64,000 nt of DNA from Rhodobacter sp. (GTDB lineage: Bacteria > Pseudomonadota > Alphaproteobacteria > Rhodobacterales > Rhodobacteraceae): contig JAIXUH010000002.1 of NCBI GenBank assembly GCA_027484145.1, positions 744,001 to 808,000 of the forward strand. Direction: 5' to 3'. The notes beneath the pieces are model-generated. The model saw only the letters and a program-made list of their open reading frames with translations. It did no database searches and had not been told where the DNA came from. This document shows, one piece after another, positions 1-64,000 of the stretch (position 1 is the stretch's first letter; each line of letters starts with the position of its first letter). Made by a program: the position numbers and the translations under genes.

Positions 1-2099
1 TTGCGGCTGACCGCAAAGCCAAGCCCCGCCTCCAGCACATGATCTTCATCGGTGATGTCATGGCCCCAGTGGCGATAGGCCTTCTCGATCCGGCAGGAAT
101 CGAGCGTATGGATGCCACAGAGTTTCATCTCGGGCGCGGCCTCGACCAGCGTCTCGAAGACATGGGCCGTCTGGTCAGATGAGACGTAAAGCTCCCACCC
201 CAATTCACCGACATAAGACACGCGGTGCGCGCGGGCGAGGCCCATGCCCACCTCGATTTCACGCGCCTGCCCAAAGGGATGCGCGGCATTGCTGAAGTCA
301 TTGGGCGAAACCCGTTGCATCACCTCACGCGCCAGTGGCCCCATCACGCACAGCACCGATTCCGCCGCTGTCACATCGGTGATCACGGCAAAATCATCGC
401 CGACCAGCCGCCGCAACCGCGCCAGATCACGCTGCAAGGTCGCCCCCGGCACCACCAGCAGATAGGCTGTCTCGGAAAGCCGGGTCACGGTCAGATCGCT
501 TTCGATCCCGCCCTTGTCGTTCAGAAGCGGCGTATAGACGATCCGTCCCGCCGCCACATCCACCTCGGCCGCGCAGACCCGGTTCAGGAAAGCCGCTGCA
601 TCGCGCCCCTCAACCCGGATCTTGCCAAAGCTGGTCATGTCGAAAATGCCCACGCTCGTGCGCACGGCCATATGCTCGGCCTGCTGATTGGCAAACCAGT
701 TCTGCCGGTGCCAGCCATAGCGATACTCGGCCGCTTGTCCGGCCTCGGCAAACCAGTTCGCCCGCTCCCACCCCGCCACCTCGCCAAAGACGGCACCACG
801 CGCTTTTAGGTGTTCGTGCAGGGGGCTGCGCCGCACCCCCCGGCTGGTTACCACCTGCCGGTAAGGGTAGTGGTCGGCGTAAAGCAGCCCCAGCGTCTCG
901 CTTACCCGCTCTTTCAGATAGCGGCGGTTCTTCTGGAACGGCTGCGCGCGGCGGATATCCACCTCCCACAGGTCAAACGGCGGCTCGCCGGTGGTGATCC
1001 ATTCGGCCAGCGCCATGCCTGCCCCGCCGCTCGACGCAATCCCGATGGAGTTATAGCCCGCTGCCACCCAATAGCCGCGCAAGGCAGGTGCCTCGCCAAG
1101 GTAATAGCGGTCATCGGGGGTAAAGCTTTCCGGCCCATTGAAGAACGTGTGAATCCCTGCCGTCTGAAACAGTGGCATCCGGTTCATCGCCGCCTCAAGG
1201 ATCGGCTGGAAATGGTCCCAATCCTCGGGCAGGGTATCGAACTCGAAATCCTCACGGATGCCGTTCATACCCCAAGGCTTGGCTTTCGGCTCGAACGCCC
1301 CCACCATCATCTTGCCCGCGTCCGATTTGTAATAGGCGCACTCATCCGGCACGCGCAGCACCGGCAGATGCCCAAGGCCCGGCACGGGTTCGGTGACCAG
1401 ATAGAAATGCTCGCAGGCATGCAGCGGCACGGTGACGCCATTCTGCGCCGCCAGATCGCGCCCCCACATGCCGCCACAGTTCACCACCACATCGGCGTCA
1501 ATGTGGCCCGGCCCTTCCGGCCCTTCATAGTCCACTCCGGTCACGCGGCCTCCGGCCTCCACCACCCGCGTCACCTTCACGCCCTCGGCAATGGTGGCAC
1601 CATGCATCCGAGCGCCCTTGGCCAGGGCCATGGCGATATTGGCCGGGTCACATTGACCGTCCAGCGGCAGATGCACCGCCCCCACAACGTCGCCCACTTC
1701 CAGATGCGGATACATCGCCTTCACCTCGGCGGGCGAGATTTCGTTGACATCCACGCCAAAGATCCGCGCCATCGTGGCCTGCCGCAGCAACTCCTCATGC
1801 CGGTCCTTGGTCAGCGCAACGGAGATCGAGCCCACCTGCCGCATGCCTGTCGAAATGCCGGTCTCCGCCTCCAGCCCCACATAAAGCCCCGCCGAATAGC
1901 GCGCCAACCGCGTCATGTTGGCACTGGCCCGCAACTGCCCGATCAACCCCGCCGCATGCCATGTGGTCCCCGAGGTCAGCTTGCGCCGCTCCAAAAGCAC
2001 GATGTCCGTCCATCCCGCCTTGGCCAGATGATAGGCCACCGAACAGCCCGAAATGCCGCCCCCGATGATCACCGCCCGTGCCTTGTCCGGCAGACCCAT
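1..2099 (-). CDS. GcvT-family FAD-dependent oxidoreductase (dimethylglycine/sarcosine dehydrogenase type), C-terminus cut by window edge
   Basis: The reading frame enters from the left edge and lacks its C-terminus. Near the N-terminus is a Rossmann FAD motif (AVIIGGGISGCSVAYHLA) followed by LLER and the TTWHAAG stretch typical of DAO/dimethylglycine dehydrogenases. The second half carries the folate-binding GcvT fold (for example SFGKIRVEG, GELGWELYV, CRIEKAYRHWG). Members oxidatively demethylate N-methylated glycines and pass the C1 unit to tetrahydrofolate; the exact substrate is not readable here. Start: ATG at 2099 has GAGG nine bases upstream. In-frame ATGs at 2108 and 2114 are alternatives. 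It lies 73 bp downstream of a second protein of the same architecture on the same strand, so co-transcription is likely. Confidence 0.88.
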   Translation of the reverse strand, partial: MGLPDKARAVIIGGGISGCSVAYHLAKAGWTDIVLLERRKLTSGTTWHAAGLIGQLRASANMTRLARYSAGLYVGLEAETGISTGMRQVGSISVALTKDRHEELLRQATMARIFGVDVNEISPAEVKAMYPHLEVGDVVGAVHLPLDGQCDPANIAMALAKGARMHGATIAEGVKVTRVVEAGGRVTGVDYEGPEGPGHIDADVVVNCGGMWGRDLAAQNGVTVPLHACEHFYLVTEPVPGLGHLPVLRVPDECAYYKSDAGKMMVGAFEPKAKPWGMNGIREDFEFDTLPEDWDHFQPILEAAMNRMPLFQTAGIHTFFNGPESFTPDDRYYLGEAPALRGYWVAAGYNSIGIASSGGAGMALAEWITTGEPPFDLWEVDIRRAQPFQKNRRYLKERVSETLGLLYADHYPYRQVVTSRGVRRSPLHEHLKARGAVFGEVAGWERANWFAEAGQAAEYRYGWHRQNWFANQQAEHMAVRTSVGIFDMTSFGKIRVEGRDAAAFLNRVCAAEVDVAAGRIVYTPLLNDKGGIESDLTVTRLSETAYLLVVPGATLQRDLARLRRLVGDDFAVITDVTAAESVLCVMGPLAREVMQRVSPNDFSNAAHPFGQAREIEVGMGLARAHRVSYVGELGWELYVSSDQTAHVFETLVEAAPEMKLCGIHTLDSCRIEKAYRHWGHDITDEDHVLEAGLGFAVSR

Positions 2100-2172
2100 T
2101 CCCGTCATCCTCATTTTCTGTCGTCAAATATCCTCGGGGGTCCGGGGGCAGACAGCCCCCGGGCATCGCCCG

Positions 2173-4614
2173 TCACGCACGCAGGCGTTCGTTCCTTGCG
2201 TCCCAGACCGGCGCATCGGCCAGAACCTCGGCCGCAACCCGTTCCCCGAAAATCTCGACCTGCACCTGCGTCCCCGCCACCGCCAGATCGGCGCGCAGCA
2301 TAGCAAGGGCAAGGCAGGCCCCCACCCGGTGGCCCCAATAGCCGCTGGTGGTTTCACCTACCACTGCCCCATCATGCCACAGCGTCGACATATAGGGCGG
2401 ATCATACGCACCCGCCGCCACCCGCAGGGTGACAAAGCGCTTGGCCACACCGCGTTGCTTTTCCGCTTCCAATGCCGCCTTGCCACGGAACGCGGGTTTC
2501 GCCCAGTCGACAAACCGCTCCAACCCGCCCTGCAAGACCGTGTAATCGGTGGACAGATCACCCTTCCAGGCACGATATCCTTTTTCGATCCGCAGGGAAT
2601 TCAGCGCAAACATGCCAAAGGGGCGCAGGCCATGCGCCGCCCCTGCCGTCATCACCGCATCCCAGACCGCAGGCGTATCGCCAACGGGGCTGTGAATCTC
2701 CCAGCCCAACTCGCCCGCAAAGCTGACCCGCATCAACATGACCTCGGCCCCGGCAATCCGCGCCATCTGCCAGGTCAGCCAGCCCTTGCCCAGATCGCCG
2801 TCGCAGACCTGCGCCATAACCTGCCGCGCGTGCGGGCCGGTCAGGATCTGGGTGCTCCAGTCCCGCGTGTGGTCTGCCAAAGACAATCCGGGCGCCAGAT
2901 GGCGCATCAGCCATGCCTGATCATGGCCCTGCGCCGTGGCGGCGGTGATCAGCAACAGATCATCCTCGGCCATCCGTGCCACCGACATCTCGGTCACGAT
3001 CCGGCCTTTGTCATCGGCGAAATAGGCCAACCCTAACCGACCAACAGGCGGCACCTTGCCGGTGATCTGCTGAGCCAGCCACTCCGCCGCGCCCGCCCCC
3101 GTCAGACGGAACCGCGAAAACCCGGGCAGGTCGAGGATGCCGCAGGCGTCGCGCACGGCAAGGCATTCTTCGCGGACCGCTTCGAACCACGGCCCCTGAC
3201 GGGCCCAAGTCTTTTGCGACGCCTCGGCGGTGTCGTCACCGGGCCGCGCATACCACAGCGCCCGCTCCCAGCCGTTATAGGGCCCGAACTGCGCCCCCAT
3301 AGCCGCCGTTCTGTCATGCACCGCCGACAGCTTTTTCATCCGGCCCTCAGGCCAGGTGTGGTGCGGGAAATGGATGGCATATTCGTGGCCGTACACTTCC
3401 TTGCCCTTGGCCACGCAGTAATCGTGATCCTCGAACCCGGTAAAGCGGCGCGGGTCGCACGACCACATGTCCCATTCGGTGGCCCCTTCGGTCACCCATT
3501 CCGCCAGCACCTTGCCTGCGCCACCGGCCTGACAGATGCCAAAAGTAAAGACGCAGGCCTCGAACGCATTGGGCACCCCCGGCATCGGCCCGATCAGCGG
3601 GTTGCCATCCGGTGTATAGGGGATGGGCCCGTTGATCACCTTTTGCAGATTGGCCTTGGCCAGCAGGGGCACCCGCGCCATGGCATCATTGATATGCCAT
3701 TCCAGACGGTCCAGATCATCGGGGAACAACTGAAAGCTGAAATCCTCGGGCATGGGATCATCAGGCGTAGCCCAATGCGCGCGACAAGGGTTTTCATAGG
3801 GGCCAAGGTTGAAGCCCATCTTTTCCTGCCGCAGGTAATAGCTTGAGTCCACATCACGCAACAGCGGCAGCTTGTGGCCCACAGACTCGGTCCATTGCGC
3901 GAGTTCGGGAATGGTATCGAACAACAGATACTGATGGCTCATCACCATCATCGGCACCCGGCGGCCAAACATTCGGCCCACTTCGGCTGCGTAGTAGCCG
4001 CCCGCATTGACCACGTATTCGCAGCGGATCTCGCCCTTGGGCGTCGTCAGCACCCATTCGGTGCCGGTCCAGCGCGCCGCCGTCACCGGGCAGAACCGCT
4101 CGATATGCGCGCCCATGTTGCGCGCGCCCTTGGCAAGCGCCTGCGTCAGTTGGGCCGGATCAATGTCCCCATCATAGGGGTCGTAAAGTGCGCCGCTCAG
4201 ATCATGGGTTTCAAGGAACGGATACCGGCTGGTAATCTCATCCGGGCTCAGAATATCAAGGTCCATCCCCTGATAGCGGCCCATGCCAACAACCTTCTTG
4301 AACTCCAGCAGGCGTTCGGCGCCATGCCCCAGACGGACCGAGCCGGTGACATGGTAATTCATCGGATAGTCGACCTCGGCCCCCAGACCACGATAGAGGC
4401 CCGCCGAATAGCGCTGCATGTTCATGATCGACCAGCTTGCCGAAAACGTGGGCACATTGCCCGCCGCATGCCATGTGCTGCCCGCCGTCAACTCGTTCTT
4501 TTCCAGCAGAACGCAGTCTGTCCATCCAGCTTTTGCCAGATGATACAGGCTGGATGCGCCGACGGCACCCCCGCCGATGATGACCACACGGGCCGATGTC
4601 GGCATGTCAGCCAT
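2173..4614 (-). CDS. GcvT-family FAD-dependent oxidoreductase (dimethylglycine dehydrogenase-like), 813 aa
   Basis: Full-length two-domain protein. Residues about 1-400 form a DAO-type flavin domain: VVIIGGGAVGAS at residues 10-21, LLEKNELTAGSTWHAAGN around 35-52. Residues about 430-813 form the GcvT/aminomethyltransferase folate domain (FSRFRLTGAGAAEWL, GELGWEIHSP, RIEKGYRAWKGDLS). About 810 aa is the usual size for bacterial dimethylglycine or sarcosine dehydrogenase relatives. The architecture matches the next gene downstream, which suggests an old duplication or two steps of one demethylation route (for example betaine, dimethylglycine, sarcosine). A LysR gene reads away from it 106 bp upstream and is the obvious candidate regulator. 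The substrate is inferred at class level only. Confidence 0.9.
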   Translation of the reverse strand: MADMPTSARVVIIGGGAVGASSLYHLAKAGWTDCVLLEKNELTAGSTWHAAGNVPTFSASWSIMNMQRYSAGLYRGLGAEVDYPMNYHVTGSVRLGHGAERLLEFKKVVGMGRYQGMDLDILSPDEITSRYPFLETHDLSGALYDPYDGDIDPAQLTQALAKGARNMGAHIERFCPVTAARWTGTEWVLTTPKGEIRCEYVVNAGGYYAAEVGRMFGRRVPMMVMSHQYLLFDTIPELAQWTESVGHKLPLLRDVDSSYYLRQEKMGFNLGPYENPCRAHWATPDDPMPEDFSFQLFPDDLDRLEWHINDAMARVPLLAKANLQKVINGPIPYTPDGNPLIGPMPGVPNAFEACVFTFGICQAGGAGKVLAEWVTEGATEWDMWSCDPRRFTGFEDHDYCVAKGKEVYGHEYAIHFPHHTWPEGRMKKLSAVHDRTAAMGAQFGPYNGWERALWYARPGDDTAEASQKTWARQGPWFEAVREECLAVRDACGILDLPGFSRFRLTGAGAAEWLAQQITGKVPPVGRLGLAYFADDKGRIVTEMSVARMAEDDLLLITAATAQGHDQAWLMRHLAPGLSLADHTRDWSTQILTGPHARQVMAQVCDGDLGKGWLTWQMARIAGAEVMLMRVSFAGELGWEIHSPVGDTPAVWDAVMTAGAAHGLRPFGMFALNSLRIEKGYRAWKGDLSTDYTVLQGGLERFVDWAKPAFRGKAALEAEKQRGVAKRFVTLRVAAGAYDPPYMSTLWHDGAVVGETTSGYWGHRVGACLALAMLRADLAVAGTQVQVEIFGERVAAEVLADAPVWDARNERLRA

Positions 4615-4720
4615 AGCGCATTCTCCTTCTTACGTCGGGCGCAGTATCCGCCTGCGGCCCCCCGCTTACAATTCGGCATGATACGGGCTATTGATCGGAA
4701 AAAGCGATTAGCAGGGTGCC

Positions 4721-5590
4721 ATGCAGATCGAACTGATCGACACGTTTCTGGACCTGATCGAAAGCCGCAGTTTCAACCGCACGGCCGAACGGATGCGGGT
4801 CACGCAATCAACGGTGTCGGCCCGCGTGGTTGCGCTGGAAGAGGCGGTCGGCGCGCGCCTATTCATCCGCTCGCGGGCGGGAACCGAGCTTTCGACCGAA
4901 GGGTTGAAGTTCGAACCCCATGCCCGCCTGATCCGGCAGGACTGGACACAGGCCCGCCGCGCTGTGGCCGAACAGGGCACCGCTGCGCTGACCGTGCGGC
5001 TTGGCATTCAGAACGACCTTGCGGCGCTGCATCTGGGCGAGTTGACCGCCCAATTCCGCCGCGCCCTGCCACAGACGGCCTTTTATATCGAACCGGACTA
5101 TTCCACCCAGATGTGCGCTGACCTTGTCTCGGGTCTTTTGGATTTTGCCGTGATGTTCACGCCAAAGCCGCATCCGGATGTGTTCTTCACCTCGGTCGGG
5201 GAACTGACCTATCGGCTGGTGTCATCGCATACTGACCATCTGTCCGGGCTGGATGTGGAACGTTATGTCATGGCCAATTTTTCACCCGCGTTCGAGGCCG
5301 CGCATCGCCAATTGCTGCCGGATCTTTCGGCCGCGCCGCTGTCTGTGGGGCAAAGCAGTGCGGTCGGGGCCTTGCTGCTGGCTTTGGGCGGATCGGGGTA
5401 TGTGATCGAGGCGCAGGCCAGTGCGCTTGAAACCAGCGGCACCTTTTACCGCGTCAAGGATGCGCCGCGCATACGCCAACCAGTTTATGCTGCGATGCAT
5501 ATTCGCAATCGGTTGTCGAAACTGAACGGGCAGCTTTTGCGCGTTGTGCGCCAACAATTCATTTCAGAAGATTTCAGTTCATCACCATAA
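4721..5590 (+). CDS. LysR-family transcriptional regulator
   Basis: 289 aa, the usual LysR length. An N-terminal winged helix-turn-helix covers about residues 1-62 (LIESRSFNRTAERMRVTQSTVSARV, then LEEAVGARLFIRS), followed by a periplasmic-binding-like effector domain. ATG at 4721 with AGCAGGG just upstream. It is divergent from the GcvT-family oxidoreductase at 2173-4614 across a 106 bp gap, the classic arrangement for a LysR activator and its target. That target assignment is inference from position. The effector may be the methylated amine degraded by those enzymes. Confidence 0.9.
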   Translation: MQIELIDTFLDLIESRSFNRTAERMRVTQSTVSARVVALEEAVGARLFIRSRAGTELSTEGLKFEPHARLIRQDWTQARRAVAEQGTAALTVRLGIQNDLAALHLGELTAQFRRALPQTAFYIEPDYSTQMCADLVSGLLDFAVMFTPKPHPDVFFTSVGELTYRLVSSHTDHLSGLDVERYVMANFSPAFEAAHRQLLPDLSAAPLSVGQSSAVGALLLALGGSGYVIEAQASALETSGTFYRVKDAPRIRQPVYAAMHIRNRLSKLNGQLLRVVRQQFISEDFSSSP

Positions 5591-5665
5591 TCCGCGCGTG
5601 ACCCAAAGATTGGCGCTGTGCGATCAACGGTCTGTATCAATTCCGTATTCTACCCATACGAATGA

Positions 5666-5682
5666 TTGTATACATGATACAA
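5666..5682. promoter_or_regulatory. Perfect inverted repeat TTGTAT-N5-ATACAA, candidate operator
   Basis: A perfect 6+6 bp palindrome with a 5 bp spacer sits in an AT-rich island between the LysR stop and the hybrid kinase start, about 165 bp upstream of the latter. It includes the 8 bp palindrome TGTATACA, and a wider pair TGTATCA/TGATACA (5633-5639 and 5675-5681) lies around it. The form resembles GntR-family operators. No GntR gene is in the window, so the binder is unknown. Confidence 0.35.
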
Positions 5683-5845
5683 CTTTGTGGATAGATCGAA
5701 TGCCAAATTCCACATAAAACCAAATGAAAGGCGTGGCTCTTATCCGGTTGCGAAGATTTGGCCCACCCTTTGCATAGGACAGGCGAACCCAAAGACAGCA
5801 TGCATGGCAAACCGTGCATGACCAAGACGAAGGAGTGCGGGCGAT

Positions 5846-7087
5846 ATGCTCGGGAATGACGTGGCCCGCTTGGTAAGCGGCAGGGCGGAACCGGACCGGG
5901 TCGAGAGTGGGGCCGTTGCGCCTGACACGAACCTGTCGCTGCCCGACCTTGGCATGCTGGTGCATGACCTTCGCACGCCGCTGATTGCCATCCTGGGCTT
6001 CAACCAGCATCAGATGATCGTCGATGATGCTGAAACCCGCGCGGATTGCGCCCGCAAGATCGACATCGCCGGGCGGTATCTGCTGGATCTGGTCAATGAC
6101 ATTCTGACCCTGTCCAAGGCCGAGTCCGGCAAGATGGAAGTCCGGCAGGTGCGGGTGGATTCGATGCGCTTGCTGCAAGACTGCATCAGCGTTGTCTCGA
6201 CCATGTCGCGCGCCAAGACGGTGCCAGTGGCACTTGAGGTTGCGCCGGATTTCCCGGCCGAATTTGTGGGCGATCCGCAAAAGCTGCGGCAAGTGCTGAT
6301 CAACCTGCTCAGCAATGCGGTCAAGTTCACCGAACGCGGCGTGGTGACCTTGCGCGCAAGGCCAGACCTGCTCAGCGGCATGATCTGCTTTGCGGTCGAG
6401 GACAGCGGCACCGGCATGACCCCGGATCAGGTCAGCGGCCTGTTCCAGCCGTTCCACCAATGCGGGCGGCAGGTTGAGCGGCAGAACGGCGGCACCGGGC
6501 TGGGCCTTGCCATTAGCCGCAGCATGGCCCGCGCCATGGGCGGCGAAATCACCGTCTCCAGCACGCCGGGGGTGGGCAGCCAGTTCTGTGTCAACCTGCC
6601 GCGCAGCCTGCGCAGCGCCGAGGCCATTGCAGATTATCCTGCCCCCCACCGCGTCTGGCCGGCCAACATTCCCGCAGGGCCGCCGCGGGCCGGGCAAGAC
6701 AACATTCTGGTGGTCGATGACGGCGCCCTGATGCGCGACCTGTTCTCGGCGCTGCTGACACGGCAGGGCTATCGCGTGCGCACCGCCTGTTCAGGCAGCG
6801 AAGCGCTGCAGATCATCGCACGCGAACGTTTTGACGTTGTCTTGCTGGACCAGCACATGGATGACATGGACGGCCCAGAAACCGCGCAGCGCATCCGAAA
6901 AATGGAGTCGGTCGCGCAGCCGCTGATCATTGGCCTGACCGCGAACGTGACCGACGACAACCGCGCTGCGGCCCGTGCGGCAGGAATGGATGAATACCTG
7001 TGCAAGACCACGGCACCCGCTGAACTTGCGCGTCATCTGCACAACCTGCAACATCAGCGTCAGGGTGCCAACGGCGCCACAAGATAG
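5846..7087 (+). CDS. Hybrid sensor histidine kinase/response regulator without a recognisable input domain
   Basis: 413 aa, cytoplasmic, no transmembrane segment. HisKA H-box VHDLRTPL with phospho-acceptor His40; N-box around residues 147-162 (LRQVLINLLSNAVKFT); G1 box DSGTGM at 186-191; G2 GGTGLGLAI at 215-223. A C-terminal receiver domain follows from about 286: acidic pair at 291-292, phospho-acceptor Asp335 in LLDQHM, conserved Lys387. Only about 35 residues precede the H-box, so the signal must come from a partner or the kinase is a relay component. ATG at 5846 is preceded by GAAGGAG. The last 28 bp overlap the convergent XRE gene tail to tail. Confidence 0.88.
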   Translation: MLGNDVARLVSGRAEPDRVESGAVAPDTNLSLPDLGMLVHDLRTPLIAILGFNQHQMIVDDAETRADCARKIDIAGRYLLDLVNDILTLSKAESGKMEVRQVRVDSMRLLQDCISVVSTMSRAKTVPVALEVAPDFPAEFVGDPQKLRQVLINLLSNAVKFTERGVVTLRARPDLLSGMICFAVEDSGTGMTPDQVSGLFQPFHQCGRQVERQNGGTGLGLAISRSMARAMGGEITVSSTPGVGSQFCVNLPRSLRSAEAIADYPAPHRVWPANIPAGPPRAGQDNILVVDDGALMRDLFSALLTRQGYRVRTACSGSEALQIIARERFDVVLLDQHMDDMDGPETAQRIRKMESVAQPLIIGLTANVTDDNRAAARAAGMDEYLCKTTAPAELARHLHNLQHQRQGANGATR

Positions 7088-7857
7088 GGGCGAAACCGTT
7101 CCGGAATTGCGTCCACAGAGCAAATCCCCGATTGGCGCGCGGCGCGCAGCACTTCGGCTGTACGTTGGCGCAAGATTGACAGCACCACCGGCACCCGGCG
7201 CGCTTCGTCCGGCTGCGACGGGCGGAATATCTCATATGTTCCGCGAAAGGCGCCCGTAGCGGTGACATAGCTGTGTGACACGAAATGCGCGGTCGCCAGA
7301 AACGGATAGCGGCCAGTGCCAAAGATCTGCACCACCACGCCATCGGGCGTTGTCATGGCGATGCCACGGAAACTGCGGTCACGCAGGCTGTCGGCATCGA
7401 CACGCGCCGTCCCTTCGGGTGGGGCATCATGGCTTTTCACCAGCACCTTGCCAGCCTTGCGCTGCACAAGCAAAGGCATGGCGACGAACTTGCCCGGCAG
7501 GGTAAAGGCAGGGCGGTAAAGCATATGCACCCCGTCCGGCAAAGGATTGGGCGCGGCAAGATACGGGTCCAGCCCCAAGCCGGACAGATCGGCCAAGGAT
7601 GGGGCGGCAGGGCCCTGCACCAGCGGCATTGGCGCGCGCAGAACGTGCAATGCTTCGGTCAGAATGCGCGCGTCCACCGCAAAATACTGGCAGATCCGCT
7701 GCAACTGGTGGGGCTTTGGAAAGGACTCGCCCTTCAGCATCCGTGTCATCTGGATTCGTCCGATGTCCAGCGCCTTTGCGGCATCGGTAATGGTGCCACG
7801 CCCTTCGCACAGCTTTCGCAGATTCCGGCCGAAAACGAGGTTGACGCTGTCGGCCAT
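7060..7857 (-). CDS. XRE-type helix-turn-helix transcriptional regulator
   Basis: 265 aa. An N-terminal Cro/C1-like HTH spans about residues 8-65 (NLRKLCEGRG, TDAAKALDIGRIQMTRMLKGESFPKP). The remainder of about 190 aa has no motif I recognise, though its blocks (VSHSYVTATGAFRGTYEIFR) suggest a folded sensory domain. Its 3' end overlaps the hybrid kinase gene by 28 bp on the opposite strand. It faces the pyrimidine operon but reads away from it, so no target can be assigned with confidence. Confidence 0.82.
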   Translation of the reverse strand: MADSVNLVFGRNLRKLCEGRGTITDAAKALDIGRIQMTRMLKGESFPKPHQLQRICQYFAVDARILTEALHVLRAPMPLVQGPAAPSLADLSGLGLDPYLAAPNPLPDGVHMLYRPAFTLPGKFVAMPLLVQRKAGKVLVKSHDAPPEGTARVDADSLRDRSFRGIAMTTPDGVVVQIFGTGRYPFLATAHFVSHSYVTATGAFRGTYEIFRPSQPDEARRVPVVLSILRQRTAEVLRAARQSGICSVDAIPERFRPYLVAPLAP

Positions 7858-8010
7858 CCCCTCCTCCCTTCATTCTGCGCTACGCCGCATTGACCTCATT
7901 GCAAGGCACGCATCGACTACAACCTAAAGGCGATTTCCTGCGGTTACCATCCCTCGTTTGTGCGCATTTCAAAGATGGTGTGTTGACCAGACCGAAAGAC
8001 CCGAGCCACG

Positions 8011-8038
8011 ACAAAGGGGCCCCGGGAGGGCCCCTTGT
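8011..8038 (-). terminator. Hairpin terminator downstream of preA
   Basis: Strong GC-rich stem AGGGGCCC/GGGCCCCT with a short loop, about 25 bp past the preA stop. Read on the minus strand the stem is followed by TTTG. It most likely ends the preT-dedA-preA transcript. Confidence 0.55.
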
Positions 8039-8061
8039 TTTCGACAATGGCGAAGGCTGGC

Positions 8062-9360
8062 TTATTCTGCCGCGTGCGCGCCGGGATTGTTGGGGTGCTG
8101 CGTCCAGTTGGCATAGTCGCCGACGGGCGTCTTGGTGCGCGGGTCTACGGTGCCCTTGGGCAGTTCCACCATGGTGATGCAGTTTTCCACCGGGCAGACG
8201 TTGACGCACAGGTTGCAGGCCACGCATTCGTCATCCAGCACTTCGAACACGCGGCCGGGCTTCATGGCGATGGCCTGATGGCTGGTGTCTTCGCAGGCCG
8301 CATAGCAGCGCCCGCATTTGATGCAGGCATCCGGATCAATCCGCGCCTTGGTGACATAGTTCAGGTTCAGGTCCTGCCATTCGACAAAGTTCGGCACCGC
8401 GCGGCCAATCAGATCGGACAGCGCCATGTCCTTTTCATCCAGATACTGCGACAGGCCGGAAATCATTTCCTGCACGATCTTGAAGCCATAGGTCATTGCT
8501 GCCGTGCAGACCTGCACGTTGCCTGCACCAAGCGCCATGAATTCCGCCGCGTCACGCCATGTGGTCACACCACCAATGCCTGAAATCGGCAGGCCGCGCG
8601 TTTCATGGTGGCGGGCAATCTCGGCTACCATATTCAGCGCGATGGGTTTCACCGCCGGGCCGCAATAGCCGCCGTGGCTGCCCTTGCCATCGATCATCGG
8701 GAAGGGTGAGAAGTGGTCAAGATCCACATTCGTGATCGACTTGACCGTGTTGATCAGGCTGACCGCATCCGCCCCGCCCCGATGCGCCGCCTGTGCTGGC
8801 GGCAGGATCGAGGTGACGTTTGGCGTCAGCTTCACGATGCAGGGCATGCGGCTGTATTGCTTGACCCAGCGGGTGACCATCTCGATGTATTCCGGCACCT
8901 GCCCCACGGCAGATCCCATACCGCGCTCGGCCATGCCGTGCGGGCAGCCGAAGTTCAGTTCCACCCCGTCGGCCTCGGTATCTTCGATCTGGCCAAGGAT
9001 GGCTTTCCAGCTTTCCTCGTCACAGGGCACCATCAGGCTGATGATCATCGCCCGGTCGCGCCACTTGCGCTTGACCTCCTTGATCTCGCGCAGGTTCACC
9101 TCCAGCGGGCGGTCAGTGATCAACTCGATGTTGTTCAGCCCCAACAGGCGGCGATCAGCGCCCCAGATCGCGCCATAACGCGGGCCATTGACGTTCACGA
9201 TGGGCGGCCCTTCGGAACCGAGGGTTTTCCACACCACGCCGCCCCAGCCCGCCTCGAACGCGCGCTCGACGTTGTATTTCTTGTCGGTGGGCGGGGCCGA
9301 GGCCAGCCAGAACGGGTTGGGGGATTTGATGCCGATGAAGTTTGAGGTCAGGTCAGCCAT
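8062..9360 (-). CDS. preA: NAD-dependent dihydropyrimidine dehydrogenase, catalytic iron-sulfur subunit
   Basis: 432 aa. N-terminal dihydroorotate-dehydrogenase-like TIM barrel with FMN (residues about 1-320; ELNFGCPHGM, KLTPNVTSI, GIGGVTTWRDA), then a C-terminal two-cluster ferredoxin domain (CIKCGRCYAAC and CVACNLCVNVC). With PreT it reduces uracil or thymine to the dihydro forms, the first step of reductive pyrimidine catabolism. Start at 9360: AAAGGGA lies about eight bases upstream; an earlier ATG at 9381 would place that Shine-Dalgarno inside the gene. It is the last gene of the operon, separated from its partner preT by a DedA gene. Confidence 0.93.
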   Translation of the reverse strand: MADLTSNFIGIKSPNPFWLASAPPTDKKYNVERAFEAGWGGVVWKTLGSEGPPIVNVNGPRYGAIWGADRRLLGLNNIELITDRPLEVNLREIKEVKRKWRDRAMIISLMVPCDEESWKAILGQIEDTEADGVELNFGCPHGMAERGMGSAVGQVPEYIEMVTRWVKQYSRMPCIVKLTPNVTSILPPAQAAHRGGADAVSLINTVKSITNVDLDHFSPFPMIDGKGSHGGYCGPAVKPIALNMVAEIARHHETRGLPISGIGGVTTWRDAAEFMALGAGNVQVCTAAMTYGFKIVQEMISGLSQYLDEKDMALSDLIGRAVPNFVEWQDLNLNYVTKARIDPDACIKCGRCYAACEDTSHQAIAMKPGRVFEVLDDECVACNLCVNVCPVENCITMVELPKGTVDPRTKTPVGDYANWTQHPNNPGAHAAE

Positions 9361-9436
9361 GATGATGATCCCTTTGGACATGCGGAACGGGTGGCCCCAA
9401 AGGCCCCGGCACCCGCGTCAGAACGATGAATAAAGG

Positions 9437-9973
9437 TCAGGCGCCGAACAGGCCCCAAAGCCAGCCGATCAGCAGGCCGCCGACCTCGCCGAACTTTGGC
9501 ACCACATAGGCCCAGCCCAGTGATCCCGCGACATTGTAGAGTTGGAACTGCAAGAACGGCATCCGCGCCATCCCGCACATCAGAAACACAACTGGGCGAA
9601 GCGGTCCGAAGAAGTGACCGATGATGATGGCGGCGGGCCCCCATTTGGCAAAGGCCTCGGTTCCGCGCTGCATCAGATCGGGGTGGTTGCGCAGAGGCCA
9701 AAGCTTCAGGATCGCCTCGCCATAGCGCAGGCCAAGCCACCACGAAAACGTCGACCCCAGCACAGCGCCCAAGGACGCCCCCAGAAACAGCGGCAGAAAG
9801 TCGATGCTGCCGGTGGCAACCAATGCGCCCACCCCGACCAGAATGGCCGTGGACGGGATGATGATCGAGATCAGCGCCATGTTCTCGCCAAAGGCGAACA
9901 GAAGCGCAATCCAGAACGCCCATCCCCGGTTGGCCGCGATAAAGTCGATGATCGATGCGATGGCCGCGTCCAT
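9437..9973 (-). CDS. DedA-family (SNARE-associated) inner-membrane protein
   Basis: 178 aa with several hydrophobic helices and the DedA signatures: FGENMALISIIIPSTAIL near the N-terminus, GASLGAVLGSTFSWWLG, and the conserved HFFGPLRPVVFLMCGMARM segment, a re-entrant loop with the functional arginine. The family is linked to lipid carrier recycling and membrane homeostasis. ATG at 9973 has AAGGG six bases upstream; an ATG at 9979 is possible. It is inserted between preT and preA in the same direction. No direct role in pyrimidine breakdown is known to me, so it may be a passenger or serve transport. Confidence 0.88.
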   Translation of the reverse strand: MDAAIASIIDFIAANRGWAFWIALLFAFGENMALISIIIPSTAILVGVGALVATGSIDFLPLFLGASLGAVLGSTFSWWLGLRYGEAILKLWPLRNHPDLMQRGTEAFAKWGPAAIIIGHFFGPLRPVVFLMCGMARMPFLQFQLYNVAGSLGWAYVVPKFGEVGGLLIGWLWGLFGA

Positions 9974-10036
9974 GGGCATCCCTTGAGTTGTTGCCCGGTT
10001 TGACTATCGCCCCCATGTCAGGCGCGCAAGCCATGG

Positions 10037-11359
10037 TCAGCCCTTTGCCATCAAGCTGGCGTGGATCGCCTCGGCAGCGTCTCTTCCTTGTGCAACGGCA
10101 GTGACGGTCAGGTCTTCACCGCCCGTTGCACAATCGCCCCCCACCCAGACACCCGCCGGGGCAGCAGCGATCTTGCCCTGCTCCACCACCAGCCCAGTCT
10201 CAGCCAGTGTCAGGGTCTGGCCGATGGCTTTGAACACCTGATCGGCTTTCAGGCGGAATGTCTCGCCCGTCTGTTTCAGGCCCTCGGGCGTGTCGATCGT
10301 ATAGGCAAACTCGACCTCGCGCACGGAACCGTTGCCATGGACCGCCAGGGGTGCCGCATTGCAGATGATACGAACGCCCGCATTGGTGGCGTGGTCCTGC
10401 TCATAACCCGAGGCGGACATCTTCTCTTGCTCGCGACGGTAAACGATCGTCACGTTCTCGGCCCCCAACAGCTTGGATTGCACAGCGGCGTCGACCGCCG
10501 TCATGCCGCCGCCGATCACCACCACGTTGCGGCCCACTGGCAAGGTGGTCAGATCCGCCGTCTGACGCAGCACCGAGATAAAGTCGACCGCATCTTGCAC
10601 GCCGGCCTTGTCTTCACCCGGGGCGCGCAGGGCATTCACGCCGCCCAGACCAATGCCCAGAAACACGGCGTCATAATCAGCCCGCAACCCGTCGACCGAG
10701 ATGTCGCGGCCAAGGCTGACACCGGTGCGAATCTCGATCCCGCCGATCTGCAGCAGCCAGTCAACCTCACGCTGCGCAAAGTTCTCGGTCGCCTTGTAGC
10801 TGGCGATGCCGTATTCGTTCAGCCCCCCGGCCTTTGGGCGGCGCTCAAAGACCACGACATCATGCCCGTGCATCGCCAGGCGATGCGCGCAGGCCAGACC
10901 CGCGGGCCCTGCCCCAACGACAGCGACCTTTTTGCCAGTGCTTGGCGCGCGGGAGAACGGGTGCTGACCCTTGGCCATGGCCGTATCGGTGGCAAAGCGC
11001 TGCAACTGCCCGATCTCTACCGGCTTGCCCTCGGCGGCCTCGCGCACGCAGGCCTCTTCGCACAGGGTTTCGGTGGGGCAGACACGGGCGCACATGCCAC
11101 CCAAGATATTGGCCTGCCAGATGGTTTTCGCCGCCGCGTCGGGCGTGCCCGTGGCGATCTGGCGAATGAACAGCGGAATGTCGATGCTCGTCGGGCACGC
11201 CGTGATGCAGGGCGCATCATGGCAGAAATAGCACCTGTCCGCGGCAACGCGGGCCTCATGCGGGTCCAACGCAGCGGCGTGGTCGGCAAAGTTTGCAGCG
11301 ATGTTGTCGGCTGGCAAGCGCGCGGGCACGATCCCCGGCGTCAGCGGGCTGTTGGTCAT
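10037..11359 (-). CDS. preT: NAD(P)-dependent oxidoreductase, PreT subunit of dihydropyrimidine dehydrogenase (GltD-like)
   Basis: 440 aa. N-terminal bacterial ferredoxin-like alpha-helical Fe-S domain (CYFCHDAPCITACPTSIDIP, CARVCPTETLCEEAC), then FAD- and NAD-binding Rossmann domains ([17 protein letters not shown] around residue 134, NVVVIGGGMTAVDAA around 270). It passes electrons from NAD(P)H to PreA. Start at ATG 11359, with GGGAGGG about ten bases upstream, rather than the earlier in-frame ATG at 11404. First gene of the preT-dedA-preA unit. A RutR-like palindrome lies 57-72 bp upstream of the start codon. Confidence 0.93.
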   Translation of the reverse strand: MTNSPLTPGIVPARLPADNIAANFADHAAALDPHEARVAADRCYFCHDAPCITACPTSIDIPLFIRQIATGTPDAAAKTIWQANILGGMCARVCPTETLCEEACVREAAEGKPVEIGQLQRFATDTAMAKGQHPFSRAPSTGKKVAVVGAGPAGLACAHRLAMHGHDVVVFERRPKAGGLNEYGIASYKATENFAQREVDWLLQIGGIEIRTGVSLGRDISVDGLRADYDAVFLGIGLGGVNALRAPGEDKAGVQDAVDFISVLRQTADLTTLPVGRNVVVIGGGMTAVDAAVQSKLLGAENVTIVYRREQEKMSASGYEQDHATNAGVRIICNAAPLAVHGNGSVREVEFAYTIDTPEGLKQTGETFRLKADQVFKAIGQTLTLAETGLVVEQGKIAAAPAGVWVGGDCATGGEDLTVTAVAQGRDAAEAIHASLMAKG

Positions 11360-11415
11360 GGGCTGGACACCCTCCCTGTTATTGTCTTTCGAAAAAGCTG
11401 GCACAGGATAATTTT

Positions 11416-11431
11416 TTTATCAAATGGTAAA
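11416..11431 (-). promoter_or_regulatory. RutR-like operator (16 bp near-palindrome) in front of preT
   Basis: On the minus strand the site reads TTTACCATTTGATAAA. E. coli RutR binds TTGACCA-NN-TGGTCAA; 11 of the 14 fixed positions agree and the two-base centre is kept. It lies in an AT-rich stretch in the preT/accB divergent region, where a repressor of pyrimidine catabolism would be expected. Function is inferred; no rutR gene is in the window. Confidence 0.45.
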
Positions 11432-11618
11432 TTTTATCTCTGGCCAAAAAACCCCTGCATGACACAGGCGGTGCACAATTCTTCCGCAGTCGAATGGGCG
11501 CTTTTCACCCCCACGCGCGCAGGCTATAAGCGCACAGCCCCGGCCGGGGCGCAGTGACAAACCTTGACCCCGGCCAAGACGGCCACCAACTGGCGAAGAA
11601 CAGCCAACAGAGGACCGC

Positions 11619-12107
11619 ATGAGCAAACATTCCCCTGACGCAGACGTAGCCTTTATCTCGGCCCTTGCGGAACTGCTGAACAAGAACGACCTGACCGAGT
11701 TGTCGGTCAAACGCGAATATGGCGAAGACGACAGTCTTGAGGTGCGCGTGGTCAAACAATCCAACATCGTGACCACCACGATGGCGGCCCCCGCCCCGGT
11801 TTACGCGGCAGCCCCGGCGGCTGTTGCGGCCCCAGCAGCCCCTGCGGCGGTGAATGATGACCCGGCCCAGCACCCCGGCGCCGTGACGTCGCCCATGGTC
11901 GGCACCTGCTATCTGGCAGCCGAACCGGGGGCGACGCCCTTCATCACCATCGGCGCGACTGTGGCCGAAGGCCAAACCGTGCTGATCATCGAAGCCATGA
12001 AAACCATGAACCACATCCCGGCCCCGCGTGCCGGCACGGTCAAACGCATTCTTGTCGAAGACGGCACGCCTGTCGAATTTGGCGCGCCCCTGATGATCAT
12101 CGAGTAA
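11619..12107 (+). CDS. accB: Acetyl-CoA carboxylase biotin carboxyl carrier protein
   Basis: 162 aa. N-terminal region for contact with biotin carboxylase (residues 1-50), an Ala/Pro-rich flexible linker (about 55-85) and a C-terminal biotinyl domain with the acceptor lysine in EAMKTMN. It carries the carboxyl group in the first step of fatty-acid synthesis. Seven bases separate it from accC, so the two form one operon. The usual EAMKMMN core is slightly changed (T for M after the lysine), a tolerated position. Confidence 0.96.
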   Translation: MSKHSPDADVAFISALAELLNKNDLTELSVKREYGEDDSLEVRVVKQSNIVTTTMAAPAPVYAAAPAAVAAPAAPAAVNDDPAQHPGAVTSPMVGTCYLAAEPGATPFITIGATVAEGQTVLIIEAMKTMNHIPAPRAGTVKRILVEDGTPVEFGAPLMIIE

Positions 12108-12113
12108 GCGCGC

Positions 12114-13466
<1,353 letters not shown>

Positions 13467-13480
13467 TAGGGTTTGTTTCG

Positions 13481-13503
13481 GGGGCGCCTTCGGGCGCCCT
13501 TTT
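13481..13503 (+). terminator. Rho-independent terminator after accC
   Basis: GGGGCGCC-TTCG-GGCGCCC stem with a stable UUCG tetraloop, then TTTT, 14 bp past the accC stop. It also abuts the stop of the convergent dehydrogenase gene, whose last bases overlap the T-run. Confidence 0.8.
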
Positions 13504-14426
13504 CAGTGCGGCGGCGCGACCTCCCACGGCTTGACCCAATCGCCCGCCACGCGCAGGTCAATACCTGCATCATCCTCGATCACCTTGCACACGGTCATCT
13601 CTCCGGCCCCCATGCCATAGCGGCGGCCCGCCTCGCGGAACCTCTCGTGCGTGGCGGCAGTCAGGGTATCGGTGGTGCCAACCTTGTCCATCAACTCCTT
13701 GATCAGGCTCAGATCCTTCAGGCACAGCGCAATGGGAAAGGACGGGTCATAGTGCCCGGCAAAGATGCTTGGCACATCGTGTGACAACACGAAGCTATCG
13801 GCCGCACCGCCCTTCATCACCTCCCACCACACGGCCGGATCAAGGCCCGCCAACTTGGCCGTCACCATCGCTTCGCCAATGGCGGCGGCGTGGATCTTCC
13901 ACAGCTGGTTGTTGACCAGCTTTGCGACATAGCCGTTGCCATATGCCCCCACCTTGCGCAGAACGCCCATCGCCTCGATCACCGGGCGGACATTTTCGAT
14001 CACGGCATCATCACCGCCCACGAACATCGGCATGTCACCCCGAATGGCCGCATCAACCGAACCTGTCACGGGGGCATCGACCGCACCCCCGCCCGCTGCC
14101 GCAAAGGCTGCCGCAAGGTCGCGCATCAGGAACGGGCTGGAGGTGGTCATGTCAATCCACGTCTTGCCGGTGCAATCGCCCGACAGAAAGCCACCCGGCC
14201 CGCGCAGGACCTGCGCAATTTCAGCGGGGCCAAAGACCATGGTGACCGTCACATCTGCCTGTGCCATCACCTCAGCCGGGCTGGTGGCAGCGGTCGCTCC
14301 CATCTCCAATAACGGCCCCATCGCCTCAGGGCGGATGTCATGAACCACCAGCGCAAACCCCTTGCGGCGCAGATTGGCCGCCGCGTTTTTACCCATGGTG
14401 CCCAGTCCGATGAAACCAACCCGCAT
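13503..14426 (-). CDS. NAD(P)-dependent beta-hydroxyacid dehydrogenase (3-hydroxyisobutyrate dehydrogenase family)
   Basis: 307 aa. N-terminal Rossmann motif MRVGFIGLGTMGKNAAANL, substrate-binding stretch DAPVTGSVDAA, and the catalytic lysine region GNGYVAKLVNNQLW. The family oxidises or reduces beta-hydroxyacids such as 3-hydroxyisobutyrate, tartronate semialdehyde or glycerate relatives; the substrate is not assignable. Start at 14426 (MRVGF) with AGGGG eight bases upstream; the reading frame extends further but without a domain. Divergent from a LysR gene across 97 bp, so probably regulated by it. Confidence 0.87.
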   Translation of the reverse strand: MRVGFIGLGTMGKNAAANLRRKGFALVVHDIRPEAMGPLLEMGATAATSPAEVMAQADVTVTMVFGPAEIAQVLRGPGGFLSGDCTGKTWIDMTTSSPFLMRDLAAAFAAAGGGAVDAPVTGSVDAAIRGDMPMFVGGDDAVIENVRPVIEAMGVLRKVGAYGNGYVAKLVNNQLWKIHAAAIGEAMVTAKLAGLDPAVWWEVMKGGAADSFVLSHDVPSIFAGHYDPSFPIALCLKDLSLIKELMDKVGTTDTLTAATHERFREAGRRYGMGAGEMTVCKVIEDDAGIDLRVAGDWVKPWEVAPPH

Positions 14427-14523
14427 TCTGCATACCCCTGTTGAGCCTGTTGGAAGCCTGCGCCGGGGGGTGTAGCCTTGGCAAACAAAAGCCCCTGAAG
14501 GGTGCATCAGCCGGGGTTATGGC

Positions 14524-15375
14524 ATGGACATCGAACTGAGGTTGCTGCGGTCCTTCGTTGCCATTCACGAGGCTGGCAGCATCAGCCGCGCCGCAGACCG
14601 CATGGCCTGCACGCAGGCGGCCATGTCGATGCGCCTGAAAATGATCGAGACCGAGATCGGCGCCCCGCTGTTCCTGCGCCGCCCGCAGGGCCTCTTGCCC
14701 ACACCGCGCGGGGCCGAACTTTATGCCAAGGCGCTTGGGGTGCTGTCGGCCTATGACGAGATGATGTCACTGACGCGCACAGGGGCAGATCATCAAAAGG
14801 TGCGGATCGGCATGCCCGACGACTATGCACTTGGGTGGCTGGGTCAGGTGCTGCACCAACTTTGCCCGGATCTGGCCCGGATCGAGCTTGAGGTGGTTTG
14901 CGATCTGTCGGCCAATCTGATGGCGGCGGTCCAGCGGGCCGAGGTCGACATGGCGCTGGTCACGCTGGCCGCCCGCCCGGCACAGGCAAGGGCCGCGATC
15001 GAGGTTCCACTGCACTGGGTGCGCCGCGCGGGGAGTGCCGCAACGAACGCTGATCTGGCCGCCTATGCCGAAGGCTGTGTGTTCCGCCGCGCCATGATCC
15101 GCGCGCTGGACGCAGCCCAAGTGCCGTGGCGGGTGTCGGTGCAAAGCAACAGCCACGCAGGCATCTTTGCTGCTGTGCGTGCTGGCGTCTGCGTCACATC
15201 CGTTGCGGCAGGAACCGCACCCGATGATCTGGTCGAATTTGCGTCAGCCCCCGGCTTTCCGCCCCTTGGTGCCATTCCGGTCTATCTGGTGACCACGACC
15301 CCGCTTTCACCTGCGGCATCACAGGTAGAGATCGCCCTGCGCGGGGCACTGGCACAAGGTGGCGTGGCTGCGTAA
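14524..15375 (+). CDS. LysR-family transcriptional regulator
   Basis: 283 aa. N-terminal HTH (LRSFVAIHEAGSISRAADRM, CTQAAMSMRLKMIE) and a LysR substrate-binding domain. Adjacent and divergent to the beta-hydroxyacid dehydrogenase, suggesting it controls that gene. Its stop is 12 bp before aat, so aat might be read from the same transcript, although aat is normally a housekeeping gene tied to accBC. Confidence 0.9.
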   Translation: MDIELRLLRSFVAIHEAGSISRAADRMACTQAAMSMRLKMIETEIGAPLFLRRPQGLLPTPRGAELYAKALGVLSAYDEMMSLTRTGADHQKVRIGMPDDYALGWLGQVLHQLCPDLARIELEVVCDLSANLMAAVQRAEVDMALVTLAARPAQARAAIEVPLHWVRRAGSAATNADLAAYAEGCVFRRAMIRALDAAQVPWRVSVQSNSHAGIFAAVRAGVCVTSVAAGTAPDDLVEFASAPGFPPLGAIPVYLVTTTPLSPAASQVEIALRGALAQGGVAA

Positions 15376-15386
15376 AAGGGGGGGCC

Positions 15387-16109
15387 ATGACGACACAACC
15401 CTTCCCGACGACGATCACCCCCGAAATCCTGCTGCGGGCCTATGCGATGGGAATTTTCCCCATGGCCGAATCGCGCGAGGACCCGGTCATTCATTGGGTG
15501 GATCCCCGCCGCCGTGGCATTTTTCCACTCGACAGCTTTCACATCTCACGCTCACTGCGGCGGGCGCTGCTGAAAGATGATTACCGCGTGACGGTGGACA
15601 GCGATTTTGGCGGCGTCGTGCAGGGCTGTGCCGACCGGGAAGAGACATGGATCAACGCTGAAATCTTTGCGCTGTACGAAACGCTGCACCGCGCAGGCTT
15701 TGCCCATAGCGTTGAAGTGCGCGACGACTCTGGCCTGATCGGCGGGGTTTATGGCGTGGTTCTGGGCAGCGCGTTCTTTGGCGAGTCGATGTTTTCGCGC
15801 CGCAAGGATGCCTCGAAGATCGCCCTCGCCTGGCTGGTGCATCGCCTGCGGGCGGGGGGGTTTACGCTGTTTGACACGCAATTCCTGACCCCGCATCTTG
15901 CCAGCCTTGGCGCGGTCGAAATCCGTCGCGGCGATTATCACCAGCGCCTGCGCGATGCCCTTGGCCGCAAGGCCCGCTTTGCGCCGGCCGGTTATGCGCC
16001 TTACCCTTCGTTGATCACTTCTTCCGGGGTATCTGTCTCTTCTTCGACCGGATCGGTGGCTTCGGGCGCCACAAAGCCCGAGTCGCACGACAACACCCAG
16101 ACATCATAG
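15387..16109 (+). CDS. aat: Leucyl/phenylalanyl-tRNA-protein transferase
   Basis: 240 aa. Family hallmarks: LLRAYAMGIFPMAE near the N-terminus, HWVDPRRRGIFPLD, GGVYGVVLGSAFFGESMFS, ASKIALAWLVHRLR, FDTQFLTPHLASLGA. It transfers Leu or Phe to N-terminal Arg/Lys of proteins, marking them for ClpAP through the N-end rule. The final 36 residues (Ser/Thr-rich) lie antisense to the end of the DUF2155 gene and have no counterpart in the core fold, so they look like a read-through extension of the C-terminus. Confidence 0.95.
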   Translation: MTTQPFPTTITPEILLRAYAMGIFPMAESREDPVIHWVDPRRRGIFPLDSFHISRSLRRALLKDDYRVTVDSDFGGVVQGCADREETWINAEIFALYETLHRAGFAHSVEVRDDSGLIGGVYGVVLGSAFFGESMFSRRKDASKIALAWLVHRLRAGGFTLFDTQFLTPHLASLGAVEIRRGDYHQRLRDALGRKARFAPAGYAPYPSLITSSGVSVSSSTGSVASGATKPESHDNTQTS

Positions 16110-16429
16110 CGCGGGTGATCCATCGCCGACAGCGCGGGCGATGACGCCATCATCCAGCCGGCAAACACAGGCTCGGTATTGCGATCATCCAGCACCGTCA
16201 CGTGCGCCTGTGCATCTGCTGCAGGGTTGGCCTTTGGGAACCGGCATTCATCCAGTTGGATGGTCAGATGACCCTCTTTCATCGACTGCCCGCGCGACAG
16301 CGGCAGATCGGCCACCTTGCCCGTGATCTTGTCCAGAAAGCGCAAGGTGCCGCCGGGTGCTGCTTCCATCTCTTGCGCCTGCGCCACCACGGGCAGGGCC
16401 AAGGCGGCCAATACGACAAGCCGCTTCAT
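16001..16429 (-). CDS. DUF2155 domain-containing periplasmic protein
   Basis: 142 aa with a clear signal peptide (KRLVVLAALALPVVAQA, cleavage after AQA near residue 18). The body matches DUF2155 (GGTLRFLDKITGKV, LTIQLDECRFP, FAGWMMASSPALSAMDHPRYDVWVL). The function is unknown. The gene is common in Alphaproteobacteria beside aat and mlaD, consistent with an envelope role. Its start overlaps the mlaD stop (ATGA) and its last 109 bp overlap aat on the other strand. Confidence 0.88.
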   Translation of the reverse strand: MKRLVVLAALALPVVAQAQEMEAAPGGTLRFLDKITGKVADLPLSRGQSMKEGHLTIQLDECRFPKANPAADAQAHVTVLDDRNTEPVFAGWMMASSPALSAMDHPRYDVWVLSCDSGFVAPEATDPVEEETDTPEEVINEG

Positions 16430-16890
16430 TCGGTGGCACCTGCGGTATCGGATTTGCCACCGACAAACTTCATCAGAAGTGACACCAGACTGACCGACCC
16501 TTGGGTATCTTCGATCTCGTCGCCCGGACCCAGATTGTCGGGCGACCCGCCCGGCTGAATCTCGACGAAATTGCCACCCAGCAGGCCTTCGGATGAAATC
16601 AGGATCGCGCTGTCATCCGGCAGGACAATGTCATTGCGCAACATGATCGTGGCATCGGCGAAAAAGGTCTGCGGGTTCAGCGAAAGCGCGGTGATGGTGC
16701 CGACCTTCAGCCCCGCCAGACGCACGTCAGAGCCGACGGTAATGCCATCAACCCCGCGAAAGCTGGCCTTCAGCGGATAGCTTCCTGCATCAGAGCCAAA
16801 GCCTGACGCATTGCCCGCATAGACCAGAAAGCCCAAGGCGACCGCCAGAACAATGCCCCCGGCCAGAATTTCGCTGCGTTCGCTTGCCAT
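16426..16890 (-). CDS. mlaD: Outer-membrane lipid asymmetry protein MlaD (MCE domain)
   Basis: 154 aa. One N-terminal transmembrane anchor (ILAGGIVLAVALGFLVYAG) and an MCE domain (YPLKASFRGVDGITVGSDVRLAGLKVG spans the core; ISSEGLLGGNFVEI follows). MlaD forms the hexameric substrate-binding ring of the MlaFEDB phospholipid transporter. The other mla genes are not in this window; detachment of mlaD beside NDUFA12 and DUF2155 is usual for this group. Translationally coupled to DUF2155 by a 4 bp overlap. Confidence 0.88.
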   Translation of the reverse strand: MASERSEILAGGIVLAVALGFLVYAGNASGFGSDAGSYPLKASFRGVDGITVGSDVRLAGLKVGTITALSLNPQTFFADATIMLRNDIVLPDDSAILISSEGLLGGNFVEIQPGGSPDNLGPGDEIEDTQGSVSLVSLLMKFVGGKSDTAGATE

Positions 16891-16923
16891 CGGTGGTGGT
16901 GTCCCGTTTCTGGCCCGGCCCCG

Positions 16924-17298
16924 TTATTCGGGACGCCACGCCTCATAATCCGTGCGTGCCACGGGGGCCGCGCGGCGCAACGATCCTGCCGGGGCATAGG
17001 CGGCATCGGTGCCGGTCAGGTTTTCCTGATGCGGCTTTTCCCAGGCCTTGTGCTTGAGCGGGGTCTTGGTCGGCGGGTCATTCCATGTGAAATGCAGCCA
17101 GCCATGCCAGTCGGGTGACACGCGGCTGGCCTCGGATTCGCCGTTGTAGATGACCCAGCGGCGTTTGGCATCGCGGGTCTGGTAATAGATGTTGCCCTGA
17201 TCATCCTCGCCCACCTTGGTGCCATTGCGCGCGGTAAAGATCTGGGTGCCAAGAGTCTGGCTGTTCCACCACGTCACAAGGCGCAAAAGAAAGGACAT
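16924..17298 (-). CDS. NADH:ubiquinone oxidoreductase accessory subunit, NDUFA12 (B17.2) family
   Basis: 124 aa, soluble. Family pattern: [48 protein letters not shown], and [12 protein letters not shown]. An accessory subunit of respiratory complex I found in Alphaproteobacteria and mitochondria. Located away from the nuo operon, upstream of mlaD with a 33 bp gap, so likely co-transcribed with mlaD and DUF2155. Confidence 0.93.
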
Positions 17299-17372
17299 CA
17301 GGCACTCCTTCGGTTTGGTTCTCTATGGCTTAAAGACCGCGCCACGGCAAGCCCTGCCCCGGCGCGCCCCGG

Positions 17373-19280
17373 TCAGATCAGAAGCTGTTGGCCGATTTCC
17401 ACCACCCGGTCGGTCGGCAATCCGTAAAAGTTGGTCGCATCGGCCGAGGATTTGGACATGCTGATGAACAGACGTTCCTGCCACGCGGGCAGTCCTTCGC
17501 GCGGGTGTGAACGGAACGATCGGCGGTTCAAAAAGAACGACGTGCTCATGATGTCGAATTTCAACCCCTTACGGCGGGCAAGGGCCAAGGCCTTGGGCAC
17601 ATTGGGTTCTTCCATATAGCCAAAGGCCATGTCCACCTTGGTGAAGCGGTCGGTCAGCGGCGTGATCGTCACCCGGTCCGCCGCCGCAACATAGGGCCGC
17701 GTGTCCATCGACACCGTCACGATCAGGTTTTGGGCATGCAGCACCTGATTGTGCTTGATGTTGTGGGTCAGCGCCGCCGGGGCCGACTCGGGATCGGACG
17801 TCAGGAACACCGCCGTGCCCGACACATTCTTCAGACGCTCGGACTTGGCCAGCATGGCGGCCAGTTTCTCGATCGACACCGCCCCCTTGCGCGATTGCTG
17901 GATCACGTGGCGGGTGCCGCGCACCCATGTCCACATCAAGAGCACCATCACCGCCGCCATCACCATGGGCACATAGCCGCCATGGAAGAACTTGGTGGCA
18001 TTGGCCGCAAAGAAGAACAATTCGATCAGCAAAAGTGGGGCCATCACGGCAATCGCCTGCCACAGTTTCCACTTCCACGCCCGCCAGAACAGCACAAAGG
18101 CAAGGATCGAGGTGATGACCATATCGCCGGTCACAGCAATCCCATAGGCCGAGGCCAGATTGGCCGAAGAGCCAAAGATCAGGACAAGGATCACGACGCC
18201 AAGGAACAGGATCGTGTTGACCTTGGGCAGATAGATCTGCCCTTCCTGCGTTTCGGATGTGTGCAAGATTTCAAGGCGCGGCAGCAGGCCCATGCGAACC
18301 GCCTGCTTCATCATGGAAAACGCGCCTGAAATCACGGCTTGGCTGGCAATCACGGTGGCGGCGGTGGCAAGGATCACCAGCGGCAGCAAGAACCAGTCCG
18401 GCGCCATCAGAAAGAACGGGTTCTCTGCCCGCTCGGGGTGGGCCAACACCAAGGCGCCCTGCCCCAGATAGGACAACGTCAGCGCCGGAAACACCAGAAT
18501 GGCCCAGGCAATGCGAATGGGTGTGCGCCCGAAATGGCCCATGTCGGCATATAGCGCCTCGCCCCCCGTCACAGCCAGAAACACCGACCCCATCACGATG
18601 AATGACGCCCAGCCATTGTGGATCAGGAAAGACGCCGCATGTGTTGGGACCAGTGCCCCAAGGATCGACCAGTCATCGCCGATATGGCTCAGACCCAGCC
18701 ACGCCATGACCAGAAACCACACCACCATAATGGGTCCAAACGCCACCGAGACCGCCGCCGTGCCATGCCGCTGCACCAAAAACAGCCCGGCAATAATGGC
18801 CAGTGTCATCGGCACCACATAGGGCGCAAAGGTCGGAGTCACCAGCGACATCCCCTCGACCGCCGACAGAACCGACATCGCGGGCGTAATCACGGCATCG
18901 CCGAAGAACAGCGAAATGCCAACCATGCCCAAGGCCAAAAGCCACCCCGGACGCCGCCCCATGGCCCCTTGCACCAGGGCGACCAGCGACAGCGTGCCGC
19001 CTTCGCCCCGGTTGTCTGCCCGCATCACCAGAAGAACGTATTTGACCGACACGATCAGGATAAGGGTCCAGATCAGCAGGGAAATCACCCCCAGCACATC
19101 ATCGCGGGTCAGCCCGTCATGCGATGCGGCGTGCAGCGATTCCCGCATTGCATACAGGGGGCTGGTCCCGATATCGCCATAGACCACACCAATGGCCCCC
19201 AGAACCAAGGTACGCAGGTTGCCGTGGCCTCCGTGCGATTGCTCTGCAGCGGTTTCCTCGGTCGTCGGAAGATCACTCAC
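17373..19280 (-). CDS. kup: Potassium uptake protein Kup
   Basis: 635 aa, family-typical. N-terminal signature VLGAIGVVYGDIGTSPLYAM, about twelve hydrophobic helices through residue 460, and a C-terminal cytoplasmic domain of about 170 residues. K+/H+ symporter of low specificity in the inner membrane. A single gene between NDUFA12 (74 bp downstream) and clpX. Confidence 0.95.
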   Translation of the reverse strand: MSDLPTTEETAAEQSHGGHGNLRTLVLGAIGVVYGDIGTSPLYAMRESLHAASHDGLTRDDVLGVISLLIWTLILIVSVKYVLLVMRADNRGEGGTLSLVALVQGAMGRRPGWLLALGMVGISLFFGDAVITPAMSVLSAVEGMSLVTPTFAPYVVPMTLAIIAGLFLVQRHGTAAVSVAFGPIMVVWFLVMAWLGLSHIGDDWSILGALVPTHAASFLIHNGWASFIVMGSVFLAVTGGEALYADMGHFGRTPIRIAWAILVFPALTLSYLGQGALVLAHPERAENPFFLMAPDWFLLPLVILATAATVIASQAVISGAFSMMKQAVRMGLLPRLEILHTSETQEGQIYLPKVNTILFLGVVILVLIFGSSANLASAYGIAVTGDMVITSILAFVLFWRAWKWKLWQAIAVMAPLLLIELFFFAANATKFFHGGYVPMVMAAVMVLLMWTWVRGTRHVIQQSRKGAVSIEKLAAMLAKSERLKNVSGTAVFLTSDPESAPAALTHNIKHNQVLHAQNLIVTVSMDTRPYVAAADRVTITPLTDRFTKVDMAFGYMEEPNVPKALALARRKGLKFDIMSTSFFLNRRSFRSHPREGLPAWQERLFISMSKSSADATNFYGLPTDRVVEIGQQLLI

Positions 19281-19363
19281 AAGATTCGCTCCTGCATCTT
19301 GCAGACCCTCTTACGCTGCAACTGCACCATCGACAAGCAAACCAGACCCTGCGCCAAACATGC

Positions 19364-19392
19364 AAAAAGGGGCGGGTCCATGACCCACCCCC
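19364..19392 (-). terminator. Rho-independent terminator downstream of clpX
   Basis: Read on the minus strand: GGGGTGGGT, short loop, ACCCGCCCC, then TTTTT, starting about 25 bp after the clpX stop. A good intrinsic terminator for the clpP-clpX unit. Confidence 0.75.
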
Positions 19393-19416
19393 CTGACCTT
19401 GCTCTTTGCCATCGGC

Positions 19417-20679
19417 TTATCCGGCCGACGCTGGCACTTTCTTTTTCACATCATGGTGGACCAAAAGCGGTTGCGCCCCGGCATTCACCGCCTCTTCCTT
19501 GACGACAACCTCTTGCACGCCCTCCATGCCCGGCAGTTCGAACATGGTGTTCAGCAGGATGTCTTCCATGATCGACCGCAGGCCGCGCGCCCCGGTCTTG
19601 CGCTTGATGGCGCGCTTTGCGATGGCAATCAGCGCATCCCCGGTAAAGGTCAGCTTGACGCCTTCGATCTCGAACAGGCGCTGATATTGCTTGACCAGCG
19701 CATTCTTCGGTTCGGTCAGGATGGTGACCAGCGCTGCCTCATCCAGATCGGTCAGGGTGGCCAGCACTGGCAGACGGCCCACGAATTCCGGGATCAACCC
19801 GAACTTCAGCAGATCCTCGGGCTCCAGTTCCTTGAACAACTCCCCTGCGCCGCGTTCTTCGGGGCCTTTCACATCGGCACCAAAGCCGATGCCCGACCCT
19901 TTGCCGCGCTGCGCAATGATCTTTTCCAGACCCGCAAAGGCCCCACCACAGATGAACAGGATGTTCGTCGTGTCCACCTGCAGGAATTCCTGCTGCGGAT
20001 GCTTGCGCCCGCCCTGCGGCGGCACCGATGCCACGGTGCCTTCCATGATCTTCAAGAGTGCCTGCTGCACGCCTTCGCCCGAAACATCGCGCGTGATGCT
20101 TGGGTTGTCGGACTTGCGGGTGATCTTGTCGACCTCGTCGATATAGACGATCCCGCGCTGTGCGCGTTCGACGTTGTATTCGCTGGCCTGAAGCAGTTTC
20201 AGGATGATGTTTTCCACATCCTCGCCCACATAACCGGCTTCGGTCAGCGTGGTGGCATCGGCCATGGTGAAGGGCACATCCAGAATTCGTGCCAGCGTCT
20301 GGGCCAGAAGTGTCTTGCCGCAGCCGGTGGGTCCGATCAGCAGGATGTTCGACTTCGACAGTTCGATATCTGTCTTGGACGAATGGTTCAGCCGCTTGTA
20401 GTGGTTGTGCACTGCCACCGACAGCACGCGCTTGGCATGCTCCTGACCGGTAACATAATGATCCAGCGCCTTGCAGATATCGCGCGGCGTCGGCACACCG
20501 TCGGATGATTTCAGCCCGGTTGTCTTTGTCTCTTCACGGATGATGTCCATACAGAGTTCGACGCATTCGTCGCAGATGAACACCGTCGGACCAGCGATCA
20601 GCTTGCGAACCTCATGCTGGCTTTTGCCGCAGAAGGAACAATAGAGGGTGTTCTTGCTGTCGCCGGAATTGTTCGCCAT
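19417..20679 (-). CDS. clpX: ATP-dependent Clp protease ATP-binding subunit ClpX
   Basis: 420 aa. N-terminal zinc-binding domain (CSFCGKS ... CDEC at about residues 14-40), AAA+ domain with Walker A GPTGCGKT, Walker [11 protein letters not shown], pore loop GYVGEDVEN and sensor regions. Unfoldase that feeds tagged proteins to ClpP. Start at ATG 20679 (MANNSGDSK), the conserved beginning; an ATG at 20706 is less likely. Downstream of clpP on the same strand, with a GC-rich hairpin between. Confidence 0.97.
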
Positions 20680-20743
20680 CGGTGTCCTCAACCTTCTTCG
20701 ATGCAAAGTCTAGGACAAGCCTAGAGGCTCCACAATGTCAAAT

Positions 20744-20772
20744 CGCCCCCGGCTTATGGGTGACCGGGGGCG
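20744..20772 (-). terminator. Hairpin between clpP and clpX (partial terminator or processing site)
   Basis: A 9 bp perfect stem CGCCCCCGG/CCGGGGGCG with an 11-base loop. On the minus strand only ATTTG follows, so termination is probably incomplete. It may set the clpP to clpX transcript ratio. Confidence 0.45.
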
Positions 20773-20779
20773 AATTCGG

Positions 20780-21412
20780 TTACTTTGCCGTGTCATCCGC
20801 CTTGCCGCGGCTGGCCACGATCTCATCGATCAGGCCCCATTCCTTGGCATCTTCGGCCGACATGAAGTTGTCACGCTCCAGCGCGGCTTCGACTTTGTCA
20901 TAATCATTGCCCGTATGCTTGACGTAGATTTCGTTCAGGCGCCGCTTCAGCTTTTCGGTTTCGCGTGCATGAATCATGATGTCGGTCGCCTGCCCCTGAT
21001 ACCCGCCCGAAGGCTGGTGCACCATGACGCGGCTGTTCGGCAGCGAAAAGCGCATGCCCTTTTCGCCAGCGGTCAGCAGCAGCGAGCCCATCGATGCGGC
21101 CTGCCCGATGACCAGCGTGCTGACCTTGGGCTTGATGTATTGCATGGTGTCATAGATCGACAGGCCGCTGGTCACGACACCACCGGGGCTGTTGATGTAC
21201 ATGCTGATTTCCTTGGACGGGTTCTCCGCCTCTAGGAACAGAAGCTGTGCGCAGATCAGGCTGGACATGCCGTCATGCACGGGGCCGGACAGGAAGATGA
21301 TCCGCTCCTTCAGCATGCGGCTGAAAATGTCATAGGCCCGCTCGCCCCGGCTTGTCTGTTCGACAACCATGGGCACCAGCGTGTTCATGTAGTGTTCAAC
21401 GGGATCGCGCAT
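20780..21412 (-). CDS. clpP: ATP-dependent Clp protease proteolytic subunit ClpP
   Basis: 210 aa. Serine protease with catalytic Ser in [11 protein letters not shown], His in VMVHQPSGG and an Asp near the C-terminal part. It forms the tetradecameric chamber used with ClpX. Conserved N-terminal processing region ([20 protein letters not shown]). Immediately upstream of clpX. Confidence 0.97.
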
Positions 21413-21572
21413 CTCGGGCCTGCCTCTCGGGGTCTCGTGGAATGGAATATCGGGCGTTGCTTACCAGAGTCTTAGTTGTGCGCCGCGGGGGCTGCAAGGG
21501 CACCTCTGAATTCCGTTCACCCGACAGGAAAAAGGCTTGATCGGGAAAAGGCCGGGTCTAATTCCTTGTCGC

Positions 21573-22763
21573 ATGACATCCCAACAGCTTTCCTTCGCCC
21601 CAACCCGCGCCGCGGGCCTGCAGCACCTTGCAGCATTCGTGCCGCGTGCCGGCATCGCCTATGCACGGCGCCGCAACCACGATCTTCCGGGCCACCCGCA
21701 TGTGTCGTTGCTGTCGCCCTATATCCGCCACCGGATGATCACCGAAGGTGAGGTGATTGCTGCTGCCAGACAGGCGTATGGGGCCGCCGCTGCCAAGTTT
21801 GTGGATGAGGTTCTTTGGCGAAGCTATTGGAAAGGTTACATGGAGTTGCGCCCCGCCCTGTGGCGCGACTATCGGCAAAGCGTTGTGTCCGGACTGGATG
21901 GTCTGGCCACGCAGTCCGGGTAACGCACCCTGTGGGAGGCGGCGTGTAACGGCACGACCGGCATCGAAGGGTTCGACGAATGGGCGAAGGAATTGGTCGC
22001 CACGGGCTATCTGCACAACCACGCCCGAATGTGGTTCGCCTCGATCTGGGTCTTTACGCTTGGCCTGCCATGGGCCTTGGGGGCCGATTTCTTTATGCGC
22101 CACCTGTTGGACGGTGACCTAGCCAGCAACACGCTGTCGTGGCGATGGGTGGCCGGATTGCACACGCCGGGCAAAACCTATCTTGCAACGGCCGATACGA
22201 TCGCAGCCAACACGGACGGTCGGTTTCACCCGCAAGGTCTGGCGCGGCAAGCGCATCGGGTTGAAGGTCTGGCCAACCCCGCCCCGAAACAGCCGCCTGC
22301 ACTGGCCGATTGGGATGCCACGCGCCCCTTTGCGGTTCTGCTGCACGAAGAGGATCTGACACCCGATTGGTTGCTGCCCGCCACAGCGCAGCCCATCGCC
22401 GCGGCCTTTGCGTTGGCGATGGCGGCGCGCTCTCCACTGATCGTGGCAGAGCGGGTGCAAGCATTTGTGAAAGACGCGGTGGATGATGCGGCTCAACGTC
22501 TGGCCAAGCGGATCGCGACTAAGGCCGAACGGTTGACTGCGGACGAGGTGCTTAAGGATTGGGCAGTTTCCACCGGGGCATCTCAGATCGTCACGCCCTA
22601 TGCGCCCCTTGGCCCGGTGTCTGAAATGCTTGATCGGCTGCAAAGGGCGCTGGAGCCTAAGGGAATCAGCCTGATCTGGTTGATGCGGCCGTGGGACGCC
22701 GGGCTTTGGCCCCATGCTACACAGGGGTTCTTCCGTTTTCGCGACGCCGTGCAATCGACCTAG
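21573..22763 (+). pseudogene. Photolyase/cryptochrome-like FAD-binding protein, interrupted by an in-frame TAA
   Basis: From ATG 21573 one frame runs to the stop at 22763 but is broken once by TAA at 21921-21923. Both halves align throughout with the intact gene at 42329-43549: first half SLLSPYIRHRMITEGE and EVLWRSYWKGYMEL; second half GYLHNHARMWFASIWVFTLG and GWRWVAGLHTPGK in aligned places. A CAA to TAA change would explain the break. The intact length would be about 396 aa against 406 in the paralogue. No frameshift is needed, so this is either a young pseudogene, a sequencing error or a split gene. It converges with the CDP-alcohol phosphatidyltransferase with a 4 bp overlap. Confidence 0.8.
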
Positions 22764-23365
22764 CCGAACCTGCGCCACGCCAGCACAACCCGCGCCGTAG
22801 CTGTCATAAGGCACAGCGCGGCGAACACCCATGCGGCCGGGACAAAGATGGCGGGCCACAGGCACAAGACCACGAAGAACAGGATGGTTTCGGTCCCTTC
22901 CAGCAAACCCGCCGCGTAATACAGCGACTTTTCCCCCTGCGCGCGCGTCTGCAAACCGCGTTTTTCCGCCAGAACGGCATAGCCAAGGAAAGACGCGGCG
23001 TTGACGTAAAACGAGGCCAGCAGCAGCACCCCGGCCATGGCATTCGCAGGATCGCGCAGCACGAAAGCCACGGGAATGGCGGCATAAAAGATGAAATCGC
23101 AAAAGATGTCGAGGTAGCCACCAAAATCGGTCTTGCGGCTGGCGCGGGCCACGGCCCCATCCAGCCCATCGGCCAAACGCCCCGCCAAAAGCGCCACCAG
23201 TGCGACCCACCACGGCCCGCCCAAGGCCAGCACCGCCGCCGACACCAGACCGCAGGCCAAACCGGCAAGCGTGACCCCGTTTGCGGTGATGCCGCGCGCA
23301 GCCAGCAGCCTGCCCACCCGGTTCAGAGGCGGGTCGATCAGCGGCCGCAGCCATGAATCCAGCAT
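22760..23365 (-). CDS. CDP-alcohol phosphatidyltransferase family membrane protein
   Basis: 201 aa with about five to six hydrophobic helices. It contains the CDP-alcohol phosphotransferase motif DG-x2-AR-x7-G-x3-D-x3-D (DGAVARASRKTDFGGYLDIF). Members join a CDP-activated lipid to an alcohol (glycerol phosphate, inositol, serine and others); the acceptor is not readable. Start at ATG 23365 (MLDSW), with GGAG six bases upstream. Convergent with the interrupted photolyase gene. Confidence 0.87.
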   Translation of the reverse strand: MLDSWLRPLIDPPLNRVGRLLAARGITANGVTLAGLACGLVSAAVLALGGPWWVALVALLAGRLADGLDGAVARASRKTDFGGYLDIFCDFIFYAAIPVAFVLRDPANAMAGVLLLASFYVNAASFLGYAVLAEKRGLQTRAQGEKSLYYAAGLLEGTETILFFVVLCLWPAIFVPAAWVFAALCLMTATARVVLAWRRFG

Positions 23366-23563
23366 GTTCACTCCACCGCGATGCTTGCCCATTCAGAACA
23401 ATACGTTCGACCGGCCAAGAAGTTACGCCCGTTCACGCAGCTGTGCAAAAGCCCGTCACGAACCCGTTTTCCGGTCGAAACACCCTTGCGCGACAGGCCC
23501 ATGGTTGCCTATCCCGAAGTCAACCGCGATAGCAAGCCAACGCCGCCACACAAGGGATTTGCG

Positions 23564-24775
23564 ATGATCAGACGCCACTTTCTTCTGGCCGCCACAGCCC
23601 TTGCTGCCGCCACGGCCTTTCCAGTTCTGGCCCAGACATCAGACTGGCAGGCGGTTCTGGACAAAGCCAAGGGGCAAACCGTCTATTGGCATGCTTGGGG
23701 CGGTGACCCCAAGATCAATGATTTCATCGAATGGGTCGGGGAACAGGCCCTGTCGCGGCATGGCGTGACGCTGGAGCACGTCAAGCTGGCGGCCACCTCT
23801 GACGCCGTGGCGCGGGTTCTGGCCGAACGGGACGCGGGCACGACAAGCGACGGCGCAGTGGATCTGATCTGGATCAACGGCGAAAACTTTGCCGCGATGA
23901 AGGCACAAGGCCTGCTGTTCGGCCCCTTTGCCGAAACGCTGCCGAACTGGCCCCTTGTCGACACCGTTGGCAAACCTGCGGTCTCGACCGATTTCACCCT
24001 GCCGACCGAAGGCTTTGAAAGCCCATGGGCCATGGCGCAACTGGTATTCGAATATGACAGCGCCCGTGTCAGCCAGCCGCCCCGCAGCCTGCGCGCGCTG
24101 AAAGACTGGGTGATGACCAACCCGGGCCGCTTTACCTATCCGCAACCCCCTGATTACCTTGGGACCACCTTCCTCAAGCAGGTCGCTTACGGCACCTTGG
24201 CTGATCCGATGGTGATGCAGCAGCCAGTCGATGATGCCACCTATGCCGCCACGGTGGCGCCGATCTGGGCCTATCTGGACCAGATCACCCCGCATCTGTG
24301 GCGCGACGGGCGGGCCTATCCGCAGAACGAACCCGCCTTGGGGCAATTGCTCGCCGATGCCGAGGTGGACATCGGCCTTTCCTTCAACCCCGGCCGGGCC
24401 AGTGCGGAAATCGCCGCCGGCATCTTGCCTGATACGGTGCGCACCTTCACGCTGGAGGGTGGCACCATTGCCAATGCCTCGTTCGTGGCGATCCCGTTCA
24501 ACGCGGCCCATACAGCCGGGGCACAGGTTGTGGCAAACCTGCTGCTGGACCCCGCGGTGCAGGCCCGCGCGCAAGACCCCGGCATCCTTGGGTTTCAGAC
24601 GGTGCTGAACGTGGCCGCCCTGCCCCCGGCTGACCGCGCGCGTTTTGATGCCCTTGATCTGGGTGTGGCCACGCTGGCCCCGGCCGATCTTGGCCCTGCC
24701 CTGCTGGAACCCCATGCAAGCTGGATGGTGCGGATCGGGCAAGATTGGATCGAACGTTACGGAGTGGCCCAGTGA
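23564..24775 (+). CDS. ABC transporter substrate-binding protein, YnjB-type
   Basis: 403 aa. N-terminal signal peptide (IRRHFLLAATALAAATAFPVLAQ, cleavage about residue 24), then an extracellular solute-binding fold (GQTVYWHAWGGDPKINDFIEW; VDLIWINGENFAAMK; ESPWAMAQLVFEYDS). This combination with a large double permease and a small ATPase matches the YnjBCD group (COG4134), whose substrate is unsettled. ATG 23564 with AAGGGA seven bases upstream; a longer frame upstream lacks signal-peptide logic. Its stop overlaps the permease GTG start. Confidence 0.85.
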   Translation: MIRRHFLLAATALAAATAFPVLAQTSDWQAVLDKAKGQTVYWHAWGGDPKINDFIEWVGEQALSRHGVTLEHVKLAATSDAVARVLAERDAGTTSDGAVDLIWINGENFAAMKAQGLLFGPFAETLPNWPLVDTVGKPAVSTDFTLPTEGFESPWAMAQLVFEYDSARVSQPPRSLRALKDWVMTNPGRFTYPQPPDYLGTTFLKQVAYGTLADPMVMQQPVDDATYAATVAPIWAYLDQITPHLWRDGRAYPQNEPALGQLLADAEVDIGLSFNPGRASAEIAAGILPDTVRTFTLEGGTIANASFVAIPFNAAHTAGAQVVANLLLDPAVQARAQDPGILGFQTVLNVAALPPADRARFDALDLGVATLAPADLGPALLEPHASWMVRIGQDWIERYGVAQ

Positions 24776-26445
24776 CAGGCGATGGCTTGCTGCGGCAGGC
24801 CCCCCGGCTGACACTTCTTCTGTTGACGGCCCCGGTTGCGGCGGGCGTGCTGGGCACCTTGCTGCCTGCTTTTGCCGATTCTGCCGCCGGGATGCGGCAG
24901 TTATTCGCGTGGAAGGGGTTGGCAGCGTCGGCGGCCTTGTCGCTGACAACGGGTTTGCTGGCCACGGCGCTGTCTTTGGGCATCGCCCTGCTGATCGTGG
25001 CCAGCCAGCACGGCACGCGGGGTTTTGCCCGCCTGCAACATCTGTTGTCGCCCCTGCTGTCGGTTCCGCATGCGGCAGCGGCCCTTGGGATCGCCTTTCT
25101 GATTGCGCCTTCGGGCTGGATCGCGCGGCTGTTGTCGCCTTGGGCCACGGGCTGGACATCGCCACCAGACCTGCTGATCCTGAATGATCCGATGGGGCTG
25201 GCATTGACCTTGGGGCTGGTGGCAAAAGAACTGCCGTTTCTGTTGCTCATGGCGCTTGCCGCCCTGCCGCAGACCGATTCCGCCCGCAGCCTTGCCGTAG
25301 CGCAAAGCCTTGGGGCCGGGCGGGTGGTGGGGTTTTTGGTGGCGGTTCTGCCGCGCCTTTACCGCCAGATGCGGCTGCCGGTTTATGCCGTCTTGGCCTA
25401 TTCAATGACCGCCGTGGAAATGGCGATGATCCTTGGCCCCACGCGGCCCCTGACCCTTTCCGCGCAAATCGTGGTCTGGATGGCGGACCCGTCACTGCGT
25501 GATCGCGCCACGGCCGCTGCGGGGGCCATCGTGCAACTGAGTCTGGTGATCGCAGCCCTTGGCCTGTGGCGACTGGCCGAGATTGCGGCGAAACGGGCGC
25601 TGACCGGCGCCGCCGAGGCGGGCTTGCGCGGCCCTAAGCTGGATGCCCCTTCGCGCGCGCTGTCACAGGTGACCGCGGGTTGTCTGGTGGGGGTTCTGGG
25701 TTTTGGACTGGCGGGGCTTGCGGTCTGGTCAGTGGCGGGCCTGTGGCAGTTTCCCGATGCCTTGCCCCGCAGCCTGACACTGGACCACTGGGCCAAGGCC
25801 GCACCTGATCTGGCGCAGTCCGCCGGTGTCACGGCGGCCATCGCGCTGGTTGCCACGGCGGTTGCACTGGTCCTTGTCCTTGCCTGCCTGCAGGCCGAGC
25901 ATCGCTTTGGCCTTGCACCCGGCGCGCGGTCCTACTGGATCTTGTATCTGCCGCTGATCGTGCCGCAGGTTGCGTTTCTGCCGGGACTAAGCGTTCTGGC
26001 CCTTGCCGCAGGCGGAGGTCAGGGATGGGTGTCCGTGGCGGCGGTGCATTTGGTCTTTGTTTTGCCCTATGTCTTCTTGTCCCTGTCACAGCCTTTTCGG
26101 GCGTGGGATGACCGTATCGCAACCTCGGGCGCGGCGCTTGGGGCCAGCCCCGCACGGGTATTCTGGCGTCTGCGCCTGCCCATGTTGTTGCGCCCGATCC
26201 TGACGGCGGCGGCGGTCGGCATGGCTGTGTCGGTCGGGCAGTATCTGCCCACGCTGATGCTGGGCGGCGGGCGGGTCGAGACGCTGACCACAGAAGCCGT
26301 CGCCCTGTCATCGGGGGGCAATCGCCGCCTGATCGGGGCCTATGCACTGTTGCAGATGTTGTTGCCGGGCCTTGCCTTCTGGTTGGCCCTGATGCTGCCT
26401 ACCTTGGCCTTTCGCCACCGTCGCGGCATGGAGGTGGCCCGATGA
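24772..26445 (+). CDS. ABC transporter permease, fused double-domain (YnjC-type)
   Basis: 557 aa with about twelve transmembrane segments: two fused permease domains, each with an EAA-like cytoplasmic loop (SLGAGRVVGFLVAVLPRL near 185-200; ALGASPARVFWRLRLPMLL near 465-485). GTG start at 24772 overlaps the upstream stop (GTGA) and has GGAG six bases before it. It forms the membrane channel with the flanking binding protein and ATPase. Confidence 0.87.
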   Translation: MTGDGLLRQAPRLTLLLLTAPVAAGVLGTLLPAFADSAAGMRQLFAWKGLAASAALSLTTGLLATALSLGIALLIVASQHGTRGFARLQHLLSPLLSVPHAAAALGIAFLIAPSGWIARLLSPWATGWTSPPDLLILNDPMGLALTLGLVAKELPFLLLMALAALPQTDSARSLAVAQSLGAGRVVGFLVAVLPRLYRQMRLPVYAVLAYSMTAVEMAMILGPTRPLTLSAQIVVWMADPSLRDRATAAAGAIVQLSLVIAALGLWRLAEIAAKRALTGAAEAGLRGPKLDAPSRALSQVTAGCLVGVLGFGLAGLAVWSVAGLWQFPDALPRSLTLDHWAKAAPDLAQSAGVTAAIALVATAVALVLVLACLQAEHRFGLAPGARSYWILYLPLIVPQVAFLPGLSVLALAAGGGQGWVSVAAVHLVFVLPYVFLSLSQPFRAWDDRIATSGAALGASPARVFWRLRLPMLLRPILTAAAVGMAVSVGQYLPTLMLGGGRVETLTTEAVALSSGGNRRLIGAYALLQMLLPGLAFWLALMLPTLAFRHRRGMEVAR

Positions 26446-27095
26446 ACAGCGGGCTTTGCCTTGACGGGCTGCAAGTCCGGCGCGACGATCAGGTGCTGGT
26501 GGCCCTGTCGCTGACCATTGCGCCGGGCGAGGTGGTGACGCTGATGGCACCATCGGGCGCGGGCAAATCCACCGCCCTCGCCGCCATTATGGGCACAACG
26601 GCGCCGGGGTTCCGCGTGACGGGCCATGTGCTGCTGAACGGGCGCGACGTGACGGGCCTGCCGCCGCATCTGCGGCGGATCGGCATGCTGTTTCAAGATG
26701 ATGTCCTGTTCCCGCACCTTTCTGTCGGCGGCAATCTGGCCTTTGCCATCCCCCCCAGCATCACCGGGCGCGCAGCACGGCGCGCGCTGATCGACGCAGC
26801 CCTTGCCACGGCGGGCCTGCCGGGCTTTGCCGCGCGTGACCCGGCCACCTTGTCTGGCGGGCAGCGTGCGCGCGTGGCCCTGATGCGGACGTTGTTGGCA
26901 AAGCCTGCCGCCCTTTTGCTGGACGAGCCGTTTTCCCGTCTGGACGCCGCTTTGCGCGGACAGATCCGCAGCTTTGTGCTGGACCAGATCCGCGCCGAAG
27001 GCCTGCCCGCCCTTCTGGTCACCCATAATGCCGAAGATGCCCGCGCCGCCGGCGGGCGGGTGATCACGCCGCTTGGCCTGCCGGTCACGCCTTAA
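26442..27095 (+). CDS. ABC transporter ATP-binding protein (YnjD-type)
   Basis: 217 aa, a minimal ABC ATPase. Walker A APSGAGKST, Q-loop LFQDDVLFPHL, signature LSGGQRARVAL, Walker B ALLLDEPFSRLD, H-loop LLVTHNAEDA. ATG overlaps the permease stop by 4 bp, so all three genes are translationally coupled. It ends overlapping the convergent histidine kinase by 4 bp. Confidence 0.9.
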   Translation: MNSGLCLDGLQVRRDDQVLVALSLTIAPGEVVTLMAPSGAGKSTALAAIMGTTAPGFRVTGHVLLNGRDVTGLPPHLRRIGMLFQDDVLFPHLSVGGNLAFAIPPSITGRAARRALIDAALATAGLPGFAARDPATLSGGQRARVALMRTLLAKPAALLLDEPFSRLDAALRGQIRSFVLDQIRAEGLPALLVTHNAEDARAAGGRVITPLGLPVTP

Positions 27096-28408
27096 CGCGC
27101 CACCCGCAATTCGGCCCGCAGCCCGCCCAGACGCTCGCTTTGCCCAAGGGTAAGGTTGCCGCCGTGGCTGCGCGCCACATCGGCCGCAATCGTCAACCCC
27201 AGACCCACACCGCCCCCCCGGTTGGGGTCTCGGGCGCTGTCCAACCGGGCAAACGGCGCAAGCGCCGCATCGCGCTGCGTTGCCGGAATGCCGGGGCCAT
27301 CATCCTCGATCACGAACCGCACCGCGCGTTCATTGGCAATCACAGTCAGATCAACCGTGCCCGCATGACGCAACGCGTTGCCAACAAGGTTCTCAATCGC
27401 CCGCTGCACCGCCTGTGGCCGCAGCCGCAGGCGCAACGGCTCGGCCACCGCGTGCAACGTGACCAACCGCCCGGACCGGGCTGCGTTCTCCACAACCCGG
27501 CCTGCAACGTGCATCGGGTCCACCTCTTCGGGTTCTTCCATCGCATCGCCACGGGCAAAGGCCAGAAACTCATCCACCAGCCGTTCCATTTCCAGAACGT
27601 CCGACAACAGGGCCGTCACATCCTCATCCTCGGGCAGCATCGACAGGCCAAGGCGCAGGCGCGTCAGCGGCGTGCGCAGATCATGGCTGATCCCTGACAG
27701 CATCAGCGTGCGCGTCTCGATCGCGCGGTCGATCCGGGCGCGCATGTCTAGGAAGGCGGCACCTGCTGCGCGCACCTCCAGCGCACCGCGCGGACGGTAT
27801 GGCACGGTTTCACCCTTGCCAAAGGCCTCGGCCGCCTCGGCCAGCTTCTTGATCGGCCGCAACTGATTGCGCAGAAAGGCATAGGCGATCAGGGTCATCA
27901 GCGCCGATGCCACGATCATGATCACCAGCAACTGATGTGGGTTCGATGCGGAAAAACGGCCCCGTTCCACCGCGATTTCCAAGGGGCCATGCGGTGTTTC
28001 CACCGCCAGAACCACCGTGCGCCGCACGGTTTGCAGATCAACCGAGATCACGCGCGCCAACCCTTCACGCAGGGTTTGGGTGACCACGTCGCCCGTCAGA
28101 TCATCCCAGTTGATCAGATCGCCGGTCGCAACCCCGGTCGCGGGCAGAACCGCCTCCATCGAGAAGGCGCGCGACAGATCACGCACCTCGGCAGCAGCAT
28201 CTGCCAGCAACGGATTCTGCGCCGCCTTCACGATCAGCGCCAGTTCGACCATCACCCCCCGGGTCAATTGGCGTGTGACACCTTCGAAGTAACGCTGGAT
28301 AAAAGCGATGGACACGATCAACTGGATCGTGACGATGGGCACGATCAGGATCAGCGCAGCGCGGCCAAACAGGCTGCGGGGCAAAAATGGTTTCAGGCTC
28401 AGGCGCAT
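27092..28408 (-). CDS. Membrane sensor histidine kinase, EnvZ-like, without adjacent response regulator
   Basis: 438 aa. TM1 at about residues 16-36, periplasmic loop about 37-157, TM2 about 158-178, HAMP domain (NQLRPIKKLAEAAEAFGKG), HisKA with phospho-acceptor His242 in SGISHDLRTPLTRLRLG, and HATPase (N-box ENLVGNALRHA, G1 EDDGPGIP, G2 GGGVGLGLTIA). Start at 28408 (MRLSLKPF), the first codon consistent with a membrane anchor. No receiver gene lies next to it; the neighbour 42 bp away is a divergent metallo-hydrolase. Its partner is elsewhere in the genome. Confidence 0.88.
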   Translation of the reverse strand: MRLSLKPFLPRSLFGRAALILIVPIVTIQLIVSIAFIQRYFEGVTRQLTRGVMVELALIVKAAQNPLLADAAAEVRDLSRAFSMEAVLPATGVATGDLINWDDLTGDVVTQTLREGLARVISVDLQTVRRTVVLAVETPHGPLEIAVERGRFSASNPHQLLVIMIVASALMTLIAYAFLRNQLRPIKKLAEAAEAFGKGETVPYRPRGALEVRAAGAAFLDMRARIDRAIETRTLMLSGISHDLRTPLTRLRLGLSMLPEDEDVTALLSDVLEMERLVDEFLAFARGDAMEEPEEVDPMHVAGRVVENAARSGRLVTLHAVAEPLRLRLRPQAVQRAIENLVGNALRHAGTVDLTVIANERAVRFVIEDDGPGIPATQRDAALAPFARLDSARDPNRGGGVGLGLTIAADVARSHGGNLTLGQSERLGGLRAELRVAR

Positions 28409-28450
28409 GGACGAAAGCCTAGCCTTGGGTGTGGGCAAAGGAAAGCGGGC

Positions 28451-29374
28451 ATGCAAGTTGGTGTGGCAGACTGGCTGGACGATGGCACAGCCCCGGGCCG
28501 GGTCGCGATCCGGCGGATTCTGGCGCCCAACCCCTCTCCCATGACGGGGGCCGGCACGAACAGCTATCTGCTGGGTCAGGGCAAAGGCGTGGCGCTGGTC
28601 GACCCCGGCCCGGACATTGACGCCCATGTTGCCGCGATCATGACCGCATTGCAGCCCGGCGAAGCGATTGCCGCCATTGTGGTCACGCATGCACACCTTG
28701 ACCATTCAGCGGCAGCACCCCGCCTGTCTGCCCTGACGGGCGCGCCCATGCTGGCCTTTGGCGGTGCTACTTCGGGGCGCAGTCCGGCAAAGGAGCGGCT
28801 GGCAAAGACAGGTCTGACCGGCGGCGGCGAAGGGTTGGATCTGCAGTTCCAGCCTGACCGCACCCTGCGCGATGGTGACCATATTGAGGTCAGTCAGGGC
28901 GCGGCTCAGGACCGGGCTGAGGTGATCCATACGCCGGGCCACCTTGGCGGGCACATCGCCCTTGGTATCGGTGGGTATCTGCTGTCGGGCGATCATGCGA
29001 TGGGCTGGTCCACCAGCCTTGTCTCTCCGCCCGATGGCTGCATGCAGGCCTATATGCAGTCGCTGCGAATACTGGCCGCGCGCCCATGGCGGATGATGTT
29101 GCCCGGCCATGGCCCGGAGGTGGCCGATGTCGCAGCACGGCTGGCTGACCTGATCACCCACCGCCAGCAGCGCGAGGCCGAGGTGCTGGCCGCGCTTGCC
29201 CAGACGCCTGCCAGCCTGTCCACGCTGACCGCACAGATCTATGCGCAAACGCCTGCACACCTGCTGGCCGCCGCCAGCCGCAATGTGCTGGCACATCTCA
29301 TTGATCTGACGGACAGAAATCTGGTCCGCGCCGATGGTTTTCCCGGCCCCGGGGCCACATTCTCACGGATCTAG
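28451..29374 (+). CDS. MBL-fold metallo-hydrolase (LACTB2-like)
   Basis: 307 aa. Metallo-beta-lactamase motif THAHLDH around residues 80-86, preceded by VALVDPGPDIDAH and followed by the later metal ligands in VIHTPGHLGGH and LLSGDHAMGWS. A C-terminal winged-helix tail of about 90 aa is typical of LACTB2-type proteins, which are nucleases or thioester/acyl hydrolases; a precise function cannot be given. ATG at 28451 with AAGGAAAG upstream. Divergent from the histidine kinase. Confidence 0.85.
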   Translation: MQVGVADWLDDGTAPGRVAIRRILAPNPSPMTGAGTNSYLLGQGKGVALVDPGPDIDAHVAAIMTALQPGEAIAAIVVTHAHLDHSAAAPRLSALTGAPMLAFGGATSGRSPAKERLAKTGLTGGGEGLDLQFQPDRTLRDGDHIEVSQGAAQDRAEVIHTPGHLGGHIALGIGGYLLSGDHAMGWSTSLVSPPDGCMQAYMQSLRILAARPWRMMLPGHGPEVADVAARLADLITHRQQREAEVLAALAQTPASLSTLTAQIYAQTPAHLLAAASRNVLAHLIDLTDRNLVRADGFPGPGATFSRI

Positions 29375-29442
29375 ACTTTCCGCTGATTTTTCCGCCCAGC
29401 CCCTTGCCCCCCCCGGAATCGCTTGCTATACGGCCCCCGTGT

Positions 29443-29517
29443 TCCGGCGTAGCTCAGCGGTAGAGCAGTTGACTGTTAATCAATTGGTCGTAGGTTCGAT
29501 CCCTACCGCCGGAGCCA
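29443..29517 (+). tRNA. tRNA-Asn (anticodon GTT)
   Basis: 75-nt cloverleaf including an encoded CCA. Acceptor stem TCCGGCG/CGCCGGA, D-arm TAGCTCAGCGGTAGAGCA, anticodon arm with GTT at 29475-29477, T-arm GTAGG-TTCGATC-CCTAC, discriminator G. Confidence 0.97.
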
Positions 29518-30013
29518 AAAATCCCTGAAAATCCGGTTGCTTGTCGAAAGTCTTTTGACTTCGGCGAGCACCGCATTTGGGTTGTGAGCGTTCCGCGAAC
29601 AGCCGCTGCAAATCGATGACTCCATTGGCGTTTCATGTCGGAGATGATCCTTCGGACCTGAAGGCGTGCCCCCGGCAGCCTTGTCAGGCGGCTAGATCGG
29701 GAAGTGCACCGCGATTGACCCGAAGGTCTGGCGTTCCCCGCAAAGCGGAATCCGCAGCTTTCTTCAGCGCGGCGGTTCGCCCAGCTGTGGCTTGACCGGC
29801 CCGGTTCCGCTGCACCGGCTGTGCAATTCTCCCGGCAGCTTCGTTGTTTCCGACGCCCGTACCGTCGCCATGGCCGAGCGCCCGGGCGGTATCGGTCGGG
29901 CACGCCATAAACCGGTGCGCTTGTCATGCAAAAGCCCGGCGCAGGGGCCGGGCTTTTGTCGTGCTGTGGGTGGCGGGCCTATCGGGCCGCCGAGAAGTCA
30001 GAGGCCCTGAAGA
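29518..30013. other. About 500 bp without a convincing gene
   Basis: Between tRNA-Asn and the repeat gene. Short open frames exist on both strands (the best is 29684-29908, minus, 74 codons) but none has a recognisable domain. The only clear element is the hairpin at 29930-29957. A tRNA 3' end is a common integration site, but I see no integrase or direct repeat of the tRNA tail here. Confidence 0.5.
29930..29957 (-). terminator. Strong bidirectional hairpin terminator downstream of the repeat gene
   Basis: An 11 bp stem AAAAGCCCGGC/GCCGGGCTTTT with a 6-base loop, 57 bp beyond the stop of the acidic repeat gene. T-runs on both strands allow termination in either direction. Confidence 0.8.
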
Positions 30014-32014
30014 TCAGGTGTTGCCCTCGTCGCCTTCATCATCCTCGTCGCCTTCGTTGCCTTCGTCGTTTTCGTCGCCTTCATCGTTTTCGTCGTTCTC
30101 GTCGTCCTCGTCACCTTCGGTGCCTTCGTTCAACTCGTTGCCTTCGTCGCTTTCGTCGGACTCGTCGCCTTCATCGGTTTCGTCGCCTTCGTCGGACTCG
30201 TCGCTCTCATCGTGCTCGTCGTCCTCGTCCGATTCATCGTTCTCGTCACCCTCATCGCCTTCGTCGGCTTCATCGCCTTCGTCGGCTTCGTCGCCTTCGT
30301 CGGCTTCATCGCCTTCGTCGCCTTCGTCGCCTTCGTCGTTCTCGTCACCCAGCACGCTATGGGCGGTGGCACCTTCGTCGAGTTCGTTGCCTTCGTCGCC
30401 TTCGTTGCCCTGGTTGTCCTCGTCACCTTCGTTGGACTCGTTGCTTTCGTCGTCTTCGTCGCCTTCGTCGCCCTCATCGCCTTCGTTGGCTTCGTCGCCT
30501 TCGTCGAGTTCGTCAGCTTCGTCGTTTTCGTTGCCTTCGTCGGCTTCGTCGCCTTCGTCGGCTTCGTCACCTTCGTCGCCTTCGTCGCCTTCATCGCCCT
30601 CGTCGTTGCCGACAAGATCGAAATCGACAAGGACCTCGTCCGACTCGTTGCCTTCGTCGTTTTCGTTGCCTTCGTCGTTTTCGTTGCCTTCGTTGGCTTC
30701 GTTGCCTTCGTCGCCTTCGTCGCCTTCGTTGTTTTCGTTGCCTTCGTCGTCGCCGGCTTCAATGCCACCTTCATCGGCAACTTCGTCGCCTTCGTCACCC
30801 TCGTTGGTTTCGTCGCCTTCGTCGCCTTCGGTGCCTTCGTCCGCCTCATCGCCTTCGTCACCCTCGTCGCCTTCAAGGCCAGAGTTGATCAGGTCTTCAG
30901 CCAGAAGCGCTTCGTTGGATTCGTTGCCTTCGTCGGCTTCGTCACTCTCGTCGTTTTCGTCGGACTCGTCGCCCTCGTCGCCTTCGTCGCCTTCGTCATT
31001 CTCAAGGCCTTCGTCAGCTTCGTCGCCTTCGTCGCTCTCGTCGTTCTCGTCGCCTTCGTTGTCTTCGTCGCCTTCGTCGCCTTCGGCGTTCTCGTCGCCT
31101 TCGTTGCTTTCGTTATCCTCGTCGCCTTCGTCGCCGTCGTTGGTTTCGTCGTTCTCGTCGCCTTCGTTGCCTTCGTCGGCTTCGTCGTTCTCGTCGTTTT
31201 CGTTGGCTTCGTTGGATTCGTTGCCTTCGTCGTTTTCGTCGCCTTCGTTGCTCTCGTTGCCTTCGTCGGCACCAAGTTCAACGCCCCCCTCATCGAAGAC
31301 TTCGTTGCCTTCGTCGCCTTCGTCGTTCTCGTCGCCTTCGTCGTTCTCAAGGCCCTCATCGGCCTCGTTGTTCTCGTCGCCTTCGTCGCTTTCGTTCAGT
31401 TCGTCGCTTTCATCGCCCTCGTTGCCTTCGTCATCTTCGTTGTCGAGGAACAGAACGCCTTCGTCGCCTTCGTTGTTCTCGTTGCCCTCATCGCCCTCGT
31501 CATCGGACAATTGAACGGAACCACTGGTCTCATTGCCTTCGTTGCCTTCGTCTTCCTCGTCGCCTTCGTCGCCTTCGTCGTTCTCGTTGCCTTCGTCGAT
31601 TTCGTCGTTCTCATCGCCTTCGTCGGCTTCGTCGCCTTCGTCGCCTTCGTCGGTCTCATCACCCTCGTCGGATTCGTCGTCTTCGTTGCCTTCGTCGTTC
31701 TCGTCGCTCTCGTCGCCCTCGTCGAATTCGTTGCCTTCGTCGTTTTCGTCGCCTTCGTCGCCTTCGTCGCTTTCGTCGTCTTCGTTGTTTTCGTCGTTTT
31801 CGTTGTCTTCGTTGCCTTCGTCGCCTTCGTTGCCTTCGTTGTCTTCGTTGTCTTCGTCGGCTTCGTTGCCCTCATCGCCCTCATCATTGTCACTCGGGTT
31901 GGGCGTAGGGAAAAAGCTGATGGCGGCCATCAGGCCGGGGGCATTCATCATGCGGGTGATGCCAGCCTCTTCCAGCAAGGCGGCAAGGCTGGTGGCGGAT
32001 ACGAAATTCGTCAC
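30014..32014 (-). CDS. Hyperacidic tripeptide-repeat protein, (D/N)-E-X repeats, about 666 aa
   Basis: I do not recognise a family. The N-terminal ~40 residues are ordinary and partly hydrophobic (SATSLAALLEEAGITRMMNA; LMAAISFF). From about residue 42 to the stop the protein is a near-strict tripeptide array: position 1 Asp or Asn, position 2 Glu, position 3 mostly Gly but also Asn, Ser, Ala, Asp, Thr. Short non-repeat inserts occur (SGSVQLS, VLFLD, ALLAEDLINSGLEG, VLVDFDLVG, ATAHSVLG). I see no Lys, Arg, Cys, Trp or Tyr after residue 22. Start: GTG 32014, with TGGAG seven bases upstream. Frame support: third-base changes (GAA/GAG, GAC/GAT) keep Glu and Asp, whereas on the opposite strand they would change residues. 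Such a chain should be disordered and bind cations. It lies 448 bp downstream of a type I secretion operon on the same strand. Role unknown. Confidence 0.75.
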   Translation of the reverse strand: MTNFVSATSLAALLEEAGITRMMNAPGLMAAISFFPTPNPSDNDEGDEGNEADEDNEDNEGNEGDEGNEDNENDENNEDDESDEGDEGDENDEGNEFDEGDESDENDEGNEDDESDEGDETDEGDEGDEADEGDENDEIDEGNENDEGDEGDEEDEGNEGNETSGSVQLSDDEGDEGNENNEGDEGVLFLDNEDDEGNEGDESDELNESDEGDENNEADEGLENDEGDENDEGDEGNEVFDEGGVELGADEGNESNEGDENDEGNESNEANENDENDEADEGNEGDENDETNDGDEGDEDNESNEGDENAEGDEGDEDNEGDENDESDEGDEADEGLENDEGDEGDEGDESDENDESDEADEGNESNEALLAEDLINSGLEGDEGDEGDEADEGTEGDEGDETNEGDEGDEVADEGGIEAGDDEGNENNEGDEGDEGNEANEGNENDEGNENDEGNESDEVLVDFDLVGNDEGDEGDEGDEGDEADEGDEADEGNENDEADELDEGDEANEGDEGDEGDEDDESNESNEGDEDNQGNEGDEGNELDEGATAHSVLGDENDEGDEGDEGDEADEGDEADEGDEADEGDEGDENDESDEDDEHDESDESDEGDETDEGDESDESDEGNELNEGTEGDEDDENDENDEGDENDEGNEGDEDDEGDEGNT
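30017..31896 (-). repeat. 9-bp-period low-complexity array encoding the (D/N)EX tripeptide
   Basis: Degenerate tandem copies of GAC-GAA-GGC (plus-strand view TTCGTC-GCC), nearly 1.9 kb long, interrupted by a handful of unique segments. The variation sits at codon 3 of each unit (Gly/Asn/Ser/Ala/Asp) and at the Asp/Asn position. Long stretches are similar enough for slippage, so length is likely variable among strains and hard to assemble from short reads. Confidence 0.9.
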
Positions 32015-32462
32015 GTTGATCTCCAAATTGTGCTTAACCGGCCGCATTATGCGCGGCGCCGGCATGACTGAACGACTGCTCGGGAACGGGTCAGGGGGCC
32101 TGATGCGCAACTTTGGCGCACACCGGGCCACTGGCTGCCCATGTCTTCAAACCCGGCCAAAAGGCCGGCAGCGATGCTTGATCAGGTTCGGCCAAAAGTG
32201 CACAAGCGGCACGACCGGAGGTCTCTTAACGGTGCCGTGATGGTGTGTGTGCGAAAGTTACCTGTCAAGCTGTCTGGGTGGCGAAAGTACATATAAGTTG
32301 ATCGAAGTCGCCTTGCTGCAACAGCATTTGGTATGTGCCGCGGCGCCATACTCTTGCCATCAATCAGGCTGATACTATTTTCCCCCTGAGTCTTTGGCCC
32401 GAATTTGAGGCTGGCTGGCCACAGAAATTCCGCCGCTTGACAGGGGTAGGTTCGACCGCAGT
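32015..32462. other. 448 bp upstream region of the repeat gene, no gene seen
   Basis: Between the repeat gene start and the HlyD-type adaptor stop. Less GC-rich than its surroundings over 32220-32400. It should hold the promoter of the repeat gene. I see no clear -35/-10 pair, and no hairpin strong enough to call a terminator after the secretion operon. Confidence 0.4.
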
Positions 32463-33758
32463 TTAGCCGTCGCGCAGCGCCCGCGTCAGATAATCCGACA
32501 CGGGTCGCAGCACATAATCCAGCGGGGTGCGATCCTCGGTGGTGATAAAGGCTTCGACGGGCATGCCCGGCACCAACTCCCCCGCATCGAGCAGCGCCAG
32601 ATGGCTGGCATCCAGCGAAATCGTCGCCTCGTAATAGGTGCCGCGACTGGTGGAATCCAGAAAGGCATCCGGCGAGACGCGGTCGATCCTGCCAAGGATC
32701 AATGGCTGGCTGCGGCGGTTAAAGGCCAGAAACTTCAGCGACGCCTCTTGCCCGGCAAAGACCTGATCGACATCGCCCGCCGCGATGCGGATCACCGCCA
32801 CCACCGGCACGTCGGTCGGCACCACAGACAGCAGAGGGCTGGCCGCCACCACAACCGACCGAAGGCCCATGACCCGACTGTCATGCACACGCCCGCTGAT
32901 CGGGCTGCGGATTTCGGTCTTGGACAGCGCATCCAGCAGGCTGGCGCGTTTTTCCTGATGCCGGGTGCGTTCGGGGCGCAGCTTGTTCAGCTCGGTCGCC
33001 GCCGCCTCGCGCGCAGTGGGGCGCAGCTTGTGGCGCGCCAGATCCAGTTCCGACAGACGGCCGCGCAATTCCGCCGCCCGTGCCGTCAGCCGGGCAATAT
33101 CGCCCGCCGTCTGAATCCTGTCCTTTTCCAACGCAAAAAGTTGCGCCGTCGTGCTCAGCCCTTTGTCGGCCAGCGACTGTATCTGCGTCAATTCGCGGTC
33201 AACGAAACCGGCGCGGGCTTGCTGTGCCGCCAGTTCGGCATCATTGCCAAGGATCTGGTCATTGACCTGCCGGATCTGTTCCCCGATCAGCCGCCATTCA
33301 ACATCCATCGCGGCAAGCTGGTTGGCAAGTTGGCGTTGCTGCCGGTCCAGCAATGCGCGAATCTCGGGGTGCCTGTCTGCCATTTCCGTCATGAACGGAT
33401 CGAGCCGCAGGGTCGCGCCATCGTCGATCACCGCTTCCAGCCGCGCGATGTTGGCAAGGGTTTCCAGCAACTCGCCTTCGGTCACCATCAGGTCTGACCG
33501 GACTTGCCGGTCATCCAGACGCAGCAGAACCTGCCCCGCGTGCACAACATCACCATTGCGCGCAAGGATCTCGGTCACGACACCGCCGACCGGATGCTGC
33601 ACGGCTGTGCTTTCCGTTGACACTTCGATGGTCCCGGTTCCCAGCACCGCGCCAGAAATCGTGACGTTCGCGCCCCAGAAACCAATCGCAGCAACCAAAG
33701 CGACAATCGTTCCCAACCCAAGCGCCAAGGGAAACCCGTTTTGCCACGTCCGGCGCAT
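32463..33758 (-). CDS. Type I secretion periplasmic adaptor (HlyD/PrtE family membrane fusion protein)
   Basis: 431 aa. N-terminal membrane anchor (PLALGLGTIVALVAAIGFWGA, residues 10-30), lipoyl half-motif (VQHPVGGVVTEILARNGD, about 52-70), long coiled-coil hairpin (about 90-270), second lipoyl half (KTEIRSPISGRVHD), and the C-terminal beta-barrel with the family stretch LVPGMPVEAFI. It bridges the inner-membrane ABC exporter and an outer-membrane TolC, which is not in the window. Its ATG overlaps the last base of the exporter gene stop, so the two are coupled. Confidence 0.93.
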   Translation of the reverse strand: MRRTWQNGFPLALGLGTIVALVAAIGFWGANVTISGAVLGTGTIEVSTESTAVQHPVGGVVTEILARNGDVVHAGQVLLRLDDRQVRSDLMVTEGELLETLANIARLEAVIDDGATLRLDPFMTEMADRHPEIRALLDRQQRQLANQLAAMDVEWRLIGEQIRQVNDQILGNDAELAAQQARAGFVDRELTQIQSLADKGLSTTAQLFALEKDRIQTAGDIARLTARAAELRGRLSELDLARHKLRPTAREAAATELNKLRPERTRHQEKRASLLDALSKTEIRSPISGRVHDSRVMGLRSVVVAASPLLSVVPTDVPVVAVIRIAAGDVDQVFAGQEASLKFLAFNRRSQPLILGRIDRVSPDAFLDSTSRGTYYEATISLDASHLALLDAGELVPGMPVEAFITTEDRTPLDYVLRPVSDYLTRALRDG

Positions 33759-35554
33759 CAGGTTCCGCCCCCGCGGATCAGGGGTGAAACCTTGGCAGTC
33801 CGGACCGGAGCCGTAGGCGACGGGGCAGAATTTGCCGATGCCGTTTGGGCCGAAGGCGCGACCGCCTTCACAGCGGACTGTGGTTTGACAAGCTTCAGCT
33901 TGCCATTTTCCAGCGACAGGCGGGCGGTGGCATAGGCCAGTTTCAGCGGATCGCGCGAAAAGACCAACAGCAGGTGCCCTTTGGCCTTTTTCGCAAGCAT
34001 CTCATCAGCCAGAGGGCCGCGCAGCAATCCGCGCAGCGCATCATCCGCTTCGTCAATGATCAGAACTTCGGGCTGGTGATACAGGGCACGCGCCAAGGCA
34101 AGGCGGTGCCGCTCCCCGCGCGAAAAGCCGCTGGCATTGCGGTCAAGCCGGGTCTGATAGCCATCGGGCATGGCCAGAATACGGTCATGCAGGGCGACCA
34201 GCCGGCACACCTCCATGACGCGCTCCCGATCTGGGCCGGGCACCATGCGGGTGATGTTCTCTTCGATCGACACAGACAGAAACGACGGGGCTTCTGGCAC
34301 ATAGCCGAAGATGCGCGTGCTTTCCGCTTCGCTGAGCCGGGCCGTGTTCATGCCATTGTAAAGCACGCAACCGCTGCTGCGGCGCCAGATCCCCAACAGG
34401 GTTTCCGCCAGAACCGTCTTGCCCGCCCCGCTTGCCCCCGTAATCTCAACCACCTGCCCGGCCGCAATGTTCAGCGACACGCCGCGCAAGACGGGTGTTG
34501 CATCCAGCCCGGTCCGCACCGAGATGTTGACAAGCGACAGGCGCGCCCGTTCAGGCACGGTGTGATCGGCGTAAAGATCATCGTCGGCCGTTGTCTTGGC
34601 CTCAAGGATACGCTTCAGACCACGCCAGTTCTGCAGGGCCACACGCATGGCCGGGAGGTCTTCGAAGAAGCTGTCGGCAATGGACAGACAGCGCACGGCA
34701 ACAAAGGTGCAGGCCACCATCGCGCCTACGGTCATTTCGCCACGCAGCGCGAACCATGCCCCGACCGCAAGGACGGCATAATGCACCAGTTGCTTGGATT
34801 GTCGGGAAAAGGTGTCGAACCATCCGGTGAAATCGCGCAAGGTAATGGCTTGGTCACGCGACTGACGCCGCGCCTGCAACCAGCGCGCCTTGAACGGGGC
34901 CGTCATCTCTTGCGTGCGCAGCACGTCGCGCGACGACACCAGCATGTGCTTGAGTTCGCCAATCCGCCCCGTCGCGGCGCGGGCCTCGTCCTCCAGATCG
35001 CGGGCAAAGACAATCCGCAAGAGGACGTCAGCCAAAAGCAAGGCCATGCCGCCGATCAACACCCATCCGATCGTGGGATGCAGGATGAAGATGAACGCCA
35101 CGAACATCGGCAACCAGAAGAAATCCATCATCGCCAGCAAGGCACCCGAATGGAAAAAGCTGCGCAGGCCATCGACTTCGTCCAGCCCGGAGGTTGGCTT
35201 GACCGCGCCGCGCTGCAAAAACTCTTCGCGTGGCGTGCGCTGAAAAATCTGCGTCTCGATGCGTTCCTGAAACTGCGCGCCGAAACGCGCAATGATCCGG
35301 CGCCGGGCATGATCGATCAGGCCAGAGGCCACAACCAGCAGCACCAGCATGAAAAACAGCGCGACGAGGGTTTCTTCGGACCGCGATGGCAGCACGCGGT
35401 CATAGACCAAAATCATGAACAAGGGCCCGGCCAGGCGCAGCAGGCTAAGGACAAAGCTCATGCCAAAGGTGGCCAGCAGCAGGCCCCGGCCTTTGCCGCC
35501 CGTTCGCGGGCTTTGGGGCGCATCTGCAAGGCGCGGGTCGTCTTCGGCCATCAT
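33758..35554 (-). CDS. Type I secretion ABC permease/ATPase (PrtD family) with degenerate nucleotide-binding motifs
   Basis: About 598 aa. Six-helix exporter membrane domain (LAGPLFMILVYDRVLPSRS; LVVASGLIDHARRRI), then an ABC domain with intact Walker A (TGASGAGKT) and a Walker B-like LIIDEADDAL. Other catalytic elements are altered: Q-loop reads YVPEAP (Glu for Gln), the signature reads FSRGERHRLAL instead of LSGGQ, and the H-loop segment is LLVFSRDPLK without the switch histidine. No C39 peptidase domain. The start is uncertain: ATG 35554 has GGGA about ten bases upstream; TTG 35590 and GTG 35587 are alternatives. It pairs with the downstream adaptor. Confidence 0.9.
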   Translation of the reverse strand: MMAEDDPRLADAPQSPRTGGKGRGLLLATFGMSFVLSLLRLAGPLFMILVYDRVLPSRSEETLVALFFMLVLLVVASGLIDHARRRIIARFGAQFQERIETQIFQRTPREEFLQRGAVKPTSGLDEVDGLRSFFHSGALLAMMDFFWLPMFVAFIFILHPTIGWVLIGGMALLLADVLLRIVFARDLEDEARAATGRIGELKHMLVSSRDVLRTQEMTAPFKARWLQARRQSRDQAITLRDFTGWFDTFSRQSKQLVHYAVLAVGAWFALRGEMTVGAMVACTFVAVRCLSIADSFFEDLPAMRVALQNWRGLKRILEAKTTADDDLYADHTVPERARLSLVNISVRTGLDATPVLRGVSLNIAAGQVVEITGASGAGKTVLAETLLGIWRRSSGCVLYNGMNTARLSEAESTRIFGYVPEAPSFLSVSIEENITRMVPGPDRERVMEVCRLVALHDRILAMPDGYQTRLDRNASGFSRGERHRLALARALYHQPEVLIIDEADDALRGLLRGPLADEMLAKKAKGHLLLVFSRDPLKLAYATARLSLENGKLKLVKPQSAVKAVAPSAQTASANSAPSPTAPVRTAKVSPLIRGGGT

Positions 35555-35686
35555 TCCTGACGCATCCCATTCGCTGCCGGCAGGCACCAATTAAGGCAAT
35601 GAATTGTGCCATAACGATGGCACAACTTGCCGGACAGACCGATGTTTTCGGATGTCACGCGCCGCTGACAATGCGGCGACATGCGA

Positions 35687-36328
35687 TCACCCCTTCTTCA
35701 CTTGGTTCAAGTTGAAGCTGATGATGACACGGTTCGCCTTGTCGCCCGGTTCGGTCGACATGTTCGTATCCACGGCATGATAAAGCCAGCTTGGGAAAAT
35801 CAGCATCCGGCCCGGTTCGGGCGTAAAGCGGATCTTGGTCCAACAATCCTTCAGCCGCTTGGCGTTGGCGGCATATTTTGGCTGGTTCATCAGATTGGCC
35901 GTGCGCGGCTCAACAAATTCGATGTTTCCGCACTTTTCGGGGGCCTGAATGTAATAGACCCCGCTCCACAGACAGCCCGGATGCACATGGGCGCGGTTCG
36001 AACCGCCCGGCGGGTTGATGATCGACCACATCGTCCCGATCTTGATCGTATGGTCGCGCGAATACCCCAACTCTTCCGACATCTTGTCGGTGGCCATGCC
36101 GATCTGGGCCACAAGCGGGGCATAATCGGATGATTTATGCAGGTCGTTGTGGCTGTGCCATCCCCCAAGTTCGGGAATGTTCGACCGGGTGATTCCCTTC
36201 AGATCGCGGGCGCGCTCTCGGTAGATCATGTCCAGAAGATTGGCGTTAAGCTCTTGTGGATCCGTCAAATCGATCTGGAACACCAAGGTCGGGAAGTAAG
36301 ACTTCTTCGAGAAAACCATCGAGCTCAT
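35687..36328 (-). CDS. 2-oxoglutarate/Fe(II)-dependent oxygenase, TIGR02466-type
   Basis: 213 aa. Double-stranded beta-helix pattern with likely iron ligands in AHVHPGCLWSGVYY (His114/His116) and WLYHAV (His184), and the 2-oxoglutarate-binding Arg200 in NRVIISFN. N-terminal TLVFQIDL and the WHSHNDLH block match the TIGR02466 family of putative oxygenases, whose substrates are unknown. It lies 132 bp upstream of the exporter gene on the same strand, so it is probably part of the secretion unit and may hydroxylate an exported protein. Divergent from the HExxH gene pair. Confidence 0.85.
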   Translation of the reverse strand: MSSMVFSKKSYFPTLVFQIDLTDPQELNANLLDMIYRERARDLKGITRSNIPELGGWHSHNDLHKSSDYAPLVAQIGMATDKMSEELGYSRDHTIKIGTMWSIINPPGGSNRAHVHPGCLWSGVYYIQAPEKCGNIEFVEPRTANLMNQPKYAANAKRLKDCWTKIRFTPEPGRMLIFPSWLYHAVDTNMSTEPGDKANRVIISFNLNQVKKG

Positions 36329-36491
36329 TTACAGCATACCCATGCATGTCGCTACATCTTGAGGCAGATACGGCAGCCAACCGCATCATCATGACGGTCG
36401 GGGTAGCACACCGCTTTCCATATTTCAATTCTACATTGCACAGCACAACTTTGTTAGGGTGCGACGATGCCCTCCCGCCCCAGAGGCCCAG

Positions 36492-37322
36492 ATGCAAACG
36501 GTCCCATGCCGAATTCACCGCAGTGCTGCCCAACGGATCGCCACCTTGATCTGTGCCTTGTCCGTAGCAGGACCGCTGTCGGCACAGGCGGCGGATGAGC
36601 CGCCCTTTGGTGATACGGCGGGAACGGTTTTCGATATCGTGCGGCGTGATGACCCATCGGCCTTTGTCTGTCTGGAACCCGCCGGGCGCGGGGAACGCCA
36701 GATTTGGGACAAGCGGGTTGACGGGGAACCTGTTGTCAGCGCGCATCTTTTCGTCGCGCGCTATAGCGATGGCGCTGTGATCGAAATCCGGGTCAACCCC
36801 GAATTTGACACGGACGCGGCCGTAGCACAGGCGCGGCGGCATGCCTTTCCTTTGGGTCAGTTGCCCACAACGCTGCGGCAAGGCATCAATGCGTTCAGCA
36901 TTCACGGCGGGCGACAGGGGTTTCACGCCGGAACAGGGCAGATCGTGGTTTACACCGAAACCTCGGACCATCGGGAAAGCTATGCCCACCTGGAAGAATC
37001 GCTGTTTCACGAAGCGGTGCATGCATCATGGGATCAGACGCACCGCCTTGCCCCAGACTGGGTTGCAGCCCAGCAGGCTGACGGCGGCTTTCTGACCCGC
37101 TATGGTCAAGACAGCCCTGATCGCGAAGATCTGGCCGAAACTGCGCTTTTCGCCTTTGCCATTCTGCACCATCCCGACCGATTCCCCCCGGCGGATACCA
37201 AGGCAACGCTGGCGGCCGTTCCGCATCGTATCGCCTATATTGAAGGGTTGTTGCCACGCGGGCAGCCCCTGATTCTTGCAACAGACCCGAGTCCCGCCTG
37301 CGCAGACGGGGCACTGCGGTGA
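36492..37322 (+). CDS. Exported HExxH zinc-metallopeptidase-like protein
   Basis: 276 aa. Signal peptide at residues 1-33 (RIATLICALSVAGPLSAQA, cleavage after AQA). HEAVH at residues 173-177, followed about 35 residues later by EDLAE (212-216), the order expected for gluzincin-type peptidases where a downstream Glu is the third zinc ligand. Otherwise unrecognised. Start at ATG 36492 with AGAGG five bases upstream; an in-frame GTG at 36459 is possible but would lengthen the signal peptide. The stop overlaps the next gene (GTGA). Confidence 0.7.
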   Translation: MQTVPCRIHRSAAQRIATLICALSVAGPLSAQAADEPPFGDTAGTVFDIVRRDDPSAFVCLEPAGRGERQIWDKRVDGEPVVSAHLFVARYSDGAVIEIRVNPEFDTDAAVAQARRHAFPLGQLPTTLRQGINAFSIHGGRQGFHAGTGQIVVYTETSDHRESYAHLEESLFHEAVHASWDQTHRLAPDWVAAQQADGGFLTRYGQDSPDREDLAETALFAFAILHHPDRFPPADTKATLAAVPHRIAYIEGLLPRGQPLILATDPSPACADGALR

Positions 37323-38080
37323 CAGAAGCGGTGCAGCAAGATCGCCTATCCGATTGGCTGGCGTTGCATGGGCTGTCGGCGGCAACCTGTCTTGCCCTTC
37401 TGGATGCGGCCCTTCCGCAAACCGATACCGCCGTGTCAGATCGCGGACCGCCGCCAGTGGACCTACTGTCCAGCCTGTCGGCCAGCGATGCCTGGGCGAA
37501 GGTATCGGAAGCTGTGGCAAGCATCCTTCCCGACGTCGCCCCCCGTGTCCTGCAGCAGTGCGGGACCTGTTTTGACCCACCGCAAGGGCGGTCCTTTACC
37601 CTGCATGATGGCGGCAACGGGGTGCCGCTGGTGGCCTGCGTCTGGTCGGGCCGCCCCCATGATCTGCTGACGATGGCGCACGAATTTGGCCACGCCGCCC
37701 AAATCATGGCCAGCCCGCCCGGCATGGCCATGACACCGGTGATGCGCGAAACCTGCGCCTTTCTGGCCGAGGCGGCGTTGGTATCCCATCTGCAAGCGGG
37801 TCCTGCAAAAGACCTTGCGGCGGTCTTGCAGTCCCTGTGGCAGGCTGAAACCCTGCGGCTTCTGGGGCGGTCAGCCCGCACCCTGCGACAGGCGCTGAGC
37901 CACCCCGACGCCGCCTATGACTATGGCTGGAATTACCCCATTGCACGGCGTCTGGCCTTGCGACTGTGGCAAGACCAGCGTGCGGCCATTCCGGCGCTGT
38001 TTGCCGGTGGCCTGACCCTTTCGCAGGTGCTGGGGCATTTCGCCACCGAAGATAGAAACCTTCGGGTCCCTCAGCGATAA
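37319..38080 (+). CDS. HExxH protein resembling a truncated M3 oligoendopeptidase
   Basis: 253 aa with no signal peptide, so cytoplasmic. AHEFGHAAQIM puts HEFGH at residues 121-125. A glutamate 19 residues (Glu144, VMRETCAF) or 26 residues (Glu151) after the motif could be the third zinc ligand, as in M3 peptidases (oligoendopeptidase F), which are normally about 600 aa. Only the catalytic half seems present. GTG start coupled to the preceding exported HExxH gene by a 4 bp overlap. Activity is inferred from motifs only. Confidence 0.65.
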   Translation: MTEAVQQDRLSDWLALHGLSAATCLALLDAALPQTDTAVSDRGPPPVDLLSSLSASDAWAKVSEAVASILPDVAPRVLQQCGTCFDPPQGRSFTLHDGGNGVPLVACVWSGRPHDLLTMAHEFGHAAQIMASPPGMAMTPVMRETCAFLAEAALVSHLQAGPAKDLAAVLQSLWQAETLRLLGRSARTLRQALSHPDAAYDYGWNYPIARRLALRLWQDQRAAIPALFAGGLTLSQVLGHFATEDRNLRVPQR

Positions 38081-38116
38081 GGTCACCGCCATCAGACCCG
38101 GCTGTGCCCTTTGGCC

Positions 38117-40918
38117 TTAGATCACCAGAAAATCATCAGCGGTCAGCGTCGGGCTGGTTCTGACTTGCGCGAATTGAACGGCGGCCTCGGACCCGGTGCC
38201 ATCAACGTCATAGAGCAGACGACCTGTATCCGATTCATAGATCACGCGGTCATCCGCATCGATGGCCAACCCGCTGGTGTTGCTGGCAAAGGCTGCGCCC
38301 GACAGTAGCCCGACGGAAAAGTCCGCAAAAACGGCATGATCCAGCACGATCGTATCTGCGGCCACGTCGAAATCCATGATCGTGTCGACATTGCCTGCCC
38401 CAAGCGCCGTGTTGAACACAAAGCTGTCGGCCCCGCCGCCGCCGGTCAGCGTGTCGTTGCCGTCCAGCCCCGACAGCGTATTGGCACCCGCATTACCAAT
38501 GACGCTTTGCGACACGGCATTGCCGGTCAGGTTGATGGCTGTCGTCGCGCCGAAAGAGGTGGTCGTCAGGCTTTCGATATGGTCATCCGAGGCCAGAACA
38601 AAGCTGACGCTGGCCGAAACGCGGTCTGCCGTGCCTTCGCCCACACCTTCGACGATCTGGGAACCGGAATTGCGCACGATATAGCTGTCGCTGCCCGCAC
38701 CGCCGGTCAGCGTATCCGCGCCTGTCCCACCGCCATCTGACAGCACGTTCGCGCCAGCATTACCGGTGATTGATTGTGCAAGCCGGTTGCCGGTCAGGTT
38801 GATTGCATCCGTTCCTGCGGCATCGGTGGTGGTCAGCAATTCGATATGGTCCGTTACCTCGAGCACAAAGCTGACGCTCGCCATGATGACGTCGGCACTG
38901 CCCTGCCCTGCGCCTTCAACAACCTGCGTGGTGCCCGTGCTCACGATATAGGTATCGTTGCCCAAACCGCCGCTCATCGTATCCACACCTGCGCCGCCGC
39001 CATCTGACAAGGTGTTCGCGCCCGCGTTGCCGGTGATGGTCTGCGCAAAACCGTTGCCGGTCAGGTTGATGGCATCAGTCCCAACCGACGACGTCGTGGT
39101 CATCACCTCGATATGGTCATCTGCTGCCAGCACAAAGCTGGCGCCCGCCGCAACACGGTCGGCCGTTCCGCCGCCCACGTCTTCGACAATCTGGGTGGCC
39201 GCATGGCGCACGATATAGGTGTCGTTGCCTTCAAGGCCGGTCAAAGTGTCGGCCCCGCCGCCGCCATCCGACAAGACGTTCGCGCCCGCATTGCCGGTGA
39301 TGGCCTGCGAAAAACGGTTGCCCGTAAGATTGATCGCGCCGGTTCCAGCCGCATCGGTGGTGGTCATCACCTCGATGTAGTCATCCGCGGCAAGGGTAAA
39401 GCTGACGGATGCCGCCACGGTATCGGCCGTGCCTTGACCCATGCCCTCGACGATGATGTCCAGCGCGTTATCCACGATATAGCGGTCGTTGTCGGCACCG
39501 CCCTCCATCGTATCGGCCCCGGCCCCGCCATCCAGCGTGTCAAACCCGGCAAAACCCAGCAGCGTGTCTGCCGCACCGGTTCCGACAAGGTCATCGTCAA
39601 TACCCGAACCGCTGATCGGGTCGGCTTCGGCCGTGACTGTGACGGCGATGATCGATCCCCGTGGCGTGGTGTTCTGGTACAAGCGCAAGCCGTTGAAGTA
39701 ATCGCCCACCACGGCATCCATGTCGCCGTCGCTGTCGATATCCACAAAGGTCGGCATGTTGTAGGTGCCGTTCACACTGTTCAACGGGTTTGCAGAGCCT
39801 GTCAGTTCGGTGAAGCCACCCGCACCGTTGTTTACGAAGGCGCGCAGATTGCCCCAGTATTGCCCCATGACGACGTCCATGTCGCCGTCGCCATCAAGGT
39901 CAACAATGCTGGGGGCACTGTACCAGCTGGCGCTCACGCTGCTCAGTGGATTTGACCCGCCAGTCAGTTCAGTGAACACACCCACGCCGTTGTTGGCAAA
40001 GGTTCGCAGCGTGCCGCTTTGCGTGCCCACAACGGCATCAATATCGCCGTCGCCGTCAATATCCCCAAAGCTGGGGCGGCAGTAACTGCCCACATCGACA
40101 CCGTTGAACGGGTTGGAAGCGCCTGTCAGTTCGGTGAACACGCCAGATCCGTTATTGGCAAAGGATTTGAGCAGACCGTCGCGGGTACCCATCACGACGT
40201 CCATGTCGCCGTCGCTATCAAGGTCGACAAGACTTGGAGTGGGCGCCTGAAATGAGATAAGCCCGTTGAAAGGGTTGGACGTACCGGTCAGTTCGCTGAA
40301 AACGCCCGAGCCGTTATTGGTAAAGGTTCGAACCGCGTTCCCGCTCGAACTCCACGGCGTCCCGGTGCCCACCACAAGGTCGACGTCACCGTCGCCATCG
40401 ATGTCGGCAAAGGTTGGGGCGGGTGCGGTACCGGAACCATAGCTTGAGAATGGATTGGACGCCCCGGTCAGCTGGCTGAACGTCGCCATCTGCGCGTTCA
40501 GACCGTCGCCATCGGCATCGATGATGTTCAGGGTCAGCGAACGGCTGAGGGTTGGGCTGTCGCTGACATTGGCATAGGTCAGGTTCTGGATCAGCGCGTC
40601 GATGCCCGCCGTGCTGGCCGAGGCGTTGAAGGTGATGGTCAGCGTATTGCCGACCCCGCCCGACAGCGTGCCGATGGTGACACCGCCATACAAGACATCT
40701 GACCCCGAAAGCTGGATCTGCCCTGCGTCCATGCCCTCGGAGTTGACCGACACCCGGTCTTCGGCCAGCAGCCCCGAAACGGTCAATGTGCCACCGTTAA
40801 AGGTGCCCTCGGCATCATTGAACACAACGGCTGTATCCAGCAGTTGCGGTGCGCCGTTGACCAGCGTTTCACCAAAGGTAATTGTCGGGCTAAAGCCAGT
40901 CAGGGTGGGTGACGTCAC
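38117..40918 (-). CDS. FG-GAP/RTX-like secreted calcium-binding protein, type I secretion substrate
   Basis: 933 aa, no Sec signal. Residues about 1-150: beta-rich N-terminal module. About 155-425: five FG-GAP/VCBS-type copies each with a Ca2+ loop (DIDGDGDVDLVVG, DLDSDGDMDVVMG and variants). About 460-835: four tandem copies of an RTX-like unit of about 87 residues containing NDTYIV, DDHIE, TAINLTGN and ITGNAGANTLS. The C-terminus (NDTLTGGGGADSFVF, then a DFLVI end after VQFAQV) is the usual type I secretion signal region. GTG start at 40918, AGGAG eight bases upstream. The secretion ABC/HlyD pair lies 2.5 kb away and is the likely exporter. Probably a surface or extracellular adhesin-like protein. 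Confidence 0.9.
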   Translation of the reverse strand: MTSPTLTGFSPTITFGETLVNGAPQLLDTAVVFNDAEGTFNGGTLTVSGLLAEDRVSVNSEGMDAGQIQLSGSDVLYGGVTIGTLSGGVGNTLTITFNASASTAGIDALIQNLTYANVSDSPTLSRSLTLNIIDADGDGLNAQMATFSQLTGASNPFSSYGSGTAPAPTFADIDGDGDVDLVVGTGTPWSSSGNAVRTFTNNGSGVFSELTGTSNPFNGLISFQAPTPSLVDLDSDGDMDVVMGTRDGLLKSFANNGSGVFTELTGASNPFNGVDVGSYCRPSFGDIDGDGDIDAVVGTQSGTLRTFANNGVGVFTELTGGSNPLSSVSASWYSAPSIVDLDGDGDMDVVMGQYWGNLRAFVNNGAGGFTELTGSANPLNSVNGTYNMPTFVDIDSDGDMDAVVGDYFNGLRLYQNTTPRGSIIAVTVTAEADPISGSGIDDDLVGTGAADTLLGFAGFDTLDGGAGADTMEGGADNDRYIVDNALDIIVEGMGQGTADTVAASVSFTLAADDYIEVMTTTDAAGTGAINLTGNRFSQAITGNAGANVLSDGGGGADTLTGLEGNDTYIVRHAATQIVEDVGGGTADRVAAGASFVLAADDHIEVMTTTSSVGTDAINLTGNGFAQTITGNAGANTLSDGGGAGVDTMSGGLGNDTYIVSTGTTQVVEGAGQGSADVIMASVSFVLEVTDHIELLTTTDAAGTDAINLTGNRLAQSITGNAGANVLSDGGGTGADTLTGGAGSDSYIVRNSGSQIVEGVGEGTADRVSASVSFVLASDDHIESLTTTSFGATTAINLTGNAVSQSVIGNAGANTLSGLDGNDTLTGGGGADSFVFNTALGAGNVDTIMDFDVAADTIVLDHAVFADFSVGLLSGAAFASNTSGLAIDADDRVIYESDTGRLLYDVDGTGSEAAVQFAQVRTSPTLTADDFLVI

Positions 40919-41133
40919 GGGGCGTTCTCCTCGCGGAAATGGTCATGCAGGTCCGCATCGTGATGCAAAAACCTTGCCAACCCTTTCGCTAACGCCGCTG
41001 CCCCCAGCGGACAACACAACCAAAAGTATGTTTTCACACCGCATTTTCATGACCTGAAGACGGATTGACATGGCGCTACCCTTCATGAACAGGTTTCTGA
41101 CCAAGACGTGCCAAACTCGACCAAAGGGATCAC

Positions 41134-42252
41134 ATGGCAGAACCAACGCCCCCTGAACCCTCTGCAAAGGGCCCGATGCTTCTGGTATCGCCCGGCTTTG
41201 TGGGCTGGCTGGCGGCGCAGGATTGCGCCCTTGCGCTGACCACCTATCAGGCCGGGCGGTTGATGCTGATCGGACGCAAGGATGACGGCACCCTGCGCGC
41301 CCATGAACGGATGATCGAACAGTGTCAGGGCCTGTGGACCGATGGCCAGACGCTGTGGGCCAGCGGTCTGCACACCCTGTGGCGGTTTCAGAATGACAGG
41401 TCTGGCCCGCCGCCCGTGACCGGACCTGACCGCCGCTTTGTCCCACGCGAAGGCCGGGTAACGGGCACCATTGATATCCACGATATCGGCATGGGCGATC
41501 TTGGCGCGTTCGGCGGGCCACCCGTCCGTGGTCCGATCTTCGTCACCACCGCTTTCAACTGCCTTGCCACGATCAGCGACACCGCAAGTTTCCGCCCGTT
41601 GTGGTGCCCGCCCTTCATCAGCCAGATCGTGCAAGAGGACCGTTGCCACCTGAACGGTCTGGCCATGGACGGCGACCGGGCCGCCTTTGTCACCGCCGTC
41701 AGCCGGTCAGATGTGGCCGATGGCTGGCGTGAACGGCGGCAAGATGGCGGGGTGGTAATTGATGTCGCGTCGGGCGCGGTGGTGGCAAAGGGCCTGTCGA
41801 TGCCCCATTCGCCGCGGCTTTACGACGGGCGGCTTTGGGTGCTGAACTCGGGTCAGGGCGAATTGCTGACCATCGATCCGCAGACCGGACAGAAGACCGC
41901 CGTTGCGTTTCTGCCCGGCTATGCGCGCGGTTTGTCTTTTGTCGGCCGGTTCGCCGTGATCGGCCTGTCACGGCCGCGGCACAACCAGACCTTTGCAGGG
42001 CTTGGGCTGGATGCGGCCCTTGCGGCCAAGGATGCGGCCCCCCGTTGCGGTCTGGTCATCGTTGATATCGACACCGGCAGGATGGTCGAATGGCTGCGCT
42101 TTGAACATACGATTGACGAACTTTATGACGTCGGCATCATGCCCGGCACCCGGCAACCAGAAGCGATCGGCTTCAAGGGCGACGGCATTGGCACCGCCAT
42201 CAGCGTCGAAACCCATCACACTGTAAGCGGCGATCGGTCCGTGAACGTTTAA
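41134..42252 (+). CDS. TIGR03032 family protein of unknown function
   Basis: 372 aa, soluble, beta-propeller-like. Family stretches: LLVSPGFVGWLAAQDCALAL, TYQAGRLMLIG, LWTDGQTLWASGLHTLW, VTTAFNCLATIS, HLNGLAMDGDRAAFVTAVS, LYDGRLWVLNSGQGELL. Function unknown. The family is often seen beside secreted repeat proteins and TIGR02466 oxygenases (from general knowledge), which fits this neighbourhood. ATG 41134 preceded by AAAGGGATC. Confidence 0.85.
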   Translation: MAEPTPPEPSAKGPMLLVSPGFVGWLAAQDCALALTTYQAGRLMLIGRKDDGTLRAHERMIEQCQGLWTDGQTLWASGLHTLWRFQNDRSGPPPVTGPDRRFVPREGRVTGTIDIHDIGMGDLGAFGGPPVRGPIFVTTAFNCLATISDTASFRPLWCPPFISQIVQEDRCHLNGLAMDGDRAAFVTAVSRSDVADGWRERRQDGGVVIDVASGAVVAKGLSMPHSPRLYDGRLWVLNSGQGELLTIDPQTGQKTAVAFLPGYARGLSFVGRFAVIGLSRPRHNQTFAGLGLDAALAAKDAAPRCGLVIVDIDTGRMVEWLRFEHTIDELYDVGIMPGTRQPEAIGFKGDGIGTAISVETHHTVSGDRSVNV

Positions 42253-42328
42253 CCGCACGCGCCAATCAACGGTGGCGCACGTGCCGCCACCATGGATCCC
42301 ACCCGCACAGGTCGTTGCCCAAACGCAA

Positions 42329-43549
42329 TCAGGCAGGCACCATCGTTTCAAGGATGCGGGGGATCTGCAGCTTGACCTTGAAAAACCCCGCCGTTGCATG
42401 CGGCCAGATTGTCGAATCCCAGTCGCGCCGCCATTCGGTCAAGACAATGCCCCGCGCCGCAAGGATCGGTCGCGCCTCCTCCAGCCAGTCAAACAGCGGC
42501 CCGCGCGTGATATAGGGCGTCACGATCTGCGTGGCCCCGGCCGCCGTGGCCCATTTGGCCAGCTCATCCGGCGCATCGGCGCAAAGCTGCACCGCACCAC
42601 CGCCCACCCGCGCGGCCGCATCCCGCAGCGCACCATCTTCGAACACCTGCACAGCCTCGGCCACGCCAAGGGGTGATCGCAGGTGGCTTGCGGCCAGAGT
42701 GGCGATGCCGCGCAGGTCAAGCGATGACAGCGCAAAATCCTCGGCCCGGCAATCCTCGTCCGTGATCAGCAGAACCGAAGGCTTTGACGGATCGGGCACC
42801 GCATAGACGCGCAATGGCAGCGCAGACGGCAGGCCATCGGGTTCCGTCGCCTCAAGCCCTGCATCCACCTCGGCCAGATCGGCGGGGCGCGGGGTGAACC
42901 TGCCACCTGTGAAGGTGGTGATGTTGTCGGCCCGCGCGGGATAGGGCTTGCCCCGCGTATGCAGACCCGCCGCCCATCGCCAGCCCAGCGTGTTGGATGC
43001 CGCATCCCCGTCCAGCAGATGACGGTAAAAGAAATCCGCCCCCAACCGCCACGGCAAACCCAGTGTAAAGATCCAGATCGAGGCGAACCACATCCGCGCG
43101 TGGTTGTGCAGATAGCCGGTTTCCACCAGTTCCGCCGCCCAGGCATCAAAGCAGTCCAGCCCCGTTTGCCCGTCCATCGCGCGGCTGACATCCCGGCGCA
43201 AGCGACGGTCGCGGTCAAGTGCCGTCAGATCAGCCTGCAAACCGCTGCGATAGCTGCCCCATATCTGCGGGCGTCGTTCCAGCCAGCCCTTGAAATAGCC
43301 GCGCCAGATCACCTCTTCGATGAATTTTTCGGCCCCCTCCGGCCCATGCGCGGCAAGCGCGACCTGCACCAGTTCCTGCTCGGTCACCAGACGACGCCGG
43401 ACATAGGGCGACAGCATCGACACGGCCTTGTGCTTGCCGGGGCCGTGGTCGTAGTTGCGACCGTTGGCGTAGCGGCGCCCCATGGCCGGCGCAAAGGCCT
43501 GCACCGCCGCTAGCCCAGCGGCCCGGGTCGGAGTGAATGTCAAAGCCAT
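42329..43549 (-). CDS. Photolyase/cryptochrome-like FAD-binding protein, apparently circularly permuted
   Basis: 406 aa. Residues about 1-245 match the photolyase FAD-binding helical domain: SMLSPYVRRRLVTE, EVIWRGYFKGWLE, GYLHNHARMWFASIWIFTLG, and DAASNTLGWRWAAGLHTRGK. Residues about 255-400 look like an alpha/beta Rossmann-type domain (VLLITDEDC; AGATQIVTPYITRGPLFDWL), which in ordinary photolyases comes first. So the order is FAD domain then alpha/beta domain. DNA repair or light sensing is possible, not shown. ATG 43549 with AAGGTGG upstream. A second copy with an internal stop lies at 21573-22763. Confidence 0.82.
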   Translation of the reverse strand: MALTFTPTRAAGLAAVQAFAPAMGRRYANGRNYDHGPGKHKAVSMLSPYVRRRLVTEQELVQVALAAHGPEGAEKFIEEVIWRGYFKGWLERRPQIWGSYRSGLQADLTALDRDRRLRRDVSRAMDGQTGLDCFDAWAAELVETGYLHNHARMWFASIWIFTLGLPWRLGADFFYRHLLDGDAASNTLGWRWAAGLHTRGKPYPARADNITTFTGGRFTPRPADLAEVDAGLEATEPDGLPSALPLRVYAVPDPSKPSVLLITDEDCRAEDFALSSLDLRGIATLAASHLRSPLGVAEAVQVFEDGALRDAAARVGGGAVQLCADAPDELAKWATAAGATQIVTPYITRGPLFDWLEEARPILAARGIVLTEWRRDWDSTIWPHATAGFFKVKLQIPRILETMVPA

Positions 43550-44079
43550 GGTGCCACCTTCCTTGCGTGAATGCGGGAAGTGGCGCGCTTTGATGCGAAA
43601 TCAATGCGCTGCGGCACACTGGCCCCTTGGCCCCGCAGCAGTTCCGGCGCGTCCTCTTCCGCCCGGCCTGCGCAAGCAGTTCCCTGCGCCAGCCCGGAAA
43701 TGCCAGATTTCACTCGCGGCGCACAGCCCCAGCCGCTTACGCCCGCGCAAGACCAATCACAGCGATGGCTCGGCCAGCCATTCCCGCACAATCCGGGCGG
43801 GAAGAACGCGCGACGATCAGGCTGTCGGGCCAGCCTGACCATCCTGCAACTGTGCCCGGCAGTCGACGCCGATCAAGCGATGCGCCACATCGCAAGGCAC
43901 CCTCCCTCGCAAGGCTTCGTCGCGAAGGCCTGTTTGCTGCGGGCTCCAGTTGGGCAGATCAACGTCGCGATATGCAATACCCCCACCCCATTCCGCCCCA
44001 AAACGGATGGGTCGCAGGCGCTGCGGTCACGGATCGGGCCATCTGCCACCGACCGCAGCGTTTGTGATTGCTTATGTCC
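43550..44079. other. 530 bp without a recognisable gene
   Basis: Open frames exist on both strands because of high GC, but their translations are Arg/Pro/Ser-rich without motifs or plausible starts. No hairpin strong enough to call. It may be a regulatory region or gene remnant. Confidence 0.4.
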
Positions 44080-45297
44080 CTAGGCATGGCATGCCAGACG
44101 GGTTAACGCCGCCGCGGCCCTTGGCTGACAGTCCAGCCAATCGGAATAGTCCGCCACAAAGTTTCGCAGCAACGCGGTTGTAACATTGGGCATCACCACC
44201 GCACGCGCCCGCCCGTTCTGGCAGGCAAGCTGATATCTTTGCACCAGGTCGTCATCCGGCTGGTCAAAGACAACCGTCAGGGAATGCGGGTTGCACAACA
44301 CATCGGCCCCCGCCCGCCGCAACTGGCCAGCCAGCCATTGCGCGCGCTGCGTGCAGGTTTGCGCGTCCCGCGCAAACCCCTGATGGCCATGGCCAAAGAA
44401 CCGCGCCCACATCGCCAGCACTGCGTGGCCATTGCGCGACCCCATCAGCGTAGGATCGTGGGGCAATGAACCTGTCACCGCCCGTGCCATGCGGTCGACA
44501 TGCACCTTGCGCGCAACCATCGCGCCACAAGGCATCGGCGCGCCGATCATCTTGTGGCCCGAGGTCGAGATGCTGTCGATGCCATGGTCGAACATCGGGC
44601 GAATGCCATCGGGCGCGTCCGGCAGAAACGGCACCACCATCGCGCTCAGCGCGCCATCGACATGCACAAACCGGCGGTCCGGACCAAGGCCCGCCGCTTC
44701 CAGCACGGCGATGGCCCCGGCGATATCATCATGCGCGCCCTTCATCGTGGTACCGCAGGTCAGCACCATAATCACGGGCCGCCCGCCCAGACCGGGCAAG
44801 ACATCGGCAAGGGCCTGCAGGTCAATCTCCCCCGACGGGGTTGAACTGACGGGCACCGCGTCGATGCGCAAAAGGCGCGCCGCCTTTGGAACCGAACAAT
44901 GGGCATCGGCGCTATGCAGCACCACCGCATCGGGAAAGGCTTCGCGCCCAAGATGCAGGCCCCAGATATTGCCCTCGGTGCCACTGGCCCCGACCGACCC
45001 CCAGAAATTCTGCGAATTTCCTGCCCCCCACAGGCGCATCAGCCACGCCATCGCCTCGCGCTCTAACTCATGCACATTCGCGCCATAGGTCGATCCCCCA
45101 TAGGGATCGCCAAGGTTGTTGATCAGGAACGGGGAAAGCGCCGCCGGCACTGGCGGGTCGAGGGTCAGGTTATAGGGATACCCCAGATGGGTCTGGTGCG
45201 CCGCCTCCATCCGGCATTCCGTTTCCAGCAAACGCTCTTCGATGTAATCCGGCAGCGATGGCCGGTTGAAACGGCCAAGAAACAAGGCGTGTGACAT
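44080..45297 (-). CDS. PLP-dependent histidine decarboxylase-like enzyme
   Basis: 405 aa. Group II decarboxylase fold: THLGYPYNL near the N-terminus, NNLGDPYGGSTYGANVHELEREAMAWL, WGSVGASGTEGNIWGLHLGRE, substrate/cofactor stretch FVHVDGALSAM, and the PLP lysine in STSGHKMIGAPMPCG. This arrangement is closest to bacterial PLP-type histidine decarboxylases (histamine formation); another amino acid is possible. ATG 45297 preceded by AGGAG. No obvious partner transporter beside it; an EamA exporter lies 1.2 kb away in the opposite direction. Confidence 0.78.
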   Translation of the reverse strand: MSHALFLGRFNRPSLPDYIEERLLETECRMEAAHQTHLGYPYNLTLDPPVPAALSPFLINNLGDPYGGSTYGANVHELEREAMAWLMRLWGAGNSQNFWGSVGASGTEGNIWGLHLGREAFPDAVVLHSADAHCSVPKAARLLRIDAVPVSSTPSGEIDLQALADVLPGLGGRPVIMVLTCGTTMKGAHDDIAGAIAVLEAAGLGPDRRFVHVDGALSAMVVPFLPDAPDGIRPMFDHGIDSISTSGHKMIGAPMPCGAMVARKVHVDRMARAVTGSLPHDPTLMGSRNGHAVLAMWARFFGHGHQGFARDAQTCTQRAQWLAGQLRRAGADVLCNPHSLTVVFDQPDDDLVQRYQLACQNGRARAVVMPNVTTALLRNFVADYSDWLDCQPRAAAALTRLACHA

Positions 45298-45363
45298 CTA
45301 TCTGCTCCTGAAAAGGGAGGCGGCAAATCCCTCTGCCGACCTGAAGAACGCCCAAGCCATTGT

Positions 45364-45702
45364 CTAATGCCCGGACGTTCCCAGCTTTTTGTGCACGAAC
45401 CCGGCACAGATCAGATGATCTGTCCTGTGGGTCCGGGCCGAAACATCCATGATCGCGCCACTGGCCAAATCCGCCGCCCGCTTGCGACCAACCACGCAGC
45501 GATAGAGTTCAACCCGGTAGGCGTGACGCAAGGCAGCACAATCGGCCAAGGGTGCGCCGGGTGCGTCCGGCCCGATACAGCGGCGAAAGAGATCAGCCGC
45601 CGTATCCGCTCGTGCCACCGGCGCCGCGCACCAAAGTGCCAGAACGGCAACGGCGGCAATCCTGCCCGACAACCATGTGCAACCTTTGTCGCAGGGGCGC
45701 AT
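45364..45702 (-). CDS. Small exported four-cysteine protein, copy 1
   Basis: 112 aa. N-terminal signal segment (IAAVAVLALWCAAPVARA, cleavage about residue 32), then a mature part with four cysteines spaced C-x12-C-x13-C-x29-C. The neighbour upstream has exactly the same spacing and a matching L-x3-Y-x3-L pattern between the second and third cysteine. ATG 45702 with GAGGGGGG upstream; an earlier in-frame codon at 45759 would overlap the neighbour. Unrecognised family, probably periplasmic, possibly with two disulfides. Confidence 0.65.
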   Translation of the reverse strand: MRPCDKGCTWLSGRIAAVAVLALWCAAPVARADTAADLFRRCIGPDAPGAPLADCAALRHAYRVELYRCVVGRKRAADLASGAIMDVSARTHRTDHLICAGFVHKKLGTSGH

Positions 45703-45716
45703 ATCAGAGCCCCCCC

Positions 45717-46019
45717 TCAGCGCGGCGCGACATAGATGGCGCGCATCTCGCGCCGGCACAGCAGATAGCGCGCGCGATAGACATGCTCGCTGAGCACGTC
45801 TCCGGCCAGTTGGTCATCTGCGGCACTGAGATGGCGCGCGGTCATGCAGTTGCGCAGCCGTTCGGCATAATCTGCCTTCAGGGAGTCACAGTTACGGGCG
45901 GTGCCAGCGGCCAATCCACCGGTGGCGCACAACTGCGTGGCAAGGACAGACGCTTCGGCACAGGCCATCAGCGGCAGGCTGGCCAGCCCAAAGGCAAGGC
46001 CAAGGATCGTCGGCTTCAT
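45717..46019 (-). CDS. Small exported four-cysteine protein, copy 2
   Basis: 100 aa. Signal peptide TILGLAFGLASLPLMACAEA; the LMAC inside it could also act as a lipobox, making this a lipoprotein. The mature part has C-x12-C-x13-C-x29-C, identical to the downstream gene 14 bp away, although overall identity is low (shared LxxxYxxxLxxC, then an R three residues on). ATG 46019 with GGAG seven bases upstream. The pair looks like an old tandem duplication in one operon. Function unknown. Confidence 0.7.
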   Translation of the reverse strand: MKPTILGLAFGLASLPLMACAEASVLATQLCATGGLAAGTARNCDSLKADYAERLRNCMTARHLSAADDQLAGDVLSEHVYRARYLLCRREMRAIYVAPR

Positions 46020-46373
46020 GGTCGTCTCCGTGAAAAATGATCGGAACTATGGTTTGAAAATGTCGATGTGCGGCCTTGCCCGGGGTCAGCTGTCTGCGAC
46101 GTTCAGGGCCAAGGACAGATTGGCATGGCCCGCGTGATGGCGGTGTGATTGCGGGGCCATCGCGCGCCCATCACGCCAAAGCCAGACCAACACCCTTAAA
46201 CCTATGCCTTCAATCGCCCACAGCGGCAGGACAGGCGCTGTTTGGGGCTGTCGTCCCGGCAGTGCGGTTTCACGCACGCCTCACAACCAATTCACACCGC
46301 TTCGGCAAGCTCTGTTCCATGCCCGCCATTTTGCGGGCCGCCACCGATTCTGGCCGACGAAGGGATTTTCACG
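46020..46373. other. About 350 bp without a recognisable gene
   Basis: Upstream of the four-cysteine gene pair (minus) and of a candidate short ORF (plus). It should carry promoters in both directions. No family motif was seen in any frame. Confidence 0.35.
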
Positions 46374-46481
46374 ATGACACCTGCGCCATCCAAGGGCCCT
46401 GCCCTGCCCAACCCCACCAAGGCTTGCCCCGGCCTGCCTTGGACCTGCGCGCGGGATGCCCGCGGACCACAGCCAAAGTAG
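46374..46481 (+). CDS. Candidate 35-codon small ORF or leader peptide
   Basis: ATG 46374 preceded by GAAGGGAT at seven bases. Short Pro-rich peptide with two cysteines and a tryptophan close together (ACPGLPWTCARD), stop TAG, 64 bp before the EamA transporter start. A good ribosome site and placement suggest it could be translated, as a leader or tiny protein. No homologue is known to me, so this is weak. Confidence 0.3.
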   Translation: MTPAPSKGPALPNPTKACPGLPWTCARDARGPQPK

Positions 46482-46545
46482 CGCGCGCCTTCCCCTGATC
46501 CGAAGTCCCGGCACAGCACCCATTTGCACACAAGGATTACACAGC

Positions 46546-47520
46546 ATGACCCACGCACTTCGCGACGAGCCCTCCCTACCGCAAAGGGGGGTCCGGCCAA
46601 CGCCCCTTCAGGCCAAGGGGCTGCTGTTGCTGGCCGCACTGGCTTGGGGGATGGGCAATGTGGCGCAGAAGACCATCCTTGACCATCTTGATGCCTATGC
46701 TGCCAACGGCATCACCTGCTGTGTCGGGGCGCTGATCTTGTGGCCGCTGGCCGCGCGCGAAACCCGGCTGAGCACCCGCGCGACCACCGGCGATTGGCCG
46801 CTGCTTTTGCTTGTGGCGGCAAGCTTTACGCTGGCGGCCACGCTGATGCAGCTTGGCTATGGGCACACCACCGTGACGAATGCCGGGTTTCTGGTCAACA
46901 CCGCCGCCGTGCTGACCCCGATCCTGGCCTGGCTGCTGTTTCGCCAACGCTCGCCTTTCATGATCTGGCCTGCCAGCCTGTGTGCGCTAAGCGGGGTTTA
47001 CCTGATGGGCGGCGGCCGGTTTTCCGCGCTCAGCCATGGCGATCTGCTGTGCCTTGCGGCCGCCTTGGCCTTTGCGATCTGGACGCTGCTGGTGGGCCGC
47101 TATGTCATGCAGTATCGCCGCCCCATCCGGCTGACCGTGGTGCAACTGGCCGGTTGCGGGGTTGTCTGCATCGTCTTGGGCGGGCTGATCCATGGTTTGC
47201 CAACCGGTACAGCCCTGCTGGCCGCCCTGCCCGAGATCCTGATCCTTGGCGGGCTTTCCAAAGGCTTGGCCTATGTGCTGATGGCCTGTGCGCAGCAACA
47301 CGTCGCCCCCAGCACCGCCGCCGTGATCGTCAGCGCGGAATCGGTCTTTGGTGCCATCGGGGCCATCCTTTTGCTGGATGAAACCCTTGGCCTGATGCGG
47401 GCCATCGGGGCGCTATGCATCATCGGCGCGGTCGTGCTCGCCTCCCGGCTTCCGATGCCCGATCAGACGGCGCCCCACCCGGTCAAGGCGCCCCGCCGCT
47501 GGCTCGGAATTGTCAGCTGA
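46546..47520 (+). CDS. EamA/DMT-family transporter
   Basis: 324 aa with about ten transmembrane helices in two EamA repeats (first begins GLLLLAALAWGMGNVAQK, second LLCLAAALAFAIWTLLVGR). Motif GYGHTTVTNAGFLVNTAAVLTP and C-terminal AESVFGAIGAILLLDETLG are typical. An inner-membrane metabolite or amino-acid exporter; substrate unknown. ATG 46546 has AAGGA eight bases upstream. Confidence 0.9.
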   Translation: MTHALRDEPSLPQRGVRPTPLQAKGLLLLAALAWGMGNVAQKTILDHLDAYAANGITCCVGALILWPLAARETRLSTRATTGDWPLLLLVAASFTLAATLMQLGYGHTTVTNAGFLVNTAAVLTPILAWLLFRQRSPFMIWPASLCALSGVYLMGGGRFSALSHGDLLCLAAALAFAIWTLLVGRYVMQYRRPIRLTVVQLAGCGVVCIVLGGLIHGLPTGTALLAALPEILILGGLSKGLAYVLMACAQQHVAPSTAAVIVSAESVFGAIGAILLLDETLGLMRAIGALCIIGAVVLASRLPMPDQTAPHPVKAPRRWLGIVS

Positions 47521-47557
47521 AAGCTGAGGGGCCGGACGTGCATCCTGCCGCCATCAT

Positions 47558-49429
47558 TTGCTAAGCAGGTTCCTGGCTTTGGCGCGGATTAAGGTTGACC
47601 TTCTGGGTGGCTGCCGCATCGCTGATGCGCAAACCGGGGCAGAAGCCGGGTTCCGGGCGCGCAACGCCAAAAGTCTGCTGGCCCTGCTTGTCCTTCGCTC
47701 GTCCGGCTCCATGAACCGCGAACAACTCGCCTTCCTGCTGTAGGAGTTCGCGCTCTGGGAACTGACCCACGGTTCGATGCGCAAATCGGTCAAGGCACTG
47801 CGCGATGCCCTCGGGCCCGCCGGTGCCGTTGCGGTGAACCCGGGACGCTTCAGCATTTCGGCGCGGCTGGACGCCTTTGATGTTGATATGCGCCACTTTC
47901 ACGGCCTGCCCGACACCGCCAAGGCCGACACAGAGGCGGTGTTGCAGGTCGCCGCGCTGTAGGAGGGCGAGTTGTTCGGCCACCTGTTGCCCAATGCCCC
48001 GGTGTTCGAGGCTTGGGCGCAGGTGGAACGTCGGCCGCCTTGCGACAGTACGCCCTCATGTAGCGCGCGCTGAAGGAAGAACTGGACAGCGAGCCGAGCG
48101 AGGATTCGGTCGCCGTGTTGGTCGAAATCAAGCGCGGTGACATCGTGCCGTATCGCTCGCCCGCCGCTGACCCGCCATACCGCTTCCAACAAGGTTTATC
48201 ATGGCGAAGGCTTTGCCGATCTTGCCCGCACCTGCCTGTCACGGTTCCGGTCGTGGATGGTGATCCTGTAACCACCGGCCGATCTTGACGGGACCAAGGC
48301 GATTTATTGCACCGCCTTGGGTCAGGTCATCAGCGCAGATTTCGCCATCGACTACGTGCTGGATTGGCGCAGTCACTAGGGTAAGATGTTCGTGACGCTG
48401 ATCTTTTGCCGCGATGCCAATGGGTGTGATCGCGCATCTTTGTGGTGTCCGAACTGGAGGTGCAGGAGATCGGCGCCAATATGGTGGGCGCAGTTGCCGC
48501 CAACCATGCCTCGCAGGTGAATGAAATAACGCTGCTTTGCCATGCATGGCAGTTGCATTCCTGCCCCGCCGCCCATGACCTGTGGCTCAGGGCGCACCAA
48601 CTGTCGCAGCTGCGGACCGCCAAGGCCGAGGCTGCTGATGAAAGTCATCGATTGCTGATGAAAGTCATCGATATGGACCCCGGCCCCGCCTGTGGCCATG
48701 ACGTGCTGGCCCAGATCCAAAGCACACTCAGGATAGTCCGGCTCGGACATCCCGCACAGGCGTCCGACTTGGCCCTGTCGTTTCGCAACGCCCAGCGGGC
48801 CGTGGCGCGAGACCCCTATGGCTCGTGCTGTCACATCCGCATGGCGTGGAACTGGCTGATCGCAAAATCGGCCGAACGGGCGAAGTCGCCCTTCCGGCTG
48901 GCGGTCGATCTGACCCCCATGATGCGGAACCGCTGATCGCGGCGGCCAGTGGCATGGCGTTTTGGGGCATCTGTCCGACGCTGCGGGCTGGGCACAGTTG
49001 GCCGTGCAACTGAACGCGATCTACCCCGAATACCATCTCGGCTATCTGGCCAGAATGGATTTTCTGCAAGGCGATGATGCCGCGGCAATACGCAAGGTCG
49101 ACTCTTGCCCTGACGAGTTTCCGCTTCTGGCCCTCTGGAAGGCCGCGTCTCATGCCCGATTTGGCCAGCCAGACGGAGAGCGCCTTGCCTATGGTACCTT
49201 TCGCACCATCACCACGTCGGTCTGGGAAGGCGACACCGACCCGGATAATGCCGCGCTTGACGGCTGGCTCTTGAACACGCTGCCGATCATCTGGCCGACG
49301 GGCCGCGCCAGCCTTTCGCAAGCGATCCACCTCGCTCCGACCGCTCCGGACGAGGTGACGATGCCTAGCGGCAGTGCCGCGTCAAGTATGGGGCCAGAAA
49401 GGCCGGCAGATCGTTTGCATAAGGGATGA
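47558..49429 (+). pseudogene. Decayed SARP/BTAD-type transcriptional regulator with TPR-like C-terminal part
   Basis: The N-terminal part reads like a SARP/BTAD DNA-binding protein (LLALLVLRSSGSMNREQLAFLL; MRKSVKALRDALG; EGELFGHLLP). It is broken by TAG at 47741-47743 (where family members have Trp), TAG at 47960-47962 (usually Tyr), a frameshift near 48030 followed by TAG at 48061-48063, a 20 bp tandem duplication at 48633-48672, and a frameshift near 48930. Later pieces keep the helical repeat pattern (AVARDPYGSCCHIRMAW; LDGWLLNTLPI). Such proteins of about 500-600 aa are regulators in this group. The start codon is not identifiable. Confidence 0.7.
48633..48672 (+). repeat. Exact 20-bp tandem duplication inside the regulator pseudogene
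   Basis: The 20-mer TGCTGATGAAAGTCATCGAT occurs twice back to back. Twenty is not a multiple of three, so the duplication itself shifts the frame, a typical slippage event in a gene free of selection. Confidence 0.9.
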
Positions 49430-49767
49430 AGTCGTTCGGCGGATTGACCGTTGCACCAATGAAATCAACCCACGGACCCCTCAGATGCAGGGTGGTGAGG
49501 CTGCCGTGCGCCGGCCCGATCCGCAGCAGGCTCGCCGGAACAGAGCCATCAACCGGAACGGCGGGGTCATTCGGTGCCCCGGCGGTGGACCGCAGCCGAT
49601 AGCCCCCAGCGGTGCAAGGCGGCGGTCAGATCTTCTTCCAACGCCTGCCACGCGGTCAAGGGGCCACCGGGCGCGTCCTTTTGAAACGCGCTCTGGCGGA
49701 CATTGATGATTTCTTTCGCGGCGCGCGACAATGTCGGCCCATCAATGGACCGCTGGACAAAGATCAT
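49365..49767 (-). pseudogene. Frameshifted gene of unknown function, about 130 codons
   Basis: From ATG 49767 a frame (IFVQRSIDGPTLSRAAKEII; LTAWQALEEDLTAALHRWGL) runs to about 49590. A second frame then continues plausibly (LLRIGPAHGSLTTLHLRGP; VDFIGATVNPPNDFIPYAND; FLAPYLTRHCR) to TAG at 49365-49367. Joining them needs one frameshift. Unrecognised family. It lies between two other broken genes, which supports decay of the whole segment. Confidence 0.5.
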
Positions 49768-49918
49768 GAAATGGCTCTCTGTTCGGTGGATCGCGTCGTT
49801 GCAAAGGCAGGATCAGGTTCTTGGCCCTGCGTGAAACCAGCGCGAAATGCGCGGCTGGTGCCCGCCACGGTCCAGCCGCCACGGCTGCACCACCCGGAAC
49901 CTTTGTCGGAATTTGGTG

Positions 49919-51640
49919 ATGCCAGGATTTAACCTTGGCAGTTTTATCCGCAAACATGATCTTGACAGATTTCGCGAAGCGGCAGACCGGGCAGAAACCA
50001 AGGGCCGCGCCGCCTATTGCTATCTGCCCCCGACCCTTGCCAACGATGGCAGGGCCGAAATCTTTGCCGGCTCGGCCGATGACAAGAATACAATAGACCG
50101 CCTGATTGCCTTTGCCCTGTGGCTGACGCGCCAGATCAACCGCAGCCTTCCCTACGCCCGCAACGCGGACCGCGAAGAGCAGGACGGTCTGTCGCGCCGC
50201 CTGCCCCTGCCAGCCGCCTAAACTCGTTTGGGCCAGTTCGTGAACCACGATATCTCGGCCCCGGTTGGTGGCATGCTGAACGATCTGGGTGCGGTGCTGG
50301 GGAAGGCGATCATCCGCGATGAGCCGCTGCCCGGCGTGGCCAAGATGTGGCGTGCAACTGCAGCCGAGATGCTGGACAAGTTCCGCACTTAACATGACAC
50401 CCCGCTGAACCTTGACATCCTCTATCGCCCCGGCCCCTTTGCGCCATCTGGCGAGCCGGTCGATCCCGACACCCGGCACGACCATGAAACGTTCATGCCA
50501 TTCTTTGGTCTGCCGGTAGCGGAGGCCCAGCATTACGGGGCCGCAAAGGACATTCGGCGCGGAACAGACAGCAAGGCCCCGGTTGGCACCCTGATCGCTG
50601 ACCGGCGCAATGACCAGAACCTGCTTTTGTCACAACTGCACCTTGCCCTCATGCCGCTGCACACCAAGGTCATCGATGCACTGCACCCCGAAAAGCCAGA
50701 TGCGTCCACCTGCTTTGCCGAGGCACGGCGGCTGGTCACGCAGTATTGTCACTGGTGCCTGCGGCATGATTTTCTGACGCAGATCCTGTCGGACGGGTTT
50801 CTGAAGGGGCGGCCCATCGCACAGGCGGTCACCAGACCACATCGCGAAACCGATGCAAAAGGCCGGTTCAAACTGCCGTTCGAATTTACCGCGGCCGCCT
50901 TTCGCTTTGGTCATTCGATGGCGTGTTCAAGCCATGACTTCGACGCGAACTTCAGGCAGGAAGCCATTGTTCAGAAATGGGAAAAGCTGATTGACCTGGT
51001 CCAGTCCACCACCTCCAAGGGCATGAACGGGCTTGGCACCGACAGCCAGCTTCCCGACATTTGGGTGGTGGATTCGAACCGTCTGACCGACCCTGTCCGC
51101 GCGGGCAAGCATCTCGGCGACCAGATTGATCTGTTCTTTGCCGGAATGATGCAGAACCTTGTGCCGGAACTGCGGCTCAGGCATGCGTCGATCATCTTCA
51201 CCGCTGTATCCCCTTTGGTCAGGCCCTTGCCGCCGACGACACTGAAAGCGATGGCCTGCCGCTGCTGTCGGGTGACGATATCCGCATGGCAAAGCCAAAC
51301 CTGAACCTTGCCAGCCACGCAAAGGACAGCGAACAACCGGGCAAAGAAGCCCAGCATCAGGCCTTTGCCGGGTTCACACCAGCATGGCTTTGTTTCCTTT
51401 GCGAAGCATGCATTCTGGAACAGGGGCAGCGCGTCGGCCCGGTGGCCGGTGGCATCATCGCCGAAACCTTCGTGGGCCTGTTGCAGCATGGCCCCGACGC
51501 AAGTCTGGGACAACGCGGCCGGACATGGACGCCGCAAGACAGTCCATTTCGGACAGCGGATGACCGGCCGCTGACCAGCCTGTGTGACCTTCTGCCCTGC
51601 GCCACCGCAGGGCAAGAGAGCCCGTCACGCGGCGCGGCGG
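49919..51640 (+). pseudogene. Decayed animal-type heme peroxidase (An_peroxidase family)
   Basis: Family landmarks remain: LGQFVNHDISAPVG (distal histidine segment), LNLDILYRPGPF, IADRRNDQNLLLSQLHLALMPLH, FAEARRLVTQYCHWCLRHDFL, FEFTAAAFRFGHSM (proximal histidine), and near the end GQRVGPVAGGIIAETFVGLL. The frame is broken by TAA at 50219-50221 (where PAAYT is expected), TAA at 50390-50392, and a shift of frame near 51215. After the shift the frame runs on without a stop into the small membrane gene at 51727, so the original end is lost. Not a functional enzyme as it stands. Confidence 0.75.
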
Positions 51641-51726
51641 GTCAGTCCCGCCACCACGCACCCCGATTGGCACGCAATTTGCTGCTTTGGCGGAAAAACA
51701 GTCCCGGTTTCGCTGAAGGAGCCCTG

Positions 51727-51972
51727 ATGATGGCCGAACCCACCATGCCGTGCAAAACCTGCCGCACCATCCGCCGTTTGTCGTTATTGTTCGTTCTTGT
51801 GGGTGGTCTTGCCCTCATGGTGTCAGGCACATTGCCCGTGACGGCCAGTGATCCCGCTGCCGTCAGGGGGTTCCTGATCGTTGCCATCCTGTTCGTCGCG
51901 CTGAACCTGATGGCCAAGATGATCGGCGTCCGCCGCAACCTGCAAGAGGGTCTGCGTCAGACCCGCGATTAA
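51727..51972 (+). CDS. Small membrane protein, two transmembrane helices
   Basis: 81 aa. Hydrophobic segments at about 20-36 (LSLLFVLVGGLALMVSG) and about 46-62 (VRGFLIVAILFVALNLM), with a basic C-terminal tail. ATG 51727 with GAAGGA six bases upstream. Unrecognised. It is in the same frame as the tail of the heme peroxidase pseudogene but has its own good ribosome site. Convergent with the ABC1 kinase gene. Confidence 0.6.
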   Translation: MMAEPTMPCKTCRTIRRLSLLFVLVGGLALMVSGTLPVTASDPAAVRGFLIVAILFVALNLMAKMIGVRRNLQEGLRQTRD

Positions 51973-51981
51973 CCCGCCGCT

Positions 51982-53307
51982 TCAGGCAAAGGGCGCAACC
52001 AGCGGACCAATGGCCACCCGTGCGCCAAGCCGGGCACCCAGCAGATACATGCCGGCCACCTTGCGCTGCACAAACAGCGTATCCACCGGGGGCACATGCC
52101 AGAAATCCCGCTCTGACCCGATGGCCATGCCCATATCGCGCAAACGGTTGGCAAGGTCACTTTTGCCAAAATCAAAGGGAGCGTTTTGCCGGACCGGAGC
52201 CATGGCCAGATCGAACATGTCCAGCACAATCTCCTGATGGCGGGCATCTGTGATGGTCCCGAACAGGCCCGCGTCCAGACAGGCAAGGCGGGCCTCATCG
52301 CGGTTGCCCGCCAGCCCCGCACGCATCAGGCGACGAAACTGCGCCGACACCGCAGGGGAAAGCGCCCGCGTGGCCCCGAAATCCAGCAGGACGATTTGTC
52401 CGCTGGTCGGGTTGAACCGGTAGTTGGCAAAGTTCGGGTCGGTCTGCATCAGGCCAAAGGTGAACAATTCCTTCAAGACCAGCGTGATCATCCGCGCCAT
52501 CACCTGATCGCGCAGGTCTTGTGCGGCATCGGCCAGATGTTCAATTGGCACACTGTCCATGAAATCCATCGCCAGCACATTGGCCGTGGAAAAATCGGCA
52601 TGCAGGCGCGGCACGGCAAAGGCGGGGTTATCCGCCAGACAAGTGCCGAATTGCGACAAAAACCCCGCCTCGCGCAGATAATCCGCCTCGTCATGCAACT
52701 GGCGTTTGGCATCGTTCAGCATCGGCGACCAGTCCATCCCCTTGGGCAGGGCACCGGACATGCGGATGATCGCGGCCACGTTGTTGACATCGCTGTCAAT
52801 GCTGTTGCGGATGCCGGGATACTGCACCTTGATCGCCAGATCGCGTCCATCCTTGGTGCGGGCGCGGTGCACCTGCCCGATGGAGGCCGCCGCAATCGGC
52901 CGCACGTCAAAGCGGGAAAACCGGCTGATCCAACCTGTGCCCCATTCGGCATTCAGGGCGGTCTGCAACTGCTTGGGCGGCATGTGTTCGGCATCGGCGC
53001 GCAGGCGGGCAAAGATCGTTGCCATCTCGGGCGGCAGAACATCGCCCGCATCCATCGACAGCAACTGCCCGACCTTCATCGCGGCGCCCCGCATCTGCGC
53101 CAGTTGCTGGGTGACCTTGCGGGCATTGGACGGTGTCAGCAACAGGTCCGGCAGGCTGGGCCGCCGCCCCGAGGCAAACTGGCGTAGCCCATCCACGACC
53201 ATGCCACCTGCAATGCCCCCTGCCAGCCCACCCAGCCGGACCATGCGGGAAAACCGGTCTGCTGGCACGTTCACGCCGCGCGGGTCGGGCCTGTCTTCGG
53301 ACGGCAT
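51982..53307 (-). CDS. ABC1/ADCK (UbiB-like) atypical kinase
   Basis: 441 aa. Signature KVGQLLSMDAG motif (KxGQ) around residues 77-87, Ala-rich nucleotide loop AAASIGQVHRA, the invariant lysine in LAIKVQYPG, and the metal-binding DFGATRAL. Family members are linked to ubiquinone synthesis or lipid homeostasis. Start at 53307 (MPSEDRP) with GGAG upstream; an in-frame codon at 53376 would overlap the DUF427 gene. It follows DUF427 by one base, so co-expressed. Confidence 0.9.
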   Translation of the reverse strand: MPSEDRPDPRGVNVPADRFSRMVRLGGLAGGIAGGMVVDGLRQFASGRRPSLPDLLLTPSNARKVTQQLAQMRGAAMKVGQLLSMDAGDVLPPEMATIFARLRADAEHMPPKQLQTALNAEWGTGWISRFSRFDVRPIAAASIGQVHRARTKDGRDLAIKVQYPGIRNSIDSDVNNVAAIIRMSGALPKGMDWSPMLNDAKRQLHDEADYLREAGFLSQFGTCLADNPAFAVPRLHADFSTANVLAMDFMDSVPIEHLADAAQDLRDQVMARMITLVLKELFTFGLMQTDPNFANYRFNPTSGQIVLLDFGATRALSPAVSAQFRRLMRAGLAGNRDEARLACLDAGLFGTITDARHQEIVLDMFDLAMAPVRQNAPFDFGKSDLANRLRDMGMAIGSERDFWHVPPVDTLFVQRKVAGMYLLGARLGARVAIGPLVAPFA

Positions 53308-53308
53308 C

Positions 53309-53785
53309 CTACCAATGCTCCGTGCCGCGGGCCCCTTTGGGAATACCGTCAAGGTTCGCTGTGACCCACCCGCCATAGAAATCGCCGGGTTGCGGGATCA
53401 CCCGTTCATCGCCGACAAAACACGCCTCCATCTTGCCCGCGTAAAAGGCGATGAACCCAGAAAGTGCGGCAAAACCGGGTGTTGGCGCATCATAGGCCCA
53501 TGCCGCGCGCCGGGCCATCGTGCCACCGGCCGACACATCGTAATAGCGCGCGCGGCCCTTCCATTCGCATGAGGTCTGCCCCGGCGCGGGGATCAGACAG
53601 CCCGCCACAACATCCTGCGGCGGCAGGTAATAGGTGGGCGCATGGTGGGTTTCCAGCACACGCACCGCCGCCGTGGTCTGCGCCACAACCATGCCCCCCA
53701 ACCGGACCACAAGGGTCTGCGGCACCGGCATGACCACCGGCGGGCGCGGATAGGTCTGCACATCTTCCCAGGTCAAACTGGTCAC
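53309..53785 (-). CDS. DUF427 domain-containing protein
   Basis: 158 aa. DUF427 pattern: LVVRLGGMVVAQTTAAVRVLETHHAPTYYLPPQDV spans the core; CEWKGRARYYDV follows, then AWAYDAPTP and FYAGKMEACFVGDE. Function unknown; single-domain beta-tent proteins. GTG start at 53785 with AAGGGG eight bases upstream. Forms an operon with the ABC1 kinase. Confidence 0.87.
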   Translation of the reverse strand: MTSLTWEDVQTYPRPPVVMPVPQTLVVRLGGMVVAQTTAAVRVLETHHAPTYYLPPQDVVAGCLIPAPGQTSCEWKGRARYYDVSAGGTMARRAAWAYDAPTPGFAALSGFIAFYAGKMEACFVGDERVIPQPGDFYGGWVTANLDGIPKGARGTEHW

Positions 53786-53865
53786 GTGATGGCCCCTTGG
53801 CTGAAACGGCCATGCACACTGGCCCCGTTTGCGGTGGCGCACAGGTAACGCGCCGCCACCCCAAG

Positions 53866-54675
53866 TCAAACGCCGCCGGTTCCGCCCGATGACAACAGCG
53901 GCAGCATCAGCGCGAACAACTCGGCCTGCGAAGAGATTGCGCATTTGGCATAAAGCTGGCGGCGGAACACCTTGACCGTCTGCGCCGACAGCCCAAGGCG
54001 CAGCCCGATAGAGGGGGTGGAATGTCCGCGCAAAATCAAAAGCGCGACTTCGGCCTGACGCGGCGACAGGCGGATGCCATGCGAATCCTGCGCGGCCCGT
54101 ACAAGCTGTGCCGCCACATCGCCCGCCGGTGTGCCGGTCGCAGCAAGGGCGGACCAATGCGCCTCGGCCATGGCGATCACGATGGGCGACAGGCGTTGGC
54201 AGACCTCCAACTCGCGCGCGGTGAAAATGTGCCCCGAACTGGCATCGCGGCCAAGGCAGATGTTCAGCGACAGGTTCTGCTGCGGATAGGCGATAAAGCT
54301 GATCTCATCAATCAGGGTGGTCTGCTGGTAATAATCCATGAAATAGCGGCTGCGGTGAAAGGCATCGGGGGCCACATCGCGCAGCCGATAGGCCCCGGCT
54401 GCCACCCGCATCACATGCAGGTCGTGATAGGGGTCCAACAGATACGCCCCCTGCAGATACACCGTGTCCAGTTGTGCAAAGACATTCGGGCGCGTCGACT
54501 GGCGGAACAACACCTGCGGCGGGCCTGCATCGCGATAGGCAAGGATGATCAGGTTATCGGGTGCCACACAGCGCAAAAACCAGTCATGCAGCGCGCTTTC
54601 AAAGCCGGGCGCCCCCAAACGACGGATCGCTTGGGCCAATTGCCCCTCGGCAGCGTTGGGAAAGTGCTGCATCAT
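53866..54675 (-). CDS. LuxR-family transcriptional regulator
   Basis: 269 aa. Unassigned N-terminal sensor region (about 1-195) and a C-terminal LuxR HTH (LSPRQAEVALLILRGHST; LGLSAQTVKVFRRQLYAK). No receiver domain. ATG 54675 or 54672, both just after GAGAGG. Divergent from the PotABCD-type transporter across about 75 bp, hence probably its regulator, with the imported amine or a catabolite as likely signal. Confidence 0.88.
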   Translation of the reverse strand: MMQHFPNAAEGQLAQAIRRLGAPGFESALHDWFLRCVAPDNLIILAYRDAGPPQVLFRQSTRPNVFAQLDTVYLQGAYLLDPYHDLHVMRVAAGAYRLRDVAPDAFHRSRYFMDYYQQTTLIDEISFIAYPQQNLSLNICLGRDASSGHIFTARELEVCQRLSPIVIAMAEAHWSALAATGTPAGDVAAQLVRAAQDSHGIRLSPRQAEVALLILRGHSTPSIGLRLGLSAQTVKVFRRQLYAKCAISSQAELFALMLPLLSSGGTGGV

Positions 54676-54749
54676 ACCTCTCTGGGGGTATATACCCCCC
54701 GGATTGCGCGATCTTAACCTGTCAAGACTTTCCAAGGGGTATGGGCCTG

Positions 54750-55823
54750 ATGTCAACCGCCATCGATGTCCAGAACGTCATCAAGAAATATGGCCAAAGC
54801 ACCGCGCTGCAGGGCGTGTCGCTGGCGATTGCGGACAACGAGTTCTTTACGCTGCTGGGCCCGTCCGGATGTGGCAAGACCACCCTGTTGCGCTGCATCG
54901 CCGGGTTCGAAGACGTGACAGCCGGCGAAATTCACCTCTTTGGCCAGAACATCGCGTCGCTGGAGCCGAACCTGCGACCGGTGAACACCGTCTTCCAGCA
55001 ATATGCGCTGTTCCCGCACATGACCGTGCTGGAAAACGTGGCCTTCGGCCTGCGGATGAAGCGCGTCCCCCCCGAGGCCCGCCGCGCCCGTGCAGGCAAG
55101 ATGCTGGAAATGGTGCATCTTTCGTCATTCGCCGACCGTCTGCCTGCCCAGCTTTCGGGCGGCCAGCAGCAGCGCGTGGCACTGGCGCGTGCCTTGGCGC
55201 CAGAGCCGAAGGTGCTGCTCTTGGATGAACCCCTGTCCGCCCTTGACCTGAAACTGCGACAGGCGATGCGGGTCGAGTTGAAGCAGTTGCAGGAAGACAC
55301 CGGCATCACCTTCATCTTTGTCACGCATGACCAGGAGGAGGCGCTGACGATGTCAGACCGCATTGCTGTGATGTCGCAAGGCCGCGTGCAACAGATCGGC
55401 GCGGCGCGTGAAATCTATGAGGCCCCGGTCAACCGTTTTGTTGCCGATTTCATCGGTGAGACGAACCTCTTGGAGGTGCAGGTGGAACGCGTGCTGGATG
55501 GCATCGCACAGGTCATTCTGCCCGGCGGCCACCGGCTGACCTGCCCCGCCGCGATGATGGCAGCGGGTCCGGCATCGGGCGCGGGACGGCACCACCTGTC
55601 GATCCGCCCGGAACGGCTGCGGCTGACGCCAAGCGGCCCGCTTGTGGCCGAGGTGGAGCGGATCGTCTATCTGGGCACCGACCTGCACCTGCTAGCCCGC
55701 CTGCAAGACAAGACCGCCGTGACCGTGCGCATCCAGAACAACACGCGCGAAGGGCTGCCCGCCCCCGGCACATGGGTCACCTTGACGCCCGAGGACGGCG
55801 CCGCCCGCCTGTTGGCCGACTGA
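54750..55823 (+). CDS. Spermidine/putrescine-type ABC transporter ATP-binding protein (PotA-like)
   Basis: 357 aa. Walker A GPSGCGKT, Q-loop VFQQYALFPHMTV, signature LSGGQQQRVALARAL, Walker B VLLLDEPLSALD, H-loop IFVTHDQEEAL, C-terminal TOBE domain (LSIRPERLRL). ATG 54750 has AAGGGG ten bases upstream; ATG 54741 is too close to it. First gene of a coupled four-gene operon (next gene starts in TGATG). Confidence 0.94.
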   Translation: MSTAIDVQNVIKKYGQSTALQGVSLAIADNEFFTLLGPSGCGKTTLLRCIAGFEDVTAGEIHLFGQNIASLEPNLRPVNTVFQQYALFPHMTVLENVAFGLRMKRVPPEARRARAGKMLEMVHLSSFADRLPAQLSGGQQQRVALARALAPEPKVLLLDEPLSALDLKLRQAMRVELKQLQEDTGITFIFVTHDQEEALTMSDRIAVMSQGRVQQIGAAREIYEAPVNRFVADFIGETNLLEVQVERVLDGIAQVILPGGHRLTCPAAMMAAGPASGAGRHHLSIRPERLRLTPSGPLVAEVERIVYLGTDLHLLARLQDKTAVTVRIQNNTREGLPAPGTWVTLTPEDGAARLLAD

Positions 55824-56767
55824 TGGCGGGCGCAGCACCACAGGGCCCACCGCAAGGTTCAGGGCAGGCTTCCGGCGGCAGCACCGGCTATCGCCAGATC
55901 GTGGGGCCGCTGCTGTTGCCCACATGGGCGGTGATCGGGGTGTTCTTGTTGCTGCCCGTGCTGCTGATGGGCGTCTATTCCTTTCTGACCAAGGAGTTTC
56001 GCGGCGGCGTGATCTGGGATTTCACCCTTGCCGCCTATGACCAATTCTTCGTGACACGCGGGCTGTTCGGGGATGAGCCGCCGCAAATCGAATGGACCTA
56101 TATCGCCATCTTCTGGCGGTCGATCTGGCAGGCGGGCGTCTGTACCCTCATCTGCCTGATCGTGGGCTTTCCTACCGCGTGGTTCATCGCCACCCGCCCA
56201 CCTGCACAGCGGTCGGTCTGGCTGTTCCTGATCACCGTGCCCTATTGGGTCAACCTGTTGATCCGCACGGTCAGCCTGAAATTCCTGCTGCGCGACAATG
56301 GCCCGCTGAACGAAGGGCTGATGGCCATCGGCCTGATCAGTGATCCGCTGCCCTTGGTCAACACCAACCTCGCAGTGCAATTGGGCCTGTTCTACAGCTA
56401 TCTGCCCTTCATGGTGCTGCCGATCTATGCCGCTGTGGAACGCTACAACTTCGCACTTTCCGAGGCCGCCGCCGACCTTTACGCCACTCGCTGGACCATT
56501 CTGCGCGAAATCGTGCTGCCCGTGGTCAAACCCGGCATCGTGGCGGGCTGCATCCTTGTGTTTGTCCCGTCGCTCGGGGCGTTTCTGGCGCCAGACCTGT
56601 TGGGCGGGGCCAAGACCTTCATGATCGGCAGCCTGATTGACGAACAGTTCAAGGGAAGCCAAGGCAACTGGCCCTTTGGCGCGGCAGTATCGATGATCCT
56701 GATGGCGCTGGTCCTGCTGGTCTTGCTGGTGCAGGCCCGCGCCGCCGGAAAGGCAGGGGCGCGATGA
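55823..56767 (+). CDS. Spermidine/putrescine-type ABC transporter permease (PotB-like)
   Basis: 314 aa with six transmembrane helices and the permease EAA-type loop ([25 protein letters not shown]). First helix [23 protein letters not shown] at 55823 is coupled to potA through TGATG, and the stop overlaps the potC-like start. Imports polyamine or a related cationic amine with the other subunits. Confidence 0.93.
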
Positions 56768-57567
56768 AGGGAGTTCGGCACTATCCGGGGTTTCTGGCAC
56801 TGGCGGTGGGGTGCCTTGTCATTCTCTATGCGCCTCTGGCCGTCGTGGCGGCCTACAGCTTCAACGACTCTGCGTCGATCACGCAATGGGGCGGCTTTTC
56901 GTGGCGCTGGTATGTCGATGTCTTTACCGGCCCCGAGGCTGAGCGTTTCGGCGCCGCCGCGTGGAATTCGCTGACTATCGCCGTGCTGGCCGCAACCGCC
57001 TCCACCGCCATCGCGGTTGCTGCCGCCGTTGCCATGGTGCGCGGCGGGCAGTTCCGGGGCCGCACCGCCACCTATGCGCTAATCAACCTGCCGCTGATGG
57101 TGCCCGAGATCGTGACCGCCGTGGCCGCGCTGATCTTCTTCACGATGGTCGGCATCACCACGGGGTATCTGACGATCCTGATCGCGCACATCACCTTTTG
57201 CATCCCCTTTGCCTTTCTGCCCATTGCCGCCCGCTTGTCGGGGATCGAAGAGGTCTATGAACAGGCGGCCCGCGATCTTTATGCCACCCGAGCGCAGGCC
57301 TTCTGGCTTATCCTGCTGCCGCTGATGATGCCGGGCGTGATTTCGGGCTATCTGCTGGCCTTCATCATCAGCCTTGATGACTTCATCATCACCAACTTCG
57401 TCAAGGGCGCGGGCATGGAAACCCTGCCCACCGCCATCTTCGGCTCGGTCAAACAGGGCATCAAGCCCAACATCATGGCCATCTCGACCATGATGCTGGC
57501 CGTCTCCGTGCTTTTCGTCACGCTGTCCTACATCGCCAACCGTATCGGGCAAAAGACCCGCACCTGA
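56764..57567 (+). CDS. Spermidine/putrescine-type ABC transporter permease (PotC-like)
   Basis: 267 aa, six helices, EAA loop ([26 protein letters not shown]). The PotC stretch [19 protein letters not shown] is present. ATG overlaps the PotB-like stop by 4 bp. Confidence 0.93.
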
Positions 57568-57582
57568 ACAGGGAGTATCCCC

Positions 57583-58611
57583 ATGACCAAACTGATGACC
57601 ACCGCTGCCGCCCTTGCCCTGATGGCCGGGGCCGCGCAGGCCGAAGGCAAGCTTTCCGTCTACCACTGGTTCGAATACATCCCGCAAGAACTGGTCGACA
57701 AGTTCGAGGCCGAAACCGGCATCGACGTCACGATCGACACCTATGACAGCAACGAGGCGATGCTGGCCGCGCTCAAGGCGGGTAAGCTGGGCCAGTATGA
57801 CGTGGCCGTGCCCGCCGACTTCATGGTGGGCATCATGGCCGCCGACGGCATGCTTGATACCTTCACGCCGGAGGAGGTGCCAAACCACGCCAACATCGCC
57901 GCGCAATGGATGGATGTGCCCTTTGATGCGGGCCGCAAATCCTCCATCCCCTATCAGTGGGGCTCCACGTCCTTTTCGGTGAACCGCGATGTCTACGCGG
58001 GCGATATCTCCAGCCTTGGCATTATCTTCAACCCGCCGGATGAGCTGAAGGGCAAGATCAACGTGCTCGACAGCCAGAACGAGGTGCTGATTCTGGGCTC
58101 GCTTTACCTCGGCATCCCGCAATGCTCGACCGACCGCGCCCAACTCACGGCGCTGAATGACATGCTGCAGGCCGCCAAGCCGCATTGGGCCAGCTTCGGC
58201 TCTGACACATCAAAAGACGTGCTGGTATCGGGCGATGCGGCCGCGGGGATGATCTACAACGGCTTCTCCGCCAAGGCCCGCGCTGAAGGCGCCAATGTCG
58301 AATACGTCTACCCCAAGGAAGGCCATGTGCTGTGGATGGACAACGTGGTGCTGCTGAAAGACGCCCCCAACCGCGACAATGCGCTGAAATTCATGAACTT
58401 CCTCTTGGTGCCGGAAAACGCCGCTGCCGTAACCAATTATGCCGCCTACACCTCGGGCGTGACGGGGGTTGAGCCTTTCCTTGATGAGGCCATCAAGAAC
58501 AGCCCCGAAAACAACCCGCCCGCCGGCATCACCCCCGGCGCCTTTGCCCAAGCCTGCGATGCCGAAACCCAGAAGCTTTATGATGCGATCTGGACCAACC
58601 TGAAGAAATGA
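57583..58611 (+). CDS. Polyamine-type ABC transporter periplasmic binding protein (PotD/PotF-like)
   Basis: 342 aa. Signal peptide TKLMTTAAALALMAGAAQA (cleavage about residue 20), then LSVYHWFEYIPQELVDKFEAE, typical of PotD/F, plus the acidic substrate-pocket region QYDVAVPADF. The family binds putrescine, spermidine or similar cations. Fifteen bp after the PotC-like gene and closed by a terminator. Confidence 0.94.
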   Translation: MTKLMTTAAALALMAGAAQAEGKLSVYHWFEYIPQELVDKFEAETGIDVTIDTYDSNEAMLAALKAGKLGQYDVAVPADFMVGIMAADGMLDTFTPEEVPNHANIAAQWMDVPFDAGRKSSIPYQWGSTSFSVNRDVYAGDISSLGIIFNPPDELKGKINVLDSQNEVLILGSLYLGIPQCSTDRAQLTALNDMLQAAKPHWASFGSDTSKDVLVSGDAAAGMIYNGFSAKARAEGANVEYVYPKEGHVLWMDNVVLLKDAPNRDNALKFMNFLLVPENAAAVTNYAAYTSGVTGVEPFLDEAIKNSPENNPPAGITPGAFAQACDAETQKLYDAIWTNLKK

Positions 58612-58618
58612 ACCCAAA

Positions 58619-58660
58619 GGGGGGCCGCCGACTCTGATCGCTCCGTCGGCCCCCCAATTT
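58619..58660 (+). terminator. Terminator after the PotABCD-type operon
   Basis: GGGGGGCC-GCC-GAC paired with GTC-GGCCCCCC (3-base bulge), followed by AATTT. It starts 8 bp after the binding-protein stop and separates the transporter from the enzyme genes, perhaps incompletely. Confidence 0.7.
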
Positions 58661-58751
58661 CTGTCTCCAAGCATCCCGGGGTGCGAAAATGGTTGCACCA
58701 CTGGTTCAAGAAACCATTGGAGCGGGGGGCTGGTCCCCGGTAAGGCAAAGC

Positions 58752-59513
58752 ATGAAACTGGCACTCTGGCAGGGGCAATCCCCCGCAGGCGACGACACCT
58801 TTGCCCTTTCGCAGATCAACTCTGCCCTGACCGCCTCCGCTGCCCTGGGCGCGGTCACGCTGGTCGCCCCCGAGGTGTTCCTGCCGGGCTACAATCACGC
58901 CACCATCGCCGCCCTTGCCCAGCCGCGCGGCGGGCCTTGGCACCAGCAGCTTTCGGCGCTATGTCGCGCGGCAGGCTGCGGCCTTGTGCTGGGCTATGCC
59001 GAACGCGCGGGTGATCTGGTCTATAACGCCGCTGTTGCCTTTGACGCCACGGGTACCGAGGTCGCGCATTACCGCAAGCTGCAACTCTTCGGCCCGCGCG
59101 AAAAAGCCATCTATGCGCCCGGTGACAGCCTTTGCACCTTTGACCTGCAGGGCGTGAAATGCGGGCTTCTGATCTGTTATGACATTGAATTTGCCCATCT
59201 TGTGCGGGCCTATGCCGAACAGGGCGCGCAGCTGATTCTGGTGCCAACCGCCAACCCCGTGCCCAACCTGCACGTCAGCCGCCTTGTGGTGCCCGCCCAT
59301 GCGATCAATCACGGTGTGACCATCGTCTATGCCAATTATGCAGGGCAAGACGGCGACATCACCTATTGCGGCGGCTCTACCATCGTGGCCCCCGACGCCG
59401 AGGTGCTGGCCTATGCCGGGCCCACGCCGGCGCTTTTGGTCGCCGACATTTCCCGTGCACCCGACCGTGCCCTGCTGCAGACGCAGCTTGCCGATTACCG
59501 CCCGCTTAGGTGA
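58752..59513 (+). CDS. Carbon-nitrogen hydrolase (nitrilase superfamily)
   Basis: 253 aa. Catalytic triad visible: Glu41 (APEVFLPGYN), Lys109 (HYRKLQLFG), Cys142 (LLICYDIEF). Hydrolyses amides or nitriles; among polyamine contexts an N-carbamoylputrescine-type amidase is one idea, but length and context do not fix it. ATG 58752. The next gene begins 3 bp after its stop, so both enzymes are co-translated. Confidence 0.88.
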   Translation: MKLALWQGQSPAGDDTFALSQINSALTASAALGAVTLVAPEVFLPGYNHATIAALAQPRGGPWHQQLSALCRAAGCGLVLGYAERAGDLVYNAAVAFDATGTEVAHYRKLQLFGPREKAIYAPGDSLCTFDLQGVKCGLLICYDIEFAHLVRAYAEQGAQLILVPTANPVPNLHVSRLVVPAHAINHGVTIVYANYAGQDGDITYCGGSTIVAPDAEVLAYAGPTPALLVADISRAPDRALLQTQLADYRPLR

Positions 59514-59516
59514 GTC

Positions 59517-61601
59517 ATGCCCAAAGACACCCGCCCCACTCGCTATGACGTCCTGTTTGAGCCCGTTCGCATCGGGCCAAAACTGGCCAAGAACCGCTTT
59601 TATCAGGTGCCCCATTGCAATGGCGGCGGCTATCGCGACCCTTCGGCCGTGGTGGAAATGCGCCGGACAAAGGCCGAGGGCGGCTGGGGCGTGATCTTCA
59701 CCGAACAGACCGAGATTCACCCCACCTCGGAAATCACCCCCTTCATCGAACAGCACCTGTGGGATGACCGGGATATTCCCGCCCTTGCCCGCATGGCCGA
59801 GGCGATGAAGTCACACGGTGCCCTTGCGGGGATCCAACTGGCCTACAGCGGCATCAATGGCCCCAACCTTTACAGCCGCGAGGTGCCCTTGGCCGTTACG
59901 GGCGGGCCGATTCTGACCTTTACCTCAGACCCCGTTCAGGCCCGCACGATGGACCGCGCCGATATCCGCGATCTGCGCCGCTGGTTCCGCAATGCGTTCC
60001 GACGCAGCCAGCAGGCGGGGTTTGACCTGATCTGCCTTTATGGCGCGCATGGCTTTGGCATCCTCCAACACTTCCTGTCGCGCGCCACCAACCAGCGCAC
60101 CGATGAATACGGCGGCAGCCTTGAAAATCGCGCGCGGTTCTTGCGTGAAGTCATTGAAGATGCCCGCGAAGAAACCAAGGGCGAGATGGCCATTTCCCTG
60201 CGCCTATCGCTTCACGAAGCCGGTGATCTTGGCTTTTCCAACGCCGAGGTGCGCGATTTCATCGAAATGCACGGCGACCTGCCCGATATCTGGGATCTGG
60301 CCCATGGCACGTGGGAGGCCTGCTCTGGCACATCGCGCTTCAAGCCCGAAGCCGCACAAGAAGACCTTGTACGCGGCATCAAGGCGCTAACCTCCAAACC
60401 CGTTGTCGGCGTGGGGCGCTTTACCAGCGCGGATGAGATGGTGCGGCAAATCCGGTCCGGCATCCTTGATTTCATTGGGGCCGCCCGCCCATCCATCGCC
60501 GACCCGTTCCTGCCGAAAAAGATCGAGGAAGGCCGCTTCGATGACATCCGCGAATGCATCGGCTGCAACATCTGTGTCAGCGGTGACATGACGGGCGGCA
60601 TTTCCCGCTGCACCCAGAACACCGCCTTCATGGAAGAATGGCGCAAGGGTTGGCACCCCGAACGCATGGCCCCAAAGGGCCGGTCCGACAGCGTGCTGAT
60701 CATCGGCGCAGGCCCTGCGGGGCTGGAGGCCGCGCATATTCTTGGCAAGCGCGGCTATCAGGTGACTCTGGCCGAGACTGGCACAACCCTTGGCGGGCGC
60801 GTCGCGCGCGAACGCACCCTGCCGGGGCTGTCGGCTTGGGGCCGGGTGGCCGACTACCGCACAGGCCAGATCGCACCCTTGCCCAATGTGCAGACTTACC
60901 TCGACAGCCGCCTTTCGGCCGATGATGTGCTGGCCATGGGCGCGCAGCATGTGGCGATTGCGACAGGCGCGCACTGGCGGCGCGATGCGGTGGCGCGGCT
61001 GCATCTGCACCCGATCCCGACCGATGCCGCCATGCCGGTCTTTTCCCCCGATGACATCATGGCGGGCGGCGGCCCCATGGGCGGGCGCGTTGTGCTTTAT
61101 GATGATGACCATTTCTACATGGGCTCGGTCATCGCCGAGGTGCTGGTGGCGCGCGGCTGCCGGGTCGAATTCGTCTGCCCCGCCGTCAAGGTGGCGGAAT
61201 GGGCCGAAAACACGTTGGAACAGGCAACGATCCAGCGCCGGTTGATGGAGCTGGACGTGACACTGCACCTCTCCAAAGCACCCGAGGCGGTGCTGGGCGA
61301 CGCCGTCACCCTTGCCTGCCTGTGGACAGGCCGCACCAGCACCCTTCCCTGTGACGCCGTGGTCATGGTCACCTCGCGCCGCCCTGACGACGCCCTCTAT
61401 CACGCCGTGCGCGCCCGCAACTGGGCTGCAGCGGGCATCCAAAGCGTCACGCTGATCGGCGACGCCGCCGCCCCCGCCCCCATCGCATGGGCCACCTATG
61501 CCGGTCGCCGCTACGCCGAGGAACTTGACGCGCCAGATCGGGGCGACGCCCTGCCCTTCCGCCGCGAAATCGCAGAGCTTTTGCCGCAAGACCCAGCCTG
61601 A
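59517..61601 (+). CDS. Trimethylamine/dimethylamine dehydrogenase-like flavoprotein (Old Yellow Enzyme plus FAD/NAD domain)
   Basis: 694 aa. N-terminal OYE-type FMN barrel with the TMADH-like opening (YDVLFEPVRIGPKLAKNRFY, residues 9-28) and VPHCNGGGYRDPS; barrel end GAARPSIADPF. A 4Fe-4S cysteine cluster follows (CIGCNICV, then C further on in RCTQN). From about 390 a Rossmann domain (VLIIGAGPAGLEAAHILGKRG) leads a FAD/NAD-like region. The family oxidatively demethylates tertiary or secondary amines. Together with the nitrilase and PotABCD-type importer this suggests breakdown of an imported N-methylated amine; the substrate is unknown. Confidence 0.9.
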   Translation: MPKDTRPTRYDVLFEPVRIGPKLAKNRFYQVPHCNGGGYRDPSAVVEMRRTKAEGGWGVIFTEQTEIHPTSEITPFIEQHLWDDRDIPALARMAEAMKSHGALAGIQLAYSGINGPNLYSREVPLAVTGGPILTFTSDPVQARTMDRADIRDLRRWFRNAFRRSQQAGFDLICLYGAHGFGILQHFLSRATNQRTDEYGGSLENRARFLREVIEDAREETKGEMAISLRLSLHEAGDLGFSNAEVRDFIEMHGDLPDIWDLAHGTWEACSGTSRFKPEAAQEDLVRGIKALTSKPVVGVGRFTSADEMVRQIRSGILDFIGAARPSIADPFLPKKIEEGRFDDIRECIGCNICVSGDMTGGISRCTQNTAFMEEWRKGWHPERMAPKGRSDSVLIIGAGPAGLEAAHILGKRGYQVTLAETGTTLGGRVARERTLPGLSAWGRVADYRTGQIAPLPNVQTYLDSRLSADDVLAMGAQHVAIATGAHWRRDAVARLHLHPIPTDAAMPVFSPDDIMAGGGPMGGRVVLYDDDHFYMGSVIAEVLVARGCRVEFVCPAVKVAEWAENTLEQATIQRRLMELDVTLHLSKAPEAVLGDAVTLACLWTGRTSTLPCDAVVMVTSRRPDDALYHAVRARNWAAAGIQSVTLIGDAAAPAPIAWATYAGRRYAEELDAPDRGDALPFRREIAELLPQDPA

Positions 61602-61625
61602 CCATCTGCCACCGCGCACCATATG

Positions 61626-61656
61626 AAAAAGGCCCACCATTCCGGCGGGCCTTTTC
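61626..61656. terminator. Bidirectional terminator between the flavoprotein and nrdJ
   Basis: AAAAAGGCCCACC - loop - GGCGGGCCTTTT: a stem with T-runs on both strands, 24 bp after the flavoprotein stop and 25 bp after the nrdJ stop. It serves both convergent genes. Confidence 0.8.
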
Positions 61657-61680
61657 ACTACCGTGATCCGCAGCCTCAGA

Positions 61681-64000
61681 TCAGCTGCAGCCGCTCGTGC
61701 CGCCGCAGGTGTTGCACTTCATGCAGGTGCCGTTGCGCACCAGCGTGTAGTTGCCGCACTCGCCGCAGGGGTCACCCTCGTAGCCCTGCATCTTGGCCTT
61801 CACGCGGGCGTCCATGCTGCCTGCGCCAAGGGCATAGGCCGAGGTGCTTTCTGAAAAGCCCGTCAGGCGGGTTTCCGGCACCAGCGTGTTCAGCACCGAC
61901 ACCGGGTCTGTGCCGGTGGCAAGCGCTGTCGCCCCCATGCCGCCCTGCAGCACCACCAGTTCCTGCGGCAGACGCTTGCGCAGATAGCCGGTCGAGCTGA
62001 TCTGACGCAGCACTTCCAACCCCCGCGTGGCGGCGGCATCGTTCACAGGGGCCACGTTGGGTTTGCCCTCGTCATCACCGCGACCAAGGTCGTCAAAGGA
62101 TGCTCCGGTCGGCTTCACATGCGCCAGATCGGTGCGGTCCAGATAGGATACGGCCAGTTCGCGGAAGATGTAGTCAAGGATCGAGGTCGCATTCTTGATG
62201 CTGTCGTTGCCCTGCACCATGCCTGCCGGTTCAAAGCGGGTGAAGGTGAAGGCTTCGACAAACTCTTCCAGCGGCACGCCGTATTGCAGGCCAACCGACA
62301 CCGCGATGGCAAAGTTGTTCATCATGGCGCGGAAGCCCGCACCTTCCTTGTGCATGTCGATGAATATCTCGCCCAGAGAGCCGTCCTGATACTCGCCGGT
62401 CCGCAGATACACTTTGTGACCGCCGACAATCGCCTTCTGGGTATAGCCCTTGCGCCGCTCGGGCAGCTTTTCGCGGTGGCTGCGGACGATTTCCTTGACG
62501 ATGACCTTTTCCACGATCTTTTCGGCCAAGACAGCCGCCTTTTCGTGCAAGGAGCCGTTGAGCAGAACCTCTTCGGCCTCTTCGTCGTCTTCGATCAACG
62601 CCGCTGCCAAGGGCTGGCTCAGCTTGGACCCGTCGCGATAGAGCGCGTTGGCCTTGATCCCCAGCGAATGCGACAGCTCATAGGCCGACAGCGTTTCCTC
62701 GATCGTGGCCGAGTTTGGCATGTTGATCGTCTTGGAGATCGCGCCCGAGATGAAGGATTGCGCCGCCGCCATCATGTAGATGTGGCTGTCAACCGACAGA
62801 TAACGCTTGCCTTTCTTCCCGCAAGGGTTGGCGCAGTCAAACACGCTCAGGTGCTTTTCCTTCAGGAACGGCGCGCCTTCCAGAGTCATCGTGCCGCAAA
62901 CATGGTCATTGGCGGCATCGATCTGCGCCTTGGTAAAGCCAAGGTGACGCAGCAGGTCAAAGGTCGGGTCGTTCAGCTTGTCTGCCGGAATGCCCAGCGT
63001 GCCCTTGCAGAAGTCTTCGCCCAGCGTCCACTGGTTGAACACAAAGCGGATGTCAAAGGCCGAAGGCAGCGCGGCCTCGATCTTCTCAATCTCGCGCGGG
63101 CCAAAGCCGTGGCCGATCAGCGCGGTGTGGTTGATCGCCGGGGCTTGCGCGATGGAGCCGTGGCCGACAGCATAGGCCACAATCTCGGCCACCTGATGGC
63201 CGGGATAGCCCAAAGCCTCCAGCGCGCCGGGAACCGACTGGTTGATGATCTTGAAGTAACCGCCACCGGCCAGCTTCTTGAACTTCACCAGCGCGAAATC
63301 TGGCTCGATCCCCGTCGTGTCGCAATCCATCACCAGACCAATGGTGCCGGTCGGCGCAATAACGGTGGTCTGGGCGTTGCGGAAACCATGCGCCTCGCCC
63401 AAGGCAAGCGCCTCGTCCCATGCGCTGCGGGCCAAAGCCACCAGCGTCTTGTCGGGGCAGTTTGCATAGTCCAGCGGCACCGGGGCCACGTTGACGGCCT
63501 CATACCCCGCCCGTTCGCCAAAGGCGGCGCGGCGGTGGTTGCGGATCACGCGCAGCATATGCGCGGCGTTGCGGCCATAGCCCGGGAAAGCGCCCAATTC
63601 GCGCGCCATTTCGGCGCTGGTGGCATAGGCCACGCCGGTCATCACAGCAGACAATGCGCCACACAGGGCACGGCCTTCGGCCGAGTCATAGCCAAGGCCC
63701 ATGTTCATCAGCAGACCGCCGATGTTGGCATAGCCAAGGCCCAAGGTGCGGAAGTCATAGGACCGCTGCGCGATTTCCTTGGACGGGAACTGCGCCATCA
63801 TCACGCTGATTTCCAGCGTGACCGTCCACAGCCGGCTGGCGTGGATATAGCCATCGGCATCGAACTTGGCGTCCTTGAAGAAGGTCAGCAGGTTCATCGA
63901 CGCAAGGTTGCAGGCGGTATCATCCAGGAACATGTATTCCGAGCAAGGGTTCGATCCGCGGATCGCGCCATCTTCGGGGCAGGTGTGCCATGCGTTGACG
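61681..64000 (-). CDS. nrdJ: Vitamin B12-dependent (class II) ribonucleotide reductase, 5' end outside window
   Basis: Only the C-terminal ~770 residues are present; the frame runs off the right edge. Class II NrdJ features: [21 protein letters not shown] at the edge, [18 protein letters not shown], and [15 protein letters not shown]. The C-terminal Cys-rich tail [24 protein letters not shown] re-reduces the active site. It makes deoxyribonucleotides using adenosylcobalamin and needs no oxygen. The upstream promoter and any cobalamin riboswitch would lie outside this window. Confidence 0.96.

Follow-up and report, generated by a model that had tools for sequence, protein, structure and literature searches.

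A giant (Asp/Asn)-Glu-X repeat protein encoded beside a 2OG-Fe(II) oxygenase and type I export genes in Rhodobacter sp.

The stretch of Rhodobacter sp. DNA analysed here (64,000 nucleotides; hereafter, the window) carries a gene for a protein built almost entirely from an (Asp/Asn)-Glu-X tripeptide repeat. Upstream of this gene, and on the same strand, lie the genes for an HlyD-family adaptor, an ABC exporter and a 2OG-Fe(II) oxygenase, while two HExxH proteins (hereafter, ZnS and ZnM3) are encoded on the opposite strand. The positions of these features are summarized in Table 1.

Table 1. Features of the repeat protein locus, with the evidence on which each assignment is based.
Feature	Position	Strand	Basis
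(D/N)-E-X repeat protein gene	30014..32014	minus	GTG start 32014, stop 30014, 666 aa
Leader-like N-terminus, 43 residues, with (I/V/L)-S-F element	31886..32014	minus	leader alignment
Array, 181 units, interrupted by short inserts	30017..31885	minus	unit count
GGAG, Shine-Dalgarno-like, 6 bases 5' of GTG	32021..32024	minus	sequence
Terminator-like hairpin 3' of stop	29926..29957 (about)	minus	folding, z -2.88
HlyD-family type I adaptor	32463..33758	minus	TIGR01843
ABC exporter, type I secretion (PrtD-like)	33758..35590	minus	Pfam ABC_tran + ABC_membrane
2OG-Fe(II) oxygenase, TIGR02466/PF13759, proposed array modifier	35687..36328	minus	Pfam, NCBIfam, alignment, model
HExxH protein ZnS; start uncertain	36489..37322	plus	alignments A4, A6
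HExxH protein ZnM3, distantly M3-peptidase-like	37319..38080	plus	alignment A3
RTX/FG-GAP protein, 933 aa	38117-40918		HemolysinCabind match

The original prediction of a giant repeat following a short N-terminus is borne out by the unit count. In-register (Asp/Asn)-Glu-X units account for 543 of the 623 residues counted from the first unit onward, the longest uninterrupted run comprises 40 units, and the inserts are irregular in position and sequence. The first position is Asp in 134 units and Asn in 47, the second is Glu in 181 of 181, and the third is Gly in 90, Asn in 25, Ser in 20, Ala in 17 and Asp in 13, with other residues in the rest. Asp or Glu make up 348 of the 666 residues, and the residue bias is as it had been described: Lys, Cys, Trp and Tyr are absent and the single Arg sits in the leader. 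A 33-base pattern spanning four units has seven matches in the window, against a maximum of zero in 100 shuffles. The silent exchanges expected in this frame are likewise present, with columns 2, 4 and 5 of the nine-base unit free of variation across the 181 units and the silent columns variable (column 3, C in 160 and T in 21; column 6, A in 129 and G in 52). The proposed GTG start with its Shine-Dalgarno sequence agrees both with the GGAG element and with an alignment to the MT start of two relatives; an alternative, longer ORF begins at GTG 32131. Of the strong terminator that had been suggested, the hairpin itself stands (-23.5 kcal/mol by folding), but it is absent from the list returned by a consensus terminator scan.

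No recognised family accommodates the window repeat protein, again as predicted. A Pfam search at E 0.1 returned no family, the HemolysinCabind nonapeptide of RTX proteins included, and the NCBIfam matches were restricted to collagen-like adhesins, far under their cut-offs. Neither library gave a match to a RiPP precursor family; the leader-like N-terminus bears an element common to relatives. A 27-base match on contig C38, considered as a possible second array copy in the same genome, falls in flagellar-type genes with no array and is ascribed to chance.

The HlyD adaptor scores 296.2 bits against TIGR01843 (cut-off 208.65). The ABC exporter remains below the PrtD cut-off (TIGR01842, 326.6 bits versus 510.15) and reaches those of Pfam ABC_tran and ABC_membrane. 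In ZnS the HExxH motif is invariant in both alignments, and a hydrophobic N-terminus suggests that the protein is secreted; it belongs to no Pfam or NCBIfam family. Two PDB sequence matches to ZnS are at chance level, and a resemblance of its model to M1 peptidases was set aside (pLDDT 65.7, best match E 0.018). ZnM3 has a sub-threshold M3 match (TIGR02290, E 1.6e-4) and no sequence match in the PDB at E 1. Neither HExxH protein matched an alphaKG-HExxH peptide hydroxylase at E 0.1 in Pfam or NCBIfam, libraries that may contain no such model. The RTX/FG-GAP gene lies two genes from the oxygenase, with no match in most of the relatives' stretches and a weak one in L017; its product could be either a passenger of that type I secretion system (hereafter, T1SS) or independent of it.

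The oxygenase is assigned to TIGR02466 with 234.3 bits (cut-off 62.5) and to PF13759 with 84.6 (cut-off 27), the latter being the sole Pfam family to pass its cut-off. Residues H114, H116, H184 and R200 are conserved in all 21 sequences aligned and, judged from the fold, are presumably those that bind iron and 2OG. The predicted structure (pLDDT 85.5) is matched best in the PDB by uncharacterised rhodobacterial proteins (PDB codes: 3bvc, E 1.2e-11; 2rg4, E 8.8e-11), followed by PolD and the protein hydroxylase PHD2 with TM scores of about 0.4–0.6. More distant relatives occur in two plasmid records (36–44% identity), one of which was inspected and has no array-like neighbour in its annotation, and TIGR02466-like genes are found in 167 phage records, mostly of cyanophages and all below 60% identity. 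A literature search by title and start of abstract, outside of which most subscription journals lie, returned no substrate for TIGR02466/PF13759. In another clade, TIGR02466-type matches in two genomes (G733 and G555; loci L222 and L223) lie near a very large autotransporter-like ORF, and both loci have in common an ORF with the sequence SYQSGRLYLVG near the match; other clades of TIGR02466 may thus also have secreted protein partners.

The oxygenase alignment was used to scan a genome collection, which gave 64 pattern-matching stretches. Relatives of the oxygenase are encoded in 22 of these, 19 at an identity of at least 54% and three at 32–33%. An array ORF is present in the fetched stretch for 15 of the 19 closer relatives, and for a sixteenth (L038) the array is found elsewhere in its genome. 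The 15 loci originate from Rhodobacteraceae (Marinovum, Tropicibacter, Lentibacter, Fuscovulum, Falsiruegeria and others), from Mesorhizobium sp. L-8-3 and from metagenome-assembled genomes, of which four are acidobacterial, one gammaproteobacterial and one alphaproteobacterial. A genome probe detected no array for L031 (the same genome as G457) and L041, and the three distant bacterial relatives have none in the stretch or by genome probe. In Jannaschia formosa (L042, 10019-10477), the oxygenase frame appears by eye to continue into sequence resembling a transposase, and the 20 kb around it showed no array.

A sample of 394 genomes of the family was searched with a 60-residue array probe (E 1e-3) and with the oxygenase (E 1e-40). 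The probe matched 16 genomes, the oxygenase 19 and both 12 (Fisher p 3.5e-15). Arrays were confirmed by reading in 11 of the 16 probe genomes, and the oxygenase is present in 11 of these 11 versus eight of the 383 others (p 1e-16). Among the remaining five, the oxygenase occurs in G292 and is absent from the other four. For the probe matches in G225, G292, G450 and G461, the loci read lack any run of four units. The match in G167 consists of 11 consecutive (ADE)-type units within an unrelated-looking protein, which we take to resemble mitofilin, in a genome without the oxygenase; if runs of four alone were counted, G167 would become a twelfth array genome, one lacking the oxygenase. One oxygenase genome missed by the probe (G248) has a short NEG array in the ORF adjoining the oxygenase. 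No array was found in seven of the 19 oxygenase genomes of this sample (G082, G197, G292, G297, G389, G394 and G457); G197 is 78% and G297 75% complete, and G292 looks decayed.

Across 385 genomes of the class, the probe matched the window's own genome and two places of low identity (G486 and G636), where the stretches read contain no run of three units. Four further genomes of the class pass a looser oxygenase profile (A5), two of them measured at 42% and 34% identity, and have no array in the 17–19 kb read. In viral contigs, none of the best 80 of 101 oxygenase relatives (29–41% identity) has a run of four units in the flanking DNA fetched. Six other T1SS loci with related HlyD/ABC pairs (L018–L023) contain no array in 18–19 kb and no match to the oxygenase, HExxH or RTX references. 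In a quick oxygenase tree of 48 sequences, comprising 10 of the 80 viral entries and with three sequences of unclear state uncounted, the presence of an array requires four changes, compared to a mean of 14.8 for shuffled labels, and none of 500 shuffles was as low; deep branches of this tree are weak, it includes long branches, and near-copies among the sequences bias it towards clustering. In six loci (L033, L034, L036, L039, L040 and L111) array and oxygenase adjoin on a single strand, separated by little or no sequence, and the oxygenase gene lies apart from the array in G332 (L106, L104 and L105) and G186 (L112 and L113).

When runs of three or more units are counted, the 32 array ORFs listed, some of them cut by contig ends, contain 5,435 units. 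Asp occupies the first position in 3,218 units and Asn in 2,217, and the third is most often Gly (3,348), Asp (638) or Asn (580). The longest array-bearing ORF has 2,465 residues, and up to 127 units run on without spacers. The first ORF of L108 has an all-Asn array, and all-Asp arrays occur in L033, L034, L039, L040 and L098. Gly stands at the third position of every unit in one relative, L108 (51 of 51 units). Gly in every third place could indicate a triple helix of Gly-(Asp/Asn)-Glu triplets like that of bacterial collagen, and Pfam Collagen is matched in L108 (E 1e-20) and L111 (E 9e-14), in addition to the sub-cut-off NCBIfam matches of the window protein. This fold is nevertheless very improbable as a general explanation, as the window array has Gly in just half of its units and no Pfam collagen match at E 0.1.

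For the cleanest pair of relatives (L030 and L107; 475 aligned codons, 3 gaps), dS is 1.23 and dN 0.17, a ratio of 0.14, and four other comparisons of relatives give 0.15–0.27; protein alignment of repeats lowers dN, so that a register-shift control is the safer evidence. In this control, carried out on the one pair L030/L107 with shifts of one to four units either way, the first position (Asp or Asn) is identical in 81% of 140 pairs in register, compared to 53–61% when shifted, and synonymous Glu codons are identical in 60% compared to 47–56%. The order of Asp and Asn has therefore been kept although silent sites are almost saturated, and the array is under purifying selection in relatives. 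The check for such selection that had been proposed thus upholds a polyanion read in this frame. Several other frames are also open across the array, as might be seen for a DNA repeat with a chance open frame or for a gene read differently, but that explanation is scarcely credible given that the columns free to vary are the silent ones of this frame, that dN/dS is low, and that leader and frame recur in relatives. Conservation of another frame, which had been named as a ground for abandoning the prediction, was not seen; frameshifts in relatives' arrays, another such ground, amount to one local case, in Mesorhizobium (L032, 6226-7686), where the frame seems disturbed and then restored through either a sequencing error or compensating indels.

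The loci fall into types that differ in the surroundings of the array. Type A, represented by the window and ten other genomes, has the ABC exporter, HlyD adaptor, oxygenase and array together. Two family genomes found by an HlyD search (L026, strain EL53, and L028, Pseudoponticoccus marisrubri; counted once) have the same six genes as the window, with array ORFs of 1,041 residues (946 when counted from the MT of the leader) and of 1,065 residues. The (I/V/L)-S-F element precedes the array in nine of the ten type A leaders read (eight of nine besides the window) and is absent from L107; the leader of L030 is cut by a contig end. Besides the window, L026, L028, L029, L030 and L032 encode ZnS, and L035 has a fragment of it. 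That Falsiruegeria locus (L035, 7799-10622) has its oxygenase divided between two frames and an array ORF of 304 residues, compared to 1,060 in its near relative Tropicibacter (L027), either through decay or through collapse of the assembly.

Type B comprises 11 array ORFs from five genomes (G020, G206, G332, G184 and G186), ten of which have GGMP or GGAP before the array and ten a conserved Cys-containing C-terminus. Proteins with a C39 motif are encoded in L102, L103, L110, L113 and L117, confirmed by Pfam C39 for L110; the G332 stretches showed no such protein. Genes for ZnS occur in L103, L106, L110, L113, L116, L117 and L119 and are absent from L102. In L102 (7564-10895), L103 (6751-9788), L110 (9533-14159) and L113 (3681-8427), the C39-motif membrane protein is accompanied by a second membrane protein and an HlyD-like protein. 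The C39 ORFs are without a Walker A motif and no ORF with ABC-ATPase motifs was seen in the L102, L103 and L110 stretches; either this exporter works without an ATPase of its own, or the ATPase is encoded elsewhere.

The leader ends of type B, the nearby C39 peptidase-domain proteins and the HExxH proteins of the locus are all features that a multi-core RiPP precursor could have, in which the chain would be modified and then cut by the HExxH proteins, or by C39 in type B, into small bioactive peptides. Alpha-ketoglutarate-dependent enzymes do hydroxylate strings of residues in some RiPPs (PMC12636437). Such a precursor is improbable here, as up to 127 three-residue units follow one another with no spacers between them and the inserts of the window array are irregularly placed and irregular in sequence.

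Judged by eye, the array is also found after a lipoprotein-like N-terminus (the acidobacterial arrays), after a signal-like N-terminus and before a long C-terminal part (L036), in one protein with RTX-like repeats at its end (L037 and L098), and as NEG runs in proteins with a common 'DLDGDGVE' region (L108 and L120). Leaders, C-termini and apparent secretion routes thus differ between lineages, and array and oxygenase are what they have in common. The array is associated with this oxygenase clade and, in type A, also with the export genes.

Highly acidic chains bind cations without any modification, and the protein could conceivably be a plain, disordered, RTX-like secreted cation binder, with the oxygenase acting on something else that travels along by chance. 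The RTX/FG-GAP gene nearby and the proteins that combine array and RTX repeats would fit such an unmodified passenger. We consider it unlikely, since the association persists across different export genes and flanking domains, and the window array has no Pfam RTX match. Moreover, in G020 a single oxygenase match accompanies four array genes, each on a contig of its own, as expected for a relation of substrates to their enzyme.

The reading that we favour, and regard as probable, is that the locus produces a polyanion for secretion, the repeats of which serve as substrate for the hydroxylase encoded beside it, with type I export of its own and cation binding outside the cell. That the array is the substrate is suggested because the pair persists while leaders, tails and export genes change. 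In this scheme the repeat protein would be produced in the cytoplasm, where the 2OG-Fe(II) oxygenase may act on the repeats, most likely by hydroxylating Asp and Asn side chains. The occurrence of both residues at the first position fits enzymes such as ASPH and FIH, known protein hydroxylases described as accepting both (PMC4543633). As Glu is the only invariant residue, Asp and Asn need not be the site of modification, and since all-Asn and all-Asp arrays exist alongside an invariant Glu, modification of Glu is also possible. Synteny points to the ABC/HlyD pair as the exporter of the chain, and the two HExxH proteins may process the chain or its leader. After export, carboxylates would be present on about half of the residues of the chain, together with hydroxyls, and its chemistry would suit an extended, multivalent binder of cations (Ca2+, Fe3+) with a role at the surface or in the matrix. 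The earlier interpretation is as a whole partly supported; what it overlooked is that the protein is a member of a larger family associated with one clade of 2OG-Fe(II) oxygenases, and this association suggests that the chain is modified and not simply acidic.

A broader proposal, held tentatively and with rather less confidence than the scheme for the window, is that these proteins constitute a class of giant polyanions of ribosomal origin, hitherto undescribed, and an acidic analogue of collagen. Its members, with ORFs of up to about 2,400 residues, would be hydroxylated along their length by a dedicated TIGR02466 clade, keep a conserved Asp/Asn order, use several export routes in several phyla and act as multivalent metal binders outside the cell. 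A literature search outside of which most subscription journals lie found no description of the array-oxygenase pair, and none of the repeat or of hydroxylated acidic repeats among the matches listed. The pair provides a testable substrate for an oxygenase clade of so far unassigned function and sets apart, as a family, very acidic repeat proteins that have maturation and export genes of their own. Hydroxylation, if it occurs, would make the chains dense hydroxy-carboxylate polymers of natural origin, which would be of interest in the fields of metal binding, biofilm matrix, mineralisation and materials; the 'tripeptide repeat plus hydroxylase' principle of collagen would then have been realised a second time.

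No family tested covers array and partner together, and the system resembles several known ones in part. Like RTX proteins of type I secretion, the repeat protein is acidic, built from repeats and encoded beside ABC/HlyD genes, but it is the neighbouring RTX/FG-GAP protein, and not the repeat protein, that has HemolysinCabind. RiPP clusters with Asp/Asn/Gln hydroxylases also group a leader-like N-terminus with oxygenase, export and protease-like genes; they differ in their short core, compared to array ORFs of up to 2,465 residues, and in the precursor families that the window repeat protein does not match. The animal enzymes ASPH and FIH are alike in accepting Asp and Asn (PMC4543633) and in the 2OG superfamily fold (PHD2 is among the structural matches), and they belong to another Pfam family, the window oxygenase passing PF13759 only. 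Collagen and bacterial collagen-like proteins also have a long tripeptide repeat, and the Gly-X-Y repeat of collagen is hydroxylated at many residues by a 2OG oxygenase (PMC4543633). The pairing of a tripeptide repeat and a 2OG hydroxylase is in principle known from collagen; the array differs in being acidic instead of Pro-rich, in having Gly in half of the window units, and in its partnership with a PF13759-type oxygenase.
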